Source: Streptomyces sp. 549
Lineage (GTDB): Bacteria; Actinomycetota; Actinomycetes; Streptomycetales; Streptomycetaceae
Assembly (NCBI RefSeq): GCF_030124175.1
Contig: NZ_JASKMT010000003.1
Span: 186,001 to 250,000, forward strand
DNA: 64,000 bases
Reading direction: 5' to 3'
The translations under genes and the position numbers were made by a program. How positions within the stretch are numbered: the stretch's first letter is position 1; every line of letters begins with the position of its first letter. Below the pieces are notes generated by a model, which made no database searches, was not told where the DNA came from, and saw only the letters and a program-made list of their open reading frames with translations. This document shows, in pieces, positions 1 through 64,000 of this stretch.

Positions 1-1956
1 GCTCAGCCCCTCGGTGTCGAGCAGCCCTACGGCCTGATGGGCGGCGTCGAGGTCGCCGCGCATCGCGGCGGCCCCGTCGGCGTCCAGCCCGGCGCAGGCG
101 GGCGGCAGGCCGACGCAGACCCGCTCGGCCAGCCCTTCGGCGACCTCGCGCAGCGCGACGGCGTCGGTGCCCCGTACGTCGCCGTACCGCGCGGAGCGCA
201 CCAGGGCGGGCAGGGCCTGGGCGAGGTGGCCGACGTCGGCGTCCAGCGCGGCCCGGTCGGCGAGCACCCGCATGACCACCGGCAGGGCGTCGCCGAGCCC
301 GGCGAGCAGGCAGCGTTCGGCGAGCGCGGTGACGTCGGCGAGCGCGCCGGCCTCCGTCGCCAGGGCCTCGGCCCTGGCGGTGGCGGCGCCCTCGACCGTG
401 GTCCCCCAGACGCCCGCTTCGGCGATCCGTACGGACAGTTCCGGCTGCCAGCGCAGGGACCAGCTCTCCCGGAAGGTTCCGGTACCGCCCCGGGCGCGGA
501 CCGGTTCGCCCCACTCGACGCCGAGCAGTCGCAGCCGGTGCAGGAGCCGGCTGCGGGCCGCGTCGGTGCTGTTGCGCAGGTCCAGTTCGAGTGTGCGCTC
601 GTGGGCCTCCGGCTTGAGACGCAGCGAGCGGTGCAGCCGGTCGAGGTCGCGTTGCAGCGGGACGGCCGGGGCGTCCGGCGGGACCTCCCCGAGCACGTCG
701 CCGACGATCAGCCGGTCCCTGATCAGCTCGTACGGCACGTCGGAGCCCTCGCAGAGCACGGCCCGGACGGCGTCCGAGGTCTCGCTCAGCCCGGCGAGGG
801 GCCGTCCGCGCATGGCGGCCAGCGCCTCCGCCAGCCGCACCGCCTCGATGACGTGCGCCGACGAGACGGGCAGGTCCTCCTCCCGCAGCAGGGCCGCCAC
901 CTTGGTCATCCACCGGGTGACGGGCCGGTCGGCGGCGGTGAAGAGGTGCCCGTACCAGCCGGGCGACTCGATGCCCGCGCCGTAGCCGCTGTGGCGGGAC
1001 AGCCGGCGGTGCGTCCAGGGCACCCACGAGATCTCCGCCCGCACCTTGGGCAGCCCCTTCAGGAGCTGCCGGTCGGCGGTGACGGCCCGCCGTTCGCGCA
1101 GCGCGGGCACGTGCCAGGCACCGCACACCACCGCGACCCGGTCCGCGCCGAACTCGCGCACTGCCTCCCGCAGGCGCAACCGCATGTGCGCCTCGCGCAC
1201 GTCGTCGCGGTGGTCGCGGGAGTCGCCGGTCTCCGGAGCGCCGGGGGCAGCGGCGGCGCCCGGGGCCGGGCTGTGCACCTGCCGCAGTGCCGTCATGGCC
1301 TCCTCCAGTGCCCGGAACGCACCGAGCGCTCCGGCCGCCGCGGCCGTCCCGGCGGCGGCGCCGGTCGCGCCCTCCCCCACCGGGCCGTCGGTCGTGCCGC
1401 GGTGCTCGACGACGTCCTCCCACCAGCGCTCGGGATCGTCGTGGCCGGCCGTCTCGGCGAGCACCGCCAGCGGGTCGATGCGCACGGCCCGGCCGCGCGT
1501 GGCCTCCTGCCGCGGGGCCTCCTGCTCCGAAGCCTCAGGTCGCGGGCCCTCCTGCCCCGGTTCTTCCAGCCCCGGTTCTTCCGGCCCCGGCCCGGCGGGC
1601 GTGGCCGACTCGCCGGCCGGGTCGTCGCTCATCGCCAGGCTGTGGGCGGCCGGGAGGTCGATGAAACGGACGGGCACGCCGCGTTCGACGGCCCAGCGCA
1701 GGGCGACCCACTCCGGTGAGAACGCCGCAAGCGGCCAGAACGCCGCCCGGCCCGGCTCGTCACCGCCGGCGTGCGCCAGCAGCGCCACGGGGGGCCGCAT
1801 GCGGGCGTCTCCGGCGAGGTGCAGCACCGGATCGGCCTCCGGCGGGCCCTCGACCAGCAGCACGGCGGGCTCGGTGGCGCGGAGTGCGGCGAGCACGGCC
1901 CGGGCAGAGCCCGGACCGTGGTGGCGCACCCCCATCAGCAGCGGCCCGGCAGTCAC
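1..1956 (-). CDS. DUF5682 family protein, C-terminus cut by window edge
   Basis: The frame is open from a GTG start to the left edge, giving at least 652 residues without a stop. The N-terminus carries the GVRHHGPGSA motif, typical of DUF5682 proteins, followed by a VEGPPEADP segment. A CGAWHVPAL motif lies near the middle, and a Pro/Glu-rich linker with GPEEPGLEEPGQEGP-like repeats sits around residues 115-145. The biochemical role of DUF5682 is unknown. Its start overlaps the stop of the upstream AAA ATPase gene in a GTGA arrangement, so the two are translationally coupled. In related loci the family sits with a MoxR ATPase, a SWIM protein and a VWA-domain protein; the last would lie beyond the left edge. 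Family call is firm from the N-terminal motif and context; function is not known. Confidence 0.85.
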   Translation of the reverse strand, partial: MTAGPLLMGVRHHGPGSARAVLAALRATEPAVLLVEGPPEADPVLHLAGDARMRPPVALLAHAGGDEPGRAAFWPLAAFSPEWVALRWAVERGVPVRFIDLPAAHSLAMSDDPAGESATPAGPGPEEPGLEEPGQEGPRPEASEQEAPRQEATRGRAVRIDPLAVLAETAGHDDPERWWEDVVEHRGTTDGPVGEGATGAAAGTAAAAGALGAFRALEEAMTALRQVHSPAPGAAAAPGAPETGDSRDHRDDVREAHMRLRLREAVREFGADRVAVVCGAWHVPALRERRAVTADRQLLKGLPKVRAEISWVPWTHRRLSRHSGYGAGIESPGWYGHLFTAADRPVTRWMTKVAALLREEDLPVSSAHVIEAVRLAEALAAMRGRPLAGLSETSDAVRAVLCEGSDVPYELIRDRLIVGDVLGEVPPDAPAVPLQRDLDRLHRSLRLKPEAHERTLELDLRNSTDAARSRLLHRLRLLGVEWGEPVRARGGTGTFRESWSLRWQPELSVRIAEAGVWGTTVEGAATARAEALATEAGALADVTALAERCLLAGLGDALPVVMRVLADRAALDADVGHLAQALPALVRSARYGDVRGTDAVALREVAEGLAERVCVGLPPACAGLDADGAAAMRGDLDAAHQAVGLLDTEGLS

Positions 1957-3053
1957 GCGCCGACCTCGCGGCAGGCCCGGTAGAGGTCCTGCCAGCCCTC
2001 GCGCTCACGCACGACCGTCTCCAGGTACTCCTGCCAGGCGACCTGGTCCGTGGACGGGTCCCGGACCACGGCCCCGTGCACTCCGGCGGCGACGTCCGAG
2101 GCCCGCAGCACGCCGTCACCGAAGTGGGCGGCGAGCGCCAGCCCGCCGGTGACGACCGAGATCGCCTCGGCGGTGGACAGGGTGCCGGAAGGGGTCTTGA
2201 TCCGGGTGCGGCCGTCGGCGGTGACGCCGCCGCGCAGTTCGCGGAAGACCGTGACCACCCGCCGGATCTCGTCGATACCCTGGGCGGTTCCGGGCAGGTC
2301 CAGCGACCGGCCGATCTGCTCGACGCGGCGCGAGACGATGTCCACCTCGGCCTCCTCGGTGGCCGGCATCGGCAGCACGACGGTGTTGAAGCGCCTGCGC
2401 AGTGCGCTGGACAACTCGTTGACCCCGCGGTCGCGGTCGTTGGCGGTGGCGATGAGGTTGAAGCCGCGCACGGCCTGCACCTCGCTGCCCAGCTCCGGGA
2501 TGGGCAGCGTCTTCTCCGACAGCACGGTGATGAGGCTGTCCTGCACGTCGGCCGGGATGCGCGTCAACTCCTCGACCCGGGCCGTCATGCCGTCGGCCAT
2601 GGCCCGCATCACCGGGCTGGGCACCAGCGCCTCGCGGCTGGGGCCGTGCGCGAGGAGTTGCGCGTAGTTCCAGCCGTAGCGCACGGCCTCCTCGGAGGTG
2701 CCCGCGGTGCCCTGGACGAGCAGGGTGGAGTCACCGCTGACTGCGGCGGCCAGATGCTCCGACACCCATGTCTTCGCGGTGCCGGGCACGCCGAGCAGCA
2801 GCAGCGCCCGGTCGGTGGCGAGCGTGGTGACGGCGACCTCCACGATGCGCCTCGGGCCCACGTACTTCGGGGAGATGACCGTGCCGTCGGGCAGGGTGCC
2901 GCCGAGCAGGTACAGGGCCACGGCCCACGGCGAGAGCCGCCAGCGCTCCGGGCGCGGCCGGTCGTCGGCCGCCGCCAGCGCGGCGAGTTCGTCGGCGAAC
3001 GCCTGCTCGGCGTGCGGTCGCAGGGCTGCCGACTCGTTCTGGGTGACGCTCAC
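1953..3053 (-). CDS. MoxR-type AAA+ ATPase
   Basis: A 366-residue AAA+ ATPase. Walker A is GVPGTAKT at about residues 88-95, and the sensor-1 strand reads IATANDRD, followed by an SALRRRF arginine-rich segment, as in MoxR/YehL-like ATPases. The chosen GTG start (VSVTQNE) is preceded by a GAGGGGGAG Shine-Dalgarno; an ATG 72 bases upstream lacks one. MoxR ATPases generally act as chaperone-like remodellers, often with a VWA-domain partner for metal or cofactor insertion or complex assembly. Here it is co-translated with a DUF5682 protein (four-base overlap) and lies divergent from SWIM and DUF5691 genes. The substrate is unknown. The ATPase assignment is seen directly; the remodelling role is inferred from the family. 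Confidence 0.9.
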   Translation of the reverse strand: MSVTQNESAALRPHAEQAFADELAALAAADDRPRPERWRLSPWAVALYLLGGTLPDGTVISPKYVGPRRIVEVAVTTLATDRALLLLGVPGTAKTWVSEHLAAAVSGDSTLLVQGTAGTSEEAVRYGWNYAQLLAHGPSREALVPSPVMRAMADGMTARVEELTRIPADVQDSLITVLSEKTLPIPELGSEVQAVRGFNLIATANDRDRGVNELSSALRRRFNTVVLPMPATEEAEVDIVSRRVEQIGRSLDLPGTAQGIDEIRRVVTVFRELRGGVTADGRTRIKTPSGTLSTAEAISVVTGGLALAAHFGDGVLRASDVAAGVHGAVVRDPSTDQVAWQEYLETVVREREGWQDLYRACREVGA

Positions 3054-3247
3054 AACTCCCCCTCGTCCTCCGGTGAGGCCCGGTGGTCCGGTACTGGTTC
3101 CCAGCCTGCACCCGCCCTCTGACAATCGCCGCGACCTGGGACTTCGTCAGATCACAGGCCCGCGGGGCGAGTCGGGGCGGTCATCGGACGACGCACGGCG
3201 TCTGCTTACGGGTCCCGGTGTCAGTGGTCGGTCGTACGGTCGTTCCC

Positions 3248-4594
3248 ATGACTGGAGACCAGGTCCGCTGGACGGCGGAACAGGTGCTGGCCCTCGCGCC
3301 CGACGCCGCGTCGCGCAAGGCCGGCGGCAAGCTGTCCGGGCCCGCGCCCTGGTCGGGCACGGGCACCGGCGGCGGGGCCGTGTGGGGGCTGTGCAAGGGC
3401 AGCGGCAGCACGCCGTACCGCACGGTGGTGGACGTCGACGACCCCGCGTACAAGTGCAGTTGCCCCAGCCGCAAGTTCCCCTGCAAGCACGCCCTGGGCC
3501 TGCTGCTGCTGTGGGCGGCGGGCCCGCAGGCGGTGGCGCCGGGCACGGAACCACCGCCGGAGTGGGCCGGGACGTGGATCACCGGCCGCCGCACCCGGCC
3601 GCCGCAGGGGGCCGCCCGCCCGGCCACCGCGGCACCGGCCGACCCGGCCGCCGCACGGCGGCGCACCGAGCGGCGCCTCGCCCGGATCACTGCGGGCGCG
3701 ACGGAGTTGGAGGAACGGTTGAACGACCTGCTGCGCGGCGGCATCGCCGGTGCGGACCGCGCCGGCTACGGCGCCTGGGACGAGACGGCGGCCCGGATGG
3801 TGGACGCCCAGGCACCCGGCCTCGCCGGGCGCATCAGGGAGCTGGCCGCGATACCGGCGTCCGGCGCCGGCTGGCCGGGCCGGCTGCTGGAGGAGTGCGC
3901 CCTGCTGCACCTGCTCGACCAGGGGTTCCTGGGGCTCGACGGGCTGCCCGAGCCGCTGGCCGCCACGGTGCGCGCGCAGGTCGGGCTGACGGTCGACACC
4001 GCGGGGCTGCTCGCCGACCGGGAGGCGCTGCTGCGCGACGAGTGGCTGGTCGTCGGCCGGTCCGACACCGATGAGGGCCGCCTGGCGGTACGGCGGCTCT
4101 GGCTGCACGGCACCCGCTCGGCCCGGTTCGCCCTGCTGCTGTCCTTCGGTCCCGCCGGGCGGTCCCCCGAGACGGCGCTGCCGGTCGGCAGCACACTCGA
4201 CGCCGAGCTGGCGTTCTACCCGGGCGCCGAGCAGGTGCGTGCCGCGCTGGGCGAGCGCCACGGCTCCTCCCCCGCCGGGCCCGTACCGCCGGGGACGGAC
4301 GTGGGCACGGCGCTCGCCGCCTACGGTGCGGTGCTGGCGTCGGACCCATGGGCGGACGACCGCCCGACCGTGCTGTCCGGGGTGGTGCCGGTCCCCGACG
4401 GCGCGGAGGGCAGGTGGCAGCTGGCCGACGCCGACGGCACGGCGGCACTGCCGCTGGTCTGCGACGCTCGGTCCGCCCTGTGGCGGCTGGCAGCGGTCTC
4501 CGGCGGCGGGCCGGTCACGGTGTTCGGTACCTGCGGGCACCGCGGGTTCGTACCGCACACCGTCTGGTCCGGCTCCCAGGCGGTGGCGCTGTGA
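3248..4594 (+). CDS. SWIM zinc-finger family protein
   Basis: A 448-residue protein with a SWIM zinc finger near the N-terminus: C70-x-C72-x6-C79-x-H81. The rest is Ala/Arg/Leu-rich with no recognised catalytic motif. SWIM domains are proposed to bind zinc and mediate DNA or protein contacts; the partner here is unknown. The ATG chosen follows a -10-like TACGGT by seven bases with no Shine-Dalgarno, which suggests a leaderless transcript; an in-frame start 165 bases upstream would reach into the divergent promoter region. It is divergent from the MoxR/DUF5682 pair and overlaps the DUF5691 start by four bases (GTGA), so it is translationally coupled to it. Resembles the YehQ-type component of yeh-like loci. 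Confidence 0.88.
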   Translation: MTGDQVRWTAEQVLALAPDAASRKAGGKLSGPAPWSGTGTGGGAVWGLCKGSGSTPYRTVVDVDDPAYKCSCPSRKFPCKHALGLLLLWAAGPQAVAPGTEPPPEWAGTWITGRRTRPPQGAARPATAAPADPAAARRRTERRLARITAGATELEERLNDLLRGGIAGADRAGYGAWDETAARMVDAQAPGLAGRIRELAAIPASGAGWPGRLLEECALLHLLDQGFLGLDGLPEPLAATVRAQVGLTVDTAGLLADREALLRDEWLVVGRSDTDEGRLAVRRLWLHGTRSARFALLLSFGPAGRSPETALPVGSTLDAELAFYPGAEQVRAALGERHGSSPAGPVPPGTDVGTALAAYGAVLASDPWADDRPTVLSGVVPVPDGAEGRWQLADADGTAALPLVCDARSALWRLAAVSGGGPVTVFGTCGHRGFVPHTVWSGSQAVAL

Positions 4595-6468
4595 CGTCCG
4601 GGACTTCCACGACGGCCCCGACAGCCCGGGCGGCTGCGGCAGGCGCGGCGGGTGCGACAGGCGCGGCGGCGGCGAGGGCTGCGACGGCGCAGGCGACAGT
4701 GACTGACGCGGAGGTGGCGTCCATGACGGGCTACGCGGCGGTGGGCGACCCGGCGGACAACCCGACGGGCGACCGCCCAGGCCGGGAGGCCGCCCGCTCG
4801 GAGGCGGCAGCCCCAGACGCCGATGGCCAGGCGGGCGCCCGCAGCCAGCCGGAGGCAGGCGGGCAGGCTGAACAACCCGGCGGCCAGCCGGTGGCCGGCG
4901 AATCGGCGGCCACCGGCTGGGAGGAGCTGGTCACGGCCGCGTTGCTCGGCGCCGAGCGCCGCCCCCCGCCCGGCGGCTCGACCACCGCCCTGCTGGACCT
5001 CGCGGCGGTGGCGACCGTGCGCCGACGGGCCGGGTTGCTGCCCGCGAGGGCGGCGGCACTGCCCGCCCCGGCACCCGACGACCCGCGGCCCGCGCTGCCG
5101 GCTGCCGCGGGGCGCCGGCTCTCCCTGCTGCTCGCCGGGCGGACGGAGGGGGCCGGCAGCGGTGGCCGGCGCGGCAGCACACCGGATCTCGGCGAGCTGC
5201 TGCCGCAGTGGCTGGCGGCGGCCAACGGCCACGGCTACCGGCCGCCGCCCGCGCTGCTGCCCACCTTGCTGGACGCGGCGCGCGCCCGCACCGATCTGCG
5301 CGCGGCGGTCCTGGAGTTCGCCGGGCCGCGCGCCCGGTGGCTGGCGGCCCTCAACCCGGAGTGGAGGTTCGCCCTGCGCAGCAGCGCGGGCCGGGTCCCG
5401 GCCCTGCCGCACGAGGCGGAGGCGCAGGGCCGCCTGTGGACGGAGGGCCTGTTCGCCGAACGGGTGGCGTTGCTGGCCGCGGTCCGTCGCCGCGACCCGG
5501 ACGCAGGGCGCCGGCTGCTGGAGAGCACCTGGTCCACCGAGCGGGCCGAGGACCGCCTGATGTTCCTCGACTCGCTGCGGGAGCAGCTGGGCGCGGCCGA
5601 CGAGCCGTTCCTGGAGCAGGCGCTCGGCGACCGCAGCCGGACGGTCCGGGCCACCGCCGCCGAGCTGCTGTCGGCCCTGCCGCAGTCGGCACTCGCCGCC
5701 CGCATGTCGCAGCGGGCCCGCTCCTGCGTCAGTGCGGACCGCACGGGGCTGACCGCCCGGCCCGGCCTCGTAGTGGAGGCGCCGCACGAGTGCGACGCCG
5801 GTATGCAGCGGGACGGTGTGGTGCCCAAGCCGCCCGCGGGGCGGGGCGAGCGGTCGTGGTGGCTGAGCCAGGTGGTGGAGGCGGCCCCGCTCGGCGACTG
5901 GTCAGCGCATCTGGGCGGCCGGAGTCCCGCCGAGATCGTGGCGCTGCGGGTGGCGGACGACTGGCAGGCCGACCTGCACGCCGCCTGGGCGCGCGCCGCG
6001 GTCCGCCAGCGCGACGTCGCCTGGGCGCGGGCGCTGACAGGCAAGCCGTCCGCGTCGGCTGCGGACACCCCCGGAGACTCGGCCCGCCTGCTGGCCGTGC
6101 TGCCGGAGGCGGACCGGGCGGACTGGGCGGCGGAGTTCGTGGCGGCCCACGGCCTGTCGGAGGCGTTCCGCGTCCTGGGCACCTGCTCGGTTCCCTGGTC
6201 GGAGCAGCTGGGCCGGGCGGTGGTGGACGCGTTGGAGATCGCGCGGGACGCGGGCAGCTACCCGTGGAGCTTCAGCGGTGTGCTCGGCCTGGCCGAGCGC
6301 TCGCTCGACCCGCGGCACGCCGACCGCCTGATACCGCTGGCGGCGCATCCGGACGAGTCGGAGGCCGGCGCGCCGGGGGCCGGCGGCTACTGGGCGGAGT
6401 CGTTCCAGCGGCTCGTGGCCACTCTGCACACCCGCGCGGCGATGCTCGACGAGCTGGCCGACACCTGA
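4591..6468 (+). CDS. DUF5691 family protein
   Basis: A 625-residue protein recognised as DUF5691 mainly from its WEELVTAALLGAERR start-of-domain motif (about residues 110-124) and from its position next to a SWIM protein. The first 100 residues are low-complexity Ala/Gly/Thr-rich and contain no domain. The remainder is helical and Leu/Arg-rich, with a HEAT-like look around DPDAGRRLLESTW and DRSRTVRATAAELL; those repeats are my inference from the pattern. The GTG start overlaps the stop of the SWIM gene by four bases. No enzymatic motif is visible. It probably forms a complex with the SWIM protein and the divergent ATPase module. Ends convergent with the mutase small-subunit gene. Confidence 0.8.
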   Translation: MTSGTSTTAPTARAAAAGAAGATGAAAARAATAQATVTDAEVASMTGYAAVGDPADNPTGDRPGREAARSEAAAPDADGQAGARSQPEAGGQAEQPGGQPVAGESAATGWEELVTAALLGAERRPPPGGSTTALLDLAAVATVRRRAGLLPARAAALPAPAPDDPRPALPAAAGRRLSLLLAGRTEGAGSGGRRGSTPDLGELLPQWLAAANGHGYRPPPALLPTLLDAARARTDLRAAVLEFAGPRARWLAALNPEWRFALRSSAGRVPALPHEAEAQGRLWTEGLFAERVALLAAVRRRDPDAGRRLLESTWSTERAEDRLMFLDSLREQLGAADEPFLEQALGDRSRTVRATAAELLSALPQSALAARMSQRARSCVSADRTGLTARPGLVVEAPHECDAGMQRDGVVPKPPAGRGERSWWLSQVVEAAPLGDWSAHLGGRSPAEIVALRVADDWQADLHAAWARAAVRQRDVAWARALTGKPSASAADTPGDSARLLAVLPEADRADWAAEFVAAHGLSEAFRVLGTCSVPWSEQLGRAVVDALEIARDAGSYPWSFSGVLGLAERSLDPRHADRLIPLAAHPDESEAGAPGAGGYWAESFQRLVATLHTRAAMLDELADT

Positions 6469-6477
6469 GCGCCCTGA

Positions 6478-6508
6478 GGGCAGGGTCTTGGGCAGGGTCT
6501 TGGGCAGG
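6478..6508. repeat. 12-bp tandem repeat at convergent gene ends
   Basis: Two complete copies and one partial copy of GGGCAGGGTCTT lie between the DUF5691 stop and the convergent mutase gene. They are flanked by a short inverted pair, CCTGAGG and CCTCAGG, which could form a weak terminator stem. Function is not established; slipped-strand expansion is the simplest origin. Confidence 0.6.
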
Positions 6509-6511
6509 ACC

Positions 6512-6922
6512 TCAGGCGGACACAGAACGCACGTGGGTGCGGACCCACTCGACGATCTCGGTGGTGGGGGCGCCGGGGGTGAAGATCTCGGCGACGCCGC
6601 GGGCCTTCAGCGGGGCGATGTCGTCCTCGGGGATGATGCCGCCGCCGAACACCTTGATGTCCTCCGCCTCGCGCTCCCGCAGCAGGTCGAGGACCTTGGC
6701 GAAGAGGGTGTTGTGCGCGCCGGAGAGGATCGACATGCCGATCGCGTCGGCGTCCTCCTGGATCGCGGTGTCCACGATCTGCTCGGGCGTCTGGTGCAGG
6801 CCGGTGTAGATGACCTCCATGCCCGCGTCACGGAGGGCGCGGGCGATGACCTTCGCCCCGCGGTCGTGGCCGTCGAGCCCCGGCTTGGCGACCACCACGC
6901 GGATCGGACCCGACACACCCAT
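6512..6922 (-). CDS. icmB: Isobutyryl-CoA mutase small (B12-binding) subunit
   Basis: A 136-residue cobalamin-binding protein. The base-off B12 motif DxHxxG is present as D17-G-H19-D-R-G22, followed by the GMSILSGAH and VFGGGIIP strands of the B12-binding Rossmann fold. Length and sequence match the small subunit of isobutyryl-CoA mutase (IcmB), which pairs with a separately encoded large subunit (IcmA) to interconvert isobutyryl-CoA and n-butyryl-CoA in the cytoplasm. That feeds valine catabolism into acyl-CoA and polyketide precursors. No icmA lies in the window, consistent with unlinked icmA and icmB in streptomycetes. The ATG used has a GGAGG eight bases upstream. A small subunit of another acyl-CoA mutase is the main alternative. 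Confidence 0.82.
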
Positions 6923-7194
6923 CACTGCCTCCATCGACGTTGACTGCGGCGCCGGCTCCGCTGCTGGGTGCCGGTGTGAACGAACGTTATCCCCCAGCAT
7001 CCCGTACCCGATCGTTTTGAGGTGCGGGGGGAGGGGGAAATCACACAGTGGGACAACTTCATCATCATGCGCCGCCCACACGGCGCAGACCAGTCACCGC
7101 GACGGCCCCGTTCGGCCGGAGCGGGGAGCCGCGACAAGGTCGCCGCCCCGGTAGGCCGCTGGCGGCGTACCGGGCGGCCCCCGGGGGTCAGCAG

Positions 7195-7971
7195 ATGGAT
7201 CAGGCCTCACCGAAACTGACCGCGCTGTGTGCAACCGCCCTGGAGGCGGTGGCGCTGGCGGGGCGCCTGGTCATGTACCCGTCCGGGCTGTGGCAGGAGG
7301 CCCCCGCTCCCCGGGCACCCTCCGACATCCCCGGGCCGCGTCCGGTGCTGCTGCTGCACGGCTTCGTCGACAACCGGTCCGTCTTCGCCCTGCTGCGCCG
7401 CTCGCTCGCCCGCAACGGCTGGCAGCAGGTCGTCTGCCTCAACTACTCCCCTCTCACCTGCGACGTACGTACGGCTGCCGAGTCGCTGGGCCGCAGCATC
7501 GAGGAGCTCTGCGCGGTCACCGGCCACCAGCAGGTGGACGTGGTCGGACACAGTCTCGGAGGGTTGATCGCCCGCTACTACGCGCAGCGACTGGCGGGCG
7601 ACACGCGCGTACACACACTTGTGACCCTCGGCACTCCGCATTCCGGGACCAGCGCGGCGGCGCCGCTCTCGGTGCACCCCATCGTGCGGCAGATGCGGCC
7701 CGGGTCGGAACTGATCGAGGAACTCGCCGCACCCGCCCCTGGTTGCGCGACCCGGTTCGTCAGCTTCTGGAGCGACGTGGACCGGGTGATGGCACCTGTG
7801 CTGACAGCCCGGCTCGACCATCCCGACCTGCTGGTTCGCACCGTCCGGGTTCAGGGCGTCGGGCACCTCGCCATGCCCGCCCACTGGGCCGTCGCGGCCC
7901 GGGTCCGGCAGGAGTTGCAGGAGGCGCTGCCGGGTGTGCCGAAAGCCGGACCGGCGTACGGGATCGCGTGA
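7195..7971 (+). CDS. Triacylglycerol lipase / alpha-beta hydrolase
   Basis: A 258-residue alpha/beta hydrolase. The oxyanion-hole LLLHGF motif is at about 52-57, the nucleophile elbow GHSLGG puts Ser at 120, an acidic residue lies in SDVDRV near 192-194, and the catalytic His is in GVGHLAM at 222. LGTPHSG at about 143-149 is characteristic of bacterial triacylglycerol lipases. No clear cleavable signal peptide is visible, although residues 8-27 are moderately hydrophobic. The start chosen (MDQASPK) follows a G-rich stretch; an upstream ATG would add 49 Arg/Pro-rich residues with no domain. It sits between a mutase gene and a cell-wall peptidase gene, and substrate preference cannot be read from sequence. 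Confidence 0.85.
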   Translation: MDQASPKLTALCATALEAVALAGRLVMYPSGLWQEAPAPRAPSDIPGPRPVLLLHGFVDNRSVFALLRRSLARNGWQQVVCLNYSPLTCDVRTAAESLGRSIEELCAVTGHQQVDVVGHSLGGLIARYYAQRLAGDTRVHTLVTLGTPHSGTSAAAPLSVHPIVRQMRPGSELIEELAAPAPGCATRFVSFWSDVDRVMAPVLTARLDHPDLLVRTVRVQGVGHLAMPAHWAVAARVRQELQEALPGVPKAGPAYGIA

Positions 7972-8096
7972 TCCCGCGAGGGCCGAACGGCACCGGCAGC
8001 GTCGAACAGGGTGCGAACGGAGGCTCGACTACCGGCCGGTAGCCGCCGAAAGGCGGTCGATTGCCCTGGTTTCCCGGGGGTGAAACCTGCGGAAGA

Positions 8097-8126
8097 TTGT
8101 CGCCGCCGCTCGGCGCCGGGTACAGT
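8097..8126 (+). promoter_or_regulatory. Probable vegetative promoter of the M23 peptidase gene
   Basis: TTGTCG and TACAGT are separated by 18 bases, a good match to a HrdB-type promoter. Transcription would start about 45-50 bases before the GTG start. The position suggests a short leader with no room for a riboswitch. Confidence 0.5.
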
Positions 8127-8177
8127 CGCGGCACTGCTCTGGCAGCCCCTGTCTCCGAGGCGAAAGAGAAGTTGGTG

Positions 8178-10058
8178 GTGAACGACCGTCCCCCATCGGG
8201 AGTTACAACCCCGACCGGTACCGCTCACGACGCCTCGTATCCCCCCTACGACGCGAGCTACGCACCGTCCGACGGACACGGTGTGCCGTACGGCTACCCC
8301 GCCGGCGGCGCCTACGCCGACGATCCGCTTTTCGGTGCGATGCCGGACAACCACGGACAACCGACGGCCACCGGTTTCGACGCCTTCGCCGCGACCGGCC
8401 ACCACTCGGACAACTCCGCCCCTCTCACGGACAACTACGGCACCGGTGCCTACGACACGGGCAGCCACCAGACAGCCGGTCACGATTTTGCAGCGTCCTG
8501 GCAGGACGCTCCCGAGCAGAACGCTCCCGACCCGCGGCACTTCCCGGACCCCTCGTCCCAGCAGGGCAACTCCGGCTGGTCGCCGGACTCCTCGGGCCAG
8601 TGGAGCACCGTCCCCGACGCCGCGCACGGCGCCTACCCCGCTGACCCCTACGTGTCGGACGCCTACGGCTTCGACCCGTACGCCGGGGGCGGCAGTACCG
8701 GCGGTTACGGCACCGGCGCGTACCGGACCACCGAGTGGGACGGCGGCCAGGCGGGGCAGCCGGGCGACCAGCACCACGATCCGTCCCCCGGCCAGGACGG
8801 CGGCTACGCCGAGCAGGCCGCGGACGGCTCCGGAGCCAACGGCTGGGAGAGCGGCGCCTACGCCACCGTCAGCTGGGAGCCGGTCGCCAACGCCTCGGGC
8901 AGCTGGGACACCGGCAGTTGGGATACCGCCGCCTTCACCTCCGTGCCGCGCCAGCCCTCGGGCAGCCGCACCGGCGAGTACCCGGCCGACCCGGATCAGC
9001 ACACCGGCGGGTACCACGGCGAAGGCCACCACCCCGACGACCCGAACCCCGACGGTCCCTCGCACGATGCCGACACGGCGGAGAACGACTTCCGCAACAC
9101 CGGCCTCGCCGAATCCGGTAAGCAGCGCGACGAGTTCCGCGACAGCGAGTACTCCTCCAACGACTACGACGCCTACGACCACGACCACGACCACCGTGCC
9201 GAGCACGAAGCCCACGCGGGAGCCGACGGCCTCGGCGCGGACGCGCTGCCCGACGAGGAGCCGCCGGTCCGCGAACCGGTGGGAGCAGCGGGAGCCGCCC
9301 ACCCGGCCGCACCGTCCTCACGCGGACGGCGGCGCGCGGTCAAGCCGCGGCGCTCGGCGCTGCTGACGGTGGCCGTGCCCTCGGTCGCCGTCATGGGGGT
9401 GGCCGGCATCGCCGCCGCCTCGGTCGGCGCTCCGGCGGAGGACCTCGACGACAAGCCCGTGCAGGCCGCTGCCGACGGTGCGCCGGTGAAGCCGTCGGCC
9501 GCCAACCGGAAGCTGGACACGCAGTTGGCCGGGCTCTCGGCGGACGCCGGGGACTTCGCCGACCGGGCCAGCCGGACGCAGGAGCGCATCGACCTCAAGG
9601 AACGGCAGGAGGCCGAGCGCAAGCGCAAGGAGGCGGAGGCCATCCGCAAGGAGGCGCTGCGTCCGAAGTTCGCCCTGCCCGTGGCCCAGCACGGACTGAG
9701 CGCCTACTACGGCCAGGCCGGCATCAACTGGATGTCCGTGCACACCGGCATCGACTTCCCGGTCGGCTACGGCACCCCGGTGCTCGCCGCCACCGACGGC
9801 ACCGTGTCGACCAAGTGGGACCTCTCCTACGGCAACATGGCCATCGTCACCGCGGCCGACGGCACCGAGACCTGGTACTGCCACCTCAGCAGCACCAAGA
9901 TCCGGTCCGGACCGGTGAAGGCGGGCGAGACGATCGGCTACGCCGGCAGCTCCGGCAACTCCACCGGCCCGCACCTGCACTTCGAGGTACGCCCCGGCGG
10001 CGGCTCGGCCGTCGACCCCGTCGCCTGGTTCCGCACCAAGGGCCTGGACCCGACGTAA
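8178..10058 (+). CDS. Membrane-anchored M23 family metallopeptidase
   Basis: About 626 residues in three parts. Residues 1-390 are Asp/Gly/Tyr/Ser/Thr-rich and probably disordered. A single transmembrane segment lies near 394-418, followed by a Lys/Glu/Arg-rich coiled coil (about 450-495). The C-terminal M23 peptidase domain has H522 and D526 of the HxxxD zinc site, and H599 and H601 of HLHFE, so the metal site is complete. M23 enzymes cleave peptidoglycan peptide crosslinks. The topology places a long acidic cytoplasmic tail inside and the peptidase outside. Two adjacent GTG codons could serve as start, preceded by AAAGAGAAG. The very long cytoplasmic tail is unusual and may be a docking or regulatory region. 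Confidence 0.88.
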   Translation: MNDRPPSGVTTPTGTAHDASYPPYDASYAPSDGHGVPYGYPAGGAYADDPLFGAMPDNHGQPTATGFDAFAATGHHSDNSAPLTDNYGTGAYDTGSHQTAGHDFAASWQDAPEQNAPDPRHFPDPSSQQGNSGWSPDSSGQWSTVPDAAHGAYPADPYVSDAYGFDPYAGGGSTGGYGTGAYRTTEWDGGQAGQPGDQHHDPSPGQDGGYAEQAADGSGANGWESGAYATVSWEPVANASGSWDTGSWDTAAFTSVPRQPSGSRTGEYPADPDQHTGGYHGEGHHPDDPNPDGPSHDADTAENDFRNTGLAESGKQRDEFRDSEYSSNDYDAYDHDHDHRAEHEAHAGADGLGADALPDEEPPVREPVGAAGAAHPAAPSSRGRRRAVKPRRSALLTVAVPSVAVMGVAGIAAASVGAPAEDLDDKPVQAAADGAPVKPSAANRKLDTQLAGLSADAGDFADRASRTQERIDLKERQEAERKRKEAEAIRKEALRPKFALPVAQHGLSAYYGQAGINWMSVHTGIDFPVGYGTPVLAATDGTVSTKWDLSYGNMAIVTAADGTETWYCHLSSTKIRSGPVKAGETIGYAGSSGNSTGPHLHFEVRPGGGSAVDPVAWFRTKGLDPT

Positions 10059-10114
10059 GCGATCAGGGCAGGCCCGGTGCCCACCGGGCTCCGGGCAGCC
10101 CTCCCGCCGTGCCC

Positions 10115-10150
10115 CGAACGGCCGGTCCGCGACAGCGGACCGGCCGTTCG
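10115..10150 (+). terminator. Strong hairpin terminator after the M23 gene
   Basis: A perfect 16-base inverted repeat with a GACA tetraloop lies just downstream of the M23 stop. There is no U-tract, which is usual for Streptomyces terminators. Confidence 0.8.
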
Positions 10151-10353
10151 GCGTGTGCGGCGTGTGCGGGCTCCCCGTCATGGTGCGAGTCGGGGCGCGC
10201 CCGCCCGTGCCGCCGGTGCACGCCGTCGCACGCCCCCGCTGTGCGTTCGCACGCCACTTCCGCACCCATAACCCTGTGAAGTCGAATGAGTACACACCGT
10301 GCCGACCGGGGCGACAGAGCGCCTCCGGCACACGGCCACAGGTCAGGAGTGCC

Positions 10354-10677
10354 ATGCGCAACCGTCGAACCCTCCGTGCCGCCGTCACCTCGCTCGTGAT
10401 GGCCGTCGTACTCACCTTCGGCACCGGCGCCGCGTTCGCCAGCAGCTTCCTCAGCTGGGAGGGCCCGCAGAACACCGGTCGCGCCAAGGAGGTGCACGCC
10501 TGCGGATGCCACAACATCGACGACAGGTTCAAGGCGGCCTACCGCTTCACCTACACCGGCCAGACCGCCGCCATGTACAACGCGCGGGACTGCCGGGGCG
10601 TCGTGCACTACACCTTCCGCGGCAACGCGGAGAGCAAGCAGCCCTTCGGCTGGAAGAGCATCTTCTTCCACTGCTGA
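10354..10677 (+). CDS. Small secreted cysteine-containing protein
   Basis: A 107-residue precursor that I do not recognise. It starts with MRNRR, then a hydrophobic core (about 12-28) and a GAAFA cleavage-like site near residue 31. The mature form is about 76 residues and has four Cys (CGC near the start, one central, one as the final residue), enough for two disulfides. The C-terminal half (YNARDCRGVVHYTF ... IFFHC) vaguely recalls beta/gamma-crystallin-like small secreted proteins of actinomycetes, but that is only an impression. The ATG has AGGAG seven bases upstream. It is monocistronic, with hairpin terminators on both sides. Likely exported by Sec into the wall or medium. Confidence 0.75.
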   Translation: MRNRRTLRAAVTSLVMAVVLTFGTGAAFASSFLSWEGPQNTGRAKEVHACGCHNIDDRFKAAYRFTYTGQTAAMYNARDCRGVVHYTFRGNAESKQPFGWKSIFFHC

Positions 10678-10705
10678 GCCCGCGGTCCCCGCCGCCCCGG
10701 AAAAG

Positions 10706-10747
10706 CGCGGCGCCCGGCATCCCGCGGGAGGGATGCCGGGCGCCGCG
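10706..10747. terminator. Bidirectional terminator between secreted protein and pcrA
   Basis: A perfect 18-base inverted repeat with a six-base loop sits between two convergent genes, so it can serve both strands. Confidence 0.8.
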
Positions 10748-10752
10748 GTGAG

Positions 10753-13236
10753 TCAGAGCTTCTCGACGGGGGCGTAACGCAGCAGCAGGCGCTTGGGCTT
10801 GGGATCGCCGAAGTCGACGGTGGCCTCGGAGCTGTCGCCGCTGCCCTTCACCTCGACGACCGTGCCGAGGCCGAAACTGTCGTGCGTCACCCGGTCCCCC
10901 ACCGACAGCTGGACCACGGTGCGCTCCTTCGCCCTGCGGGTGGCGAAACCCGAGGCGCCGCGGCGCGAGACGGACGACAGCATCGAGCCGCCGATGCCCG
11001 AGGTCGGCGCCATCGATCCGCCACCGCCGCCCGCGCTGCCGCCGGTGCGGCGCCACTCCAGGTACTCCGGCGGGATCTCCTCCAGGAAGCGCGAGGCCGG
11101 GTTGTAGGAGGGCTGGCCCCAGGCGCTGCGCAGCGTGGACCGGCTGACGTAGAGCCGCTCCCGGGCGCGGGTGATGCCGACGTAGGCGAGCCGGCGCTCC
11201 TCCTCCAGTTCCTTGGGCTGGCCGAGTGCCCGCATGTGCGGGAACACGCCGTCCTCCATGCCGGTGAGGAACACGACGGGGAACTCCAGGCCCTTGGCGG
11301 TGTGCAGGGTCATCAGCGTGATGACGCCCGCTCCCTCCTCGGCGTCGTCGGGAATCTGGTCGGAGTCGGCCACCAGGGCGACCTTCTCCAGGAAGTCGGC
11401 CAGCGTGCCGGGCTCGTCCTCGGCGCGTTCCTGCTCGAACTCCAGCGCCACGGCAGCGAGTTCCTGGAGGTTCTCGACCCGCGTCTCGTCCTGCGGATCG
11501 GTGGACGCCTGGAGTTCGGCCAGGTAGCCGGTCTGCTCCAGAACCGCTTCCAGCACGGTCGCCGGGCCCGCGCCGGCTTCGACGACGGTGCGCAGCTCCT
11601 CCATCAGGACGTTGAAGCGCTTGACGGCGTTGACCGACCGGGCGGCCATGCCGTACGCCTCGTCCACCCGGCGCAGCGCGTCGGGGAACGTCGTCTTCTC
11701 GCGTGCGGCGAGGGCGTCGATCATGGCCTCCGCACGGTCGCCGATGCCGCGCTTGGGCACGTTGAGGATGCGCCGCAGCGGGACGGTGTCCTCGGGGTTG
11801 GCCAGCACCCGCAGGTAGGCCAGGACGTCGCGGACCTCGCGGCGCTCGTAGAAGCGCACCCCGCCGACGACCTTGTACGGCAGCCCGACCCGGATGAAGA
11901 CCTCCTCGAAGACCCGGGACTGCGCGTTGGTGCGGTAGAAGACGGCGACGTCACCGGACTTGGCGTCCCCGGCGTCGGTCAGCCGGTCGATCTCGTCGGC
12001 GACGAACTGGGCCTCGTCATGCTCGGTGTCGGCGACGTAGCCCGTGATGCGCGGTCCGCTTCCGGCCTGCGTCCACAGGTTCTTCGGGCGGCGGTTCTCG
12101 TTGCGCTCGATGACGGAGTTGGCCGCGCTGAGAATGGTCTGCGTGGAGCGGTAGTTCTGCTCCAGCAGGATGGTGCGCGCGTCCGGGTAGTCCTCCTCGA
12201 ACTGGAGGATGTTGCGGATCGTCGCGCCGCGGAAGGCGTAGATGCTCTGGTCGGCGTCGCCCACGACGCACAGCTCCGCCTGCGGCGGGCCCGGCTCGCC
12301 CCCCGGCGCGGCCGGGGCCGACCCCGGCTGCGAGGGGCCGACCAGCTCCCTGACCAGGGTGTACTGGGCGTGGTTGGTGTCCTGGTACTCGTCGACCAGG
12401 ACGTGCCGGAAGCGTCGGCGGTAGTGCTCGGCGACGTCCGGGAACGCCTGGAGCAGGTGCACGGTGGTCATGATGATGTCGTCGAAGTCCAGCGCGTTGG
12501 CCTCGCGCAGCCGGGACTGGTACATCGAGTAGGCCTCGGCGAGCGTCTTCTCGAAGCCGTCCGCCGCCCTGGACGCGAAGTCCTCCTCGTCGACGAGTTC
12601 GTTCTTCAGGTTCGACACCTTCGCGCTGAACGCCTTCGGCGGGAAGCGCTTCGGGTCCAGGTCGAGGTCCCGGCAGACGAGCGCCATCAGCCGCTTGGAG
12701 TCGGCGGCGTCGTAGATCGAGAACGACGACGTGAAGCCCAGCTTCTTGCTCTCCCGCCGCAGGATGCGCACGCACGCGCTGTGGAAGGTGGACACCCACA
12801 TCGACTGGGCGCGCGGGCCGACCAGCTCCGCGACGCGCTCCTTCATCTCACCGGCGGCCTTGTTGGTGAAGGTGATGGCGAGGATCTGCCCCGGATGCGC
12901 GCCGCGGGCGGCCAGCAGGTGGGCGATGCGGTGGGTGAGCACCCGCGTCTTGCCGGAGCCGGCACCGGCGACGATCAGCAGGGGCGACCCGCTGTGCACC
13001 ACCGCGGCGCCCTGCTGCTCGTTGAGGCCGTCCAGCAGTGCCTGCGGATCGATCACCGGGCGCGGCGCACCGTCCCGGTAGTAGGCGTCGCGGCCCCCTG
13101 TGTAGGCGCCCGTGAACAGCCCTTCCGGCACCTCCTCGGTGGGCGGGTCCGAGGGGTGCGCGGAGTCGGGCGGCGGTTCCTGGCCCGCGGGGGGCTCGAG
13201 GTCCGCCAGGAAGCTGTCGTCGAAGAGGCTGCTCAT
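10753..13236 (-). CDS. pcrA: ATP-dependent DNA helicase PcrA/UvrD
   Basis: An 827-residue superfamily 1A helicase. Walker A is AGAGSGKT at about 90-97, motif II is DEYQDTN, QNYRST is motif IV, LMTLHTAKGLEFP is motif V and VGITRARERL is motif VI. The C-terminus has the Tudor-like PcrA/UvrD tail that contacts RNA polymerase and DNA (VGDRVTHDSFGLGTVVEV). PcrA unwinds DNA 3' to 5' in nucleotide excision and mismatch repair and removes RecA filaments. The 70-residue N-terminal extension before the helicase core is Pro/Glu-rich and typical of actinobacterial PcrA. The ATG follows a TAGACT -10-like hexamer by nine bases, so the leader is short or absent. Divergent from the DUF1707 gene. Confidence 0.96.
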   Translation of the reverse strand: MSSLFDDSFLADLEPPAGQEPPPDSAHPSDPPTEEVPEGLFTGAYTGGRDAYYRDGAPRPVIDPQALLDGLNEQQGAAVVHSGSPLLIVAGAGSGKTRVLTHRIAHLLAARGAHPGQILAITFTNKAAGEMKERVAELVGPRAQSMWVSTFHSACVRILRRESKKLGFTSSFSIYDAADSKRLMALVCRDLDLDPKRFPPKAFSAKVSNLKNELVDEEDFASRAADGFEKTLAEAYSMYQSRLREANALDFDDIIMTTVHLLQAFPDVAEHYRRRFRHVLVDEYQDTNHAQYTLVRELVGPSQPGSAPAAPGGEPGPPQAELCVVGDADQSIYAFRGATIRNILQFEEDYPDARTILLEQNYRSTQTILSAANSVIERNENRRPKNLWTQAGSGPRITGYVADTEHDEAQFVADEIDRLTDAGDAKSGDVAVFYRTNAQSRVFEEVFIRVGLPYKVVGGVRFYERREVRDVLAYLRVLANPEDTVPLRRILNVPKRGIGDRAEAMIDALAAREKTTFPDALRRVDEAYGMAARSVNAVKRFNVLMEELRTVVEAGAGPATVLEAVLEQTGYLAELQASTDPQDETRVENLQELAAVALEFEQERAEDEPGTLADFLEKVALVADSDQIPDDAEEGAGVITLMTLHTAKGLEFPVVFLTGMEDGVFPHMRALGQPKELEEERRLAYVGITRARERLYVSRSTLRSAWGQPSYNPASRFLEEIPPEYLEWRRTGGSAGGGGGSMAPTSGIGGSMLSSVSRRGASGFATRRAKERTVVQLSVGDRVTHDSFGLGTVVEVKGSGDSSEATVDFGDPKPKRLLLRYAPVEKL

Positions 13237-13294
13237 CGCCTACCGAGTCTAGGCCGCCCCACTGACGGCGCCGCCGACTCCTAGAATTGTCCCC

Positions 13295-13912
13295 ATGACT
13301 GACCCCTCGCGTGCGCCGGCGCCCCGTCCCGGTCGTGATCCTGATCTGCGGGCCTCGCACGCCGACCGGGAAGCGGTCGCCGAGTTGCTGCGGCAGGCCG
13401 CGGGAGACGGGCGGATCGACCTGGAGGAGCTGGAGGAGCGGCTTGAGCGGGCCTTCTCGGCGCGCACCTACGGCGAACTGGCCCCGCTGACCGCCGATCT
13501 GCCGGTGGAGACCGCGGCGGTCGATCCGCGCGACGAGCAGCCGATGGAGCTGCGGTCGGGTGTGGGCGACCTCTCGCAGGCCGGCCACTGGGTGGTGCCG
13601 TCCCGGATCACCGCGGTGTCGCGGATGGGCAACATCGTGATCGATTTCACTCAGGCCGTGTGCCGGCACTCCGAGGTGTTCCTGGAGGTCAACGCCGGCA
13701 TGGGCAACGTCACGGTGATCGTCCCCGTGGGCTGGTCGGTGCGCTCGCACGGGCTGAAGGCGTCGATCGGCTCGGTCCGCAACCGGGCGACCGAGCCGCC
13801 CGAGCCGGGTGCGCCCACGCTGGAGGTGTCGGGCCGCGCGGCCATGGGCGACGTGCGCATCCGCCACCTCAACCGCTGGGAGACCTGGCGCCGCCGCGAC
13901 AGGTCCTCGTAG
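13295..13912 (+). CDS. DUF1707 domain-containing protein
   Basis: A 205-residue protein. Residues about 18-70 form a DUF1707 (SHOCT-like) domain with the RASHADREAVAELL...DGRIDLEELEERLERAFSA pattern. Residues about 85-190 form a beta-rich domain resembling the C-terminal part of LiaF/DUF2154 proteins (MGNIVIDFTQAVC, MGNVTVIVPVGWSV). No transmembrane segment is visible. DUF1707 proteins are common in Actinobacteria and their role is unknown; the LiaF-like part suggests envelope-stress sensing by analogy only. The ATG lies seven bases after TAGAAT with no Shine-Dalgarno, a likely leaderless start. Confidence 0.85.
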   Translation: MTDPSRAPAPRPGRDPDLRASHADREAVAELLRQAAGDGRIDLEELEERLERAFSARTYGELAPLTADLPVETAAVDPRDEQPMELRSGVGDLSQAGHWVVPSRITAVSRMGNIVIDFTQAVCRHSEVFLEVNAGMGNVTVIVPVGWSVRSHGLKASIGSVRNRATEPPEPGAPTLEVSGRAAMGDVRIRHLNRWETWRRRDRSS

Positions 13913-14383
13913 CAACGCGGCCCCGAACAGTCCGCGGCCGGGATGACGGCGCCCGGGTTGACAACGGCCGCCTGGACAACGGCCGCGTTGATAACGAATA
14001 GGTATCGGGACATACCGCTCGCCGGTCCTCCCAAGCGCCCCGGGGCCTGACCACGGACACGTCCGTGCCACAGCGCGGTCCGTCCCGGTTGACCCGCACG
14101 TCGGCACCCCCGGCGTGTCCGACGACGGTGACGTGCGCGGCGACGACGGTGGCCTACGCGGGGCGGGTGACGTACGCCGGGCGGGTGTCGTACGCGGCGC
14201 CGGTGACGTAGAAGCACGCGGCGGCGGGTTCCGCGACCCCCTTGCGCACAGTGGTCGGTTCCCGGTACAGAACCGGCACCGCCGGACATTCGGTGGTCAG
14301 TACCGGGCGGAAGAAGGCCACGGAACGGCCAGTCCCGGTCACCGTCCGCTCGGCTCGCGCCGTCCGTTCTAGCGTCCAGATCC
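13913..14383. other. Intergenic region upstream of the NlpC/P60 gene
   Basis: I see no convincing gene on either strand. It contains short direct repeats (GGGCGGGTGACGTACG and relatives, and paired CAACGGCCGC copies) and probably the promoter of the NlpC/P60 gene. A TAGCGT hexamer lies about 14 bases before that ATG. Confidence 0.4.
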
Positions 14384-15451
14384 ATGGCCGCGCACCGAAA
14401 GATCCGCACCCCCCGCAACTCCAAGCCCCGTTCCGCCACCTGGGCCCTGGCCCTGGCGGGAGCCGCCACCGCGACGGCCGCCACCTCCGGCGGCACCGCA
14501 CAGGCCGACCCCCGCCCCTCGGCGGAGCAGGTCAGGACGAAGGTGGACCGGCTGCACCACGAGGCCGAACAGGCCACGGAGCGGTACAACGGCGCCACCG
14601 AGCAGGCCGGCAAGACCGAGCGAAAACTCAACTCGCTCCGGGACGAGGCGTCCAGACAGACCGCGCGGCTCAACGCCGTGCGCAACTCCCTGGGTTCCTA
14701 CGCGACCGCGCAGTACCGGCAGGGCGGTGCCATCGACCCCACCGTGCAACTGGCCCTGTCCTCGGCGCCGGAGGAGTTCCTGCGCCGGGCGGCGGCAGCC
14801 GACCGGGTGGGCCACCAGCAGGCCCGGACGCTGGACCGGCTGAGGACGCGGCTGCGCGGAGTGCAGCAACTGCGTTCCGAGGCCGACGCGAAGCTGTCGG
14901 CGCTGCGGGCGGCACAGCGCACCGCGAGGGAGCACAAGCGGACCGTCGAGACCAAACTCGCCCAGGCGGACCGGCTGCTGGCGCAGCTGGCACCGGCCCA
15001 GCGCGAAGCACTGCTGGCGCAGGACGGCCACGGCGGTCCGGAGGCCGCACGCAGCTCACGTACCGCGGCGCGCGGCGGGATCGGCCCCGACCAGGCGGCC
15101 GGGCCCCGGGCGACGCAGGCCATCGCCTACGCGCGCACCGCCCTGGGCAAGCCGTACGTGTGGGGCGCCACCGGGCCCGGCGCGTACGACTGCTCGGGGC
15201 TGACGCAGGCGGCGTGGCAGGCGGCGGGCGTCGCCCTGCCCCGGACGACGTACACCCAGGTGAACGCCGGGCGGCGCGTCGCCCGCAGTGAACTCGCCCC
15301 TGGCGACCTGGTGTTCTTCTACTCCGGTCTCAGCCATGTCGGCCTCTACATCGGCAACGGCCAGATGATCCACGCACCGCGCCCCGGCGCCCCGGTCCGC
15401 GTCGCCCCCATCGACGAGATGCCCTTCAACACCGCCACCCGCCCGGCCTGA
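14384..15451 (+). CDS. Secreted NlpC/P60 peptidoglycan endopeptidase
   Basis: A 355-residue secreted wall hydrolase. The N-terminus is basic, followed by a hydrophobic stretch (about 19-35) and an Ala-rich cleavage region near AQADP. Residues 45-235 are a long coiled coil (RTKVDRLHHEAEQ ... LLAQLAP), as in RipA/CwlO-type proteins. The C-terminal NlpC/P60 domain has catalytic C270 (DCSGL), H318 (SHVGLY) and H330 (IHAPRPG). Such enzymes cut D-Glu/DAP bonds during growth, septation or germination, and the coiled coil often keeps the enzyme inactive until a partner binds. Start ATG is not preceded by a clear Shine-Dalgarno. A NTF2-like gene on the other strand follows. Confidence 0.93.
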   Translation: MAAHRKIRTPRNSKPRSATWALALAGAATATAATSGGTAQADPRPSAEQVRTKVDRLHHEAEQATERYNGATEQAGKTERKLNSLRDEASRQTARLNAVRNSLGSYATAQYRQGGAIDPTVQLALSSAPEEFLRRAAAADRVGHQQARTLDRLRTRLRGVQQLRSEADAKLSALRAAQRTAREHKRTVETKLAQADRLLAQLAPAQREALLAQDGHGGPEAARSSRTAARGGIGPDQAAGPRATQAIAYARTALGKPYVWGATGPGAYDCSGLTQAAWQAAGVALPRTTYTQVNAGRRVARSELAPGDLVFFYSGLSHVGLYIGNGQMIHAPRPGAPVRVAPIDEMPFNTATRPA

Positions 15452-15478
15452 GGCGGCGGCCGTCCGCATCCGCGCCGC

Positions 15479-15841
15479 TCAACCCGCCAAGGTGCCCTGG
15501 TGGAAGTACATGCGCCAGCCGGATTCCGTCCTGCGCCACAGAGAACTGCGCCATGCCCGGCGCCCGTCGTCGGTGAGGTACGTCAGGTGGACGATGCCCG
15601 GGGCGAGGACGGTCCCGCTCATCTGGCTGACCTCGACCGGAGGCCCCGGGTCCGCGGAGCCGGCGCTCGTCACGGTGAGGATCGACGTGGCGTCCCAGCG
15701 CCTTCCGGAGGCTCCGATCTCGGTGAAACCAGGGTCCAGGAGCTCCGAGACGAGGGCCGGCGAAGCACGCACCTCGGGGTCGAGAAGCCGCATCTCCGCC
15801 GCGACGGCCGCCTCAACGGCCCGCTCGTCCTCGTCTGCCAC
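15479..15841 (-). CDS. NTF2-like (DUF4440/SnoaL-type) small protein
   Basis: A 120-residue protein with the cone-shaped NTF2-like pattern: an N-terminal helix (DERAVEAAVAAEMRLLDPEVRASPALVSELLDP), then FTEIGASGRRWDATSI, and strands ending RRTESGWRMYFHQGTLA. DUF4440 proteins are small and often of unknown ligand; some act as polyketide cyclases or ketosteroid isomerase-like enzymes, but no catalytic Asp pair can be assigned here. It is a single gene converging on the NlpC/P60 gene, with only 27 bases between stops. Fold assignment is fairly confident; function is open. Confidence 0.8.
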   Translation of the reverse strand: MADEDERAVEAAVAAEMRLLDPEVRASPALVSELLDPGFTEIGASGRRWDATSILTVTSAGSADPGPPVEVSQMSGTVLAPGIVHLTYLTDDGRRAWRSSLWRRTESGWRMYFHQGTLAG

Positions 15842-16341
15842 GTGTGCACCCTACGGGCGGCGATGCGCGGATGAGGCAGGGGCCGGACGTCGAGGGCGGG
15901 GGCCGCCGCGGTCGGGCCGGACGTCGAGGTCGGTCGCCTAGGGCGAGGGCTGCCGCTGCCCAGCCGGACGGGGCGGGGTGGCGATCAACTCACCACCGGA
16001 TCAACTCACTCGTTCGTGTGAGGCGCGAAACCGGGAGCGCCGGGCCCGGCGCGCGCCCCCGCTGGGCGGAGGGCGCCCCGCCGGCCCGGGCGTCGCCCGA
16101 GCCGGACACGGAAACCGCACGCCAGGGCGCTGCCCGACGACGTCGGGGGTGGGCAGCGGCCCGGCAGGACGGGTGCGCCCGGCGCCCCCGGTCCGGCGGC
16201 GGTGGCCGCGGCCGTCGCCCGGCGGCTGCCGCAGCCGTCCCCGGCGGCCCCGAAGGGTCGCGCGGTACGGCACAATCCCCTTGCAACATCCGGAAGTTGG
16301 CGGCGATCGGGCCACCGGCAGAGCGAACAGGGCGGGTACAG
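15842..16341. other. Intergenic region with direct repeats
   Basis: There is no supported gene. It contains two copies of a GGGCCGGACGTCGAGG-like direct repeat near 15880-15940 and a paired GATCAACTCAC near 15981-16010, in otherwise GC-rich DNA. A TTGCAAC island sits just upstream of the membrane-protein gene. Confidence 0.4.
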
Positions 16342-17625
16342 GTGGCGGTGGACACCTCTCGGGACAAGTCGGGCGACACGGTGCCCGGCGAGCGGCGGTC
16401 CGCGCACCGCGCGTTGTGCGACTGCGCGCACTGCCCGCACAGCGCCGTCCACCGGTACCGCGAGGCCCTGGCGGGCTTCCTGCGGCGGCGGGACGAGCTG
16501 GTCGGTGGCGGCGGTGTGCCGGCCGCGCTGGCCCACTCCCCTGCCGCGGCCCGCCAGTGGGTGTCCGACGAACTGACCCTGGCCGCCGTCTCGGTCGCCG
16601 ACCGGGCCCGGGACGTCGAGTCCGCCCGGCCTGCCCGCCAACGGCAGCGCGCTGTCGCCGTCGTGTGGGCCGCCGTGGTGCTGCTGCTCGCCGCGCAGGC
16701 GGTCACGGCCGCCCGCACCGGCTGGACCGACACCCGGACCGCCGCGCTGCTCGCCGCGGTCGCCACCGCGTCCGTGTTCACGCTGGCCGTCTACCGGCAG
16801 CGGGCGGCGGACGGTGTGCCGGCGCCGCTGCTGGGTGACGACAACCGGCTGTCCACCTCACGTGCGGTCGCCACCGGCTGGGTGCTGCTGACCGCGTTCG
16901 CCGTACTGATGGCCGCGCTGCGGCTGGCGGTCTCAGGTGCGGACGGCGCCGCCGGGCTCGCCCCGGAGCGCGGCGCTGCCCTGCTCGCCGTGCTGGCGCT
17001 GACCTGCGCGGTGGCGGTGGCCGGTCCGTGGCTGACCGCCTCGCGGGTCCGCAGCGGCCGGTCCCAGAAGGTCCCCGCCGAGCGGCCCCGGGCCGTCGAC
17101 CTGGTCACCGACGACGCCGGACGCGGCAGCTTCCCCGCCGCCCAGTACCTGCTGTGCGCCGCCGTCTCGCTCGGCTACGCCACCGCGTCCCTGGTCAGGG
17201 AGCCCGACCGGCTGCCCGACCTGCCCTGGGGGCTGGTGCTGCTGACGACGGTATCGGCGGCGGTGCACCTCACCGGCCGGCTGGCCGACGCCGGGCCGCC
17301 GGTCGTGCTGTCCGTCGTACGGGCGCGGGCGGCGGGCGACCTGGACGCGTCGATCCGGCCGGGCGACGACATCGAGATCCGCGGCGCCGGCTTCGTGCCG
17401 CCGGGGGCGCAGCCGCCGCACCTGCTGGCCCGCACGATCGTCCGTATCGGCCCCGTGCACGCGCACGTGCCGCTCATCCCCGTCAGGGGCGGCTTCGTCA
17501 ACCCGGCCGACACGGCGCTGAGGGTGCCCGTGCCGGCCGAGGTGGAGCCGGGCACGCTGGAGGTTCAGGTCGTCACGGCGGCCGGTGCGGAGTCGAACCG
17601 CTACACGATCGAGGTCACGGACTGA
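16342..17625 (+). CDS. Six-TM membrane protein with Cys-rich N-terminus and C-terminal beta domain
   Basis: About 427 residues, not a family I can name. The N-terminal 35 residues contain a CDCAHCPHSAVH cluster (C26, C28, C31 with nearby His), which could bind a metal. Residues about 35-80 look helical. Six hydrophobic segments follow (AVVWAAVVLLLAAQAV, ALLAAVATASVFTLAV, VLLTAFAVLMAALRL, LLAVLALTCAVAVAG, YLLCAAVSLGYATA, LVLLTTVSAAVHL). The final ~130 residues are soluble and beta-rich with DDIEIRGAGFVPPG, which resembles an IPT/TIG-like sandwich. The GTG chosen gives VAVDTSRDK; the region upstream has poor codon character. It may be co-transcribed with the DoxX gene 285 bases downstream. Confidence 0.75.
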   Translation: MAVDTSRDKSGDTVPGERRSAHRALCDCAHCPHSAVHRYREALAGFLRRRDELVGGGGVPAALAHSPAAARQWVSDELTLAAVSVADRARDVESARPARQRQRAVAVVWAAVVLLLAAQAVTAARTGWTDTRTAALLAAVATASVFTLAVYRQRAADGVPAPLLGDDNRLSTSRAVATGWVLLTAFAVLMAALRLAVSGADGAAGLAPERGAALLAVLALTCAVAVAGPWLTASRVRSGRSQKVPAERPRAVDLVTDDAGRGSFPAAQYLLCAAVSLGYATASLVREPDRLPDLPWGLVLLTTVSAAVHLTGRLADAGPPVVLSVVRARAAGDLDASIRPGDDIEIRGAGFVPPGAQPPHLLARTIVRIGPVHAHVPLIPVRGGFVNPADTALRVPVPAEVEPGTLEVQVVTAAGAESNRYTIEVTD

Positions 17626-17909
17626 GGGAGGGCTGGAGCCACCTCCGCCGACCGTCCGGTGGGTCCGTTGACCCGCCGAGGCCGGACGGGCAGGCTGAGG
17701 GCGGTAACCACGGGTACGCGCTGAACCCGCCGCCCGGCGCTCACGTACTGCCTCGCGAGAGATCAGCGGGGAGCACTCCCCGGCCGTCCGCGCCAGCGGC
17801 CGGCACCACGCACACCGGCACGACCGGCACCACGGACGCCGGCATCCCGGTCCGCGCCGGGCCACCGGCGGCACGGGACCGGCTCACCTCGGCGGGAAGG
17901 GGCAGCACC

Positions 17910-18431
17910 ATGGCTCACTCGGCTCACCCGGATCGGCACGACGGTCCACAGCGCGACCCGTCCGACACGGGTCCCCGGAACGACACCGCCCGGCTGGCGC
18001 TGCTGCCGCTGCGGCTGTTCCTCGGCGTGACCTTCGTCTACGCCGGTCTGGACAAGCTGACCGACCCGGCGTTCCCGGCGTCCATGACCGCGCTGCTCCA
18101 GTCGATCCCGGGGGCCGCGGCGCCCTGGCTGCTGGACCTCGCGCTCAACGACCCGGAGAGCTTCGGCTACGCCATCGCCTTCGGGGAGATAGCCGTCGGC
18201 CTGGGCACGCTGGTCGGCCTGCTCACCCGCCTCGCCGCGCTCGGCGGCGCGCTGATCTCGCTGTCGTTCTGGCTCACCATCAGCTGGGACGTCGGCCCCT
18301 ACTACTACAGCCAGGACCTGCCCTACCTGGTGGCGTGGATCCCGCTGATCATCGCGGGCGCCCCGCTGTTCTCACTGGACGCGTGGATCAGCCAGCGCCG
18401 CAGGCGCCGCGGCAGCCGCCTCTACGGCTGA
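17910..18431 (+). CDS. DoxX family membrane protein
   Basis: A 173-residue integral membrane protein of the DoxX family. After a 30-residue polar N-terminus comes LLPLRLFLGVTFVYAGLDKL, the family signature first helix, then three more hydrophobic segments (GYAIAFGEIAVGLGTLVGLL, LGGALISLSFWLTISW, YLVAWIPLIIAGAPLF). DoxX-like proteins are associated with quinone or redox chemistry and, in mycobacteria, with oxidative-stress complexes; the exact role here is unknown. The ATG has GGGAAGGGG upstream. The next gene on the opposite strand is an OsmC peroxidase-like protein, which fits a redox theme by proximity only. Confidence 0.88.
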   Translation: MAHSAHPDRHDGPQRDPSDTGPRNDTARLALLPLRLFLGVTFVYAGLDKLTDPAFPASMTALLQSIPGAAAPWLLDLALNDPESFGYAIAFGEIAVGLGTLVGLLTRLAALGGALISLSFWLTISWDVGPYYYSQDLPYLVAWIPLIIAGAPLFSLDAWISQRRRRRGSRLYG

Positions 18432-18546
18432 CAGGCCACGAGCCACCCGTGCCACCCCGCCCCCTGACCCGAAGCTGCTCAGCGGAGGCTCCCGGAGGGG
18501 CGTCGGCCGGTGTGCCCCTGTGAGCCGGGGGCTGCCGGAACGCTGT

Positions 18547-19026
18547 TCAGTCCTCCCTGACCCGTACGACGGGGGTGTGGGTGATGGGGAAGTTCACCGA
18601 GCGGGCGATGAAGCACACGGCGGCCACGTCGCCGTGCAGCGAGCGGGCCCTGTCCGCCATCGACGCGTCGGCGACTGTCACCTCGGGACGCAGGACGACC
18701 TCGCTGATCTGGCCTCCTCCGCCACTCTCGTCCATGGTCATGACTCCGCGGGCGTGGTCCTCGTACTCGGTGACGGTGACCCCGCCGGCAGCACACAGGT
18801 GGAGATACCAGAGCATGTGGCACTGAGCGACGGAGGCCACGAGCAACTCCTCAGGGTTCCATCGCGCGGGATCACCGCGGAACGCGGGATCCGAGGAGGC
18901 GGCGATCCCGGCTTTGCCGTCCGCCAGCACCTCGTGGTCCCGGCTGAAGGACCGGTAGCTGTCCGTGCCTGATCCGAGGTTGCCCGTCCACTCGACCGTG
19001 ACGCCGTAGGCGTGCGTTGTCGTCAT
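18547..19026 (-). CDS. OsmC family protein (organic hydroperoxide resistance type)
   Basis: A 159-residue OsmC/Ohr-superfamily protein. The family has two reactive cysteines that reduce organic hydroperoxides; here candidates are C69 in VASVAQCHML and C138 in AAVCFIARSVNFP, with an additional C78. The ARWNPEELLVAS motif that precedes the first Cys is typical. It is cytoplasmic and thiol-dependent. It is the last gene of a minus-strand run behind the PspC and small membrane genes, with a 38-base gap, so co-transcription is possible. Sub-family (OsmC, Ohr or YhfA-like) cannot be fixed by eye. Confidence 0.9.
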   Translation of the reverse strand: MTTTHAYGVTVEWTGNLGSGTDSYRSFSRDHEVLADGKAGIAASSDPAFRGDPARWNPEELLVASVAQCHMLWYLHLCAAGGVTVTEYEDHARGVMTMDESGGGGQISEVVLRPEVTVADASMADRARSLHGDVAAVCFIARSVNFPITHTPVVRVRED

Positions 19027-19064
19027 GGGCCAGAGCCTAGAAGCCGCCGGAGCGGTACCGCGCC

Positions 19065-19316
19065 CTAACAGCGCCCTCCGCCGCCCGTTCCCGCGCCGCT
19101 TCCCAGCTCGCCGCGGGCGCGGCGGTCGCGGCGGACCAGGTGGTCCACCGCGGCGACCAGTCCGGCCAGCAGCAGCGCGGCCGGCAGCATGCCCACCAGC
19201 ACCGTGCCGGGCACCGCCACCTCGCCGGCCTCACGCAGCAGGAAGACCGCCGCGACGCCCATCAGGGACAGGCCCAGCACCAGCCGGGCCGGGTCAAAAC
19301 GCTGACGCCTGCTCAT
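19065..19316 (-). CDS. Small two-TM membrane protein coupled to PspC-like gene
   Basis: An 83-residue protein with a basic N-terminus (MSRRQRFDPARL), two hydrophobic segments (LVLGLSLMGVAAVFLL and VLVGMLPAALLLAGLVAAV) and a basic Gly-rich tail ending in Cys. Its ATG overlaps the TGA of the upstream PspC-like gene (ATGA), so it is translationally coupled to it. No family is recognised. The coupling suggests it works with the PspC-type membrane protein in envelope-stress sensing. Confidence 0.8.
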   Translation of the reverse strand: MSRRQRFDPARLVLGLSLMGVAAVFLLREAGEVAVPGTVLVGMLPAALLLAGLVAAVDHLVRRDRRARGELGSGAGTGGGGRC

Positions 19317-20809
19317 TCCGCCGACTCCCTCTCGCTGCCGACCGCAGCCCGACCGTGCGCAGCCGAACCGCTCACAGCCGTACCGCGCGCCGCGTCATCC
19401 CGAGTGCCGGCCCCCGACACCGACTCCGGGCCCGCCCCTGACCCGGCCTCCTCGCCCGACCCTGACCCCGCCTCGTCGCCCGTCCCGTCACCGGCCTCGT
19501 CGCCCGGTCCGGTGACCGGGACCTGCTCGACCACCACCTCGCCTACGCCCACGTCCAGCCGCAGTCGCACCGTGCCGCGCGCGGGCTGCTCACCGCGGGG
19601 TTCGATGGTGTAGTTCTCGTTCAGCCCCAGGCCGCCCCCGTGCACCGTCCCGTCGTCACCACCCTCGTACCGCTGGCTCGGCAGCCGGTAGCCGCCGGCA
19701 CCGATCTTGAGCTCCAGGTCCAGTGTCATGTTCTCCGGTACGCGCACCACCGCCTCTCCCGCGCCGAGCTGCAGCGTGGTGGCCACCTTCTCGTCCTCGC
19801 CGAGTCGCAGCCCGGACAGGTCGAGCACGCTGCGTCCGGTGCCCACGTGGTACTCCTCCAGGACCTGGTCCGACCGGGTGGGCGCCCACGTGGTGTCCAT
19901 CCAGTCGGTGGTGATGGTCTTCGGCACCACCGTCGCCGCGGTCAGCAGACCGGCCGTCATCAGCACGACCAGGACGGTGCCCGCTCCCGTGCGCCCGACG
20001 AAGGCGCTGACCGTCAGCCCCAGGCCGAGCACGGCCAGCCCCGCGCTGAGGCCCAGCACCAGCACCGTGCCCAGCGGATGCGCCGACCAGCTGAGCGCCG
20101 CCACCAGCCCGGTCGCCAGCATGGCGGACAGGCAGACCAGTCCGCCGATGGACCGCTCCCTGGGCGAGCGGACCACCTCCTTGGTGGCGGTGTACACCGG
20201 CATGGGCGCGCCGCCGGGCACCGTGGTGACCTGGGCGTCCTCCGGGCCCCACAGGTACCCGTCGCCCGCCGCCGCCGTGCCCCGCCACCACGACGGCGAC
20301 GACGGGACCGGCGGCGCCTGCGCCTCCGGGGGCGCGGCGGGCGGTGGCTCGTGGCCGTCGTCGACCTCGCCCTGCCGGTTGCGCGCCCAGTGCACGGCCG
20401 CGCCGACGGCGACCGCGACCAGCAGTGAGAAGGTGATGCTGCGGCTGCTGCCCAGGGAGGCGAGCACCAGCCCGCTTCCGGCGAGCGCGCACAGCACCGC
20501 CGCCAGCGACGAGCCCTCCACCCGGCCGGACAGCATGCGCCGGCCCTCGTTCTCGTCCTCGCCCTCCAGCGGCACGAGCAGCCAGGCGAACCCGTAGAAC
20601 AGCAGCCCCAGACCGCCGATCACCGACAGCACCGCCAGCGGCACCCGGAAGATCACCGGGTCGACACCGAAGTGCCGTCCCAGCCCGCCGCACACGCCTG
20701 CCACCACCTTGTGCCGCGCGCTGCGCTCCAGCCGGGCGGGCGGCGGGCTCTCGGAGGCGGCCGCCCGGCGGGCGGAGGCCGTCCCGGCGGGCTCCTGGTC
20801 CTTGGTCAT
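19313..20809 (-). CDS. PspC domain membrane protein with C-terminal adhesin-like domain
   Basis: A 498-residue membrane protein. Residues about 28-85 are a PspC domain (RLERSARHKVVAGVCGGLGRHFGVDPVIFRV...GFAWLLVPLEG). A Pro-rich linker and several further hydrophobic segments follow (two around 95-135 and four around 225-310). The C-terminal part (about 340-450) is beta-rich, with LQLGAGEAVVRVPENMTLDLELKIGAGGY, resembling the DUF2154/LiaF-like beta-helix domain. The tail is an acidic Gly/Asp/Glu/Ser repeat. PspC proteins respond to membrane stress. Its promoter region faces the gene for a PspC-domain sensor kinase, a conserved streptomycete arrangement. GGAG precedes the ATG. Start is 356 codons downstream of the longest frame; upstream sequence belongs to the kinase gene. 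Confidence 0.88.
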   Translation of the reverse strand: MTKDQEPAGTASARRAAASESPPPARLERSARHKVVAGVCGGLGRHFGVDPVIFRVPLAVLSVIGGLGLLFYGFAWLLVPLEGEDENEGRRMLSGRVEGSSLAAVLCALAGSGLVLASLGSSRSITFSLLVAVAVGAAVHWARNRQGEVDDGHEPPPAAPPEAQAPPVPSSPSWWRGTAAAGDGYLWGPEDAQVTTVPGGAPMPVYTATKEVVRSPRERSIGGLVCLSAMLATGLVAALSWSAHPLGTVLVLGLSAGLAVLGLGLTVSAFVGRTGAGTVLVVLMTAGLLTAATVVPKTITTDWMDTTWAPTRSDQVLEEYHVGTGRSVLDLSGLRLGEDEKVATTLQLGAGEAVVRVPENMTLDLELKIGAGGYRLPSQRYEGGDDGTVHGGGLGLNENYTIEPRGEQPARGTVRLRLDVGVGEVVVEQVPVTGPGDEAGDGTGDEAGSGSGEEAGSGAGPESVSGAGTRDDAARGTAVSGSAAHGRAAVGSERESAE

Positions 20810-20944
20810 GGCTCCATCCTCACCGCCGGGGCGCCCCGGCGGTATCCGGGACCTGCCCGGAAGTGTCCCTGACTTCCACGGTCGGGGGTCGTTCAGGGGC
20901 CGACCCTGATGTGCCCAGGGGACGGCACGTGTGACGATCGGTCC

Positions 20945-22216
20945 ATGACCACCGCCGCGCCGCCGCCCCCTCAGGCGTTGCCCCTGCGCAAGCTGTACCG
21001 CAGTTCCGAAGGCCGCTGGCTCGGCGGCGTGGCCCGGGGTCTCGCCGGGCACCTGGGACTGCCCGTGTTCTGGGTGCGGGCGGTCTTCCTCATCCTGTTC
21101 GTGAGCAGCGGCCTGGGCGCGCTGCTGTACGCCGTCTTCTGGTTCGTGGTGCCGCTGGGTACGGGCGGCGTCGACGCGTCCCGCGGGCCGCGGTCCATGA
21201 CGTCGGCGGACGGCCGCCGGCACCTGATGCGGCACGCCGACAAGGGGCACGTGCTCGCCGTCGTCGTGGTGATCGCCGCGCTGGTGGCGCTGGGCGAGAA
21301 CCTCCAGTTCGGGCAGGCCAACGCCTACGTCTGGCCGCTGCTGCTGATCGGCGTCGGCGTCGCCGTGGTGTGGCGGCAGGCCGACAACTCGCGGCGCGCG
21401 CACTGGTCGGAGGTCAGCCGCCGCAGCCGGCTGCTGCCGCTGGCGAGGTCGGCGGCGGGTGTCATCCTGGTCGGCGTCGGCGTGACGGGCTTCGTGGTGA
21501 TCCAGGGGTCGGGACGGCAGCTCGGCTCGGTGCTGCAGGCGTCCGTCGCGGTCCTCGTCGGCATCGCGCTGCTGGCCGGCCCCTACCTGGTGCGCATCAC
21601 GCAGGACCTCTCGGAGGAGCGCCTGATGCGCATCCGCGCCCAGGAGCGGGCCGAGGTCGCCGCACACGTGCACGACTCGGTGCTGCACACCCTCACCCTG
21701 ATCCAGCGCAACGCGGACCAGCCGCGGGAGGTGACGCGGCTGGCCCGCGCCCAGGAACGCGAGCTGCGCGCCTGGCTGTACAAGGGCGGCGAGGGCAACG
21801 GCAAGGCCGAGGAGGACGAGCCCAGCACGCTCGCCGAGGCCGTGAAGGCGACAGCAGCCGAGGTCGAGGACCACCACGGCGTCCCGGTCGAGGTGGTGTG
21901 CGTGGGCGACTGCCCGCTGGACGAACGGCTGGGTGCGCAGATCCAGGCCGCGCGCGAGGCGATGGTGAACGCGGCCAAGTACGGTGGCAGCGGCGGCGCG
22001 GTGCAGGTCTTCGCCGAGGTCGAGGGGCGGACGGTGTTCGTCTCGGTCCGCGACCGCGGTCCCGGCTTCGACATGGACGCCGTGCCCGCCGACCGTATGG
22101 GGGTGCGGGAGTCCGTCATCGGGCGGATGGAACGCAACGGCGGTACGGCCCGGATCCGCACGGCCCCGGGTGAGGGCACCGAGGTGGAGCTACAGATGGA
22201 GAGGGCTGAGCCGTGA
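20945..22216 (+). CDS. PspC-domain sensor histidine kinase
   Basis: A 423-residue membrane sensor kinase. Residues about 13-72 are a PspC domain (YRSSEGRWLGGVARGLAGHLGLP), followed by at least three further membrane segments up to about 213. The dimerisation/phosphoacceptor region is AEVAAHVHDSVLHTL with His 243 the likely phosphorylated residue, as in NarL-type (HisKA_3) kinases. The ATPase domain has the N-box AAREAMVNAAKY and the DRGPGFDMD G-box. It phosphorylates the response regulator whose GTG start overlaps its stop by four bases. The divergent neighbour also has a PspC domain, so the three genes form one envelope-stress module. The ATG is six bases after a GACGAT hexamer, probably leaderless. 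Confidence 0.93.
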   Translation: MTTAAPPPPQALPLRKLYRSSEGRWLGGVARGLAGHLGLPVFWVRAVFLILFVSSGLGALLYAVFWFVVPLGTGGVDASRGPRSMTSADGRRHLMRHADKGHVLAVVVVIAALVALGENLQFGQANAYVWPLLLIGVGVAVVWRQADNSRRAHWSEVSRRSRLLPLARSAAGVILVGVGVTGFVVIQGSGRQLGSVLQASVAVLVGIALLAGPYLVRITQDLSEERLMRIRAQERAEVAAHVHDSVLHTLTLIQRNADQPREVTRLARAQERELRAWLYKGGEGNGKAEEDEPSTLAEAVKATAAEVEDHHGVPVEVVCVGDCPLDERLGAQIQAAREAMVNAAKYGGSGGAVQVFAEVEGRTVFVSVRDRGPGFDMDAVPADRMGVRESVIGRMERNGGTARIRTAPGEGTEVELQMERAEP

Positions 22217-22917
22217 ACGACACGACCGAGGCGACCGACGTGAGCGAGGGGCAGGCCCGCCGGGTCCGGGTGGTGCTGGTGGACGACCACCGCATGTTCC
22301 GGGCCGGGGTCCAGGCCGAGATCGGCGAGACCGAGACCACCGGAGTGGAGGTCGTGGGCGAGGCCGGCGACGTCGACCAGGCCGTCACCGTGATCACCGC
22401 GACCCGCCCCGACGTGGTGCTGCTCGACGTGCACCTGCCGGGCGGCGGCGGCGTGGAGGTGCTGCGGCGCAGCCAGTCGATGATGGGCGACGCCGAGCAG
22501 CCGGTGCGCTTCCTGGCGCTGTCGGTGTCCGACGCCGCCGAGGACGTCATCGGTGTCATCCGCGGCGGTGCGCGCGGCTACGTCACCAAGACCATCACCG
22601 GTATCGACCTGGTGGGGGCGATCTTCCAGGTCTCGGAGGGCGACGCGGTGTTCTCGCCGCGACTGGCCGGGTTCGTGCTGGACGCCTTCGCGTCCACGGA
22701 CGCACCGCCCGTCGACGAGGACATGGACCGCCTCACCCAGCGCGAGCGCGAGGTGCTGCGGCTCATCGCGCGCGGTTACGCCTACAAGGAGATCGCCAAG
22801 CAGCTGTTCATCTCGGTGAAGACCGTCGAGTCGCACGTCTCCGCGGTCCTGCGCAAGCTCCAGCTCTCCAACCGCCACGAACTCACCCGCTGGGCCACCG
22901 CCCGCCGCCTGGTCTGA
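22213..22917 (+). CDS. LuxR/NarL-family response regulator
   Basis: A 234-residue response regulator. The receiver domain has acidic residues DD at 24-25, phosphoacceptor D72 in VVLLDVHLPG, and a conserved Lys in YVTKTI. The C-terminal LuxR-type helix-turn-helix reads LTQREREVLRLIARGYAYKEIAKQLF...VKTVESHVSAVLRKL. It is co-translated with the PspC-domain kinase through a GTGA overlap and is expected to control envelope-stress genes, probably including the divergent pspC-like operon. The ~20-residue N-terminal extension before the receiver is unstructured. Confidence 0.95.
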   Translation: MNDTTEATDVSEGQARRVRVVLVDDHRMFRAGVQAEIGETETTGVEVVGEAGDVDQAVTVITATRPDVVLLDVHLPGGGGVEVLRRSQSMMGDAEQPVRFLALSVSDAAEDVIGVIRGGARGYVTKTITGIDLVGAIFQVSEGDAVFSPRLAGFVLDAFASTDAPPVDEDMDRLTQREREVLRLIARGYAYKEIAKQLFISVKTVESHVSAVLRKLQLSNRHELTRWATARRLV

Positions 22918-22961
22918 GGCAACCCCGCGACGGCCGGGCGACGGTCGGGAGGTGGCGGCCG

Positions 22962-22993
22962 GGAGGTACGGGGGCACGGAGGTACGGGGGCAC
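22962..22993. repeat. 16-bp tandem duplication
   Basis: Two perfect head-to-tail copies of a 16-base unit (GGAGGTACGGGGGCAC) lie between the response regulator and the convergent ATPase gene. Probably a recent slippage event; no function visible. Confidence 0.8.
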
Positions 22994-22997
22994 GGGC

Positions 22998-23420
22998 TCA
23001 GCGCAGGTCGATCTCCGCCCAGACCGTCTTGCCGACCGTGCGCGGGAGGACGCCCCAACGGGAGGCGAGCGCGTCCACGATGACGAGTCCCCGCCCGGAC
23101 ATGTCCTCGTCACCGGCCTCGCGCAGTCGCACGGCCCGCTCGCCGCGCGGGTCCGTCACCTCGACCCGGACGACCGAGGCCGTCAGCAGCAGGCGGACGC
23201 GGAAGAACCTGCCGCGCACGCAGCCGTGCAGCAGCGCGTTCGCGGCCAACTCGCTGACCAGCAGAGCGGTGTCACCGGCGAGTTCGGCGTGCCCCCACTC
23301 GCAGACCAGCCGCGCCGCCCGCCGCCGGGCCAGCTGCACACTCCCCGCGAACGGCGTGTAGTCAAGCCGGTCCTCGCGGAGGGCCGCAACGGGAGGCGCA
23401 CTGCGGTCAGACTGGGTCAC
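22998..23420 (-). CDS. RsbW-like ATP-binding protein (HATPase_c_2)
   Basis: A 140-residue stand-alone GHKL ATPase of the RsbW/SpoIIAB-like class that is very abundant in streptomycetes. The N-box is LLVSELAANALLHG, and the G-boxes are VTDPRG and DMSGRGLVIVDALA. Such proteins act as anti-sigma or regulatory kinases on anti-anti-sigma partners; no sigma or STAS gene is adjacent. It lies divergent from an XRE/DUF5753 gene with a DUF397 gene, the classical whiJ/abaA-like gene trio of Streptomyces. GTG start with GAGG upstream. The 195 bases before the divergent regulator are unusually AT-rich and probably hold both promoters. Confidence 0.9.
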   Translation of the reverse strand: MTQSDRSAPPVAALREDRLDYTPFAGSVQLARRRAARLVCEWGHAELAGDTALLVSELAANALLHGCVRGRFFRVRLLLTASVVRVEVTDPRGERAVRLREAGDEDMSGRGLVIVDALASRWGVLPRTVGKTVWAEIDLR

Positions 23421-23615
23421 TTTTCCTCACACCTTTGCGGGGATCGGGCAGGCCGTGCGCGCCCCGATCAACCCCGAGTAGCGCCCACATCACCCAAGGT
23501 AGCCATCGATCGATACTCGCATCAAGTTGTTCTTGCAGAAATATTTCCTGAATTGGTGTTCGACGGGAAGCTGACTGGTTGCAGACAACACCGGCGGCCG
23601 GATAGGAAGACGAGC

Positions 23616-24497
23616 ATGATGGGGACCAGGGCAAGCCGAGGGGCGACGGTGTCTACCGTGCTGGGCCGCCGACTTGGCGGGGAGTTGCTCCGCATGCGGG
23701 AGTCCTGCGGTATGCGGCAACCACACGCGGCAGCGGCGCTCACCAGTTCCGTGGCGAAGGTCGCCAAGATGGAACGGGGCATGGTCCCCATACGCGACCC
23801 AGACGTTCGCGCCCTGTGCCACCTCTACGGGATGAACGACGATTCGGCGATCGAACGCCTCCTCCACCTGGCGAAAGCCGACCGAGATCGCCGTAGGGCC
23901 AAGGGCTGGTGGGACCAGTACCCACAACTCGCGGCCATGTCGGAGTACTTCGCCTTGGAGGAGATGGCCACCGAGGCCCGTAGCTGGGAACTGGCATTCA
24001 TCCCGGGCCTCTTGCAGACACCTGACTACGCTCGTGCGCTCGCCGTCGGCAACCACGACTGGGAGGACATCGACGAGGTGGAACCGTTCGTCGAGGCGCG
24101 CATGACCCGGCAGGCCCGCCTTCACGACGACCAGCCGCTCCGGCTCTGGGCGATCATGCACGAGGCGGTGCTTCGCCAACTCGTTGGCGGCCCACACGTC
24201 ATGAGGGCTCAGCTGTCGCACCTGCTGGAGATCTCCGGACTGCCGCACATTCGCGTCCAGGTCCTCCCCTACCAGGTGGGCGCCCATCCGGGGATGACAA
24301 GCGCGTTCACCGTCCTGTCCTTCGCGCAGCCCGGAGCCCTCGACGTGGTTCGCGCGGATACACTCTCGGTAAAGCTCTGGCTGGAGAGCGAGGCGGACGC
24401 CCAGCACCACAGCTCGGTCTTCGACCGCATCGCCCGGCTGAGCCTGTCTCAGCACGACTCCGGCGGACTCATCAACAGCATCCGCAAGGAGATGTAG
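23616..24497 (+). CDS. XRE-family HTH regulator with DUF5753 domain (WhiJ-like)
   Basis: A 293-residue regulator. Residues about 10-75 form a helix-turn-helix (VLGRRLGGELLRMRESCGMRQPHAAAALTSSVAKVAKMERG). The remainder is a DUF5753 domain with characteristic LAFIPGLLQTPDYARAL, HEAVLRQLVGG and VQVLPYQVGAHPGM segments. It is the WhiJ-like partner of the DUF397 protein encoded two bases downstream; in characterised cases such pairs influence differentiation and antibiotic production. Two adjacent in-frame ATGs can start it, with GGAAG upstream. Base composition upstream is more AT-rich than the surroundings. The pair may have moved horizontally, as these cassettes vary among strains. Confidence 0.92.
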   Translation: MMGTRASRGATVSTVLGRRLGGELLRMRESCGMRQPHAAAALTSSVAKVAKMERGMVPIRDPDVRALCHLYGMNDDSAIERLLHLAKADRDRRRAKGWWDQYPQLAAMSEYFALEEMATEARSWELAFIPGLLQTPDYARALAVGNHDWEDIDEVEPFVEARMTRQARLHDDQPLRLWAIMHEAVLRQLVGGPHVMRAQLSHLLEISGLPHIRVQVLPYQVGAHPGMTSAFTVLSFAQPGALDVVRADTLSVKLWLESEADAQHHSSVFDRIARLSLSQHDSGGLINSIRKEM

Positions 24498-24499
24498 CC

Positions 24500-24694
24500 G
24501 TGGCCGAGTTCCACTTCCGCAAGTCGAGCTACAGCGGCGGTCAGCCTGACTCCCAATGCGTGGAAGTGGCTGTCAGCGCCCCCGTATCCGTCGCCGTCCG
24601 GGACTCCAAGCGGCCCGGCGGGCCGCAGCTCCGCCTCTCACCCGCCGCCTGGACGGCCTTCCTCGGCCGTCTCCGGGACGAGCCGCAGACGTAG
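24500..24694 (+). CDS. DUF397 domain-containing small protein
   Basis: A 64-residue protein consisting of one DUF397 domain: FRKSSYSGGQPDSQCVEVA near the start, then VAVRDSKRPGGPQLRLSPAAWTAFL. It begins with GTG two bases after the stop of the XRE/DUF5753 gene, so the two are one operon. DUF397 proteins are proposed antagonists or ligands of the DUF5753 regulator. The single Cys in SQCVEVA is conserved in the family. Confidence 0.93.
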   Translation: MAEFHFRKSSYSGGQPDSQCVEVAVSAPVSVAVRDSKRPGGPQLRLSPAAWTAFLGRLRDEPQT

Positions 24695-24834
24695 CCTCGT
24701 CGCTCGGCCTGTCGGGGCTCGGCCTGTCGGGCCGCGACACGTACACCGCTAAACAAGTGACTGCGGCGCTGTGATCAGCTTGAATCCGGGTGCGTCACGG
24801 GCCTTGGCTGCGCCCGCACGCGGACGCCCGCGTT

Positions 24835-24857
24835 GCCGCCCGTTCGGGGCGGGCGGC
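24835..24857 (-). terminator. Hairpin terminator after the first Uma2 gene
   Basis: GCCGCCCG and CGGGCGGC arms with a seven-base loop lie just past the stop of the minus-strand Uma2 gene. It could also stop plus-strand readthrough from the DUF397 gene. Confidence 0.55.
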
Positions 24858-24865
24858 GGCGCGGC

Positions 24866-25492
24866 TCACATGCGGTCGATGGCGGTGAGGTCGATGCTGA
24901 TGTCGAAGGGCACGGAGACCTTGAGCCGGTTGTGGTGAATGCCGGTCACGGCGTAAGCACGCGTAGCCGGGTCCAGTTCGTAGACGTAGACGACCGGCTG
25001 GTTCTGCTCGCCGGTCTTCTCCACCCGCCAGAAGTGCGGGATGCCGGCGGCAGCGTACTTGCGGGGCTTGGTGTCGCGGTCCCGCTCCTCCGACTCCGGT
25101 GAGACGACCTCGACGGCCAGCACCACGTCAGGGGCGTCGTACCGCGTGCGGTTGCAGTCGTTGGCGGCCTCGGCCCGCACGACCACCAGGTCCGGTTCGG
25201 GCACGGTTTTGGAAGTCAGCACCACCGCCATCTCACGACGGACACGGAAGTGCTCAGGCACGTCCGTGCGCAGGCCGTGTTCCAGCAGATACAGCGTCAG
25301 CGTGTGGAACTCCCGCTGCGGACTCACGAAGACCAGGCTCCCGTCGATCAGCTCGGTGTGCGGCGGGAGGTCCGGCAGCGTGAACAGGTCGTCCACCGTC
25401 CAGCCGTCCTGCGGCGGCATCGGCCAGTGCGGGGCAGGGCCAGCAGCGCCGTCACCTGCGACGGACGCTTCGGACATCGGCGTGGCGGTCAT
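24866..25492 (-). CDS. Uma2 family (PD-(D/E)XK-like) protein, copy 1
   Basis: A 208-residue Uma2/DUF820 protein with the restriction-endonuclease-like fold. Seen motifs are HTELIDGSLVFVSPQREFH, VPEPDLVVVRAE (first acidic strand), VVLAVEVVSPESEERDRDTKPRKYAAAGIPHFWRVE with the E-V-V-S-P-E-S active-site strand. The family is presumed to be a nuclease; the biological target is unknown and the gene is highly multiplied in streptomycetes. The start chosen (MTATPMSEA) has a strong GGAGGA five bases upstream. A paralogue lies at 58681. Nothing links it functionally to the neighbouring guaA. Confidence 0.9.
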   Translation of the reverse strand: MTATPMSEASVAGDGAAGPAPHWPMPPQDGWTVDDLFTLPDLPPHTELIDGSLVFVSPQREFHTLTLYLLEHGLRTDVPEHFRVRREMAVVLTSKTVPEPDLVVVRAEAANDCNRTRYDAPDVVLAVEVVSPESEERDRDTKPRKYAAAGIPHFWRVEKTGEQNQPVVYVYELDPATRAYAVTGIHHNRLKVSVPFDISIDLTAIDRM

Positions 25493-25543
25493 GGTTCCTC
25501 CCATGAGCACGAGCATGGAGCCTTACGCCAGCGTACCCACCAG

Positions 25544-25591
25544 AAACGCCGCCACCACCGTTCGAACGAGTGAACGGTGGCGGCGGCGTTT
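25544..25591 (-). terminator. Hairpin terminator after guaA
   Basis: A long near-perfect inverted repeat (about 20-base arms with one mismatch, starting AAACGCCGCC and ending GGCGGCGTTT) lies downstream of guaA and upstream of the Uma2 gene. It separates the two transcripts. Confidence 0.75.
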
Positions 25592-25657
25592 GACGTCGGC
25601 CGGGTGTGACGCCCGGGGCTCAGCGCACGCCGGGGAACCGGAGGCGAGCGCGAGCGG

Positions 25658-27259
25658 TCACTCCCACTCGATGGTGCCCGGGGGCTTGCTGGTGACGTCC
25701 AGCACGACCCGGTTGACGTCCTTGACCTCGTTGGTGATGCGGGTGGAGATCTTGGCCAGCACGTCGTAGGGCAGCCGGGACCAGTCCGCCGTCATGGCGT
25801 CCTCGGAGGACACCGGGCGCAGCACCACCGGGTGGCCGTAGGTGCGGCCGTCGCCCTGGACGCCGACCGAGCGCACGTCGGCGAGCAGCACCACCGGGCA
25901 CTGCCAGATGTCGCGGTCCAGGCCGGCCGCCGTCAGCTCCTCGCGGGCGATGGCGTCCGCCTCGCGCAGCAGGTCAAGGCGGTCCTTGGTGACCTCGCCG
26001 ACGATGCGGATGCCCAGGCCGGGGCCGGGGAACGGCTGGCGCTGGACGATCTCCTCCGGCAGGCCCAGCTCCTGGCCGACCATGCGGACCTCGTCCTTGA
26101 AGAGCTGCCGCAGCGGCTCGACGAGTTCGAACTCCAGGTCCTCGGGCAGTCCGCCGACGTTGTGGTGGGACTTGATGTTGGCGGTGCCGGTGCCGCCGCC
26201 GGACTCGACGACGTCCGGGTAGAGCGTGCCCTGCACGAGGAAGGCGACCTCCTCGCCCTCGGCGCCGGCCTCGGCGACCAGTTCGGCCTGGGCCTGCTCG
26301 AAGACCCGGATGAACTCCCGGCCGATGATCTTCCGCTTCTGCTCGGGATCGCTGACCCCGGCGAGTGCGGACAGGAAGCGCTCCTCGGCGTCGACCACCT
26401 TCAGCTGCACGCCGGTGGCGGCGACGAAGTCCTTCTCGACCTGCTCGGTCTCGCCCTTGCGCATCAGGCCGTGGTCGACGTAGACGCAGGTCAGCTGGTC
26501 GCCGATGGCGCGCTGCACGAGGGCGGCGGCCACCGCGGAGTCCACGCCGCCGGAGAGGCCGCAGATGGCGCGCTTGGTGCCGACCTGGGCGCGGATGGCC
26601 TCGGTCTGCTCCTCGACGATGTTGCCGGCCGTCCAGTCCGGGGCGATGCCCGCACCCCGGTAGAGAAAGTGCTCCAGGACCTGCTGGCCGTGCGTGGAGT
26701 GCAGCACCTCGGGGTGATACTGGACGCCGTAGAGCTTCAGCTCGTCGTTCTCGAAGGCCGCGACGGGCACCACGTCGGTGGACGCCGTCACGTCGAAGCC
26801 CTCGGGCGCCGCCGAGCAGGCGTCACCGTGCGACATCCACACCTGCTGGTCGAGCGGGGTGCCCTCGAAGAGGGTCGAGCCGGCCTTGGAGACCTTCAGC
26901 GGGGTGCGTCCGTACTCCCGCGCGCCGGTGTTGTCGACGGTCCCGCCGAGCACCTGGGCCATCAGCTGGAAGCCGTAGCACATGCCGAACACCGGCACGC
27001 CGGCCTCGAACAGCGCCCGGTCCAGGCCGGGTGCCTCCTCGGCGTATACGGAGGACGGGCCGCCGGAGAGAATGATCGCCTTCGGGTTCCTGGCGAGCAT
27101 CTCGGCCACCGGCGTGGTGGACGGCACGACCTCGCTGTACACCCGGGCCTCGCGGACGCGGCGGGCGATGAGCTGGGCGTACTGCGCGCCGAAGTCGACG
27201 ACGAGGACCGGGTCCGGGGAGCTGACCGTGTCGGGCGCGGCATGGGGCGTTGAAGCCAC
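25658..27259 (-). CDS. guaA: GMP synthase (glutamine-hydrolysing)
   Basis: A 533-residue GMP synthase that aminates XMP to GMP using glutamine and ATP, the last step of GMP synthesis, in the cytoplasm. The class I amidotransferase domain has catalytic C94 (GMCYG), H182 and E184 (YHPE). The PP-loop of the synthetase domain is SGGVDS at 236-241. The C-terminal dimerisation part has [13 protein letters not shown] and ends KPPGTIEWE, the family signature tail. Length is normal. guaB and guaB3 lie about 22 kb away in the same window. The gene is divergent from the chorismate mutase leader region. Confidence 0.98.
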
Positions 27260-27339
27260 GAGGCTGCCTTTCGGCGGTGGAGCGGGAGGAATGCCCCGAG
27301 TCTACCGGCCCGGACGTCGATCGCCGCCCCGCCCTGGGG

Positions 27340-27432
27340 CATACTGGACCCGTGACTCAGCACCGCACCCGCATGACCTTCTGGTTTACCTATGGCACCG
27401 GCCCGACCGGCTGCCATGGGTGGCGTTGCTGA
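27340..27432 (+). CDS. Aromatic-rich leader peptide before chorismate mutase
   Basis: A short open frame encodes 26 residues from GTG (or 19 from an internal ATG at 27373). It contains F-W-F-T-Y in a run, a second W near the end, and stops at TGA. Five of its residues are Phe, Trp or Tyr, the end products of the pathway that begins with chorismate. A -10-like CATACT (from 27340) lies six bases before the GTG at 27352, so the transcript is probably leaderless and ribosomes load at the first codon. A perfect hairpin follows 22 bases after the stop, and the chorismate mutase gene comes next. This is the standard layout of transcription attenuation: stalling at aromatic codons would free the downstream gene. 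Regulation is inferred from layout, not tested. The interval includes the putative -10. Confidence 0.75.
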   Translation, partial: HTGPVTQHRTRMTFWFTYGTGPTGCHGWRC

Positions 27433-27454
27433 CCTCACGAACAGCGACTTTCAC

Positions 27455-27490
27455 CGGGCGCCCCGGGCCGATCAAGGCCCGGGGCGCCCG
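27455..27490 (+). terminator. Attenuator hairpin upstream of chorismate mutase
   Basis: Perfect 15-base arms (CGGGCGCCCCGGGCC and its complement) with a six-base loop sit between the aromatic leader peptide and the mutase gene. In that position it is expected to be a regulated intrinsic terminator. Confidence 0.75.
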
Positions 27491-27549
27491 TTCGTCTCCC
27501 GACCCGGGTCGAGACGGCTCGCGGGGCCCACCACACTCAGGGAGCCCCC

Positions 27550-27903
27550 GTGCACACCACCAAGACCCAGCCCACCGCCGACGCCCACGCCGCCTCCGGC
27601 CACGCCCCCACCGACCTCCATGCCGCCACCGCGGCCGGGACGCCGGGGTCGGCGGCGGAGGCGGCCGAGCTGATCGGCGCCGCCCGGGAGCGGATCGACA
27701 CGCTCGACGGCCGCATCATCGAACTGGTCCGGGAGCGCATGGCGGTCTCGGCCGGCATCCAGCAGGCGCGTGTGTCCACCGGCGGTCGCCGGGTGCACCT
27801 GTCGCGTGAGATGGAGATCCTCAGCCGCTTCCGCGCGGAGCTGGGCCGACCCGGCACCACCTTGGCGATGACCCTGCTGGAGCTCTGCCGGGGCCGTGCG
27901 TGA
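27550..27903 (+). CDS. Chorismate mutase (AroQ type)
   Basis: A 117-residue all-helical AroQ-class chorismate mutase, converting chorismate to prephenate for Phe and Tyr synthesis. After a 38-residue Ala/Thr/His-rich N-terminal extension comes the domain: ARERIDTLDGRIIELVRERMAVSAGIQQARV with the helix-1 Arg, the central LVRER.AVS Lys/Arg region and RRVHLSREMEILSRFRAEL. It begins with GTG, preceded by GGAG. Upstream are an aromatic leader peptide and attenuator hairpin. The protein lacks a prephenate dehydratase or dehydrogenase domain, so it is a stand-alone mutase; in actinobacteria such mutases often need DAHP synthase as partner. Confidence 0.9.
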   Translation: MHTTKTQPTADAHAASGHAPTDLHAATAAGTPGSAAEAAELIGAARERIDTLDGRIIELVRERMAVSAGIQQARVSTGGRRVHLSREMEILSRFRAELGRPGTTLAMTLLELCRGRA

Positions 27904-28031
27904 GCACCGTGCGTCCGCACGGCCTGTCACCCGTACGGCGCGTGACCGGGCCGAACGGCGTTCGTTGAGTGAAGTGTCCCCGATGACGCTGGAGGCCCGG
28001 CGGCAATGGGGTGGCACCACCGGAGCGATGA

Positions 28032-28066
28032 GACGGACGCTCTCCCGACGAGGTGAGGCGTCCGTC
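28032..28066 (+). terminator. Possible terminator after chorismate mutase
   Basis: Perfect nine-base arms (GACGGACGC / GCGTCCGTC) with a 17-base loop lie 129 bases past the mutase stop. The loop is long, so this is a moderate candidate. The rest of 27904-28337 shows no gene on either strand. Confidence 0.4.
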
Positions 28067-28337
28067 GTGGGACCTCGCTCCGGTGTTGTGGCCGGACAGC
28101 AGGGGACAGCCGCCCGGTCACGGATGACGCGGCCGGTTTCCGGGGACGCCCGGAGCCGGCCGCGTCGCATGTCCGGCCCGCAGCGCGGAGTCGTCCGTCG
28201 CCCTGCGCGGGTCGCCCATTGCGGCGCCCTTTCATCACACGAATGCGCCGATCAGGTGGAATGCCGTGCTTTCCCGCCCGCGCCGCTCGTTCACGCAGCA
28301 GTCAGGTACCGGGGGGTATGAGAGGAGCAGGACCCGC

Positions 28338-28964
28338 ATGAGGTTGGCGAAGCAGGGCGCGTTCACGGCACTGGCGATGTGTGCGGCTGCGGCGGTGACC
28401 CCCGCCGGCACGGCAGCGGCGGCGGACGGCTCGCAGGTCCCGGTGGAGGTACCGCTGGAGAGCGTGGAGATGGTGCTGCCGCTCGACGCGCCGACGATTC
28501 ACGCGACCGTTCCCTCCCAGCCCATCCTGCCGCCCTCGACCCCCGAGGTCATGAAGGACGACCAGCTGATGGTGCCGCTGCTGCCCGCCGTCGGCACGAT
28601 CCTGGACACGCCGACTGCGGACGTGGCCGTACCGCTGCCCGGCACCGACCGGCACGAGCACTCCACGACGGCCCGGGTGAGCGTCGACAGCACGCCGCTG
28701 ACCGCGATCACGCCGGCGCTCGACGCGGCGCTGCCGCTGACCAACCCCGGCGCGGAGGAGTCGGGCATGCCGCGTCCGGCGATGCCCGACGCGACCCTGA
28801 CCACGCCGACGCTCCAGGGCGAGCGCGGTGCCGTGGTCGACGTGGTCGACGGCCACGGCCAGTCGCGAATCCCGGTGCACAGCACCACGCAGGCCGCCTC
28901 CCAGCTGCTCGGTTTTGCCACCGGCACCGTACTGGGCGCCGGCGACGGGCTGCTGCCGGGCTGA
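28338..28964 (+). CDS. Secreted protein of unknown function, VPL-rich
   Basis: A 208-residue exported protein I do not recognise. The signal peptide runs from MRLAKQG through a hydrophobic stretch to about residue 31 (AAAAD). The mature part is rich in Val, Pro, Leu and Thr and repeats short motifs such as VPLE, VLPLD, VPLLP, VPLPG and LPLTN. It has no Cys and no obvious catalytic residues. Its N-terminal half is likely extended, and the end (QAASQLLGFATGTVLGAGDGLLPG) is weakly hydrophobic. GAGGAGCAGG precedes the ATG. It is a single gene and could be a surface or spore-coat type protein, but that is a guess. Confidence 0.75.
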   Translation: MRLAKQGAFTALAMCAAAAVTPAGTAAAADGSQVPVEVPLESVEMVLPLDAPTIHATVPSQPILPPSTPEVMKDDQLMVPLLPAVGTILDTPTADVAVPLPGTDRHEHSTTARVSVDSTPLTAITPALDAALPLTNPGAEESGMPRPAMPDATLTTPTLQGERGAVVDVVDGHGQSRIPVHSTTQAASQLLGFATGTVLGAGDGLLPG

Positions 28965-29505
28965 CCCGGCCAACCGCTGGTGCTCCGCCGGACGCTGGTG
29001 CTCCGCCGGGCGCGGCTCCCGACAAGCGGCGTCCGGCGGTGTCCGGGAGAGGGCGCTCGGAGAGAGCGTGCGGAGAGAGCGTCCGGCGGGTGGTGTACTT
29101 CGGGTGGACGATTACTGGAACTCGGAATTCCGCAAGCGTTTTCTTTGCACTCCCGCACGGCAACGCAGGAATCAGCGGGCGGCGAGGAAGTAGAAGTGAA
29201 GCGGGACGGGAAAACCTCGACGCATTGAGCAGGAAAAGGTTGCCTGGGGTTTGGTCACGAAAAGGCAACGACCCCTGTGGATCGCACAGTGACATAGCCC
29301 ACAGGAAAACCGCGTCAAGGGTGGGCAACTGCCCTGACGTGACCGTTTTGACCGCCAGGCGTTACGCCTTAGGTCACTTCTGTCCCGTTCATACCTCCTG
29401 ACAAGGCGTTTAACTCGGCTTTACTCTGCAGTTCTGCCGAGCCGCGCCCCACCGCAGCGACGGCCCCTTCACTTTTGCCATCACCCGACCACGAAGAGGT
29501 CATCC
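28965..29505. other. Intergenic region with AT-rich promoter island
   Basis: There is no supported gene. The first 120 bases contain short direct repeats (CGCTGGTGCTCCGCCGG twice, GGAGAGAGCGT twice). From about 29110 the DNA becomes clearly more AT-rich than the surroundings, ending in TTTAACTCGGCTTTACT about 85 bases before the LAXTG-protein ATG. This looks like a long regulatory region for that gene. Confidence 0.45.
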
Positions 29506-30573
29506 ATGCGTATCCGCCGTGCAGTTGCGGCCGCCGCCGCGACCGCCGTCATAGCCCCCGCCGCCCTGCTGGCGGCGTCGGCTGCCCACGCGACGGAGAA
29601 CACCGAGCCGCCGTCCGCGAGCGAGTCCGCCGAGCCGACCCCGGACACCACCGAGGCGACGGACGAGGAGACCTCCGCGCCGGAGACCCCCGCCGAGGAG
29701 ACCGAGGGCGAGGACAAGACCGCTCCGGAGGAGACGGCCCCCGCCGACGAGAACTCCGAGTCCGAGGCCCCCGCGAACGAGAGGGACAAGGACGAGGAGA
29801 AGGACAAGGAAGACGAGAAGGAGGGCGAGGGCGAGAAGGACGGCTCCCGCCCCTTCGAGTGCGAGGTCGACGAGGACGGCGACGAGGTCTACCAGATCAG
29901 CGATGACCTGAAGACCTCCCTGACCGGCCTGCCCGACGCCGTTGTCGCCGGCTCCGGCTGGAACACCTTCCAGCTCCAGATGCACAACACCGGCAAGTCC
30001 GCGATCGACGGTGTCTCGCCGTTCGTCGCCGTCTGGGCCGAGAACGAGGAAGACGTCTTCTTCGAGGAGTTCGCGCTCCAGGCGTACGACACGGCCTCCG
30101 GCAAGTGGCAGGTCGTCAGCGACGGCATCGGCGCCGGCGGCTACTTCACCCAGGTCTCGCTCAAGGCCGGCGAGAAGCGCACCTTCCAGCTGCGCCTCAA
30201 GGTCGACGCCGAGGTGCCCTACTCGCTGGGCATCGCCGTCGGCGCCGGCGAGTACTCCACCGCCGACGGCGGCTGCTGGGTCTCGCACGACGACAACGGC
30301 TGGGTGTACCTCTTCGAGGTCCTGGAAGAGGGTGCCAAGCCGGGCAAGCCGGGCGAGGCCAAGCCCAAGCCCCAGACCGGTGGCAAGAAGCCGATCGAGG
30401 CGGACAAGGTCTCCGAGGTCAAGGTGACCGGTGAGCTGGCCGCGACCGGTTCGGACTCCAACCTGCCGATGTTCGCCCTCGCGGGCGCGGCTGCCGTCGC
30501 CCTCGGCGCCGGCGCCATGTTCGTGGTCCGCCGCCGTCGCAACGACGACGCGGACGCCACCGCCGCTGCCTGA
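29506..30573 (+). CDS. LAXTG-anchored surface protein with acidic stalk
   Basis: A 355-residue wall protein. A signal peptide ends near ASAAHA (about 29). Residues 30-115 are an extremely acidic Glu/Asp/Thr/Pro/Lys region (PEETAPADENSE, EEKDKEDEKEGEGEKDG). A globular domain (about 117-280) has two Cys (FECEV and GGCWVS) that could pair. The C-terminus has the sorting signal LAATG at 311-315, a hydrophobic segment (322-342) and a positively charged RRRR tail. LAXTG is the motif of class E sortases in streptomycetes, so the protein should be linked covalently to peptidoglycan. No sortase gene is in the window. A strong terminator follows. Ligand or function of the globular domain is unknown. 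Confidence 0.88.
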   Translation: MRIRRAVAAAAATAVIAPAALLAASAAHATENTEPPSASESAEPTPDTTEATDEETSAPETPAEETEGEDKTAPEETAPADENSESEAPANERDKDEEKDKEDEKEGEGEKDGSRPFECEVDEDGDEVYQISDDLKTSLTGLPDAVVAGSGWNTFQLQMHNTGKSAIDGVSPFVAVWAENEEDVFFEEFALQAYDTASGKWQVVSDGIGAGGYFTQVSLKAGEKRTFQLRLKVDAEVPYSLGIAVGAGEYSTADGGCWVSHDDNGWVYLFEVLEEGAKPGKPGEAKPKPQTGGKKPIEADKVSEVKVTGELAATGSDSNLPMFALAGAAAVALGAGAMFVVRRRRNDDADATAAA

Positions 30574-30599
30574 GGCAGCGCGGGCGTGAACGCCTGACA

Positions 30600-30644
30600 C
30601 GAACGGGCCCGGCCTCCCCCTCGCGGGGAGGCCGGGCCCGTTCG
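30600..30644. terminator. Bidirectional terminator after the LAXTG gene
   Basis: Perfect 20-base arms with a five-base loop lie 27 bases past the LAXTG-protein stop, before the convergent GMC oxidoreductase gene. One of the strongest hairpins in the window. Confidence 0.85.
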
Positions 30645-30713
30645 TGCTCCCGGAGCGGGGCGCCCCCGGGGCGAGCGCACGTCAGGGTACGCGCCGCGTG
30701 TGGGAGTGGCGGG

Positions 30714-32633
30714 TCAGTCCATCAGCTTGGGCGGCACGACCGGGATGGGCAGCACAGGCGGGCTGAGCGCGCCGAACGCGTCCGCCGGCACCGCCGGGGA
30801 GGCGGGCTCGACCGCGGGCAGCCGGACGTACTCCGTGCCCTGCTCGGGCCGGGCGTCCGCGTCACCCTTGTTGGGCCACAGCGACATCGCACGCTCGGCC
30901 TGCGCCGTGATGGTCAACGACGGGTTGACGCCGAGGTTCGCGGACACCGCGGAGCCGTCCACCACGGAGATCCCCGGGTGCCCCCAGAGCCGGTGGTAGG
31001 CGTCGATGACGCCCTGCTCGGGGTCCGCGCCGATCGGGCAGCCGCCGAGGAAATGCGCCGTCAGCGGTGTCCCCATCACCTCGCCCACGTTGGTGCCGGC
31101 GAAGCCGTTGATCTCCTCGGCCAGGTGCCGGGCCGCCTCGGCGCCCTGCGGGATGTGGACCGGGTTGGGCGCGCCGTGGCCCTGCGCGGCGGTGAGCAGT
31201 CCCCGGCCGGGCCGCTTGCGCCTGCGGAAGGTGGTCAGGGAGTTGTCGTGGGTCTGCATCACCAGGCCGATGATGATGCGCTCGGACCACCGGTAGTTCG
31301 ACAGCGAGCGCATCAGCTGCACCGGATGTCGCAGGCAGGTCACCGCGTGGGCCAGCAGCCGCGGCATCCGCGTGGACTGCCGCGACTGGAGCGTGGTGAG
31401 CGAGCCCATGGCGTTGGAGCCCTTGCCGTACCTGACGGGCTCGATGTGGGTGTTGGCGTCCGGGTGGATGGACGAGGTGATCGCCACACCCCGGGTGAAG
31501 TCGAGCGTGCTGTCCTTGCCGTGCTTGGCGCGGTAGCGCCGGCTGACGGTCTGGGCGCCGACCAGCGCCTCGGAGTTGGTGCGGGTGAGATGGCCCAGGC
31601 GGGGCGACAGGTGGGGCAGCCGGCCCTCGTCGCGCATCCGGTGCAGCAGCGTCTGCGTGCCGTAGGTGCCTGCGGCGACGACCACCCGGCGGGCGGTCAG
31701 CACCCGGGGACGGCCTCGGCGGCGCCGGTCGGTGCGCACGGTGGTGACGCGGAAACCGCCCTCGCCGTCCTCCTCGACGCCCGTCACCGTCGTCATGGGG
31801 ACGACCGTGGCGCCCGCCTTCTCCGCCAGGTACAGGTAGTTCTCGTTGAGCGTGTTCTTGGCGCCGTGGCGGCAGCCCGTCATGCACTCGCCGCACTCCG
31901 AGCAGGCGCTGCGCGCCGGTCCCGCGCCGCCGAAGTAGGGGTCGGGCACCTCTGTCCCCGGGGGCACGACGGCCTTGCCGTCGGCGTCCCTGCCGTCGCC
32001 GAAGAAGACGCCGACGGGCGCGAAGTGGAAGGTGTCGCCGACCCCCATGCGCTCGGCGACGGCCTTCAGGTGCACGTCGGAGGGCGTCATCGTCGGGTTC
32101 AGCCGGACGCCGAGCATGCGGCTGGCCTGCTCGTAGTGGGGGCGCAGCTCGTCCTGCCAGTCGGTGATGCCGGCCCACTGGCGGTCCTGGAAGAAGGCCT
32201 CCGGCGGCACGTAGAGGGTGTTGGCGTAGTTGAGCGAGCCGCCGCCGACCCCGGCACCGGCGAGGATCATGACGTTGTTCAGCAGGTGGATGCGCTGGAT
32301 GCCGTAGAGGCCCAGCGCGGGCGCCCAGAGGTAGTTCCGCACGTCCCAGGACGTCTTCGGCAGCGTCTCCCGGCTGAACCGGCGACCGGCCTCCAGCACC
32401 CCGACGCGGTAGCCCTTCTCGGTGAGGCGCAGGGCCGACACCGAGCCGCCGAACCCCGAACCGATGACCAGGACGTCGAAGTCCCGGCCGTCCTTCCCCG
32501 GGTCGCCGTCTCCCGGGTCGGCGCCACCGGTCGCGGCGGGAGCGGTCACGACTGCGGGGTCGGGGGTGGTCGGCTCGGCGGGGGCTTCCCGGTCGTGCGG
32601 GGGCCGGGGCCGGACGGGCTCATGCGGGGACAC
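30714..32633 (-). CDS. GMC-family FAD oxidoreductase (cholesterol oxidase-like) with Cys cluster
   Basis: A 639-residue flavoprotein. The FAD Rossmann motif is VIGSGFGGSVSALRL (56-70) with EAGRR at strand 2, and the GMC-like GAGVGGGSLNYAN follows at 127-138. An unusual C244-x2-C247-x2-C250-x3-C254 cluster (CSECGECMTGC) resembles a ferredoxin [4Fe-4S] site. The C-terminal flavin segment contains LGGCPIGADPEQGVIDAYHRLWG and DGSAVSANLGVNPSLTITAQAERA. Similar proteins are annotated as cholesterol oxidase-like GMC enzymes; the substrate is not known. The N-terminal 50 residues are Pro-rich without a clear signal sequence. GTG start has GGAGG six bases upstream. The downstream order is SSADH then this gene, separated by a terminator. 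Confidence 0.88.
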   Translation of the reverse strand: MSPHEPVRPRPPHDREAPAEPTTPDPAVVTAPAATGGADPGDGDPGKDGRDFDVLVIGSGFGGSVSALRLTEKGYRVGVLEAGRRFSRETLPKTSWDVRNYLWAPALGLYGIQRIHLLNNVMILAGAGVGGGSLNYANTLYVPPEAFFQDRQWAGITDWQDELRPHYEQASRMLGVRLNPTMTPSDVHLKAVAERMGVGDTFHFAPVGVFFGDGRDADGKAVVPPGTEVPDPYFGGAGPARSACSECGECMTGCRHGAKNTLNENYLYLAEKAGATVVPMTTVTGVEEDGEGGFRVTTVRTDRRRRGRPRVLTARRVVVAAGTYGTQTLLHRMRDEGRLPHLSPRLGHLTRTNSEALVGAQTVSRRYRAKHGKDSTLDFTRGVAITSSIHPDANTHIEPVRYGKGSNAMGSLTTLQSRQSTRMPRLLAHAVTCLRHPVQLMRSLSNYRWSERIIIGLVMQTHDNSLTTFRRRKRPGRGLLTAAQGHGAPNPVHIPQGAEAARHLAEEINGFAGTNVGEVMGTPLTAHFLGGCPIGADPEQGVIDAYHRLWGHPGISVVDGSAVSANLGVNPSLTITAQAERAMSLWPNKGDADARPEQGTEYVRLPAVEPASPAVPADAFGALSPPVLPIPVVPPKLMD

Positions 32634-32753
32634 GGTGACCTCCGGGAGGACGTGCGGATCGGGAAGCCGGGCGGGGCCGGGGTGCTGTCGGGACGGGCCT
32701 CAGGGGTGTGTAGGGCGGTGGGGGCGGTGGGGGCCGGTTGTGCGGGGCCTGCG

Positions 32754-32789
32754 GGGGCCGCGTCCCGTTCCGTGGTGGGACGCGGCCCC
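32754..32789 (-). terminator. Terminator after succinate-semialdehyde dehydrogenase
   Basis: Perfect 13-base arms (GGGGCCGCGTCCC and complement) with a ten-base loop lie 13 bases past the dehydrogenase stop, isolating it from the GMC oxidoreductase gene. Confidence 0.75.
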
Positions 32790-32801
32790 GCTGGTCTTCG
32801 A

Positions 32802-34400
32802 TCAGCGGAGGCGGAGTGCCTTCAGCGCCTTGAGCGAGCGGGTCATGAACTCGGCGTAGCCGGCGTCGTCCATGCCGAGGGAGGGTGCCATGGGCAGCAG
32901 CCGCTGGTGGGCGATGGTCTGCGCCTCGGTGTACTTCAGGATGCCCTCCGAGCCGTGCCGCCGGCCGAGCCCGGAGTCGCCCATGCCGCCCATCGGCGCG
33001 CCCGTGCTGCCGTAGGCCGCGGCGTAGCCCTCGTTGATGTTGACGGTGCCGCTGCGCAGGCGGGCGGCGAGCGTGCCGGCGCGCCGGGCGGAGCCGGACC
33101 AGATGCTGGCGTTCAGCCCGTACGGCGTGTCGTTGGCGCGGGCGACGGCGTCGGCCGGGTCGGTGAAGCGGTAGACGGAGACCACCGGCCCGAACGTCTC
33201 CTCGGTGCAGACGGCCATCGGCTCCTCGACGCCGTCGAGCACCGTCGGCTCGTAGAACAGCGGGCCGACGTCCGGCCGCGGCCTGCCGCCCGCGAGTACG
33301 GTGGCGCCCTTCTCGACGGCCTCCTCCACGTGCCGGGTGACGTTCGCCAGTTGGGCCTGCGAGACGAGCGAGCCCATGTCTGCGCCGTAGGCCAGGGCGG
33401 AGCCGAGCCGGACGGCCCGGGTCCGGGCCACGAACCGCTCCAGGAACGCGTCGGCCACCGCCTCGTGCACGAAGAGGCGCTCGATGGAGATGCACAGCTG
33501 CCCGGCCGAGGAGAAGCAGGCCCGCACAGCACCGGCCGCGGCCCGGTCCAGGTCGGCGTCGTCCAGCACGATCATCGCGTTCTTGCCGCCCAGCTCCAGC
33601 GAGCAGCCCACCAGCCGGGCCGCCGCACGCTGGGCCACCTCGCGTCCGGTGCGGGTGGAACCGGTGAAGGACACGTAGTCGCCCCGGTCCACGACCTCGG
33701 GGCCGATGACCGGCCCGTCACCGAGCACGACCTGCCACAGCTCGGCGGGCAGCCCGGCCTCGATCAGCACGGACCGCGCCCACAGGGCGGTCAGGGCCGT
33801 CTCGGTGTCGGGCTTCATGACGACCGCGTTGCCCGCGACGAAGGCCGGCAGCGCGTCACCGACCGACAGCTCCAGCGGGTAGTTCCAGGGGGCGATCTGC
33901 CCGACGACACCGCGCGGCTGCCGCAGCTCGCGCGTCTGGGTCAGGACGGGGATCGCGCCGGTGTGCCGCTTGGGCCTCAGGTAGGCGGGCCCGCGGCGGC
34001 CGTAGTGCCGCGCGCTGTTGGCGACGGCCTGGACCTCCTCGTGGGCGTGCAGCCGGGCCTTCCCCGTCTCCAGCTGGATGAGGTCCAGCACCTCGCTCTG
34101 GCGCCGGAGCACCAGGTCGTGGAACCGCAGCAGCACCGCGGCGCGCTCCCGCACCGGGCGGTCCGCCCATTCCCGCTGCGCCGAGCGGGCCCGGTCGAAC
34201 GCCTCGGCCACGTCCTCGGGGGCGGCCAGCGGCAGGTCCGCCAACTTCTCCCCGGTGAAGGGGCTGTGGCATGCCGTGGTGCCGGAGCCGGGCACGCCGG
34301 CGGTGAGCCGGGCTACCAGTTCGGGCGTGACCACGTCGGCCGCTGTGCGGGCACCTGAGGGAGTGGGCGCCACCGGGTTGCTGTCCTGCGAGTTGGTCAT
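32802..34400 (-). CDS. Succinate-semialdehyde dehydrogenase, NAD(P)+
   Basis: A 532-residue aldehyde dehydrogenase. PWNYPLELS forms the cofactor and oxyanion region, FTGSTRTGREV the Rossmann loop, and LELGGKN holds the general base E269. SSAGQLCISIERL holds the nucleophile C303, and EETFGPVVSVYRF completes the family signature. The closest type is the succinic semialdehyde dehydrogenase branch, feeding GABA or semialdehyde into the TCA cycle. The N-terminal 45 residues are a non-conserved extension. The ATG lies seven bases after TACGCT with no Shine-Dalgarno, so the transcript is probably leaderless. Exact substrate could also be another short aldehyde. Confidence 0.88.
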   Translation of the reverse strand: MTNSQDSNPVAPTPSGARTAADVVTPELVARLTAGVPGSGTTACHSPFTGEKLADLPLAAPEDVAEAFDRARSAQREWADRPVRERAAVLLRFHDLVLRRQSEVLDLIQLETGKARLHAHEEVQAVANSARHYGRRGPAYLRPKRHTGAIPVLTQTRELRQPRGVVGQIAPWNYPLELSVGDALPAFVAGNAVVMKPDTETALTALWARSVLIEAGLPAELWQVVLGDGPVIGPEVVDRGDYVSFTGSTRTGREVAQRAAARLVGCSLELGGKNAMIVLDDADLDRAAAGAVRACFSSAGQLCISIERLFVHEAVADAFLERFVARTRAVRLGSALAYGADMGSLVSQAQLANVTRHVEEAVEKGATVLAGGRPRPDVGPLFYEPTVLDGVEEPMAVCTEETFGPVVSVYRFTDPADAVARANDTPYGLNASIWSGSARRAGTLAARLRSGTVNINEGYAAAYGSTGAPMGGMGDSGLGRRHGSEGILKYTEAQTIAHQRLLPMAPSLGMDDAGYAEFMTRSLKALKALRLR

Positions 34401-34430
34401 AACGGCGAGCGTAAGCCCGTGGCACCGACC

Positions 34431-34442
34431 GTGGGTACCCAC
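34431..34442. promoter_or_regulatory. 12-bp perfect palindrome upstream of the SSADH gene
   Basis: GTGGGTACCCAC is fully self-complementary and lies about 20 bases upstream of the probable -10 of the dehydrogenase gene, next to GGTAACC. The position suits an operator. No cognate regulator is adjacent. Confidence 0.45.
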
Positions 34443-34489
34443 CGGTAACCATTTTCACGGAATCCGCCAGTGAATGCTGGCAGATAGCG

Positions 34490-34672
34490 GTGGCTGTGGT
34501 CTGCCGGCTGGTCACGGCCGCCGGGCACACCGTGCTCGCCGCCGTCGACGAGCCCCACCTGCCCGTGGCGCTGGCCACCGCCCTCGCCGTCTTCACCCTG
34601 ACCACCCGCCTGTGTTCTCGGCGCGCCCGTGCGGCCGTCGGTCAGACCGTGGCGTCGAGGTCTTCGGCGTAG
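34490..34672 (+). CDS. Possible small membrane protein, uncertain
   Basis: A 60-residue frame beginning with GTG has nearly all G/C third positions up to about codon 45 and encodes a hydrophobic stretch (LPVALATALAVFTLTTRL). It overlaps the 3' end of the convergent TPR gene by 31 bases, and no Shine-Dalgarno is visible. It may be real, a remnant of a larger gene, or chance in GC-rich DNA. Confidence 0.3.
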   Translation: MAVVCRLVTAAGHTVLAAVDEPHLPVALATALAVFTLTTRLCSRRARAAVGQTVASRSSA

Positions 34673-35103
34673 AACCCGATGGCCCTGCGGTAGTCCCGCA
34701 CGGCGGGGTCCTGGCTGGTGGTGGCCAGCAGCGTCAGCAGCAGGCGCATGGCTTCGTGGTGCTCGCCGGTGTTGTACAGCGCCATCGCGAGGAACGTGCG
34801 CAGGCCGCCGTCGTCGGGGTACTCCGCCACACCCCGGCGCAGGACCTCGACAGCACGCGGGTAGTGGCCCAGCACACGGCAGGTGCTGCCCAGGCCGAGC
34901 AGGGCACCCCGGCGGTCCTCGTCGGACAGGCCGGTTCCGGCCAGGCACCGCTCGTAGTAGGGCACGGCCTCGGCCTCCAGGCCCATGCGGTCGTGCGCAC
35001 AGGCCGTCCGGTACGCCAGCCCGGTGTCGTCCGGGAACCGGTCGGCCAACTCCGCAAGTCGGCGTCAGGCCTCTTCCGGATGTTCGTCCTCCACAGCACT
35101 CAT
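34642..35103 (-). pseudogene. TPR-repeat gene interrupted by in-frame TGA
   Basis: The reading frame from the ATG at 35103 encodes MSAVEDEHPEEA, then meets TGA (35065-35067), and continues in the same frame as RRLAELADRFPDDTGLAYRTACAHDRMG... to a normal stop. The continuation is a typical tetratricopeptide-repeat protein (GLEAEAVPYYERCLAGTGL, ALLGLGSTCRVLGHYPRAVEVLRRGVAEYP, LAMALYNTGEHHEAMRLLLTLL). CGA (Arg) at this codon would restore a 153-residue protein by one base change. A TTG at 35049 could restart a 135-residue protein. TPR proteins bind other proteins. Either a recent nonsense mutation, a sequence error, or restart at the internal codon. Confidence 0.7.
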
Positions 35104-35158
35104 CCGCCCATCCTCGCAACCGTCACGACTCCTCCGGCGACCCACCCGGACCGCCCGG

Positions 35159-35719
35159 TCACCCGTCGCGGCGTCTGCGGCTTCGGTGCGCGGCCACCCG
35201 TGCACGCGAAGCGCACCGCGTGGAGCAGTAACGCCGGGGGCTTCCGGGCGCGTCGTCCAGGTAGTACGCGGAACAGCCGGCTGCGGCGCACACGCCCCAT
35301 GTGAGGCGGCCGTGTTCGCTCAGTCGCTGGGCGAGGGCCATGCTGCTCGAAGCGACGAACCACTCGTCCCACCCTGCTTCGTCGCCACGGTCCACGTGGA
35401 GGTGCCAGCCGTGGCCGTCGTGCCGGGTCAGCCTCGGCCTCGCCCCGCAGGCGTCCAGCAGTTGGTTGAGCGCCTGTGCGGCCCGATCCACGTCCGTTTC
35501 GGCGAGGACGGCGGACATCCGGACGACGGCCCGGCGCAGGCCCTCGGCGTCCGCCGCCGAGAACGCTCCCCCGGTGAGGTCCTCGGGCCGTTCTCCGTGA
35601 TGCAGCAGAATCTCGGCCAGCCCGCTCCTGGCGAGGTCGGGCTGCTCGCGTAGCGCGTTCGCGAGAGTGAGCAGCCGATGCGCCGGACGGAAACCTCGCG
35701 GGGAGTCAGGGGTACCCAT
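35159..35719 (-). CDS. CGNR zinc-finger transcription regulator (ABATE domain)
   Basis: A 186-residue regulator. Residues 1-135 form the ABATE-type stress-sensing region (LLTLANALREQPDL...). The C-terminal CGNR zinc finger has C-x4-C in WGVCAAAGCSAYYLD and CSTRCASRARVAAHRSRRR, giving four Cys and a basic DNA-binding tail. AGGAGGAG sits just before the ATG. It is divergent from an MFS transporter gene with 88 bases between, a common regulator-exporter layout, so it probably controls both genes through the inverted repeat between them. Confidence 0.88.
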   Translation of the reverse strand: MGTPDSPRGFRPAHRLLTLANALREQPDLARSGLAEILLHHGERPEDLTGGAFSAADAEGLRRAVVRMSAVLAETDVDRAAQALNQLLDACGARPRLTRHDGHGWHLHVDRGDEAGWDEWFVASSSMALAQRLSEHGRLTWGVCAAAGCSAYYLDDAPGSPRRYCSTRCASRARVAAHRSRRRRDG

Positions 35720-35765
35720 CTTCTCCTCCTTCTACGAACCTGCCCCGCGTCCCCGCCGAGGCCTT

Positions 35766-35793
35766 GTAACGTCTTATATAGATTAGCCGTTAC
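35766..35793. promoter_or_regulatory. Inverted-repeat operator between CGNR regulator and MFS gene
   Basis: GTAACG and CGTTAC are separated by 16 bases containing TATATAGATT, an AT-rich island likely to be a -10 region. The arms flank the promoter, so protein binding there would block transcription. The CGNR protein is the natural candidate. Confidence 0.55.
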
Positions 35794-35807
35794 GAAGGTG
35801 GTGAGGA

Positions 35808-37052
35808 GTGGCGCGCGTGTCCTACCCCGTGCGGCTCTACACGGCGACGGCGTTCTCCGCTCGGCTGGCCGACGAGGGCATGCCGGTTGCCGTGGTTCTG
35901 CTGGCCCTCCACCGCACCGGCAGCCCGGGGCAGGGGGCGTTCGTCCTCACCGCGTGGCTGGCTCCGCATGTGCTGGCCGCACCGCTGACCGGCGCGGCGG
36001 TGGCGCGCGTACGCCGTCCGGTGGCCCTGTACGCGGGCGCGCTGGCTGCCTTCGCCGTCTCGATCGCGGTGCTGTCCCTGGCGGTGGGCCGGCTTCCCAC
36101 CGCACTGTCGTGCGCGATCGCCGTGGCCGGAGGGAGCTGCGGTCCCTTCGTCTCGGGTGGGCTGTCCAGCCTGGTGGCCGGGCTCGCCTCGCCCGGCCCC
36201 GCCCGGGACAATGCCTACGCGTGGGATGCGGCGGTCTACAACGCGGCCTCCGCAGCCGGACCTGCGGCTGTCGCCGCGCTTGCCGCGCTGCTGTCCCCGG
36301 CCACCGCCATGGTCGTGCTCGGTGGCAGCTCCGCGTGCGCCGCCGCGTTGGTCGTCGGCGTCCTCCACGGGCGCGCACCGGACGCACCGCCGAGTCCCCG
36401 CGAGGCCGCCGTCAGTGTGAGGACTCCGGTGCTGCGAGAGGCGGTCGCCGGGCTGTCCGTGATCATGAGCGTGCGGGAGCTTCGGGCCGTGACCGCTGCC
36501 ACCAGTACGGCGTTCGTGGGTCTCGGTGCGCTGTCGACCACCGCCGTGCTGCTCACCGACAGCTGGGGGCGTCCGAGCCTCGCCGGACTGCTGCTGACGG
36601 GTTTTGCCCTCGGTGCGCTGGCCGGGTGTGTGCTCGCCGCGCGGCAGCGCAAGCCCTGGACCGCCCACCGCATGGTGACCGTGGGCCTGTCGGGAACCGG
36701 CCTGGCGCTGGGCGCCGCCGCGTGGAGCCCTCATCCGGCACTCAGCGCTGCCGTCTTCGCCGTGGCCGGGATGTGCGACGGCCCGGTGCTCAGCGCCACC
36801 CTGCGCCTGCGCGCGGATCACACACCTGCTCGCCTGCGCGCCCACGTCTTCACGGTCGGCGCCGGGTTGAAGATCTCGGCAGCGGCGTGCGGCGCCGCGC
36901 TGGTCGGCGTCGCCGCGGGCATGCCGCCGGCGCTGCTCCTGCTCACCATCGCCGGACTGCAACTCGCCGCCGCACTGCTCTACCTGCTGCTGCGAGCGGC
37001 CCCGGACCCGGACCCGGACCCGGGCCCGGACCCGGCCCCGGGTCCGCTCTGA
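35808..37052 (+). CDS. MFS transporter
   Basis: A 414-residue major facilitator with about 12 hydrophobic segments and no large loops. It begins MARVSYPVRLYTATAFSARLADEGMPVAVVLLALHRTG, as in actinobacterial MFS drug/metabolite exporters. GTG start has GGTGGTGAGGA just upstream. Cytoplasmic membrane; proton-coupled export is the family rule. Substrate unknown. The divergent CGNR regulator suggests induction by its substrate or stress. The last 15 residues are a PDPDPDPGPDPAPG tail encoded by a CCGGAC-type DNA repeat. Confidence 0.88.
   Translation: MARVSYPVRLYTATAFSARLADEGMPVAVVLLALHRTGSPGQGAFVLTAWLAPHVLAAPLTGAAVARVRRPVALYAGALAAFAVSIAVLSLAVGRLPTALSCAIAVAGGSCGPFVSGGLSSLVAGLASPGPARDNAYAWDAAVYNAASAAGPAAVAALAALLSPATAMVVLGGSSACAAALVVGVLHGRAPDAPPSPREAAVSVRTPVLREAVAGLSVIMSVRELRAVTAATSTAFVGLGALSTTAVLLTDSWGRPSLAGLLLTGFALGALAGCVLAARQRKPWTAHRMVTVGLSGTGLALGAAAWSPHPALSAAVFAVAGMCDGPVLSATLRLRADHTPARLRAHVFTVGAGLKISAAACGAALVGVAAGMPPALLLLTIAGLQLAAALLYLLLRAAPDPDPDPGPDPAPGPL
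37004..37045. repeat. Six-base tandem repeat encoding a Pro-Asp tail
   Basis: About seven imperfect CGGACC/CGGGCC units form the 3' end of the MFS gene. The repeat could change copy number by slippage without frameshift. Confidence 0.7.
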
Positions 37053-37095
37053 TCCCGCCGCTCCCACGTCGCGGGGCCGCACGCCCGAACGGGTG

Positions 37096-39531
37096 TCAGC
37101 CGGTGGCGCGGTAGGTGTCGACGATCTGGGAGAAGTGGGCGTCGATCTCGGCCTGTCTGCTCTCCGGGCCGCGGACGAGCACCACGTGGTACTTGTTGCC
37201 GAGCACCATCGCCCGGTTGCGCAGCACCACCTTGCCGCTGCCGCCTTCCCAGCCGAACTCGCCCTCGGCCATGGCTGTCTCGCCGACGGTGATGCTGCGG
37301 ACGCCGCTGACCGTCTTCCAGCCGTTGCTGTCGCGGTAGGCGGCCAGCTCGGGCTGGTCGGCTAGCTGGTAGGCGCGCGGGTCGGTGCCGAAGCGGTCGG
37401 TGCCGTCCCGGCCGGGCACCACGACGACCTCCAGGTCGCCCTTGCTGAACCGGACCTGGCCGCCGCTGGTCTGACCCCGGGCCCAGCCCTCCGGTACCGC
37501 GATGCGGAACCCGGACGGATCGTCCCGGATGGTGTAGCCGGCGGGCGCCGGGCCGCCCGGCTGGGTGGACTGCGGGGTCCGGTCGCTGCCGGGTGTGCTC
37601 GGTGCGGCGGACGCGGACGGCGGGGTCGAGGGCGCGTCGGCACTGGGAGCGGGGGCCGGCTCGGCGTTGCCGGGGTCGTCGCTGACCGTGCCGCGCTGGT
37701 TGGTGGTGCCGCCCGCGGTGTCGGCCTTCGGCATGAAGGCCACCGCGTAGACGACCGCGCCGACCAGACCCAGCAGCACCAGCACGAGCAGCAGGCGGCC
37801 CAGCCGCTGCGGGTTGTGGGCACGCTGCGCGCGGCGGTGGCGGCGCCGCTCGACGTGCACCGGATGCTTCTCCGCCTTGCGTCGCCTGACCAGTTCACCG
37901 CGTCGCCGCAGGATCGGCAGGCGGCGCGGGTCGGTTCGACCGCCGGGCTCCAGCAGCGGCTGCGCGGTGACGGTGCGGCGGCCGACTTCGGGTTCGGGCG
38001 CGGACCGGATGATGGACCGCAGCCAGCCGCTCAGTTCCTCGAACTGCGTGCGCTCGGTCGGGTCGGGACGCAGCAGCGACTCGATGACGGGACGCAGCGC
38101 GCCGCACTCCTCGGCGAACGCGGGCGGCTCGGAGCAGACGCACTGCACCAGGTCGGTGACGCTCTCCTCCGGGTAGGGGGCGTGGCCCTGGACGGCGCGG
38201 AACAGCAGCGCGCCGAGGGCCCACAGGTCGGCGGCGGGGCCGACGGGCGGGGCCAGCCGCCAGTTCTCGTAGACGGGCCCGGCCTGTTCGGGCGCCCAGC
38301 GTTCGGTGACGGCGCCGACCATCGTCATGCGGGCCTGCCGGGCGCGCTCGGCGGCGAGCGCGGTGGTGGGCCCGCGGTAGCGGCCGTCGTCACCGGGATC
38401 GGGTGCGCCCCAGGCGACGGACCGCTCGTCGTCCTCGTCGTCCGGGGTGTCCGGGGCGGCCTGGCCGTCGGCGCCGGGGCGCTCCTCGTCCCAGTCGTCG
38501 GCGTACGGGTCGGCGGAGTGCGCGTCGTCGGCGTACGCGACCTCCCCGTACCCGCCATCCCCGTACCCGCCGTCGCCGTACGCCCCTTCCCCGTACGCGA
38601 CCTCCCCGTGCGGCCCTTCGCCGTCGCCGGTGCGGCGGGCGGTGTAGGGGGCGGGCAGGTCGGCGGGGAACGGGGACGGGGCGCGGGTGGCAGGTCCGGG
38701 CTTGTCGCCGCCCCAGGGGCCGTGCCGGGGCCGCTCCTCCTCGGCGACGCCCGCGCCGCTGCGGGCGGCGGCGGCGCCGGCCCGGTAGGCGGCGATGGCA
38801 CCGCTGCGGGCCGCGCGGTGCGGCACGGCCGCACGTCCGGCGGACGACTCCGCGGTCTTGGTCGGTTCGACCGCCGCCGGGGCCTTCGCGGCCTGGCCGC
38901 GTCCGCCGGCAGGCGGGGCGGGCGGTCGCGGGTCCGGGGCCATCGGGCCCTCGGTGGGCAGCGGGTCGTAACCGCAGAGCGCCTCCTCCGCGGCGCCCGA
39001 CGCGAGACCCGTGAGCAGGGCCCGGCCGTCGTCGCAGATCAGCACGGAGCGGGCGGTGATGTTGCGGTGGGTCCACCCGAAGGTGTGGACGGCGCTGAGC
39101 GCGGCGAGCAGGTCGGCGGCGATCTCGGCGGCCCGGTGCGGGCTCAGCGGCCGGTCGGCGAGCACGGCGGCCAGCGGCCGGGCGGCGACGAGTTCGCTGA
39201 CGATCCACAGGCCGTCGTCCTCGACGAAGACGTCGAAGACCTGGTCGAGGCGGGGGTGGTCGGGTATGCGGGCGGCGGACAGGGCCGCCTCGACGGCACG
39301 GCGGACGGCGGGGTCGGCCGGGGCCCGGGTCGCTCGGCCCGCGGTGAGGCCGCCACCGGGTTCGCCGACGACCTCGGCGTCCACGACCTCGGGCAGCGGG
39401 ACCTGGCGGACGAGGACCTCCTGCCCGCTGGCGGTGTCGTAGGCGCGGGCCTCGCGAAGTTCGTACTCGTCGGAAGGAGGAAGCGGCAAGCGGTAGCGCT
39501 CGGCCAGCAACCTGCCGGCGTAATCGTCCAC
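37096..39531 (-). CDS. Membrane Ser/Thr pseudokinase with activation-loop insertion
   Basis: An 811-residue kinase-like protein missing the catalytic residues. The catalytic loop reads HRN (155-157) instead of HRD, and the DFG site reads TGLAS (174-178). No Gly-rich loop or VAVK lysine is seen in the first 50 residues. APE is kept at 413-415 and DLWALG at 435-440, so the fold is present. A ~210-residue disordered insertion, with YGDGG repeats, sits between the degenerate DFG and APE. One TM segment lies at about 578-599, followed by a Pro/Ser/Ala linker and an extracellular domain (about 655-810, FRIAVPEGWARG...). GTG with GGGAGG. From memory, S. coelicolor has a kinase cluster here, one of which targets spore wall synthesis; equivalence is inferred. 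It could be a scaffold or sensor for the neighbouring active kinase. Confidence 0.85.
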   Translation of the reverse strand: MDDYAGRLLAERYRLPLPPSDEYELREARAYDTASGQEVLVRQVPLPEVVDAEVVGEPGGGLTAGRATRAPADPAVRRAVEAALSAARIPDHPRLDQVFDVFVEDDGLWIVSELVAARPLAAVLADRPLSPHRAAEIAADLLAALSAVHTFGWTHRNITARSVLICDDGRALLTGLASGAAEEALCGYDPLPTEGPMAPDPRPPAPPAGGRGQAAKAPAAVEPTKTAESSAGRAAVPHRAARSGAIAAYRAGAAAARSGAGVAEEERPRHGPWGGDKPGPATRAPSPFPADLPAPYTARRTGDGEGPHGEVAYGEGAYGDGGYGDGGYGEVAYADDAHSADPYADDWDEERPGADGQAAPDTPDDEDDERSVAWGAPDPGDDGRYRGPTTALAAERARQARMTMVGAVTERWAPEQAGPVYENWRLAPPVGPAADLWALGALLFRAVQGHAPYPEESVTDLVQCVCSEPPAFAEECGALRPVIESLLRPDPTERTQFEELSGWLRSIIRSAPEPEVGRRTVTAQPLLEPGGRTDPRRLPILRRRGELVRRRKAEKHPVHVERRRHRRAQRAHNPQRLGRLLLVLVLLGLVGAVVYAVAFMPKADTAGGTTNQRGTVSDDPGNAEPAPAPSADAPSTPPSASAAPSTPGSDRTPQSTQPGGPAPAGYTIRDDPSGFRIAVPEGWARGQTSGGQVRFSKGDLEVVVVPGRDGTDRFGTDPRAYQLADQPELAAYRDSNGWKTVSGVRSITVGETAMAEGEFGWEGGSGKVVLRNRAMVLGNKYHVVLVRGPESRQAEIDAHFSQIVDTYRATG

Positions 39532-39992
39532 AACGCCTCCCCACAGCGTGCGAAACCGTCAAATCCGCTCCGCATCGGCCTGATTGCGGATGCGTACGGC
39601 CTCCGGACATTCACGATACGTGGCAACTCGGCCCAGTGGGACGGCTCCGGGCCAACTGCGGCCGGTCCGGGACCGGGGCGCGGGGCGTGCGCCGGGGGCC
39701 TCGGCCGTGCTCTCCGGGCGTCGCAGGTGCGCGGCCGGAGACTTCACCCGTTCGGCGGCGGCCGTGTGGTCGCGGCCGGCGGCCCGGGCGATGCTGTGAC
39801 GTGATCAGAGGAGGCGGATCGATCCCGCACGGCACCCACCGCTCCGACGGCACCCACCGGACCACCACACCCACCGACGTGCCCACGTCACGGAGGCCCC
39901 GAGCACGGTCGTGGCCGCCCCGCGCACGGTGTTGACGGTCCCGAGCACGGTGACGACCCCGAGCACGACGGTGAGGACCCCGGAGGAGGACG
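39532..39992. other. Intergenic region upstream of the GH15 gene
   Basis: There is no supported gene on either strand. It has an AT-richer stretch just upstream of the pseudokinase start (promoter candidate) and three copies of CCCGAGCACG near 39897-39965. Divergent promoters for the pseudokinase and GH15 genes are expected here. Confidence 0.4.
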
Positions 39993-41825
39993 ATGCGACG
40001 CTATCCGCCCATCGCCGAGCACGGCCTGATCGGGGACCTCCAGACCTGCGCACTGGTTTCCTCCGAGGGGGTGCTGAACTGGTTCTGCGCACCGCGCTTC
40101 GACTCCCCGAGCGTCTTCGCCGGGCTTCTCGACCACGACCGCGGCGGCTACTTCGCGATCACCGTGGACCATCCCGGGACCACCGTGCGGCAGTTGTACC
40201 TGGCCGACACGGCGATCCTCGTGACGCGCTTCCTCTCCCGGCAGGGCGTCGGCGAGGTCGCCGACTTCATGCCGCTCGGTTCGCCGGGCACGGTCAGCGA
40301 CCGCCACCGGATCGTGCGGATCATGCGGGTGGTGCGCGGCACCGTGCAGTTCACTCTGCGGTGCCGCCCCCGCTTCGACTACGGCCGCCAGACGCACGGA
40401 CTTGTCCTCGGTGAGCGCGACGCCCACTTCCGGGGCCCCGGCATCGCCGCCCACCTTCAGGCCGTCGGCCCCGTCCGGTTGGAACGCGACGGAGAGGACG
40501 TGGAGGCCGCGGTGGAGCTGCGTGCGGGCCAGTTGGCCGCGGTCGTGCTGACGACGGACAGCGCGGATGCCGAGCCGCCCTCCCCGGTCACGCCGGAGTC
40601 GCTGCACGCGGAGTTCGACGCCGTGCGGCGCTTCTGGCACACCTGGGTGGGCCGGTGCCGGTACCGGGGGCGCTGGCAGGAGACGGTGAACCGCTCCGCG
40701 ATCACCCTCAAACTGCTCACCTACGCGCCCACCGGAGCACCGATCGCCGCCGCGACGACGGGCCTGCCCGAGGAGGAGGGCGGAGAGCGCAACTGGGACT
40801 ACCGCTACACGTGGGTCCGCGACGCCTCCCTGTCGGTGCGCGCCATGATCGATCTCGGTTTCACCGAGGAGGCCCACGCCTACCGTGCCTGGCTGGGTGC
40901 CCGGTTGCGTGCGGGGAACGCGCCGAACGGGGAGCCGCTGCAGATCATGTACCGCGTCGACGGTGAGCCGGACCTGGCCGAGGAGGTGCTGGACCACCTG
41001 GAGGGGTGGCGCGGCTCGTCTCCGGTGCGGGCGGGCAACGGGGCCGCCGGGCAACTGCAGCTGGACATCTACGGGGAGGCCGTCCATGCGTTCTCGCTGT
41101 CGAGCGGCTCCGCGGACGTGGCCTCCTACGAGGGGTGGCAGAGGGTGACGGGTCTGCTGGACTGGCTCACCTGCAACTGGGACCGGCCCGACGAGGGGAT
41201 CTGGGAGACCCGGGGCGGGCGGAAGGAGTTCACCTTCAGCCGTCTCATGTGCTGGGTGGCCCTGGACCGGGGCATCCGCCAGGCGGCTGCCCACGGGCGC
41301 CCCGCGGACCTGCCTGGCTGGACCGCGGCCCGCGACGCCCTGTTCCACCAGGTCATGGAGCGCGGATGGAGCGAGGAACGCCAGGCGTTCGTGCAGCACT
41401 TCGGCGGTGACGTGCTGGACGCGTCGCTGCTGCTGATGCCGGTGGTCGGCTTCCTCTCGCCGCGCGACCCCCGCTGGCTGTCGACGCTGGACGCCATGGA
41501 GGACGAGTTGGTCCGCGACAGCCTGGTCCACCGCTACGACCCGGCTGCCGCGGCGGACGGCATCAGCGGTGTGGAGGGGACCTTCTCCCTGTGCAGCTTC
41601 CTCTACGTCGACGCACTCGCGCGAGCGGGCCGGCTGGACCAGGCCCGCTACGCGTTCGACAAGATGCTCACGTACGCCAACCATGTCGGCCTGTTCGCGG
41701 AGGAGATCGGGCCGACCGGCGAGCAGTTGGGGAACTTCCCGCAGGCGTTCACCCACCTCGCCCTCATCACGGCGGCGATGGCCCTCGACGCCGAACTCGA
41801 CCGGGCCGCTTCCTCGGCGGCCTGA
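39993..41825 (+). CDS. Glycoside hydrolase family 15 (glucoamylase/trehalase-like)
   Basis: A 610-residue GH15 protein. The N-terminal beta-sandwich begins YPPIAEHGLIGDLQTCALVSSEGVLNWFC; the (alpha/alpha)6 barrel follows with GERNWDYRYTWVRDASL, RPDEGIWETRGG (the E of GIWE being the general-acid candidate), and GLFAEEIGPTGEQLGNFPQAFTHLALI near the end (general-base region). No signal peptide is present, so it is intracellular. The actinobacterial cytoplasmic type is often a trehalase or glucoamylase acting on maltose/trehalose/glycogen-derived sugars; which one cannot be fixed. RBS GGAGGAGG precedes the ATG. It converges on the kinase gene with an 8-base gap. Confidence 0.9.
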   Translation: MRRYPPIAEHGLIGDLQTCALVSSEGVLNWFCAPRFDSPSVFAGLLDHDRGGYFAITVDHPGTTVRQLYLADTAILVTRFLSRQGVGEVADFMPLGSPGTVSDRHRIVRIMRVVRGTVQFTLRCRPRFDYGRQTHGLVLGERDAHFRGPGIAAHLQAVGPVRLERDGEDVEAAVELRAGQLAAVVLTTDSADAEPPSPVTPESLHAEFDAVRRFWHTWVGRCRYRGRWQETVNRSAITLKLLTYAPTGAPIAAATTGLPEEEGGERNWDYRYTWVRDASLSVRAMIDLGFTEEAHAYRAWLGARLRAGNAPNGEPLQIMYRVDGEPDLAEEVLDHLEGWRGSSPVRAGNGAAGQLQLDIYGEAVHAFSLSSGSADVASYEGWQRVTGLLDWLTCNWDRPDEGIWETRGGRKEFTFSRLMCWVALDRGIRQAAAHGRPADLPGWTAARDALFHQVMERGWSEERQAFVQHFGGDVLDASLLLMPVVGFLSPRDPRWLSTLDAMEDELVRDSLVHRYDPAAAADGISGVEGTFSLCSFLYVDALARAGRLDQARYAFDKMLTYANHVGLFAEEIGPTGEQLGNFPQAFTHLALITAAMALDAELDRAASSAA

Positions 41826-41832
41826 CCGCCTG

Positions 41833-43737
41833 TCAGCCGGCGGGCTTGAAGGTGTCGAAGGCGGTGTCGCGCAGCGTGGCGCACTCCTTGCCGTCCCACT
41901 CCGACGCCTTGCACGTGATCATTATGGCGTAGCCGCGGCTGCCGTCGACCTTGAAGCCGCGGTTGAGAACCCGGACCCTCGCGCCGCTCTGGGTCCGTTC
42001 GAACTCCCAGTCGGAGACGGTCGGGTAGTCCCGCCACTGCACGGCCCGCATGTCCAGCTTCTTGTAGTCGGTGCTGGCGCCGGCGACGGCCGCCTCCAGC
42101 AGCCGCCACGCCTGGACGGCGTCGCTGCGCGGGCTGTTGCTGAAGTCGACCTGTATGCGCGGTAGCGAGTCGGGGGCGGCGCCGTACTTGCCGCCGGAGC
42201 TGACGCCGGCCGTGCCGACGCGGCTCCAGTCCTTCGGCATCGCCATGCTGAACCGGAACTGCTCGTCGGTCACCATGGCGTACCCCTCGGGCAGTGCGCT
42301 GTCGCCTGACCCCTTGCCCGCGCTGTCCTGGGCGTCGCTGCCGGCCTCCGAGCCCTCGTCGGCCCCGTTGCCGGCCGAGTCCTCGGAGCTGCCGTCGGCT
42401 TTGCCGCTGTCGGCCTCCGAGGCGTCCTGCTTGCCGTCGTCGCCGTTCTTGCCGTCCGCTGTGTCCTGGCCGTCCTGCTCCGCCTGGCCGCCCGCGGCGC
42501 CGCCGGCGGCGCTGCCGTTGTCCTTGCCGGAGTTGCCGGAGTCCCCGGCGCTGCCGTTGAGGGCGAAGGCGAGTACCGCGCCCAGCACACCGAGCACCAC
42601 GACGGCCACCACCGCGATGACCGCGCCGCGCTGCCGCCACGCGGCGGGCAGCCGGGCGACGAGTGACGAGCCGCCCCCGTCACCGGGCTTCGACGCCCCG
42701 CCGGCCCCTGAGGCGTTGGCGGTGCGCACGGACGCGGCGGGCTTGGTGGACGGGCCGGGGCGTTGGGAGGGCATGCGGGCGGTGGAGGCGGCGGGCGGCT
42801 TCGCCGGGATGGCGACGGTGGCGGTGGCCGTGGAGGTGTCCTTGCCGGGCTTGTCCGCCGGCTCCTCCGGGGCGTTGGCCACGGCTTCCAGGAGCGGGCG
42901 CGCGCCGGCGTTGTCGAGCCGCTTCTCGGGGTCCTTCAGCAGCAGCCCGTAGATGGCCTCCTCCAGGCCGCCGGCGTTCTGCGGCGGCTCCAGCGGGTCG
43001 GTCATGACGGCGGTGAGGGTGGCGATCGCCGAGCCCTTGTCGTAGGGCGGGTGGCCCTCGACCGCGGCGTAGAGCAGACCGCCGAGCGACCACATGTCGG
43101 CGGGCGGGCCGGGCAGCTGGCCGCGGGCGCGCTCGGGCGAGATGTAGGAGGGCGCGCCGACGAGCATGCCGGTGGAGGTGACCGACGGGTCGCCCTCGAC
43201 CTTGGCGATGCCGAAGTCGGTGAGCACGACCCGCCCGGTCTCCTCCTCGATCAGCACGTTGGAGGGTTTGACGTCGCGGTGCACGATGCCCTCGCGGTGC
43301 GCGGCCCGCAGCACCGCGAGGATCGACAGGCCCACCTCCGCCGCCCGGCGCGGCTCCAGCGGGCCGTCCTCCCGGATGACGTCGGCGAGGGAGCGGCCCT
43401 CGACGAGTTCCATGACGATCCAGGGGCGGTCGTCCTCGTCCACCACGTCGAACACGGTGACGGCACTGCCGCTGCGGATCCGGGCGATGGCCTTGGCCTC
43501 ACGCAGGGTCCGGGTGATGAGCCGGCGCTTCTCGTCCTCGTCGATGTCCGAGGGGAAGCGCAGCTCCTTCACCGCCACCGTGCGGCTGAGGATCTCGTCC
43601 TCGGCCCGCCACACCGTGCCCATGCCGCCGCGACCCTGGACCCCGCCGAGCCGGTAGCGACCGGCGAGCAGCCGCCCGGTCTCCCTGCCCTTGGTGGCGG
43701 CGTCGGCTCCGACAGCCCTGTCGCCGTTCTCGCCCAT
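41833..43737 (-). CDS. Membrane Ser/Thr protein kinase (PASTA-less, PkaI/J-like locus)
   Basis: A 634-residue Hanks-type kinase with all catalytic motifs: GRGGMGTVW loop (35-43), VAVK with K57, HRDVKPSN with D155, DFG at 174-176 and APSYISPE near 195-202. A Pro/Ala linker leads to a single TM at about 371-393. The extracellular part starts with an acidic Gly/Ser/Asp/Asn-rich stretch (about 395-470) and ends in a domain with FRFSMAMPKDWSRVG and CKASEWDGKECATLR. That domain resembles the extracellular domain of the nearby pseudokinase. Active on Ser/Thr in the cytoplasm, sensing outside. Targets unknown; streptomycete kinases of this region have been tied to spore-wall synthesis. Start GENGDRAVG from ATG. 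Confidence 0.93.
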   Translation of the reverse strand: MGENGDRAVGADAATKGRETGRLLAGRYRLGGVQGRGGMGTVWRAEDEILSRTVAVKELRFPSDIDEDEKRRLITRTLREAKAIARIRSGSAVTVFDVVDEDDRPWIVMELVEGRSLADVIREDGPLEPRRAAEVGLSILAVLRAAHREGIVHRDVKPSNVLIEEETGRVVLTDFGIAKVEGDPSVTSTGMLVGAPSYISPERARGQLPGPPADMWSLGGLLYAAVEGHPPYDKGSAIATLTAVMTDPLEPPQNAGGLEEAIYGLLLKDPEKRLDNAGARPLLEAVANAPEEPADKPGKDTSTATATVAIPAKPPAASTARMPSQRPGPSTKPAASVRTANASGAGGASKPGDGGGSSLVARLPAAWRQRGAVIAVVAVVVLGVLGAVLAFALNGSAGDSGNSGKDNGSAAGGAAGGQAEQDGQDTADGKNGDDGKQDASEADSGKADGSSEDSAGNGADEGSEAGSDAQDSAGKGSGDSALPEGYAMVTDEQFRFSMAMPKDWSRVGTAGVSSGGKYGAAPDSLPRIQVDFSNSPRSDAVQAWRLLEAAVAGASTDYKKLDMRAVQWRDYPTVSDWEFERTQSGARVRVLNRGFKVDGSRGYAIMITCKASEWDGKECATLRDTAFDTFKPAG

Positions 43738-43844
43738 GCTTCCCCTCGCGATCAGCCCGCCCCAGCAGTTGCCCCATTGTCACCCATGGACGGCGGGTCT
43801 CGGGCAAGGGCACCGGGCGAACTGCGATACGTCCCACAGGGGAA

Positions 43845-45551
43845 CTACAGGGGAACGATGTCCGGTGCGCCCAACCGGGCGGCGTCGGCGGCCTGGTCGT
43901 CGGGCTGGCGCTGCGACTCGCGCTCCGCCTCGACGCGCTTCTCGTAGTGCTCGACCTCCTTCTTGATCTGCTCCTCGTCCCAGTCGAGCACCGTGGCCAT
44001 CAGTTCGGCGCACTCACGGGCGCTGCGGGTGCCGCGGTCGAACGTCTCGATGGAGATGCGGGTCCGGCGGGTCAGCACGTCGTCCAGGTGGCGCGCGCCC
44101 TCGTGCGAACAGGCGTAGACGATCTCCGCCTTGAGGTAGTCGTCGGCCGCCGGCAGCGGCTCGCCGAGCGCGGGATCGGCGGTGACGAGCGCCAGCACCT
44201 CGTCTACCAGCGAGCCGTAACGGTTCAGCAGATGCTCGACGCGGGCCACGTGCAGGCCGGTGCGGGCGGCGATGCGGGCGCGCGCGTTCCACACCGCGGA
44301 GTAGCCCTCCGCGCCGGCCAGCGGCACGTCCTCGGTGCAGCAGTCGGCGACCCGGCGGTCCAGGCCGCGGACCGCCTCGTCCACCGCGTCCTTCGCCATC
44401 ACCCGGTACGTCGTGTACTTGCCGCCCGCTACCACCACCAGGCCCGGCACCGGGTGCGCCACGGTGTGCTCGCGGGAGAGCTTGCTGGTGGCGTCGGACT
44501 CCCCGGCCAGCAGCGGGCGCAGACCCGCGTACACGCCCTGGACGTCGTCCCGGGTGAGCGGCGTGGTCAGCACCGTGTTGACGTGCTCCAGCAGGTAGTC
44601 GATGTCGGCGCTGGAGGCCGCCGGGTGGGCCTTGTCCAGGTCCCAGTCGGTGTCGGTGGTGCCGACGATCCAGTGCCGCCCCCACGGGATGACGAAGAGC
44701 ACGCTCTTCTCCGTGCGCAGGATCAGGCCGGAGGAGGAGTTGATGCGGTCCTTGGGCACGACCAGGTGGATGCCCTTGGACGCCCGCACGTGGAACTGGC
44801 CGCGTTCGGCGATCAGGCCCTGGGTGTCGTCCGTCCACACGCCCGTGGCGTTGACCACCTGCTTGGCCCGCACCTCGAACTCGCCGCCCTGCTCCAGGTC
44901 CTCGATGCGGGCGCCGACGACCCGCTCGCCCTCGCGCAGGAAACCCACCACCCGGGCCCGGTTCGCGGCGTGCGCGCCGTAGGCCACTGCGGTGCGCACC
45001 AGCGTGGAGACGAACCGGGCGTCGTCGGTGCTGGCGTCGTAGTACTGCAGCGCGCCGACCAGCGCCTCCTTCTTGAGCCCCGGCGCCACCCGCAGCGCCC
45101 GGCGGCGGGAGAGGTGCCGGTGCACGGGCAGGCCGCGGCCGTACCCGGAGGACAGCGACATGGCGTCGTACAGCGCGACCCCGGAACCGGCGTACCAGCG
45201 CTCCCAACCCTTGTGCTGGAGCGGGTAGAGGAACGGCACCGGCTTCACCAGGTGCGGGGCGAGGCGGCCGAGCAGCAGCCCGCGTTCCTTCAGCGCCTCG
45301 CGCACCAGCGCGAAGTCCAGCATCTCCAGGTACCGCAGACCGCCGTGGATGAGCTTGCTGGACCGGCTCGACGTGCCGGACGACCAGTCCCGCGCCTCGA
45401 CGATGCCGGTGGTCAGGCCGCGGGTGGCGGCGTCCAGCACGGTGCCGGCGCCGACCACTCCCCCGCCCACGACCAGGATGTCGAGCTCTCGTTCGGCCAT
45501 TCGGGCGAGTGACTCCGCCCGCTCGGCCGGTCCCATCGTCGCTGTCCTCAC
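43845..45551 (-). CDS. glpD: Glycerol-3-phosphate dehydrogenase, FAD-dependent
   Basis: A 568-residue flavoprotein that oxidises sn-glycerol-3-phosphate to DHAP at the membrane and passes electrons to quinone. The FAD motif is VVGGGVVGAGTVLDAATRG (27-45). SSKLIHGGLRYLE is the GlpD signature 1, GGKYTTYRVMAKDAVD signature 2, and the C-terminal DAO_C domain ends near DEEQIKKEVEHYEKRV. GTG start has GGGAGG. The neighbouring divergent gene encodes a nucleotide-sugar dehydrogenase homologue. An AT-rich palindrome in the shared promoter is likely regulatory. The acidic C-terminal tail is family-variable. Confidence 0.95.
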   Translation of the reverse strand: MRTATMGPAERAESLARMAERELDILVVGGGVVGAGTVLDAATRGLTTGIVEARDWSSGTSSRSSKLIHGGLRYLEMLDFALVREALKERGLLLGRLAPHLVKPVPFLYPLQHKGWERWYAGSGVALYDAMSLSSGYGRGLPVHRHLSRRRALRVAPGLKKEALVGALQYYDASTDDARFVSTLVRTAVAYGAHAANRARVVGFLREGERVVGARIEDLEQGGEFEVRAKQVVNATGVWTDDTQGLIAERGQFHVRASKGIHLVVPKDRINSSSGLILRTEKSVLFVIPWGRHWIVGTTDTDWDLDKAHPAASSADIDYLLEHVNTVLTTPLTRDDVQGVYAGLRPLLAGESDATSKLSREHTVAHPVPGLVVVAGGKYTTYRVMAKDAVDEAVRGLDRRVADCCTEDVPLAGAEGYSAVWNARARIAARTGLHVARVEHLLNRYGSLVDEVLALVTADPALGEPLPAADDYLKAEIVYACSHEGARHLDDVLTRRTRISIETFDRGTRSARECAELMATVLDWDEEQIKKEVEHYEKRVEAERESQRQPDDQAADAARLGAPDIVPL

Positions 45552-45641
45552 GCTGCCTCCCGTGGTGTCGCGCGTCTCAGGCCCTCACCAGCCGATGGTC
45601 CCCTGTTTCCGGCACCCTGACCCGGATCTGGCACGGCTCGC

Positions 45642-45656
45642 GATATCCACCATATC
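45642..45656. promoter_or_regulatory. AT-rich inverted repeat between glpD and the sugar dehydrogenase
   Basis: GATAT-N5-ATATC, followed by CATATATG, is a rare AT-rich cluster in this DNA, 90 bases upstream of glpD. The symmetry suggests an operator. Which gene it controls cannot be decided. Confidence 0.5.
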
Positions 45657-45734
45657 TGTCATATATGCGCTTAACCTGACGTAACGCCGCTCCGCGTCTC
45701 CCGTCCACGACGTCCGGGAAGGATGTCCGCCACC

Positions 45735-46997
45735 ATGCCCGCAGATCTCGCCGTACTCGGCCTCGGTCACCTCGGTATGCCCGCCGCCCAGTCCGCCACC
45801 AACGCCGGCATCGGAACCCTCGGCTTCGACCCCGACGCTCGCGCCGTCGCGGAACTCGCCGCCGGACGCGCCCCCCTGGACGGCTCGCTGCCCGCCTCGG
45901 CCGTGCGCCGCATGCTCTCCGCCGGCTTCCGCGCCACCAGCGACCCGGCCGTGCTCGGCCGCGTCCGCACCGCCCTCATCTGCGCGCCCACCCCGCTCGG
46001 GGAGGACGGCGCACTGGACCTCACCGAAGTACGCGCCGCCACCACCGCCCTGGCCGGACGGCTGCGCCCGCGCACCACCGTCGTGGTCGAGTCGACCGTG
46101 TACCCGGGCACCACCGAGGAAACCCTGCGCCCGCTGCTGGAACAGGGCTCGGGGCTGCGGGCCGGCCGCGACTTCCACCTGGCCTGCGCGCCCGGCCGCC
46201 TGGACCCCGGCAACCGCGCCTACGACCACGCGCGCACCACTCGCGTGCTCGGCGGCCTCACCCCCGCCTGCACCGAAGCGGCCGCCGCGTTCTACGGCCG
46301 GTTCACCGACAAGGTCGTCCGGGCCCGCGGCATCCGCGAGGCCGAGACGACCAAGCTGCTGGAGACCAACTTCCGGCACGTCAACATCGCCCTGGTCAAC
46401 GAGATGGCGATCCTCTGCCACGACCTCGGCGTGGACCTGTGGGACGTCATCCGCTGCGCGGAGACCAAGCCCTTCGGCTTCCAGGCGTTCCGCCCGGGAC
46501 CCGGCGTCGGCGGCCCCGGTGTGCCCATCGACCCCACGTACCTCTCCTACCGCAGCCGCGCACTGGGCCATCCGCTGCGGCTCGTCGAACTCGCCCGCGA
46601 GGTCAACGACCGCATGCCGCGCTACGTGACCCAGCGCGCCACCGCCCTGCTCAACGAGCACGGCAAGTCGGCCCGCGGCGCCCGCATCCTGCTGCTGGGC
46701 GTCACCTACAAGCAGGACCTCGCCGACCAGCAGGGCGCCCCGGCCCGGGAGATCGCCACCCGTCTGATGGACCTCGGCGCCCAACTCAGCTACCACGACC
46801 CGTACGTGCCGCAGTGGCAGGTCTCCGGCCAGCCCGTGCCGCGCGCCGACTCGCTCTACGAGGCGGCAGCCGACGCGGACCTGACGCTGCTGCTCCAACA
46901 CCACCGCACCTACGACCTCCAGGGCCTCTCCGCCAAGGCGCAACTCCTCCTCGACACCCGAGGCGCCAGCCCGGCGGGGGCCGCGCACCGGTTGTAG
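45735..46997 (+). CDS. UDP-glucose/ManNAc dehydrogenase homologue lacking catalytic Cys and Glu
   Basis: A 420-residue protein with the three domains of nucleotide-sugar dehydrogenases: NAD-binding LAVLGLGHLGMPAA, central KLLETNFRHVNIALVNE, and C-terminal ILLLGVTYKQDLADQQGAP. In active enzymes the Cys lies in GxGGHCxPxDP and a Glu in the SPE motif; here the segments read GVGGPGVPIDP (263-273 counted from the first ATG) and CAPGRLDPGN, so both residues are Gly. This is not a normal UDP-sugar oxidase. The Lys of the KLLE segment is kept. Start: an upstream ATG 12 bases before touches its own GGAAGG, so the second ATG is preferred. Possible regulatory or altered-chemistry paralogue. Confidence 0.85.
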   Translation: MPADLAVLGLGHLGMPAAQSATNAGIGTLGFDPDARAVAELAAGRAPLDGSLPASAVRRMLSAGFRATSDPAVLGRVRTALICAPTPLGEDGALDLTEVRAATTALAGRLRPRTTVVVESTVYPGTTEETLRPLLEQGSGLRAGRDFHLACAPGRLDPGNRAYDHARTTRVLGGLTPACTEAAAAFYGRFTDKVVRARGIREAETTKLLETNFRHVNIALVNEMAILCHDLGVDLWDVIRCAETKPFGFQAFRPGPGVGGPGVPIDPTYLSYRSRALGHPLRLVELAREVNDRMPRYVTQRATALLNEHGKSARGARILLLGVTYKQDLADQQGAPAREIATRLMDLGAQLSYHDPYVPQWQVSGQPVPRADSLYEAAADADLTLLLQHHRTYDLQGLSAKAQLLLDTRGASPAGAAHRL

Positions 46998-47039
46998 GGA
47001 TCAGGGGACGTGCTCGTCGGGGGCGCGGATCGACAGGGA

Positions 47040-47567
47040 TCAGAAGAGCATGCCGAGCAGCGTGACGAGGCCCAGCATCCAGAGCGCGAAGGAGGCCCCG
47101 ACGGCCAGGAAGCAGCCGATGCCCGCAAGCCGGTCGCTGACGTCGGTGCCGCTGCCGCCGCCCTCCTCGTCGTCGTCGTCGTCGCCCAGCTCGTCACCCC
47201 AGTAGACGGGCCGGCCGAGGGCGGCGGAGCAGGCGGCACGCACCGACGCCAGCTGCTCGGCGGCGAAGGCGGAACCGGCGTCGGACTCCTGGCCGCGCCA
47301 AGCCAGGGCCTTCATGCGGCGGCGCGGATGGTGGTAGCGGGCCTCGAAGCGGGCGGTCTCCTCCTCGTCGCGGTCCTCGCACAGGTACATCCACCGACCC
47401 GCCTCCGCCGCCTCCCCGTGCAGTCGGTACACCTCGGCCAGCCTCCGGCGCAGCGTCAGGTCCTGCGGGTAGCTCGACACCAGCCCGCGCAACCGCTGGC
47501 GGGCCAGCGGCGTGCGACCGGCGGCAAGGTCGGCGTCCACGCGGGCAAGGGTCTCGGTCCGGGCCAT
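47040..47567 (-). CDS. DUF6584 family protein with C-terminal TM
   Basis: A 175-residue protein. The N-terminal TPR-like helices (ETLARVDADLAAGRTPLARQRLRGLVSSYPQDLTLRRRLAEVYRLHGEAAEAGRWMYL) are the recognised DUF6584 pattern. A GDDDDDEEGGGSG acidic linker follows, then one TM segment at the end (GCFLAVGASFALWMLGLVTLLGML). It is likely anchored in the membrane with the helical part inside. Function unknown. It converges on the sugar-dehydrogenase gene. Confidence 0.82.
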   Translation of the reverse strand: MARTETLARVDADLAAGRTPLARQRLRGLVSSYPQDLTLRRRLAEVYRLHGEAAEAGRWMYLCEDRDEEETARFEARYHHPRRRMKALAWRGQESDAGSAFAAEQLASVRAACSAALGRPVYWGDELGDDDDDEEGGGSGTDVSDRLAGIGCFLAVGASFALWMLGLVTLLGMLF

Positions 47568-47802
47568 GGCCTGATGATGGGCGAGGCGACGCGGCTACGC
47601 CAGCCGTTTCCGCGACGGCCCAAGCCCGCCGTGGGACCGCGTCCGGTCCTGCCCCGCTTCGGAGGCTCGTGGGGCCGCTGCGACCTGACGGACAGGCGGG
47701 TCGACGCCGCCTCAGAACCGCTTCTGACCAGGATCGTTGTCAGTGGCCGCCGGTAGAATCGAAAGTGTTCGAACGGTGCGTCAATGTCCGGGGAGGATGC
47801 CC

Positions 47803-48165
47803 ATGAACGTCGTCGTCACACCGCTGCCCGTGCTGCCTGGGACCGCACACTCGAAGGCCGTGCGGTCGGCCTCCGTGAAGTCCGCCCAGTCGAAGTCCGC
47901 CCACGCCGCGAGCACGTCGGCGTCCCCCGCGTACCGGAAGCCGCTGCGGGTGAAGCCGCTGCCGGCCGGGCTGCCGCGTGAGTGGTACGAGGACCACAAC
48001 CGCAGGCTGAAGGCGCTGCGCCTGGCCACCGCCCTGCTCGCCACCGGCGCCTACCACCCCTCCCAGGCACGCAACCGGCGCATACGCGCCATCGCTCCGC
48101 TGATCGGCGTGCGCCCGCCGTCCGACACCACCTGCCGCATGGTGCGCTCCCTGCTGAGCCTCTGA
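47803..48165 (+). CDS. Conserved hypothetical protein, basic C-terminus
   Basis: A 120-residue protein with no domain I recognise. The N-terminal 50 residues are Ser/Lys/Ala-rich, and the second half is basic and helical: LPREWYEDHNRRLKALRLATALLATGAYHPSQARNRRIRAIAPLIGV. No signal peptide or TM. The downstream ATG is seven bases after GGGGAGG, the first ATG touches it, so the downstream one is chosen. An inverted repeat (TCGAA-N4-TTCGA) lies about 40 bases upstream and could be an operator. A strong terminator follows. Confidence 0.75.
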   Translation: MNVVVTPLPVLPGTAHSKAVRSASVKSAQSKSAHAASTSASPAYRKPLRVKPLPAGLPREWYEDHNRRLKALRLATALLATGAYHPSQARNRRIRAIAPLIGVRPPSDTTCRMVRSLLSL

Positions 48166-48193
48166 CCTCCGGGAAACCGCACCCGGGAACGCC

Positions 48194-48234
48194 GCAGGGC
48201 CTGCCCGGCAGTCGTGCTGCCGGGCAGGCCCTGC
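48194..48234. terminator. Strong bidirectional terminator
   Basis: Perfect 18-base arms with a five-base loop lie between the hypothetical gene and the convergent guaB3 gene. It can serve both. Confidence 0.85.
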
Positions 48235-48267
48235 GAGGTGCGGAAGAGGTGCGGAAAGCGGCAGGCG

Positions 48268-49383
48268 TCAGCGGGAGCGGCCGACGGTGACCTCGACGCG
48301 CTGGAACTCCTTGAGGTCGGAGTAGCCCGTGGTGGCCATCGCCCGGCGCAGCGCGCCGAAGAAGTTCATCGACCCGTCCGGGGTGTGCGACGGGCCGGTG
48401 AGGATCTCCTCGGTGGTGCCCACGGTGCCCAGGTGCACCTTCTTGCCGCGCGGCACGTCCTCGTGCACGGCCTCCATGCCCCAGTGGTGGCCGCGGCCGG
48501 GCGCGTCCTCGGCACGGGCCAGCGGCGAGCCCATCATCACGGCGTCGGCGCCGCAGGCGATGGCCTTCGACAGGTCGCCGGACCAGCCGACGCCGCCGTC
48601 GGCGATGACGTGCACATAGCGGCCGCCGGACTCGTCCATGTAGTCGCGGCGGGCCGCGGCCACGTCGGCGACCGCGGACGCCATCGGCACCTGGATGCCC
48701 AGCACGCTGCGCGTGGTGTGCGCCGCGCCGCCGCCGAAGCCGACCAGCACGCCGGCCGCCCCGGTGCGCATCAGGTGCAGCGCCGCGGTGTAGGTGGCGC
48801 AGCCGCCCACGATGACCGGCACGTCCAGCTCGTAGATGAACTGCTTCAGGTTGAGCGGCTCCGCCGCCGAGGACACGTGCTCGGCGGAGACGGTGGTGCC
48901 GCGGATGACGAAGATGTCGACCCCGGCGTCCACGACGGCCTTGGAGAACTGCACGGTGCGCTGCGGCGACAGGGCGGCGGCGGTCACCACTCCGGCGTCC
49001 CGCACCTCCTTGAGGCGCTGGCCGATCAGCTCCTCCTTGATCGGCGCGGCGTAGATCTCCTGGAGGCGGCGGTTGGCGCGCGTCTCGTCCAGCTCTGCGA
49101 TCTCGGCGAGCAGCGGCTCGGGGTCCTCGTGCCGCGTCCACAGGCCCTCGAGGTTCAGCACGCCCAGCCCACCCAGCTCGCCGATCCTGATGGCGGTGCG
49201 CGGTGAGACCACCGAGTCCATCGGGGCGGCCAGGAACGGCAGCTCGAAGCGGTAGGCGTCGATCTGCCAGGCGATCGAGACCTCCTTCGGGTCGCGCGTG
49301 CGCCGGCTCGGCACTACGGCGATGTCGTCGAAGGCGTAGGCCTGGCGCCCGCGCTTGCCGCGCCCGATCTCGATCTCAGTCAC
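48268..49383 (-). CDS. guaB3: IMP dehydrogenase-related protein (GuaB3 type)
   Basis: A 371-residue GuaB-family protein lacking the CBS pair, as in the actinobacterial GuaB3 group. The start MTEIEIGRGKRGRQAYAFDDIAVVPSRRTRDP matches that group. In canonical IMPDH the Cys loop reads GPGSICTTR; here it reads GFGGGAAHTTR (215-225), so the catalytic Cys is replaced by His222. It keeps the phosphate-binding motif DGGVGWSGD and the MMGSPLA segment. Likely not a normal IMPDH; GuaB3 of other bacteria has been described with IMPDH or related purine activity, which may not apply here. GTG start with GGAAGG upstream. It lies before guaB on the same strand but is separated by a terminator. Confidence 0.88.
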   Translation of the reverse strand: MTEIEIGRGKRGRQAYAFDDIAVVPSRRTRDPKEVSIAWQIDAYRFELPFLAAPMDSVVSPRTAIRIGELGGLGVLNLEGLWTRHEDPEPLLAEIAELDETRANRRLQEIYAAPIKEELIGQRLKEVRDAGVVTAAALSPQRTVQFSKAVVDAGVDIFVIRGTTVSAEHVSSAAEPLNLKQFIYELDVPVIVGGCATYTAALHLMRTGAAGVLVGFGGGAAHTTRSVLGIQVPMASAVADVAAARRDYMDESGGRYVHVIADGGVGWSGDLSKAIACGADAVMMGSPLARAEDAPGRGHHWGMEAVHEDVPRGKKVHLGTVGTTEEILTGPSHTPDGSMNFFGALRRAMATTGYSDLKEFQRVEVTVGRSR

Positions 49384-49471
49384 GTGGTATTGCCCTTCCG
49401 CTCTCGGCTTGCGTCCCAGTATCGCCGACGTGCCGGACCGCTCGTGCGGCGAGCGGCCCGGCGGACGGCGG

Positions 49472-49500
49472 CCGGGCCGCCGCTGCTGCGGGCGGCCCGG
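49472..49500 (-). terminator. Terminator after guaB
   Basis: CCGGGCCGCC / GGCGGCCCGG arms with a nine-base loop lie about 50 bases past the guaB stop and upstream of guaB3, so the two genes probably have separate transcripts. Confidence 0.65.
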
Positions 49501-49549
49501 CCGGGACGGTCCTTGGGTCGGCGCCGCCTCGCGGGCGGCGCCGGTTCGG

Positions 49550-51094
<1,545 letters not shown>

Positions 51095-51132
51095 CTAACG
51101 GCCGAACGGGACACCCCCGCACTCAGTGGACA

Positions 51133-51909
51133 CTACTGCTCGGCGAGCGCCCGCAGGCGGCTGAGCGCTCTGTGCTGTGCGACCCGGACGGCTCCCGGCG
51201 ACATGCCGAGCATCTGCCCGGTCTCCTCCGCGGTCAGCCCCACCGCGACCCGCAGCAGGATCAGCTCGCGCTGGTGGTCGGGCAGGCTGGCCAGCAGCTT
51301 CTTGGCCCAGGCGGTGTCGCTGCTGAGCAGCGCGCGCTCCTCGGGGCCGAGCGAGTCGTCGGGCTGCTCGGGCATCTCGTCGGACGGCACGGCGGTGGAG
51401 CCGGGATGCCGCATGGCGGCCCGCTGGAGGTCGGCGACCTTGTGGTGGGCGATCGCGGCGACGAACGCCTCGAAGGGCTTGCCGGTGTCGCGGTAGCGCG
51501 GCAGCGCGCACAGCACCGCGAGGCAGACCTCCTGGGCGAGGTCGTCGACGAAGTGGCGCGCGTCGCCGGGGAGCCGGCTCAGCCGGGTGCGGCAGTACCG
51601 CAGCGCCAGGGGGTGCACGTGGGCCAGCAGGTCGTGGGTGGCCTGCTCGTCACCGTCCACAGCACGCCGGACGAGCGTGCCGATGGCCGAAACGGCCGTG
51701 GGCTCGTCATCGCGCATCGGTCCATGGTGCACCGACCCCGCGGAATCCGTCGCACCGAGCTCCTGGTTGTGCACCGAAGCGTTATACCGGAGTGCGCTCG
51801 AAGCCATCCCGCCAGCCCTCCCCAATCCGGGTAGATCCCCGCCTTCTCCGCCGGTGCCCGGCTGCTGTGCCCCGGGGCCTGGCGGCACCGGGCCGGGCTT
51901 GTCCGTCAT
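51133..51909 (-). CDS. shbA: ECF-like RNA polymerase sigma factor ShbA
   Basis: A 258-residue sigma factor recognised as ShbA from sequence and its place between guaB and bldM. Region 2 is [21 protein letters not shown] ... [20 protein letters not shown], and region 4 is [47 protein letters not shown]. From the literature, ShbA drives transcription of hrdB, the major sigma factor gene, making it essential for growth. The N-terminus is uncertain: ATG at 51909 has GAGGGG; ATG at 51807 has GGAGG nine bases upstream; ATG at 51717 starts nearest the conserved domain. The 60-residue Pro/Gly-rich N-terminal part may be absent. Confidence 0.9.
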
Positions 51910-52029
51910 CAAGGCCCCTCGCTCGGATGAGAAGCCCCGGCGGCGGCCGGGGAGGAATCACCCTCCAGCATGCGGCATCGGGCGGCAATGTGCGGAGTCC
52001 GCGCGTCGCCGATCCGGCCCGGGACGCAC

Positions 52030-52061
52030 GGTGCCTCCCACCCGTGCAGGTGGGAGGCACC
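52030..52061 (-). terminator. Terminator after bldM
   Basis: Perfect 13-base arms (GGTGCCTCCCACC and complement) with a six-base loop lie 18 bases past the bldM stop. Confidence 0.8.
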
Positions 52062-52079
52062 CCGGCCGCAGGTCGGCGG

Positions 52080-52691
52080 TCAGCGCACCAGACCCCACCG
52101 GAAGCCGAGGGCCACGGCGTGCGCCCGGTCGGAGGCGCCGAGTTTCTTGAACAGCCGGCGGGCGTGAGTCTTGACCGTGTCCTCGGAGAGGAACAGCTCC
52201 CGGCCGATCTCGGCGTTCGAGCGGCCGTGGCTCATGCCCTCCAGCACCTGGATCTCCCGGGCCGTGAGGGTCGGCGCCGCGCCCATCTCGGCGGACCTGA
52301 GCCTGCGCGGCGCGAGCCGCCAGGTCGGGTCGGCCAGAGCCTGGGTGACCGTGGCCCGCAGTTCCGCCCGGGAGGCGTCCTTGTGCAGGTAGCCGCGCGC
52401 TCCGGCGGCGACGGCGAGCGCCACGCCGTCCAGGTCCTCCGCGACGGTCAGCATGATGATGCGGGCCCCCGGGTCGGCGGAGAGCAGTCGCCGCACCGTC
52501 TCGACGCCGCCCAGGCCGGGCATGCGCACGTCCATCAGGACCAGGTCGGACCGGTCGGCCCCCCAGCGGCGGAGGACTTCCTCGCCGTTGGCCGCCGTGG
52601 TAACCCGCTCGACACCGGGCACGGTCGCGACCGCGCGGCGCAGCGCCTCTCGGGCGAGCGGGGAGTCGTCGCATACGAGGACGGAAGTCAT
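52080..52691 (-). CDS. bldM: Developmental response regulator BldM
   Basis: A 203-residue atypical response regulator required for aerial hyphae formation and sporulation. The receiver begins TSVLVCDDSPLAREALRRAV, with D54 in VLMDVRMPG, and the LuxR-type HTH reads LTAREIQVLEGMSHGRSNAEIGRELFLSEDTVKTHARRLFKKLGA. BldM is known to act as homodimer and as heterodimer with WhiI, without normal phosphorylation. The ATG chosen gives the known family length; the open frame upstream is 5' leader. The upstream DNA holds a perfect sigma-BldN consensus promoter, as in S. coelicolor. Confidence 0.97.
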   Translation of the reverse strand: MTSVLVCDDSPLAREALRRAVATVPGVERVTTAANGEEVLRRWGADRSDLVLMDVRMPGLGGVETVRRLLSADPGARIIMLTVAEDLDGVALAVAAGARGYLHKDASRAELRATVTQALADPTWRLAPRRLRSAEMGAAPTLTAREIQVLEGMSHGRSNAEIGRELFLSEDTVKTHARRLFKKLGASDRAHAVALGFRWGLVR

Positions 52692-52813
52692 GGCCGCCCT
52701 CCGCTGCTGCTGCGCATCACCTTGAGCCTCCAGGCTGTTACGAATCGTCACCTGAGCGGTCGACTGCCCCGGACACCTGCCCGAGTGCGTATTACGCCAA
52801 CCGCCTCGCACAC

Positions 52814-52841
52814 TCAACGACGGTCACCCAAAAGAGTTACG
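52814..52841 (-). promoter_or_regulatory. Sigma-BldN-dependent promoter of bldM
   Basis: On the minus strand, CGTAAC and CGTTGA are separated by exactly 16 bases, the established sigma-BldN consensus. It lies about 125 bases before the bldM start codon and points at it. This places bldM under sigma-BldN, the ECF sigma factor of the aerial-development pathway. Confidence 0.85.
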
Positions 52842-52995
52842 GGTGAGCAGATCGGCCTTCGGCACCCTGTGTGAGCGCGTGCGCACCCAGGGAGTCGAAG
52901 CGGTCACCCTCTTCGAGCAATCCCACTGTGCCCTATATGGAGGCTTTTGCTTCCCTTTTGTGGCGTCCATGGCTAAATTCGCAAAGAGTCATATT

Positions 52996-53020
52996 TACAT
53001 CTACTAAGAAGATAGATGTA
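52996..53020. promoter_or_regulatory. Perfect AT-rich inverted repeat in bldM-whiD intergenic region
   Basis: TACATCTA-N9-TAGATGTA, eight-base perfect arms, 127 bases upstream of whiD. It lies in a low-GC island of about 60 bases (TTCGCAAAGAGTCATATTTACATC...). Candidate binding site or RNA hairpin at the whiD promoter. Confidence 0.6.
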
Positions 53021-53146
53021 CGGTCGGCAGTGTCGTGGTCGCTCTGAGTGCACGAGAGCGTCCCTGGTGAGTGCTCCGCTCCGACCACCGCCTCCGGTGC
53101 CCACGGCCGGCCGACCACCAGCAGCAGTGCTCCGAGAGGACGAGCA

Positions 53147-53458
53147 ATGGCAGATTTCTCCCGCCTTCCGGGCCCCAACGCCGACCTGTGGGACTGGCAG
53201 CTCCTGGCAGCGTGCCGGGGAGTCGACAGTTCGCTCTTCTTCCACCCCGAGGGGGAACGCGGCGCCGCCCGCAGCGCACGCGAGACGTCCGCGAAGGAGG
53301 TGTGCATGCGCTGCCCGGTCCGCGCGGACTGCGCGGCACACGCCCTGGCCGTACGGGAGCCGTACGGCGTCTGGGGCGGCTTGACCGAGGACGAACGGGA
53401 AGAGCTGATGGGCCGGGCACGCACCCGCCTGGTGACCGCGCAGGGCCCCGCCCACTGA
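53147..53458 (+). CDS. whiD: WhiB-family iron-sulfur regulator WhiD
   Basis: A 103-residue WhiB-like protein with four cysteines (C23, C53, C56, C62) that ligate a [4Fe-4S] cluster. The GVWGG turn (75-79) binds the sigma-70 C-terminal region. Sequence and location opposite bldM identify it as WhiD, needed for late sporulation. AGAGGACGAGCA precedes the ATG. From the family it is an NO/O2-sensitive cluster protein that partners HrdB. Upstream lies the perfect AT-rich inverted repeat. Confidence 0.95.
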   Translation: MADFSRLPGPNADLWDWQLLAACRGVDSSLFFHPEGERGAARSARETSAKEVCMRCPVRADCAAHALAVREPYGVWGGLTEDEREELMGRARTRLVTAQGPAH

Positions 53459-53590
53459 CCCGAGCTCCGGGGAACACAGGCGAAGAAACGTATCGGCAGC
53501 GCTTCCGGGTGACGGCGGAAGAGGCCGCCGCCACCCGGCGCCGCCGCAGCGGGCCACAGCTGCGGCGGGCGCGCGTCGGCCCGCCGGGCG

Positions 53591-53634
53591 GCGGGCGGAC
53601 GCGGGTCAGCGGGCGGACGCGGGTCAGCGGGCGG
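53591..53634. repeat. 18-bp tandem repeat covering the LysR stop codon
   Basis: Two perfect copies of GCGGGCGGACGCGGGTCA, plus an eight-base third start, cover the 3' end of the LysR gene and the convergent end of the whiD region. The LysR stop TGA lies inside the repeat. Confidence 0.8.
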
Positions 53635-54523
53635 CGGTGCGGGCGAGGCGGTCCAGCATCGCCGCGACCGCGGGCACACGCGCAAGGTCGGGCAGGGAGA
53701 GCGCGACGACCTCGCGCCGCACCTCCGGCACCATCTCCACCGTGCGCACGCCGGTGGTGCGCACGGACTCGACCGCCAGCTGCGGCAGCACAGCCACGCC
53801 GAGCCCCGCCCCGACCAGTCCGACGACGGCCGGGTAGTCGTCGGTGGCGAAGTCGATGCGCGGGCTGAACCCCGCCGCCTCGCACACCTGCACCAGGTGC
53901 CTGCGACACCTCGGGCACCCGGCGATCCACGGCTCCTCGGCGAGTTCGCCGATGCCGACACGCTCGGCCCGGCCGAAGCGGTGACCGTCGGGCACCAGGC
54001 CCACCAGGCGGTCGGTGACCAGCGGGCGGACCACCAGGTCGTGCCACTCGTCCGCGTCACCGGCGTCACCCGGATAGCGGAACGCCAGCGCGATGTCGCA
54101 GTCGCCCGCGCGCAGCATCTCCACCGAGCGCGGCGGCTCGGCCTCCACCAGCGACACCCGGGTGCCGGGGTGGTCGGCCCGCAGCGCGGCGACGGCGGCG
54201 GGAACCAGGCTGGAGCTGCCACTGGGGAAGGACACCAGCCGGACCCGCCCGGCACGCAGCCCGGTCAGCGCGGCGACCTCCTCCTCGGCGGCGGTCAGCG
54301 AGGCGAGCACCGACGCGGCGTGCCGCGCCAGCACCTCGCCGGACTCGGTGAGCCGCATCTCCCTTCCCGTCCGGATCAGCAGGGGCGTGCCCACCGACTG
54401 CTCCAGCGCCTTCATCTGCTGGCTGACGGCGGGCTGGGTACAGCCGAGCTCACGGGCCGCGGCGGAGAACGAGCCGGTGCCGGCGACCGCACGCAGCACC
54501 CGCAGGTGACGGGCTTCGATCAT
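53624..54523 (-). CDS. LysR-family transcriptional regulator
   Basis: A 299-residue LysR regulator. The HTH is MIEARHLRVLRAVAGTGSFSAAARELGCTQPAVSQQMKALEQ, followed by a linker helix and the periplasmic-binding-like effector domain (VRLVSFPSGSSSLVPAAVAALRADHPGTRVSLVEAEP). It is divergent from a MOSC-domain gene with only 81 bases between, and an inverted repeat there is the likely operator. The start is 17 codons downstream of the longest frame. Three Cys (IAGCPRCRRHLVQVC) in the effector domain are unusual and may be redox or metal sensors. Confidence 0.9.
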   Translation of the reverse strand: MIEARHLRVLRAVAGTGSFSAAARELGCTQPAVSQQMKALEQSVGTPLLIRTGREMRLTESGEVLARHAASVLASLTAAEEEVAALTGLRAGRVRLVSFPSGSSSLVPAAVAALRADHPGTRVSLVEAEPPRSVEMLRAGDCDIALAFRYPGDAGDADEWHDLVVRPLVTDRLVGLVPDGHRFGRAERVGIGELAEEPWIAGCPRCRRHLVQVCEAAGFSPRIDFATDDYPAVVGLVGAGLGVAVLPQLAVESVRTTGVRTVEMVPEVRREVVALSLPDLARVPAVAAMLDRLARTAAR

Positions 54524-54530
54524 TCCCCCA

Positions 54531-54580
54531 CCATAAGCGACACTTGGGGCGCGGTGCGAATATCCTCTTGCCACTTATGG
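54531..54580. promoter_or_regulatory. Inverted repeat in LysR-MOSC promoter region
   Basis: CCATAAG and CTTATGG arms, separated by 36 bases, lie just upstream of both divergent genes. Placement fits a LysR operator. Confidence 0.5.
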
Positions 54581-54604
54581 AGCATGCGTCCTACCGTTCC
54601 CGGT

Positions 54605-55267
54605 ATGCAGCTGATCTCCGTGAACCTCGGCACCGCGACGCCGCTCGAGCACCCGCACGGCGGCAAGGAGGCCACCGGCATCACCAAGCGCCCCGCCGCC
54701 GGACCGGTGCGGATCAGCGCCCCGGGCCCGAAGGGCGTCGGCGGCAGCGGCCTCGCGGGCGACACCATCGTCAACCTCAAGCACCACGGCGGCGACGACC
54801 AGGCCGTCTACGCCTTCGCCCGTGAGGATCTCGACCACTGGGCCGCCGAGTTGGGACGCCCGCTCCCGCACGGCTCGTTCGGGGAGAACCTCACCACCGG
54901 CGGCGTCGACGTCAACGAGGCCCTGATCGGTGAGCGTTGGCGCATCGGCGGGCCGGACGGGCCGCTGCTGGGGGTCAGTTGCGCGCGCATTCCGTGCCGC
55001 ACGTTCGCCGACCGGCTGGGTGAGCGGGGCTGGGTGCGGAGGTTCACGCAGGCGGCCCGGCCGGGCGCGTACCTGCGGGTCGTCGAACCGGGCGAGGTGC
55101 GCTCGGGGGACGTCGTCGAGCGGACGCACCGGCCGGACCACGAGGTGAGCGTCACGTTCCTCTTCCGCGCGTGCACCACCGAACCGCACCTGCTCCCCGG
55201 GGTGCTGGCCGCCGGGGACGCGCTTCCGGCCGACATCCGGGCCGCGGCCGGCAAGCGCACCGACTGA
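54605..55267 (+). CDS. MOSC domain-containing protein (YiiM-like)
   Basis: A 220-residue MOSC-domain protein. The start MQLISVNLGTATPLEHPHGGKEATGI and GDTIVNLKHHGGDDQAVYAFAREDLDHW are characteristic of the YiiM-like group. GSFGENLTTGGVDVNEALIGERWRIG follows, and a conserved Cys lies in SCARIPCRTF. MOSC proteins act in molybdenum-cofactor sulfur transfer or, for YiiM, detoxify N-hydroxylated purines. The start codon lies after CTACCGTTCCCGGT with no Shine-Dalgarno, so a leaderless transcript is likely. Divergent from the LysR regulator, which may control it. Confidence 0.88.
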   Translation: MQLISVNLGTATPLEHPHGGKEATGITKRPAAGPVRISAPGPKGVGGSGLAGDTIVNLKHHGGDDQAVYAFAREDLDHWAAELGRPLPHGSFGENLTTGGVDVNEALIGERWRIGGPDGPLLGVSCARIPCRTFADRLGERGWVRRFTQAARPGAYLRVVEPGEVRSGDVVERTHRPDHEVSVTFLFRACTTEPHLLPGVLAAGDALPADIRAAAGKRTD

Positions 55268-55366
55268 ACCACCGGCCCCGGCACGCACATGGCGCCCGCG
55301 CCCGCGCACCCGGCGCACCCGTCGTATCCGCCGCACCCGAGAGGAAGTGGCCCGGAGGGGGGCGAA

Positions 55367-55394
55367 GCCGGGCACCGGGGACAGGGTGCCCGGC
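55367..55394 (+). terminator. Terminator after the MOSC gene
   Basis: Perfect ten-base arms (GCCGGGCACC / GGTGCCCGGC) with an eight-base loop lie between the MOSC and SDR genes, about 40 bases before the SDR start. Confidence 0.7.
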
Positions 55395-55434
55395 AGCAGC
55401 ACGGCGGCCACCGGGCGGCCGCTACCGTTCCGGT

Positions 55435-56208
55435 ATGACGACTGCACTGATTACCGGGGCGACCGCCGGCCTGGGTGCCGCCTTCGCCCGCAGGCTCGCC
55501 CGGGACGGGCGTGACGTGGTGCTGGTCGCGCGGGACGCCGACCGGCTGAGCGACCACGCGACCGAGCTGCACGACCGCCACGGCATCGAGGCGTCCGTGC
55601 TCGCCGCGGACCTGTCCACCGACGAGGGCATCAGTGCGGTCGAGGAACGTCTCGCCGACCGCACCCACCCGGTGGACCTGCTGGTCAACAACGCGGGATT
55701 CGGGCTCAAGGGCCGCTATCTGGAAGTCCCGATGGCGGACGAGCTGACCATGCTGAAGGTGCACTGCGAGGCGGTGTTGCGGCTGACGTCGGCGGCGGCC
55801 GGGCAGATGCGCGAGCGGGGCCGCGGCGGGGTGGTGAACGTGGCGTCGGTGGCGGCGTTCGTCCCGCGCGGCACCTACGGGGCGAGCAAGGCGTGGATCG
55901 TGCAGTTCACCCAGGGCGCCGCGGAGGACCTGGCGGACAGCGGTGTGCGGCTGATGGCACTGTGCCCGGGGTTCGTGCGCACGGAGTTCCACGAGAGGGC
56001 CGGCATGGCGGTGGACTCGGTGCCGAGCTGGATGTGGCTGGAGGCGGACCGGGTGGTGGAGGCCGCGCTCAAGGACCTCGCCCGGGGCAAGACACTGTCG
56101 GTGCCGGACCCGCGCTACAAGACGCTGATGGGCGCCACCAAGCTGGTGCCGCGCGGCGTGCTCGGCAAGCTGTCGTCCGGCTCGGGCCGCCGCTACGGCC
56201 CGCAGTGA
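55435..56208 (+). CDS. Short-chain dehydrogenase/reductase
   Basis: A 257-residue SDR. The cofactor motif TGATAGLG (7-14), NNAGFG at about 87-92, catalytic Ser in NVASVAAFV, and YGASK holding Tyr and Lys are all present. NADP(H) is likely from VARDADRL. Substrate unknown; the closest look is the classical SDR group with ITGATAGLGAAFARRLA, often acting on ketones. The ATG follows CTACCGTTCCGGT with no Shine-Dalgarno, nearly the same as the MOSC gene upstream, suggesting a leaderless start. Confidence 0.92.
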   Translation: MTTALITGATAGLGAAFARRLARDGRDVVLVARDADRLSDHATELHDRHGIEASVLAADLSTDEGISAVEERLADRTHPVDLLVNNAGFGLKGRYLEVPMADELTMLKVHCEAVLRLTSAAAGQMRERGRGGVVNVASVAAFVPRGTYGASKAWIVQFTQGAAEDLADSGVRLMALCPGFVRTEFHERAGMAVDSVPSWMWLEADRVVEAALKDLARGKTLSVPDPRYKTLMGATKLVPRGVLGKLSSGSGRRYGPQ

Positions 56209-56253
56209 CGAGCCGCGGCCACGGGTGACGGGCTGCGGCCCCCGGTGACGGGT

Positions 56254-56295
56254 CAGGCCCGCCGCCCCGGGTGAACCTGCGGGGTGGCGGGCCTG
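56254..56295. terminator. Bidirectional terminator between SDR and groEL1
   Basis: Fifteen-base arms (CAGGCCCGCC... / ...GGCGGGCCTG) with one wobble pair lie between the convergent genes. Confidence 0.7.
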
Positions 56296-56314
56296 AACGG
56301 CACGTCCGGGGTGC

Positions 56315-56340
56315 GGCACCCGCCGCGAACGGCGGGCGCC
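56315..56340 (-). terminator. Second hairpin close to the groEL1 stop
   Basis: GGCACCCGCCG / CGGCGGGCGCC arms with a CGAA loop and one mismatch lie eight bases past the groEL1 stop; it probably ends that transcript. Confidence 0.65.
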
Positions 56341-56347
56341 TGCGGCG

Positions 56348-57976
<1,629 letters not shown>

Positions 57977-58075
57977 TTACGGGTGTCCTCTCAGTCCTCA
58001 ACATGCGAACCGCGCCCCGGCCCCGGCTGTCGGAACAGTTGGGATCAGGGCGCGGAACGGAAATACTGTGGTGGC

Positions 58076-58384
58076 TTACTTCTCGACGATCGCGAGAACG
58101 TCGCGAGCCGAGAGGACGAGGTACTCCTCGTTGTTGTACTTCACCTCGGTGCCGCCGTACTTGCTGTAGAGCACGATGTCGCCGACCTTCACGTCGAGTT
58201 CGACACGCTTGCCGTCCTCGATCCGGCCCGGGCCCACAGCGAGGACGGTGCCCTCCTGGGGCTTCTCCTTCGCGGTGTCCGGAATGACCAGGCCAGAGGC
58301 CGTGGTCTGCTCGGCGTCGAGCGGCTGGACCACAATGCGGTCCTCGAGCGGCTTGATGGCAACCTTGGAGCTGGCGGTCGTCAC
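58076..58384 (-). CDS. groES: Co-chaperonin GroES
   Basis: A 102-residue heptameric lid of the GroEL chamber. [46 protein letters not shown] includes the mobile loop, and [25 protein letters not shown] is the roof part. GTG start has GGGGGAGG. First gene of the groES-groEL1 operon; heat-inducible by loss of HrcA repression at the two CIRCE sites. Confidence 0.97.
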
Positions 58385-58481
58385 GATCCGACCTCCCCCT
58401 TCGGAGATCTCACGGGGTCAATGTCTGGGGTACGACCTGGTAGGTCCGTCGTCGCGGGTGCCGGACCTGCCTGCCGTACTT

Positions 58482-58508
58482 CTGGCACTCCCTTAGGGAG
58501 AGTGCCAA
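58482..58508. promoter_or_regulatory. CIRCE operator 1 (HrcA site)
   Basis: Nine-base arms CTGGCACTC and GAGTGCCAA with a nine-base spacer, one base from perfect symmetry, match TTAGCACTC-N9-GAGTGCTAA at all core positions. It covers the start of transcription of groES. Confidence 0.9.
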
Positions 58509-58513
58509 CGCCG

Positions 58514-58542
58514 ACATTATGCCGCTGCTAGCACTCGGTCAA
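58514..58542 (-). promoter_or_regulatory. Vegetative promoter of groES-groEL1
   Basis: TTGACC and TAATGT with a 17-base spacer on the minus strand. The -35 lies in the spacer of CIRCE 2 and the start point falls in or next to CIRCE 1, so HrcA at either site blocks RNA polymerase. Confidence 0.85.
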
Positions 58543-58554
58543 GCCGAGTGCCAA
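58528..58554. promoter_or_regulatory. CIRCE operator 2 (HrcA site)
   Basis: CTAGCACTC-N9-GAGTGCCAA, a near-perfect CIRCE, 46 bases from the first (centre to centre). The two operators bracket the -10 region. Confidence 0.9.
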
Positions 58555-58680
58555 TCCAGCGCCCCCGCACACGTCCCCCGGCAGCCCTTCGCACCCCGCC
58601 GGACGCCCACGGAAGCTACCCTGGGCGAAGGACCGCAACGCGCCGCGCCAAGCGTCGTGCCGAGCACAGAGGCTGCGCGG

Positions 58681-59301
58681 ATGACCGCAGAACCAGTGAC
58701 CTCCGAAGCGGACGACGCCCCCCTGCCGGCCTGGTTCTATCCCCCGCCGAACGGTTGGACCGCCGACGACCTGGACCGGCTGCCACCGTCCGCGCCCCGC
58801 TTCGAACTGATCGACGGAACCCTCGTGTTGCGCTCGCCGCAGACCTACTTCCACAGCACGGTGATGCGGCGGCTCGCCAACGCGATGGAGATCGCAGCCC
58901 CCGGGGACCTCCGAGTGGTGGTGGAGATGACCGTGCGGCTCGGCGAGAGGCAGCGTCCCGAGCCCGACATCCTGGTCGTCAACGCCGCGCCGACCACCAC
59001 CCGTACCGCCTTCACCCCCGACGAGGTCGAACTCGCCGTGGAGATCGTCTCCGCCGAGTCCCGCGAACGGGACCGCAGGGCGAAGCCCCAGCGGTACGCA
59101 GAGGCGGGGATCCGGCACTTCTGGCGGGTCGAACGGGAGGACGGCGGCGGCGGTGCCGGGCAGGACGCCCCGGTGGTGCACGTCTGCGAACTCGACGACA
59201 CCACCGGGAGCTACGTGCCCACCGGCATCCACCGCGGCCGGATGACCGTCCCCGTGCCCTTCGCGATGGACATCGACCTGACCGCGCTCTACCGGCGCTG
59301 A
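58681..59301 (+). CDS. Uma2 family (PD-(D/E)XK-like) protein, copy 2
   Basis: A 206-residue paralogue of the Uma2 protein at 24866-25492. It shares FELIDGTLVLRSPQTYFHS, PEPDILVVNAAP, VELAVEIVSAESRERDRRAKPQRYAEAGIRHFWRVE and the C-terminal MDIDLTALYRR. The nuclease-like E-I-V-S-A-E-S strand is kept. Divergent from groES, across about 300 bases that hold the CIRCE promoter and, downstream of it, a GCTACCCTGGGC promoter-like stretch. A terminator follows. Target unknown. Confidence 0.9.
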   Translation: MTAEPVTSEADDAPLPAWFYPPPNGWTADDLDRLPPSAPRFELIDGTLVLRSPQTYFHSTVMRRLANAMEIAAPGDLRVVVEMTVRLGERQRPEPDILVVNAAPTTTRTAFTPDEVELAVEIVSAESRERDRRAKPQRYAEAGIRHFWRVEREDGGGGAGQDAPVVHVCELDDTTGSYVPTGIHRGRMTVPVPFAMDIDLTALYRR

Positions 59302-59307
59302 ACAGGG

Positions 59308-59337
59308 CCGGCCCGCCCGGTGTCCCGGGCGGGCCGG
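59308..59337. terminator. Bidirectional terminator between Uma2 and deacetylase genes
   Basis: Perfect 13-base arms (CCGGCCCGCCCGG / CCGGGCGGGCCGG) with a four-base loop between two convergent genes. Confidence 0.8.
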
Positions 59338-59341
59338 GGCG

Positions 59342-60409
59342 TCAGATGTAGTCCTCCAGCTTCGCGAAGGCGTAGCCCTGGTCGGCCGCCACGCGCAGGG
59401 TGCGGCGGACCATGTCGGTCATGCTCCCGCCCCACTGCTCGGGGCCGCGGAAGTGGGTGAGGATGATGTCGCCGGGGTGGAACCTCTGGTCGGCCCGGCT
59501 CCAGTCGAAACGTTTCGCCCAGGCCTCCTCGGCCCACAGTGGGACCGCCCTGATGCCGCAGGAGGCGGCGGCGCGCAGCGTGTCGCGGTTGTAGGCGCCG
59601 TAGGGCGGACGGAAGAGGCCGGGCGCCTCGCCCATCTCCTTCCTCAGCACCTCCTGCTGCCCGCAGATCTCCTTGCGCTGCTGCTCGTAGGAGAGCTTGG
59701 GCATCTCCTTGTGGTGCAGGGTGTGGTTGTGGATGGCGACGCCGTCGTCCCGCATCCGCCGGAAGTACCCGTAGTCGTCGTTGGAGACGTAGTCCGCGAG
59801 GAACGCGCTGTAGGGCACCTCCAGCTCCCGCAGCATGGTCAGCAGCTCGGGGTCCTTCTCGTGGCCGTCGTCGATGGTCAGGAAGACGACCTTGTCCTCG
59901 GTCGGCACGCGGGTGATCACCGGCGGCAGTCCGCGGCCCGACAGGTGCCAGGGGTCGCTGACCGGTTCCAGCCGTTCGGCGGGCGGCGGGGGCGGGCGCA
60001 GCGGCAGCTTCTTCACCTTCCACCGCACCGCCGCGGACGCCCGCCGGGCCTCGGCCCGGCGCAGCCGGTCGGCGTAGGCGGCCAGCGAGGCGGCGGCCAG
60101 TTCCGCCTGGGCGCGCTGGGGAGCGCCCAGCGCGGGCTCGGGGCCGGCCAGCAGGGCGCCTGGCCGCCCGTCCGGCAGCCCCGGCGCGGCGGGCACACCC
60201 GGCGCGCCGGGCAGCACGCCGGGCCGTCCCGGCGCCTCACCGGCCAGCGGTTCGTCCAGTCGGGGCGGGGTGTCGGCGGTGTCGGGGCCTCCGGTGGCCG
60301 CGCAGGAGACCGCGAGCAACACGACCAGGGAGACGCCGCAGGCTCGGCGCAGGCGGCGTTGCACGGGGCGGTTGTGCACTCCGTGTCCCATTTGTGTGAT
60401 GAGCGACAT
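59342..60409 (-). CDS. Lipoprotein polysaccharide deacetylase (NodB homology)
   Basis: A 355-residue secreted lipoprotein. A signal peptide with lipobox AVSC (Cys near residue 36) anchors it in the outer face of the membrane. A Pro/Gly/Ala linker and a Lys/Arg-rich helical part precede the NodB deacetylase domain: FLTIDDGHEKDP with the catalytic and metal Asp pair, HNHTLHH with the metal His, and RPPYGAYN. C-terminal LTHFRGPEQWGGS completes motif 4-5. The enzyme removes N-acetyl groups from peptidoglycan or chitin-like polymer outside the membrane. The start is uncertain: MSLITQM at 60409 is chosen; MGHGVHN, 18 bases in, also works. Confidence 0.9.
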   Translation of the reverse strand: MSLITQMGHGVHNRPVQRRLRRACGVSLVVLLAVSCAATGGPDTADTPPRLDEPLAGEAPGRPGVLPGAPGVPAAPGLPDGRPGALLAGPEPALGAPQRAQAELAAASLAAYADRLRRAEARRASAAVRWKVKKLPLRPPPPPAERLEPVSDPWHLSGRGLPPVITRVPTEDKVVFLTIDDGHEKDPELLTMLRELEVPYSAFLADYVSNDDYGYFRRMRDDGVAIHNHTLHHKEMPKLSYEQQRKEICGQQEVLRKEMGEAPGLFRPPYGAYNRDTLRAAASCGIRAVPLWAEEAWAKRFDWSRADQRFHPGDIILTHFRGPEQWGGSMTDMVRRTLRVAADQGYAFAKLEDYI

Positions 60410-60472
60410 AACGCCGGATGCTGTCACCGGGACCGGCGCGGGCGGCGTCGGCATTCCGTGCGGGCTGGGAAA

Positions 60473-61747
60473 ATGGCCCGTGTGGCCGCATCCGAATCAC
60501 CCGACACGCCCGACACGCCCGGCGCCGCTCTCCACGGCGAGCAGTCCGCGGTCCGAGGCGCCCCCGCAGCACCCGACGCCGACGCCGACGTCGCCGACTT
60601 CGAGGCGCTGCTGACCGACGAGGGGCAGCAGCTGCTGGACGAGCTGCGCGACCACGACCCGGCCCGCGAGCTGGCCCTCGCCACCCGGTTGCGCCGCGAC
60701 CACCCGCCGCACCTGGTGTCGGCGGCGCTGGGGCAGGCCCGGCTGCGGCAGCGGGCGGTGGCCAAGTTCGGCGCGGACGACGCCCACCGGATGTACTTCA
60801 CGCCCGACGGCGTCGAGCAGGCGACCCGGTCCTCGGTGGCCGCGTACCGGGCCCGGCGCATCGCCGACCTGGGCGTCGGCCGGCTCGCCGACCTGTGCTG
60901 CGGCATCGGCGGCGACGCGCTCGCCCTCGCCCGCGCCGGTGTCGACGTGCTGGCCGTCGACCGCTCGCCGCTGGCCTGCGCCGTCCTGCGGGCCAACGCC
61001 GCCGCGCTGGGGCTGGCCGACCGGATCGAGGTGCGGCAGGCCGAGGTGCACGACGTCGCCCTCGGCGGCTTCGACGCCGTGTTCGTCGACCCGGCCCGCC
61101 GGGGCGGCCGGGGGCGGATCTTCGACCCGGAGTCCTACTCGCCGCCGCTGTCCTGGGCCCTGGAGGTGGCCGCGCGGGTGCCGCACGCCGCGCTGAAGAT
61201 CGCGCCGGGCGTGCCGCACGAGGCGCTGCCCGAGGCAGCCGAGGCCGAGTGGATCTCCGACGGCGGCGACGTCAAGGAGGCCGTGCTCTGGTTCGGCGGC
61301 ACGCCGGGCCGCCGCGCCACGCTGCTGCCCGGCGGCCACTCGCTGCCCGGCGCCGGGCTGCCCGATCCGGAGCCGGGCCCGGTCGGCCGCTACCTGCACG
61401 AGCCGGACGGCGCGGTGATCCGGGCCCACCTGGTCGCCGAGGTGGCGCAGCAGGTCCACGGCCGCCTGATCGACCCGACGATCGCGTACCTGACGGCGGA
61501 CGAGCTGCACCGCACGCCGTTCGCCCGCAGCTACGAGATCACCGACGTGATGCCCTTCCACCTCAAGCGGCTCAAGGCCCTGCTGCGGGAACGCGGGGTC
61601 GGGGTGCTGACGGTGAAGAAGCGGGGTTCGGCCGTGGAGCCCGAGGAGTTCCGCCGCCGGATGAAGCTGTCCGGCCCGCACTCCGCGACCGTCTTCCTCA
61701 CCCGCGTCGCCGGCGCCCCCTCGATGCTGCTCGGCCACCCGGTCTGA
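60473..61747 (+). CDS. Class I SAM-dependent methyltransferase, THUMP-like domain
   Basis: A 424-residue methyltransferase. The SAM motif I reads LADLCCGIGGDALALARAGVDVLAVDRSP (residues about 141-169), the motif VFVDPARRGGRGRIFDPESY is typical of the RNA/DNA-like group, and the C-terminal part (HLKRLKALLRERGVGVLTVKKRGSAVEPEEFRRRM) is the THUMP-like domain that ends such proteins. Substrate is unknown, with RNA the likely target by family. ATG at 60473, two codons before an in-frame GTG; GGGAAA just upstream. Divergent from the deacetylase, starts 63 bases apart. Confidence 0.85.
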   Translation: MARVAASESPDTPDTPGAALHGEQSAVRGAPAAPDADADVADFEALLTDEGQQLLDELRDHDPARELALATRLRRDHPPHLVSAALGQARLRQRAVAKFGADDAHRMYFTPDGVEQATRSSVAAYRARRIADLGVGRLADLCCGIGGDALALARAGVDVLAVDRSPLACAVLRANAAALGLADRIEVRQAEVHDVALGGFDAVFVDPARRGGRGRIFDPESYSPPLSWALEVAARVPHAALKIAPGVPHEALPEAAEAEWISDGGDVKEAVLWFGGTPGRRATLLPGGHSLPGAGLPDPEPGPVGRYLHEPDGAVIRAHLVAEVAQQVHGRLIDPTIAYLTADELHRTPFARSYEITDVMPFHLKRLKALLRERGVGVLTVKKRGSAVEPEEFRRRMKLSGPHSATVFLTRVAGAPSMLLGHPV

Positions 61748-61793
61748 CACCCCGGCGGCTCGTACGCCGCACCCGGCCCCGGCGGCTCGTGCG

Positions 61794-62051
61794 TCACACC
61801 TGCTGGAAGCGCCAGCGGTGGACCGGTCGGGCGGTGGTGCCGGGGGGCGGGTCGGGGATCTCGGGCAGGTCGGCGTCGTAGGCCGCGTGCCACCAGGTGA
61901 TCACCAGGACGCGGTCACCGGGCGCGGTGAACGTCTCGCGGCGGACGGGTTCCGGGGCGAGCGGCCGGGTGCGGGCCCAGGCCAGCAGGTCGTCGGCCCG
62001 TCCGGGAGCCGCCTTGGCCTCCCACATCAGGGCGGTGGTGGTCGTCGTCAC
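61794..62051 (-). CDS. Small conserved protein coupled to tsaD
   Basis: An 85-residue protein. It starts with GTG overlapping the tsaD stop (GTGA) and reads [30 protein letters not shown], then [24 protein letters not shown]. The layout of [16 protein letters not shown] recalls small alpha/beta-barrel (monooxygenase-like) dimers but there is no secure family. Co-translated with tsaD. Function unknown. Confidence 0.75.
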
Positions 62052-63214
62052 GAGTCGTAGAGGTTCTTCCTGCTGAGTTCGTGCACGTGGTCGTGGTCGT
62101 GTGCATGCCCGTGGGCGTGGTCGTGCGGGTGGTCGGGCGGGTGGTCGTGGTCCTGCTCGTGCGGCTGGCCGGCGCCGGGCACGTGGGGTTCGGTGACGGG
62201 CAGGGAGGAGTCGGCGGGCAGGTCCCAGTCGGAGGCGGGACGGTTGCGCGCGACCATCTCCGCGCCGAGCGCGGCGACCATCGCCCCGTTGTCGGTGCAC
62301 AGCTTGGGGCGCGGCACCCGCAGCGTGATGCCCGCCGCGGCGCAGCGCTCGGCGGCCATGGCGCGCAGCCGGGAGTTGGCGGCCACGCCGCCGCCGATCA
62401 TCAGGTGCTCGACGCCCTCGTCCTTGCAGGCCCGGATCGCCTTGCGGGTGAGCACGTCGGTCACGGCCTCCTGGAAGGAGGCGGACACGTCGGCGACCGG
62501 CACGTCCTCACCGGCCCTGCGGCGGGCCTCGACCCAGCGGGCGACGGCTGTCTTCAGGCCGGAGAAGGAGAAGTCGTAGGGGGCGTCGCGCGGGCCGGTC
62601 AGACCACGTGGGAAGTGGATGGCGGTCGGGTCGCCCTCCCTGGCCATCCGGTCGATCAGCGGGCCGCCGGGGAACCCGAGGTGCAGCACCCGGGCGACCT
62701 TGTCGAAGGCCTCGCCCGCCGCGTCGTCGATGGTGGCGCCCAGCGGGCGGACGTCGGAGGTGATGTCGGGTGCGAGCAGCAGCGAGGAGTGGCCGCCGCT
62801 GACCAGCAGCGCCATCGTCGGTTCGGGCAGCGGGCCGTGCTCCAGCTGGTCGACGCAGATGTGCGAGGCCAGGTGGTTGACGCCGTAGAGGGGCTTGCCC
62901 AGCGCGTAGGCGTAGGCCTTGGCGGCGGACACGCCGACCAGCAGCGCCCCGGCCAGTCCCGGGCCCGCGGTGACGGCGATGCCGTCCAGGTCGGAGGCGG
63001 CGACTCCGGCCTCCTTCAGGGCGCGCTGCACGGTGGGGACCATGGCCTCCAGGTGCGCGCGGCTGGCGATCTCCGGGACGACGCCGCCGTACCGGGCGTG
63101 GTCGTCCACGCTGGATGCGACGGCGTCGGCCAGCAGGGTGTGGCCGCGCACGACACCGACGCCGGTCTCGTCGCAGGAGGTCTCGATGCCGAGGACAAGC
63201 GGCTCGTCAGCCAT
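62048..63214 (-). CDS. tsaD: tRNA N6-threonylcarbamoyladenosine transferase TsaD with His-rich tail
   Basis: A 388-residue Kae1/TsaD-family protein that transfers threonylcarbamoyl to A37 of ANN-decoding tRNAs, with TsaB and Tsa[16 protein letters not shown] (7-23) is the ASKHA start, H114 and H118 in NHLASH bind the metal, and [13 protein letters not shown] and [14 protein letters not shown] complete the site. The C-terminus has a His/Asp-rich extension (about 352-380, with [24 protein letters not shown]) not present in typical TsaD. Operon: tsaB-rimI-tsaD-small gene, all overlapping by a few bases. Cytoplasmic. Confidence 0.97.
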
Positions 63215-63737
63215 GGGCGGTGGTTCCTTGGTCGGTGGGTGCGGCGGCGTCGGGCGCCTCGGTGTGCGGGCGGCGCATCACCAGGGCGTCGACGTTGCCG
63301 GGTTGGTAGTAGGCGCGCCGGAATCCGACGGGCTCGAAACCGAAGCGTGCGTACAGGCGCTGGGCGCGGTCGTTGTCGACCCGCACCTCCAGCAGCACCT
63401 CGGTGCAGGCGAAGGCGGACGCGGCGGCGAGCAGCGCGGTCAGCAGCCGCGACCCGAGTCCGGTGCCCTGGTGGTCGGGGGCGGTGGCGATGGTCTGCAC
63501 GTCGCCGGTGCCGTCGACGGCCGCCAGGCCGCCGTAGCCGACCAGGCGGCCGGTCGCGGTGACGGCGACGAGGTAGCGGCGGTTGGCGTGCGGGCCGCGG
63601 GCGTGGGCGAGTTCGGACCAGAACATGCCGGGCGACCAGGCGTCGTCGGGGAACAGCTCGTGCTCCAGGGCCAGCACCGGTTCGATGTCCCACCAGCGCA
63701 TCTCGCGGAGCGTCACCTCCGCCGGGTGCCGCGTCAC
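63207..63737 (-). CDS. rimI: Ribosomal-protein-alanine N-acetyltransferase RimI
   Basis: A 176-residue GNAT acetyltransferase, with [22 protein letters not shown] holding the acetyl-CoA loop (Q/RxxGxG/A pattern) and [24 protein letters not shown] the C-terminal motif. RimI acetylates the N-terminal alanine of S18 and often other proteins. GTG start overlaps the tsaB stop; its 3' end overlaps tsaD by eight bases. This tsaB-rimI-tsaD order is conserved in Actinobacteria. Confidence 0.95.
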
Positions 63738-64000
63738 GTGGGCGTGACCACCTTGTAGTTGGCGGGCACCTGCGCGTCGGGGCGCCGCAGGTAGAGCGGT
63801 TGCGGCGGCAGGAAGCCCGGCCCGGTACCGGGGTTGTCCCGGAGGATGCCGACGGCCAGTTCGGCGAGGGCGGCGGCCGACTGGTGCTGCGGCAGGTCCG
63901 GGCGGACGCCGGTGAAGGTGTCGGCGTACAGCACGGCGCCCGCGCCGGCCGCGGTCAGACCGGCGACCTGCTCGGCGATCCCGGCGGGGCGGTCCACCGC
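63734..64000 (-). CDS. tsaB: TsaB C-terminal part, cut by window edge
   Basis: Eighty-eight residues of frame run from the right edge to the stop. They end in [21 protein letters not shown], with AELAVGILRDNPG before it, matching the C-terminus of TsaB, the inactive Kae1-like partner of TsaD in t6A synthesis. Position directly before rimI and tsaD supports it. The N-terminal ASKHA region lies beyond the window. Confidence 0.88.
   Translation of the reverse strand, partial: AVDRPAGIAEQVAGLTAAGAGAVLYADTFTGVRPDLPQHQSAAALAELAVGILRDNPGTGPGFLPPQPLYLRRPDAQVPANYKVVTPT

Follow-up and report, generated by a model that had tools for sequence, protein, structure and literature searches.

We show that five co-conserved genes of Streptomyces form two divergent operons, both preceded by a RecA-NDp (PafBC-type) promoter motif, the same type as that of recA. 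This is a new result; the motif is shown and induction by DNA damage is inferred from it. A second new assignment is that the N-terminal domain of the DUF5682 protein encoded there adopts the hydrolase-like fold of the Tiki/TraB/ChaN/EreA superfamily, as shown by its predicted fold and conserved residues, its hydrolase activity being inferred. With moderate confidence we favour a reading in which the locus encodes a MoxR/VWA machine, induced by DNA damage, that drives or controls a hydrolase of Tiki type and is recruited by the SWIM and HEAT-like proteins. Damage induction, hydrolase activity and complex formation are all inferences in this reading, and the substrate is unknown.

The locus lies at the left end of the 64,000-nucleotide stretch of Streptomyces sp. 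549 DNA that we analysed (the window). Pfam profile matches confirmed four genes there. The minus strand carries a YehL-like MoxR-type AAA+ ATPase (1953..3053; AAA_5, E 1.1e-36) and the DUF5682 protein (1..1956, the N-terminal 652 of 863 aa; 968 bits), and the plus strand carries a SWIM zinc-finger protein (3248..4594; E 6e-7, with the CxC-x6-CxH motif intact) and a 625-aa DUF5691 protein (4591..6468; 564 bits, with a sub-threshold HEAT match). The DUF5682 gene crosses the left edge of the window (full gene at L002:9365-11956). The first-pass annotation, made from sequence alone, had claimed 4-bp overlaps on each strand and had predicted a VWA gene past this edge. Both claims held: a 402-aa VWA_CoxE protein (E 2.8e-62) is encoded just outside, at L002:8160-9368, and all junctions are 4-bp overlaps, reading GTGA for MoxR/DUF5682 and SWIM/DUF5691, and ATGA for DUF5682/VWA. 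MoxR-DUF5682-VWA(CoxE) is one operon and SWIM-DUF5691 the other, on the opposite strand. The true starts are likely GTG 3053 for MoxR and ATG 3248 for SWIM, leaving 194 bp between them. The MoxR start was picked from the promoter position; longer mechanical ORFs begin within the promoter region, TTG 3125 being the first TTG of the MoxR promoter motif itself. The MoxR protein keeps its Walker A (GVPGTAKT; family pattern GxPGTxK[ST]) and the family-wide signature EE[LIV][TS]R in the Walker-B region, where EE replaces DE in 16/16 aligned proteins. The VWA protein of the same genome keeps the MIDAS DxSxS/T/D pattern (DQSGS, GGGTD, SDLYEG).

Conserved co-occurrence of these families had been set beforehand as a test, and it held both in our Actinomycetota sample and in other phyla. 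DUF5682 is patchy, being present in 21/296 Actinomycetota genomes, and DUF5691 scored above cut-off in 18/296, all 18 of them among the 21 with DUF5682 (Fisher p 5e-26). Within the phylum sample, the genes are present in each of the nine genomes that belong to the window's genus. The operons are conserved at 80 Streptomycetaceae loci with no counter-example, and on 59 Streptomyces contigs all five genes sit between an icmB-like gene and sucCD, flanks that are constant in Streptomyces only and replaced by others elsewhere. All five families are also found together in Bacteroidota, Deinococcota, Alphaproteobacteria and other Actinomycetota, and the genes also adjoin in other phyla. Since a search of the genome contig collection for DUF5682 relatives returned Streptomycetaceae only, the evidence for other phyla comes from plasmid records and genome samples. 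Gene fusions were also recovered: SWIM-DUF5691 fusions exist, and one ORF joins DUF5682 (residues 121-987) to VWA_CoxE (1016-1237). Neither DUF5682 nor DUF5691 is mentioned anywhere in the literature that we searched. No relatives were found in viral contigs; in a phage collection a single fecal scaffold matched, a match that remains unverified.

Comparison with known systems places the locus closest to the uncharacterised yehI-yehL-yehM-yehP-yehQ cluster of E. coli, where MoxR, DUF5682, VWA_CoxE and SWIM also form one operon-like cluster. The likeness to yehL/M/P/Q that had been proposed for the window thus held for these four families and failed for DUF5691, in whose place the E. coli cluster, a related type, has a DUF4132 protein (YehI). 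Homology between DUF5691 and DUF4132 was rejected, as hhalign gave no relation. Similarity between the SWIM proteins of E. coli and Streptomyces is restricted to the SWIM region.

In NorQ/NorD, CoxD/CoxE and RavA/ViaA a MoxR ATPase likewise adjoins a MIDAS-containing VWA protein. It could be argued, then, that MoxR and VWA are a maturation chaperone inserting metal into, or remodelling, an enzyme distinct from them (the part that NorQ/NorD play for NO reductase), with DUF5682 as a mere accessory. In favour of this, established MoxR/VWA pairs mature client enzymes (PMC9976466, PMC13036017), the VWA protein of the locus belongs to the CoxE family, and CoxD-CoxE has been proposed as the ancestral MoxR-vWA pair (PMC7159879). 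However, unlike these pairs, the Streptomyces operon has no known client enzyme and adds SWIM/helical partners and a third conserved partner, of Tiki fold. No metalloenzyme client gene is co-conserved, the sucCD and icmB-like flanks being constant only in Streptomyces, and the invariant third partner is DUF5682 itself. We consider this reading unlikely.

The same holds for a biological conflict system, in which MoxR/VWA would gate a DUF5682 hydrolytic effector that acts on invaders or brings about cell death. Kaur et al. in 2020 (PMC7159879) described ternary conflict systems of MoxR and vWA (VMAP, iSTAND and others), in which a third protein is likewise conserved. The patchy distribution in Actinomycetota would fit this reading, and in Iodobacter, Fusobacterium and Hymenobacter the copies have restriction or candidate-defence nuclease genes next to them (three flanks, with no background comparison). 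Against it, the third protein here is DUF5682 and not of VMAP, iSTAND, beta-propeller or FtsH type, so that the locus fails the criterion for a ternary system, and the bpMoxR match of a locus protein stayed under the cut-off (22.6 vs 27 bits). In contrast to the ternary systems, no variable effector domains were seen on VWA and the effector is invariable. PADLOC matched 0/5 locus proteins. Furthermore, both the Streptomyces type I locus and the E. coli locus, the latter present in 5162/5426 genomes (95% of complete genomes), are stable at one chromosomal place. The terms Tiki, EreA, TraB and DUF4132 are all absent from the text of PMC7159879.

The earlier annotation had left the purpose of the locus open, and it contained neither the DNA-damage promoters nor the hydrolase fold. 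The promoter motif has the form TGTCAGTG-N8-(T/C)AnnnT upstream of the gene, as at recA, and a motif of this type lies on both sides of the locus: TTGTCAGAG-N8-CAGGCT precedes the MoxR-DUF5682-VWA operon (3103..3125, minus strand), and TGTCAGTG-N8-TACGGT precedes SWIM-DUF5691 (3219..3240, plus strand), ending 7 bp before the SWIM ATG. Across Streptomyces loci the motif points toward MoxR in 72/74 and toward SWIM in 71/74, with both operons preceded by it in 71/74; the same search yielded 7 matches elsewhere, and none in the reversed control. The 6-Mb genome of the window contains 18 strict sites, whereas its reversed control has none. The SWIM-side site is among them, together with sites at recA and before genes for UDG, SbcD, UvrB and DNA pol III alpha. 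Paralogous systems in Streptomyces carry the motif as well, at the head of 6/6 type III operons read and of one type II operon. A LexA box between the divergent Streptomyces operons was considered and rejected (1/60). One report counts against the damage reading: in an initial search, the M. smegmatis PafBC motif was not found conserved in S. venezuelae (PMC9380542). Our motif results suggest good preservation of the RecA-NDp regulon in Streptomyces. Among the operon heads that we read in other phyla and in other Actinomycetota, none showed a RecA-NDp motif, and no SOS box was found at those read outside Streptomyces; neither was found at the heads read in the E. coli yeh cluster, the SOS box search covering the regions read upstream of yehI and yehL. 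The damage link is therefore shown for one genus only.

Because helical repeats swamped the match list of a fold search with full-length DUF5682, the N-terminal domain (residues 1-340; 937..1956, minus strand, supported by a 27-sequence alignment and fold search) was folded alone. In VIA-align, the top 11 rows for this model precede any unrelated fold. They are Tetrahymena complex IV chains (Z 10.2; superfamily unchecked), ChaN (Z 9.5, 152 aligned, 4.1 A), HopBA1 (8.4), EreC (7.3), BcR135-type proteins (about 7) and RRSP (6.3). In BFVD the domain best matched a TraB family protein (E 4.8e-4, probability 1.00). With Foldseek alone, no PDB entry matched below E 0.001, and a PDB sequence search with profiles of the domain returned nothing relevant. 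At the profile level, more than one member matched the Pfam families TraB and ChaN, below threshold (best E 0.008), which was true of no other family apart from DUF5682, and hhalign aligned DUF5682 with the TraB family at 50% probability, covering the last motif only. Residues H12, E36, R254 and H282 are invariant in 27 diverse DUF5682 sequences aligned over all system types. Their His/Glu/Arg/His order follows the GX2H...E...R...GX2H motif order of the superfamily and matches that of RRSP (PMC6254334) in sequence, the 3D geometry being unmeasured. DUF5682 lacks the first Glu of the ExH motif of RRSP, as does the TraB-type YbaP. Unlike the rest of the superfamily, DUF5682 has a helical C-terminal half of ~480 aa, predicted by the structure model to be HEAT-like, and a fixed MoxR/VWA partnership.

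In the damage-induced machine that we favour, all five products would belong to one multi-protein assembly. By analogy with NorQ/NorD and other MoxR/VWA pairs, a MoxR hexamer would bind the VWA protein, and ATP turnover would remodel an attached target. The DUF5682-VWA fusions suggest that DUF5682, a putative Tiki-type hydrolase on a helical scaffold, is a stoichiometric partner of VWA, and therefore either the enzyme driven by the motor or its hydrolytic effector. SWIM and DUF5691 would be a second, fusable pair of subunits that, judging from domain type, may bring the machine to DNA or to a protein bound to it. Streptomyces would make the machine following DNA damage or topological stress, and it would hydrolyse or remodel its target there. 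A bolder reading, which we regard as improbable, is that the MoxR ring uses the VWA adaptor to feed or gate the Tiki-fold hydrolase, making a further bacterial ATP-driven proteolytic or hydrolytic machine. The SWIM/HEAT module would recruit it to damaged or over-wound DNA, with the PafBC response as switch, for example to remove stalled or crosslinked proteins from that DNA. With a fold assigned, candidates for the catalytic residues named and a damage promoter identified, this uncharacterised cluster becomes directly testable.

The DUF5682 gene very likely has its S. coelicolor orthologue in SCO4804, identified by inference from length (815 aa, vs 814 aa in S. coelicoflavus) and similar gene spacing. 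SCO4804 has been reported to regulate topA indirectly (PMC8120823), and a last rival follows the proposal made there for S. coelicolor: that DUF5682 regulates topA/gyrase transcription and chromosome topology. A SCO4804 transposon mutant had about 50% TopA, and overexpression caused a transient rise of topA and gyrB. Nevertheless, the same study found that DNA binding was merely non-specific, that there was no interaction with TopA and that supercoiling stayed unchanged, its SCO4804 work involved a polar effect on sco4805, and the N-terminal fold is enzyme-like. We hold this rival to be very unlikely. PMC8120823 calls the neighbours of SCO4804 hypothetical proteins and does not recognise the MoxR/VWA setting. 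It also reports that the SCO4803-4805 region is induced eightfold when TopA is depleted, in favour of the damage-induced machine, and the topA phenotype can be recast as something that may follow from such a damage-response machine.

Leftward extension of the window (sequence L002, whose coordinates exceed those of the window by 10000) revealed the whole locus, including the VWA gene that the first-pass annotation had expected past the left edge. On the minus strand, MoxR (window 3053, with a GTG start, to 1953) is followed by DUF5682 (863 aa, L002:11956-9365) and VWA_CoxE (402 aa, L002:9368-8160); on the plus strand, SWIM (window 3248, with an ATG start, to 4594) precedes DUF5691 (window 4591-6468). 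Every within-operon gene junction is a 4-bp overlap. The flanks are what we take to be sucC/sucD on the left and an icmB-like B12-binding gene on the right, named by sequence and synteny.

The co-occurrence of these families across genomes, which the same annotation's reading implied, also held. Among 296 Actinomycetota genomes, 21 carry DUF5682 and 18 contain DUF5691 above the cut-off, all 18 being among those 21 (Fisher p 5e-26, a value that overstates independence because the sampled genomes are related). MoxR and VWA accompany DUF5682 at every locus with readable surroundings. The divergent arrangement had no counter-example among 80 Streptomycetaceae loci, and all eight genes, flanks included, lie on 59 contigs of this family, with others truncated by contig ends. 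In other phyla the order SWIM-DUF5691-MoxR-DUF5682-VWA runs in one direction (Hymenobacter, where SWIM and DUF5691 are one fused gene, Deinococcus, Rhizobium, Methylosinus and Methylobacterium); in Fusobacterium a 637-aa protein of no assigned family occupies the DUF5691 position. The SWIM gene of Rhizobium sp. Kim5 is broken into two ORFs (L136:5081-6495) and the VWA gene of Methylosinus trichosporium plasmid pOB3b3 across three frames (L137:11154-12382), possibly reflecting decay on plasmids.

DUF5682 clusters fall into four types, type I being arranged as in the window. Type II (DUF4132-MoxR-DUF5682-VWA-SWIM) is found in E. coli (yehI-yehQ), Iodobacter and one Streptomyces, and Allorhizobium has its families in a different order. 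The E. coli cluster shares MoxR, DUF5682, VWA and SWIM with the window, but has a DUF4132 member whereas the window locus has DUF5691. Type III begins with DUF4132, a large protein and MoxR, which are followed by a single ORF joining DUF5682 to VWA, and it also has a SWIM-motif protein; in the divergent type IV only VWA, MoxR and DUF5682 were recognised. We infer from the DUF5682-VWA and SWIM-DUF5691 fusions that the products form a physical complex.

Alignment of 60 intergenic regions revealed a conserved block upstream of MoxR, TTGTCAGTG-N8-CAnngT. It is a variant of the RecA-NDp motif, which in actinobacteria is found upstream of recA and other damage genes (PMC5087735, PMC8223512). Gamulin et al. 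2004 reportedly gave its consensus as tTGTCRgtg-N8-TAnnnT, which we checked against the recA promoter of the Streptomyces sp. 549 genome. The window's MoxR-directed copy (3125-3103, minus strand) has CAGGCT at the position of the strict TAnnnT, and a second, opposed copy points toward SWIM (3219-3240, plus strand). The 64-kb window holds 3 matches versus 0.01 expected. The third (47738-47759, plus strand), TGTCAGTGGCCGCCGGTAGAAT, not assigned to any gene, is immediately followed by a palindromic, LexA-like TTCGAA. In the 74 Streptomyces loci with both MoxR and SWIM genes readable, the MoxR-directed motif was present in 72, the SWIM-directed in 71 and both in 71, with only 7 matches elsewhere in the search and 0 in the reversed control.

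Across the whole Streptomyces sp. 549 genome we found 18 strict sites versus 0 in the control: one at recA, others upstream of UDG, SbcD, ribosomal S6, DNA polymerase III alpha, UvrB and PD-(D/E)XK nuclease genes, and some preceding genes without a repair link. Streptomyces has PafBC homologues, but an initial search found no motif (PMC9380542); our counts contradict that negative, at least for this genome. PafBC control of the operons is inferred from the motif. In 6/6 type III Streptomyces operons read, the motif also lies immediately before the leading gene, DUF4132; one type II operon has it too. For type IV the association is less certain, because its sites lie at the VWA ORF and 1.5 kb upstream. 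No RecA-NDp motif was present at the DUF5682-system operon heads examined outside Streptomyces. An OrfB_IS605/TnpB-like gene (region L197, G000:C35:20239) likewise has a strict motif, 6 bp before it, a hint that expression of an IS605-type element might be damage-responsive.

In S. coelicolor, transposon disruption of sco4804 leaves only about half of the TopA, and TopA depletion raises sco4804 and its neighbours eightfold (PMC8120823). Without having read the S. coelicolor sequence, we infer that SCO4804 is DUF5682 from length (815 aa versus 814 aa, from the first start, for the S. coelicoflavus ORF) and from gene spacing, the gaps being similar if the downstream VWA start is taken. By this mapping the neighbours, regarded as hypothetical proteins by the authors (PMC8120823), would be MoxR and VWA. 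TopA depletion may act via DNA damage rather than supercoiling, in which case the damage promoter would account for the response. A less favoured rival reading makes DUF5682 (SCO4804) a transcription regulator. The S. coelicolor study found its action to be indirect; the protein bound DNA only non-specifically and did not contact TopA (PMC8120823).

The DUF5682 N-terminal domain is predicted to belong to the Tiki superfamily by fold match and conserved residues, and hydrolase activity is inferred. Its structure model (276 aa, pLDDT 83, pTM 0.83) matched Tetrahymena complex IV chains best (Z 10.2-10.0; superfamily of the chain unchecked), then ChaN (9.5), HopBA1 (8.4), EreC (7.3), BcR135-type (~7) and RRSP (6.3), with unrelated folds only at Z 5.8 and below. 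Tiki proteins include ChaN, HopBA1, Bcr135 and RRSP, with two His, two Glu and an Arg as key residues (PMC6254334); in 27 DUF5682 N-terminal domains of all types, H12, E36, E82, D100, R254, E255, M258, G279 and H282 are conserved. The best BFVD match (Foldseek) is a TraB family protein (E 4.8e-4). Sequence evidence is weak, yet agrees in direction with the fold: TraB and ChaN are the only families besides DUF5682 to be hit by two or more members (best E 0.008), and hhalign placed the last DUF5682 motif on TraB RNxxW...VGALH. The C-terminal half is HEAT-like helical. The solved structure closest to the domain (window 937-1956), the Tetrahymena complex IV subunit of PDB 7w5z chain E and 8b6h chain DQ, could itself be a Tiki-fold subunit.

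We propose that the locus proteins form a complex, as inferred from fusions and overlaps, in which the MoxR ring would grip the VWA finger and remodel VWA's partner, as established for NorQ/NorD (PMC9976466, PMC13036017). The Tiki domain would hydrolyse, judging from fold and residues, and SWIM with its helical partner, judging from domain type, would recruit the machine. That MoxR/VWA is instead a cofactor-insertion chaperone, or the locus a conflict system, remains open. As a separate observation, DUF5682 systems have restriction-modification or PDC-S02 nuclease genes as neighbours in Fusobacterium, Iodobacter and Hymenobacter (flanks of loci L138, L139 and L133). Finally, the Walker-B region reads hEE[LIV][TS]R, not the usual DE, in 16/16 aligned MoxR proteins (L002:11953-13053 and 15 others), possibly a signature of this MoxR subfamily.
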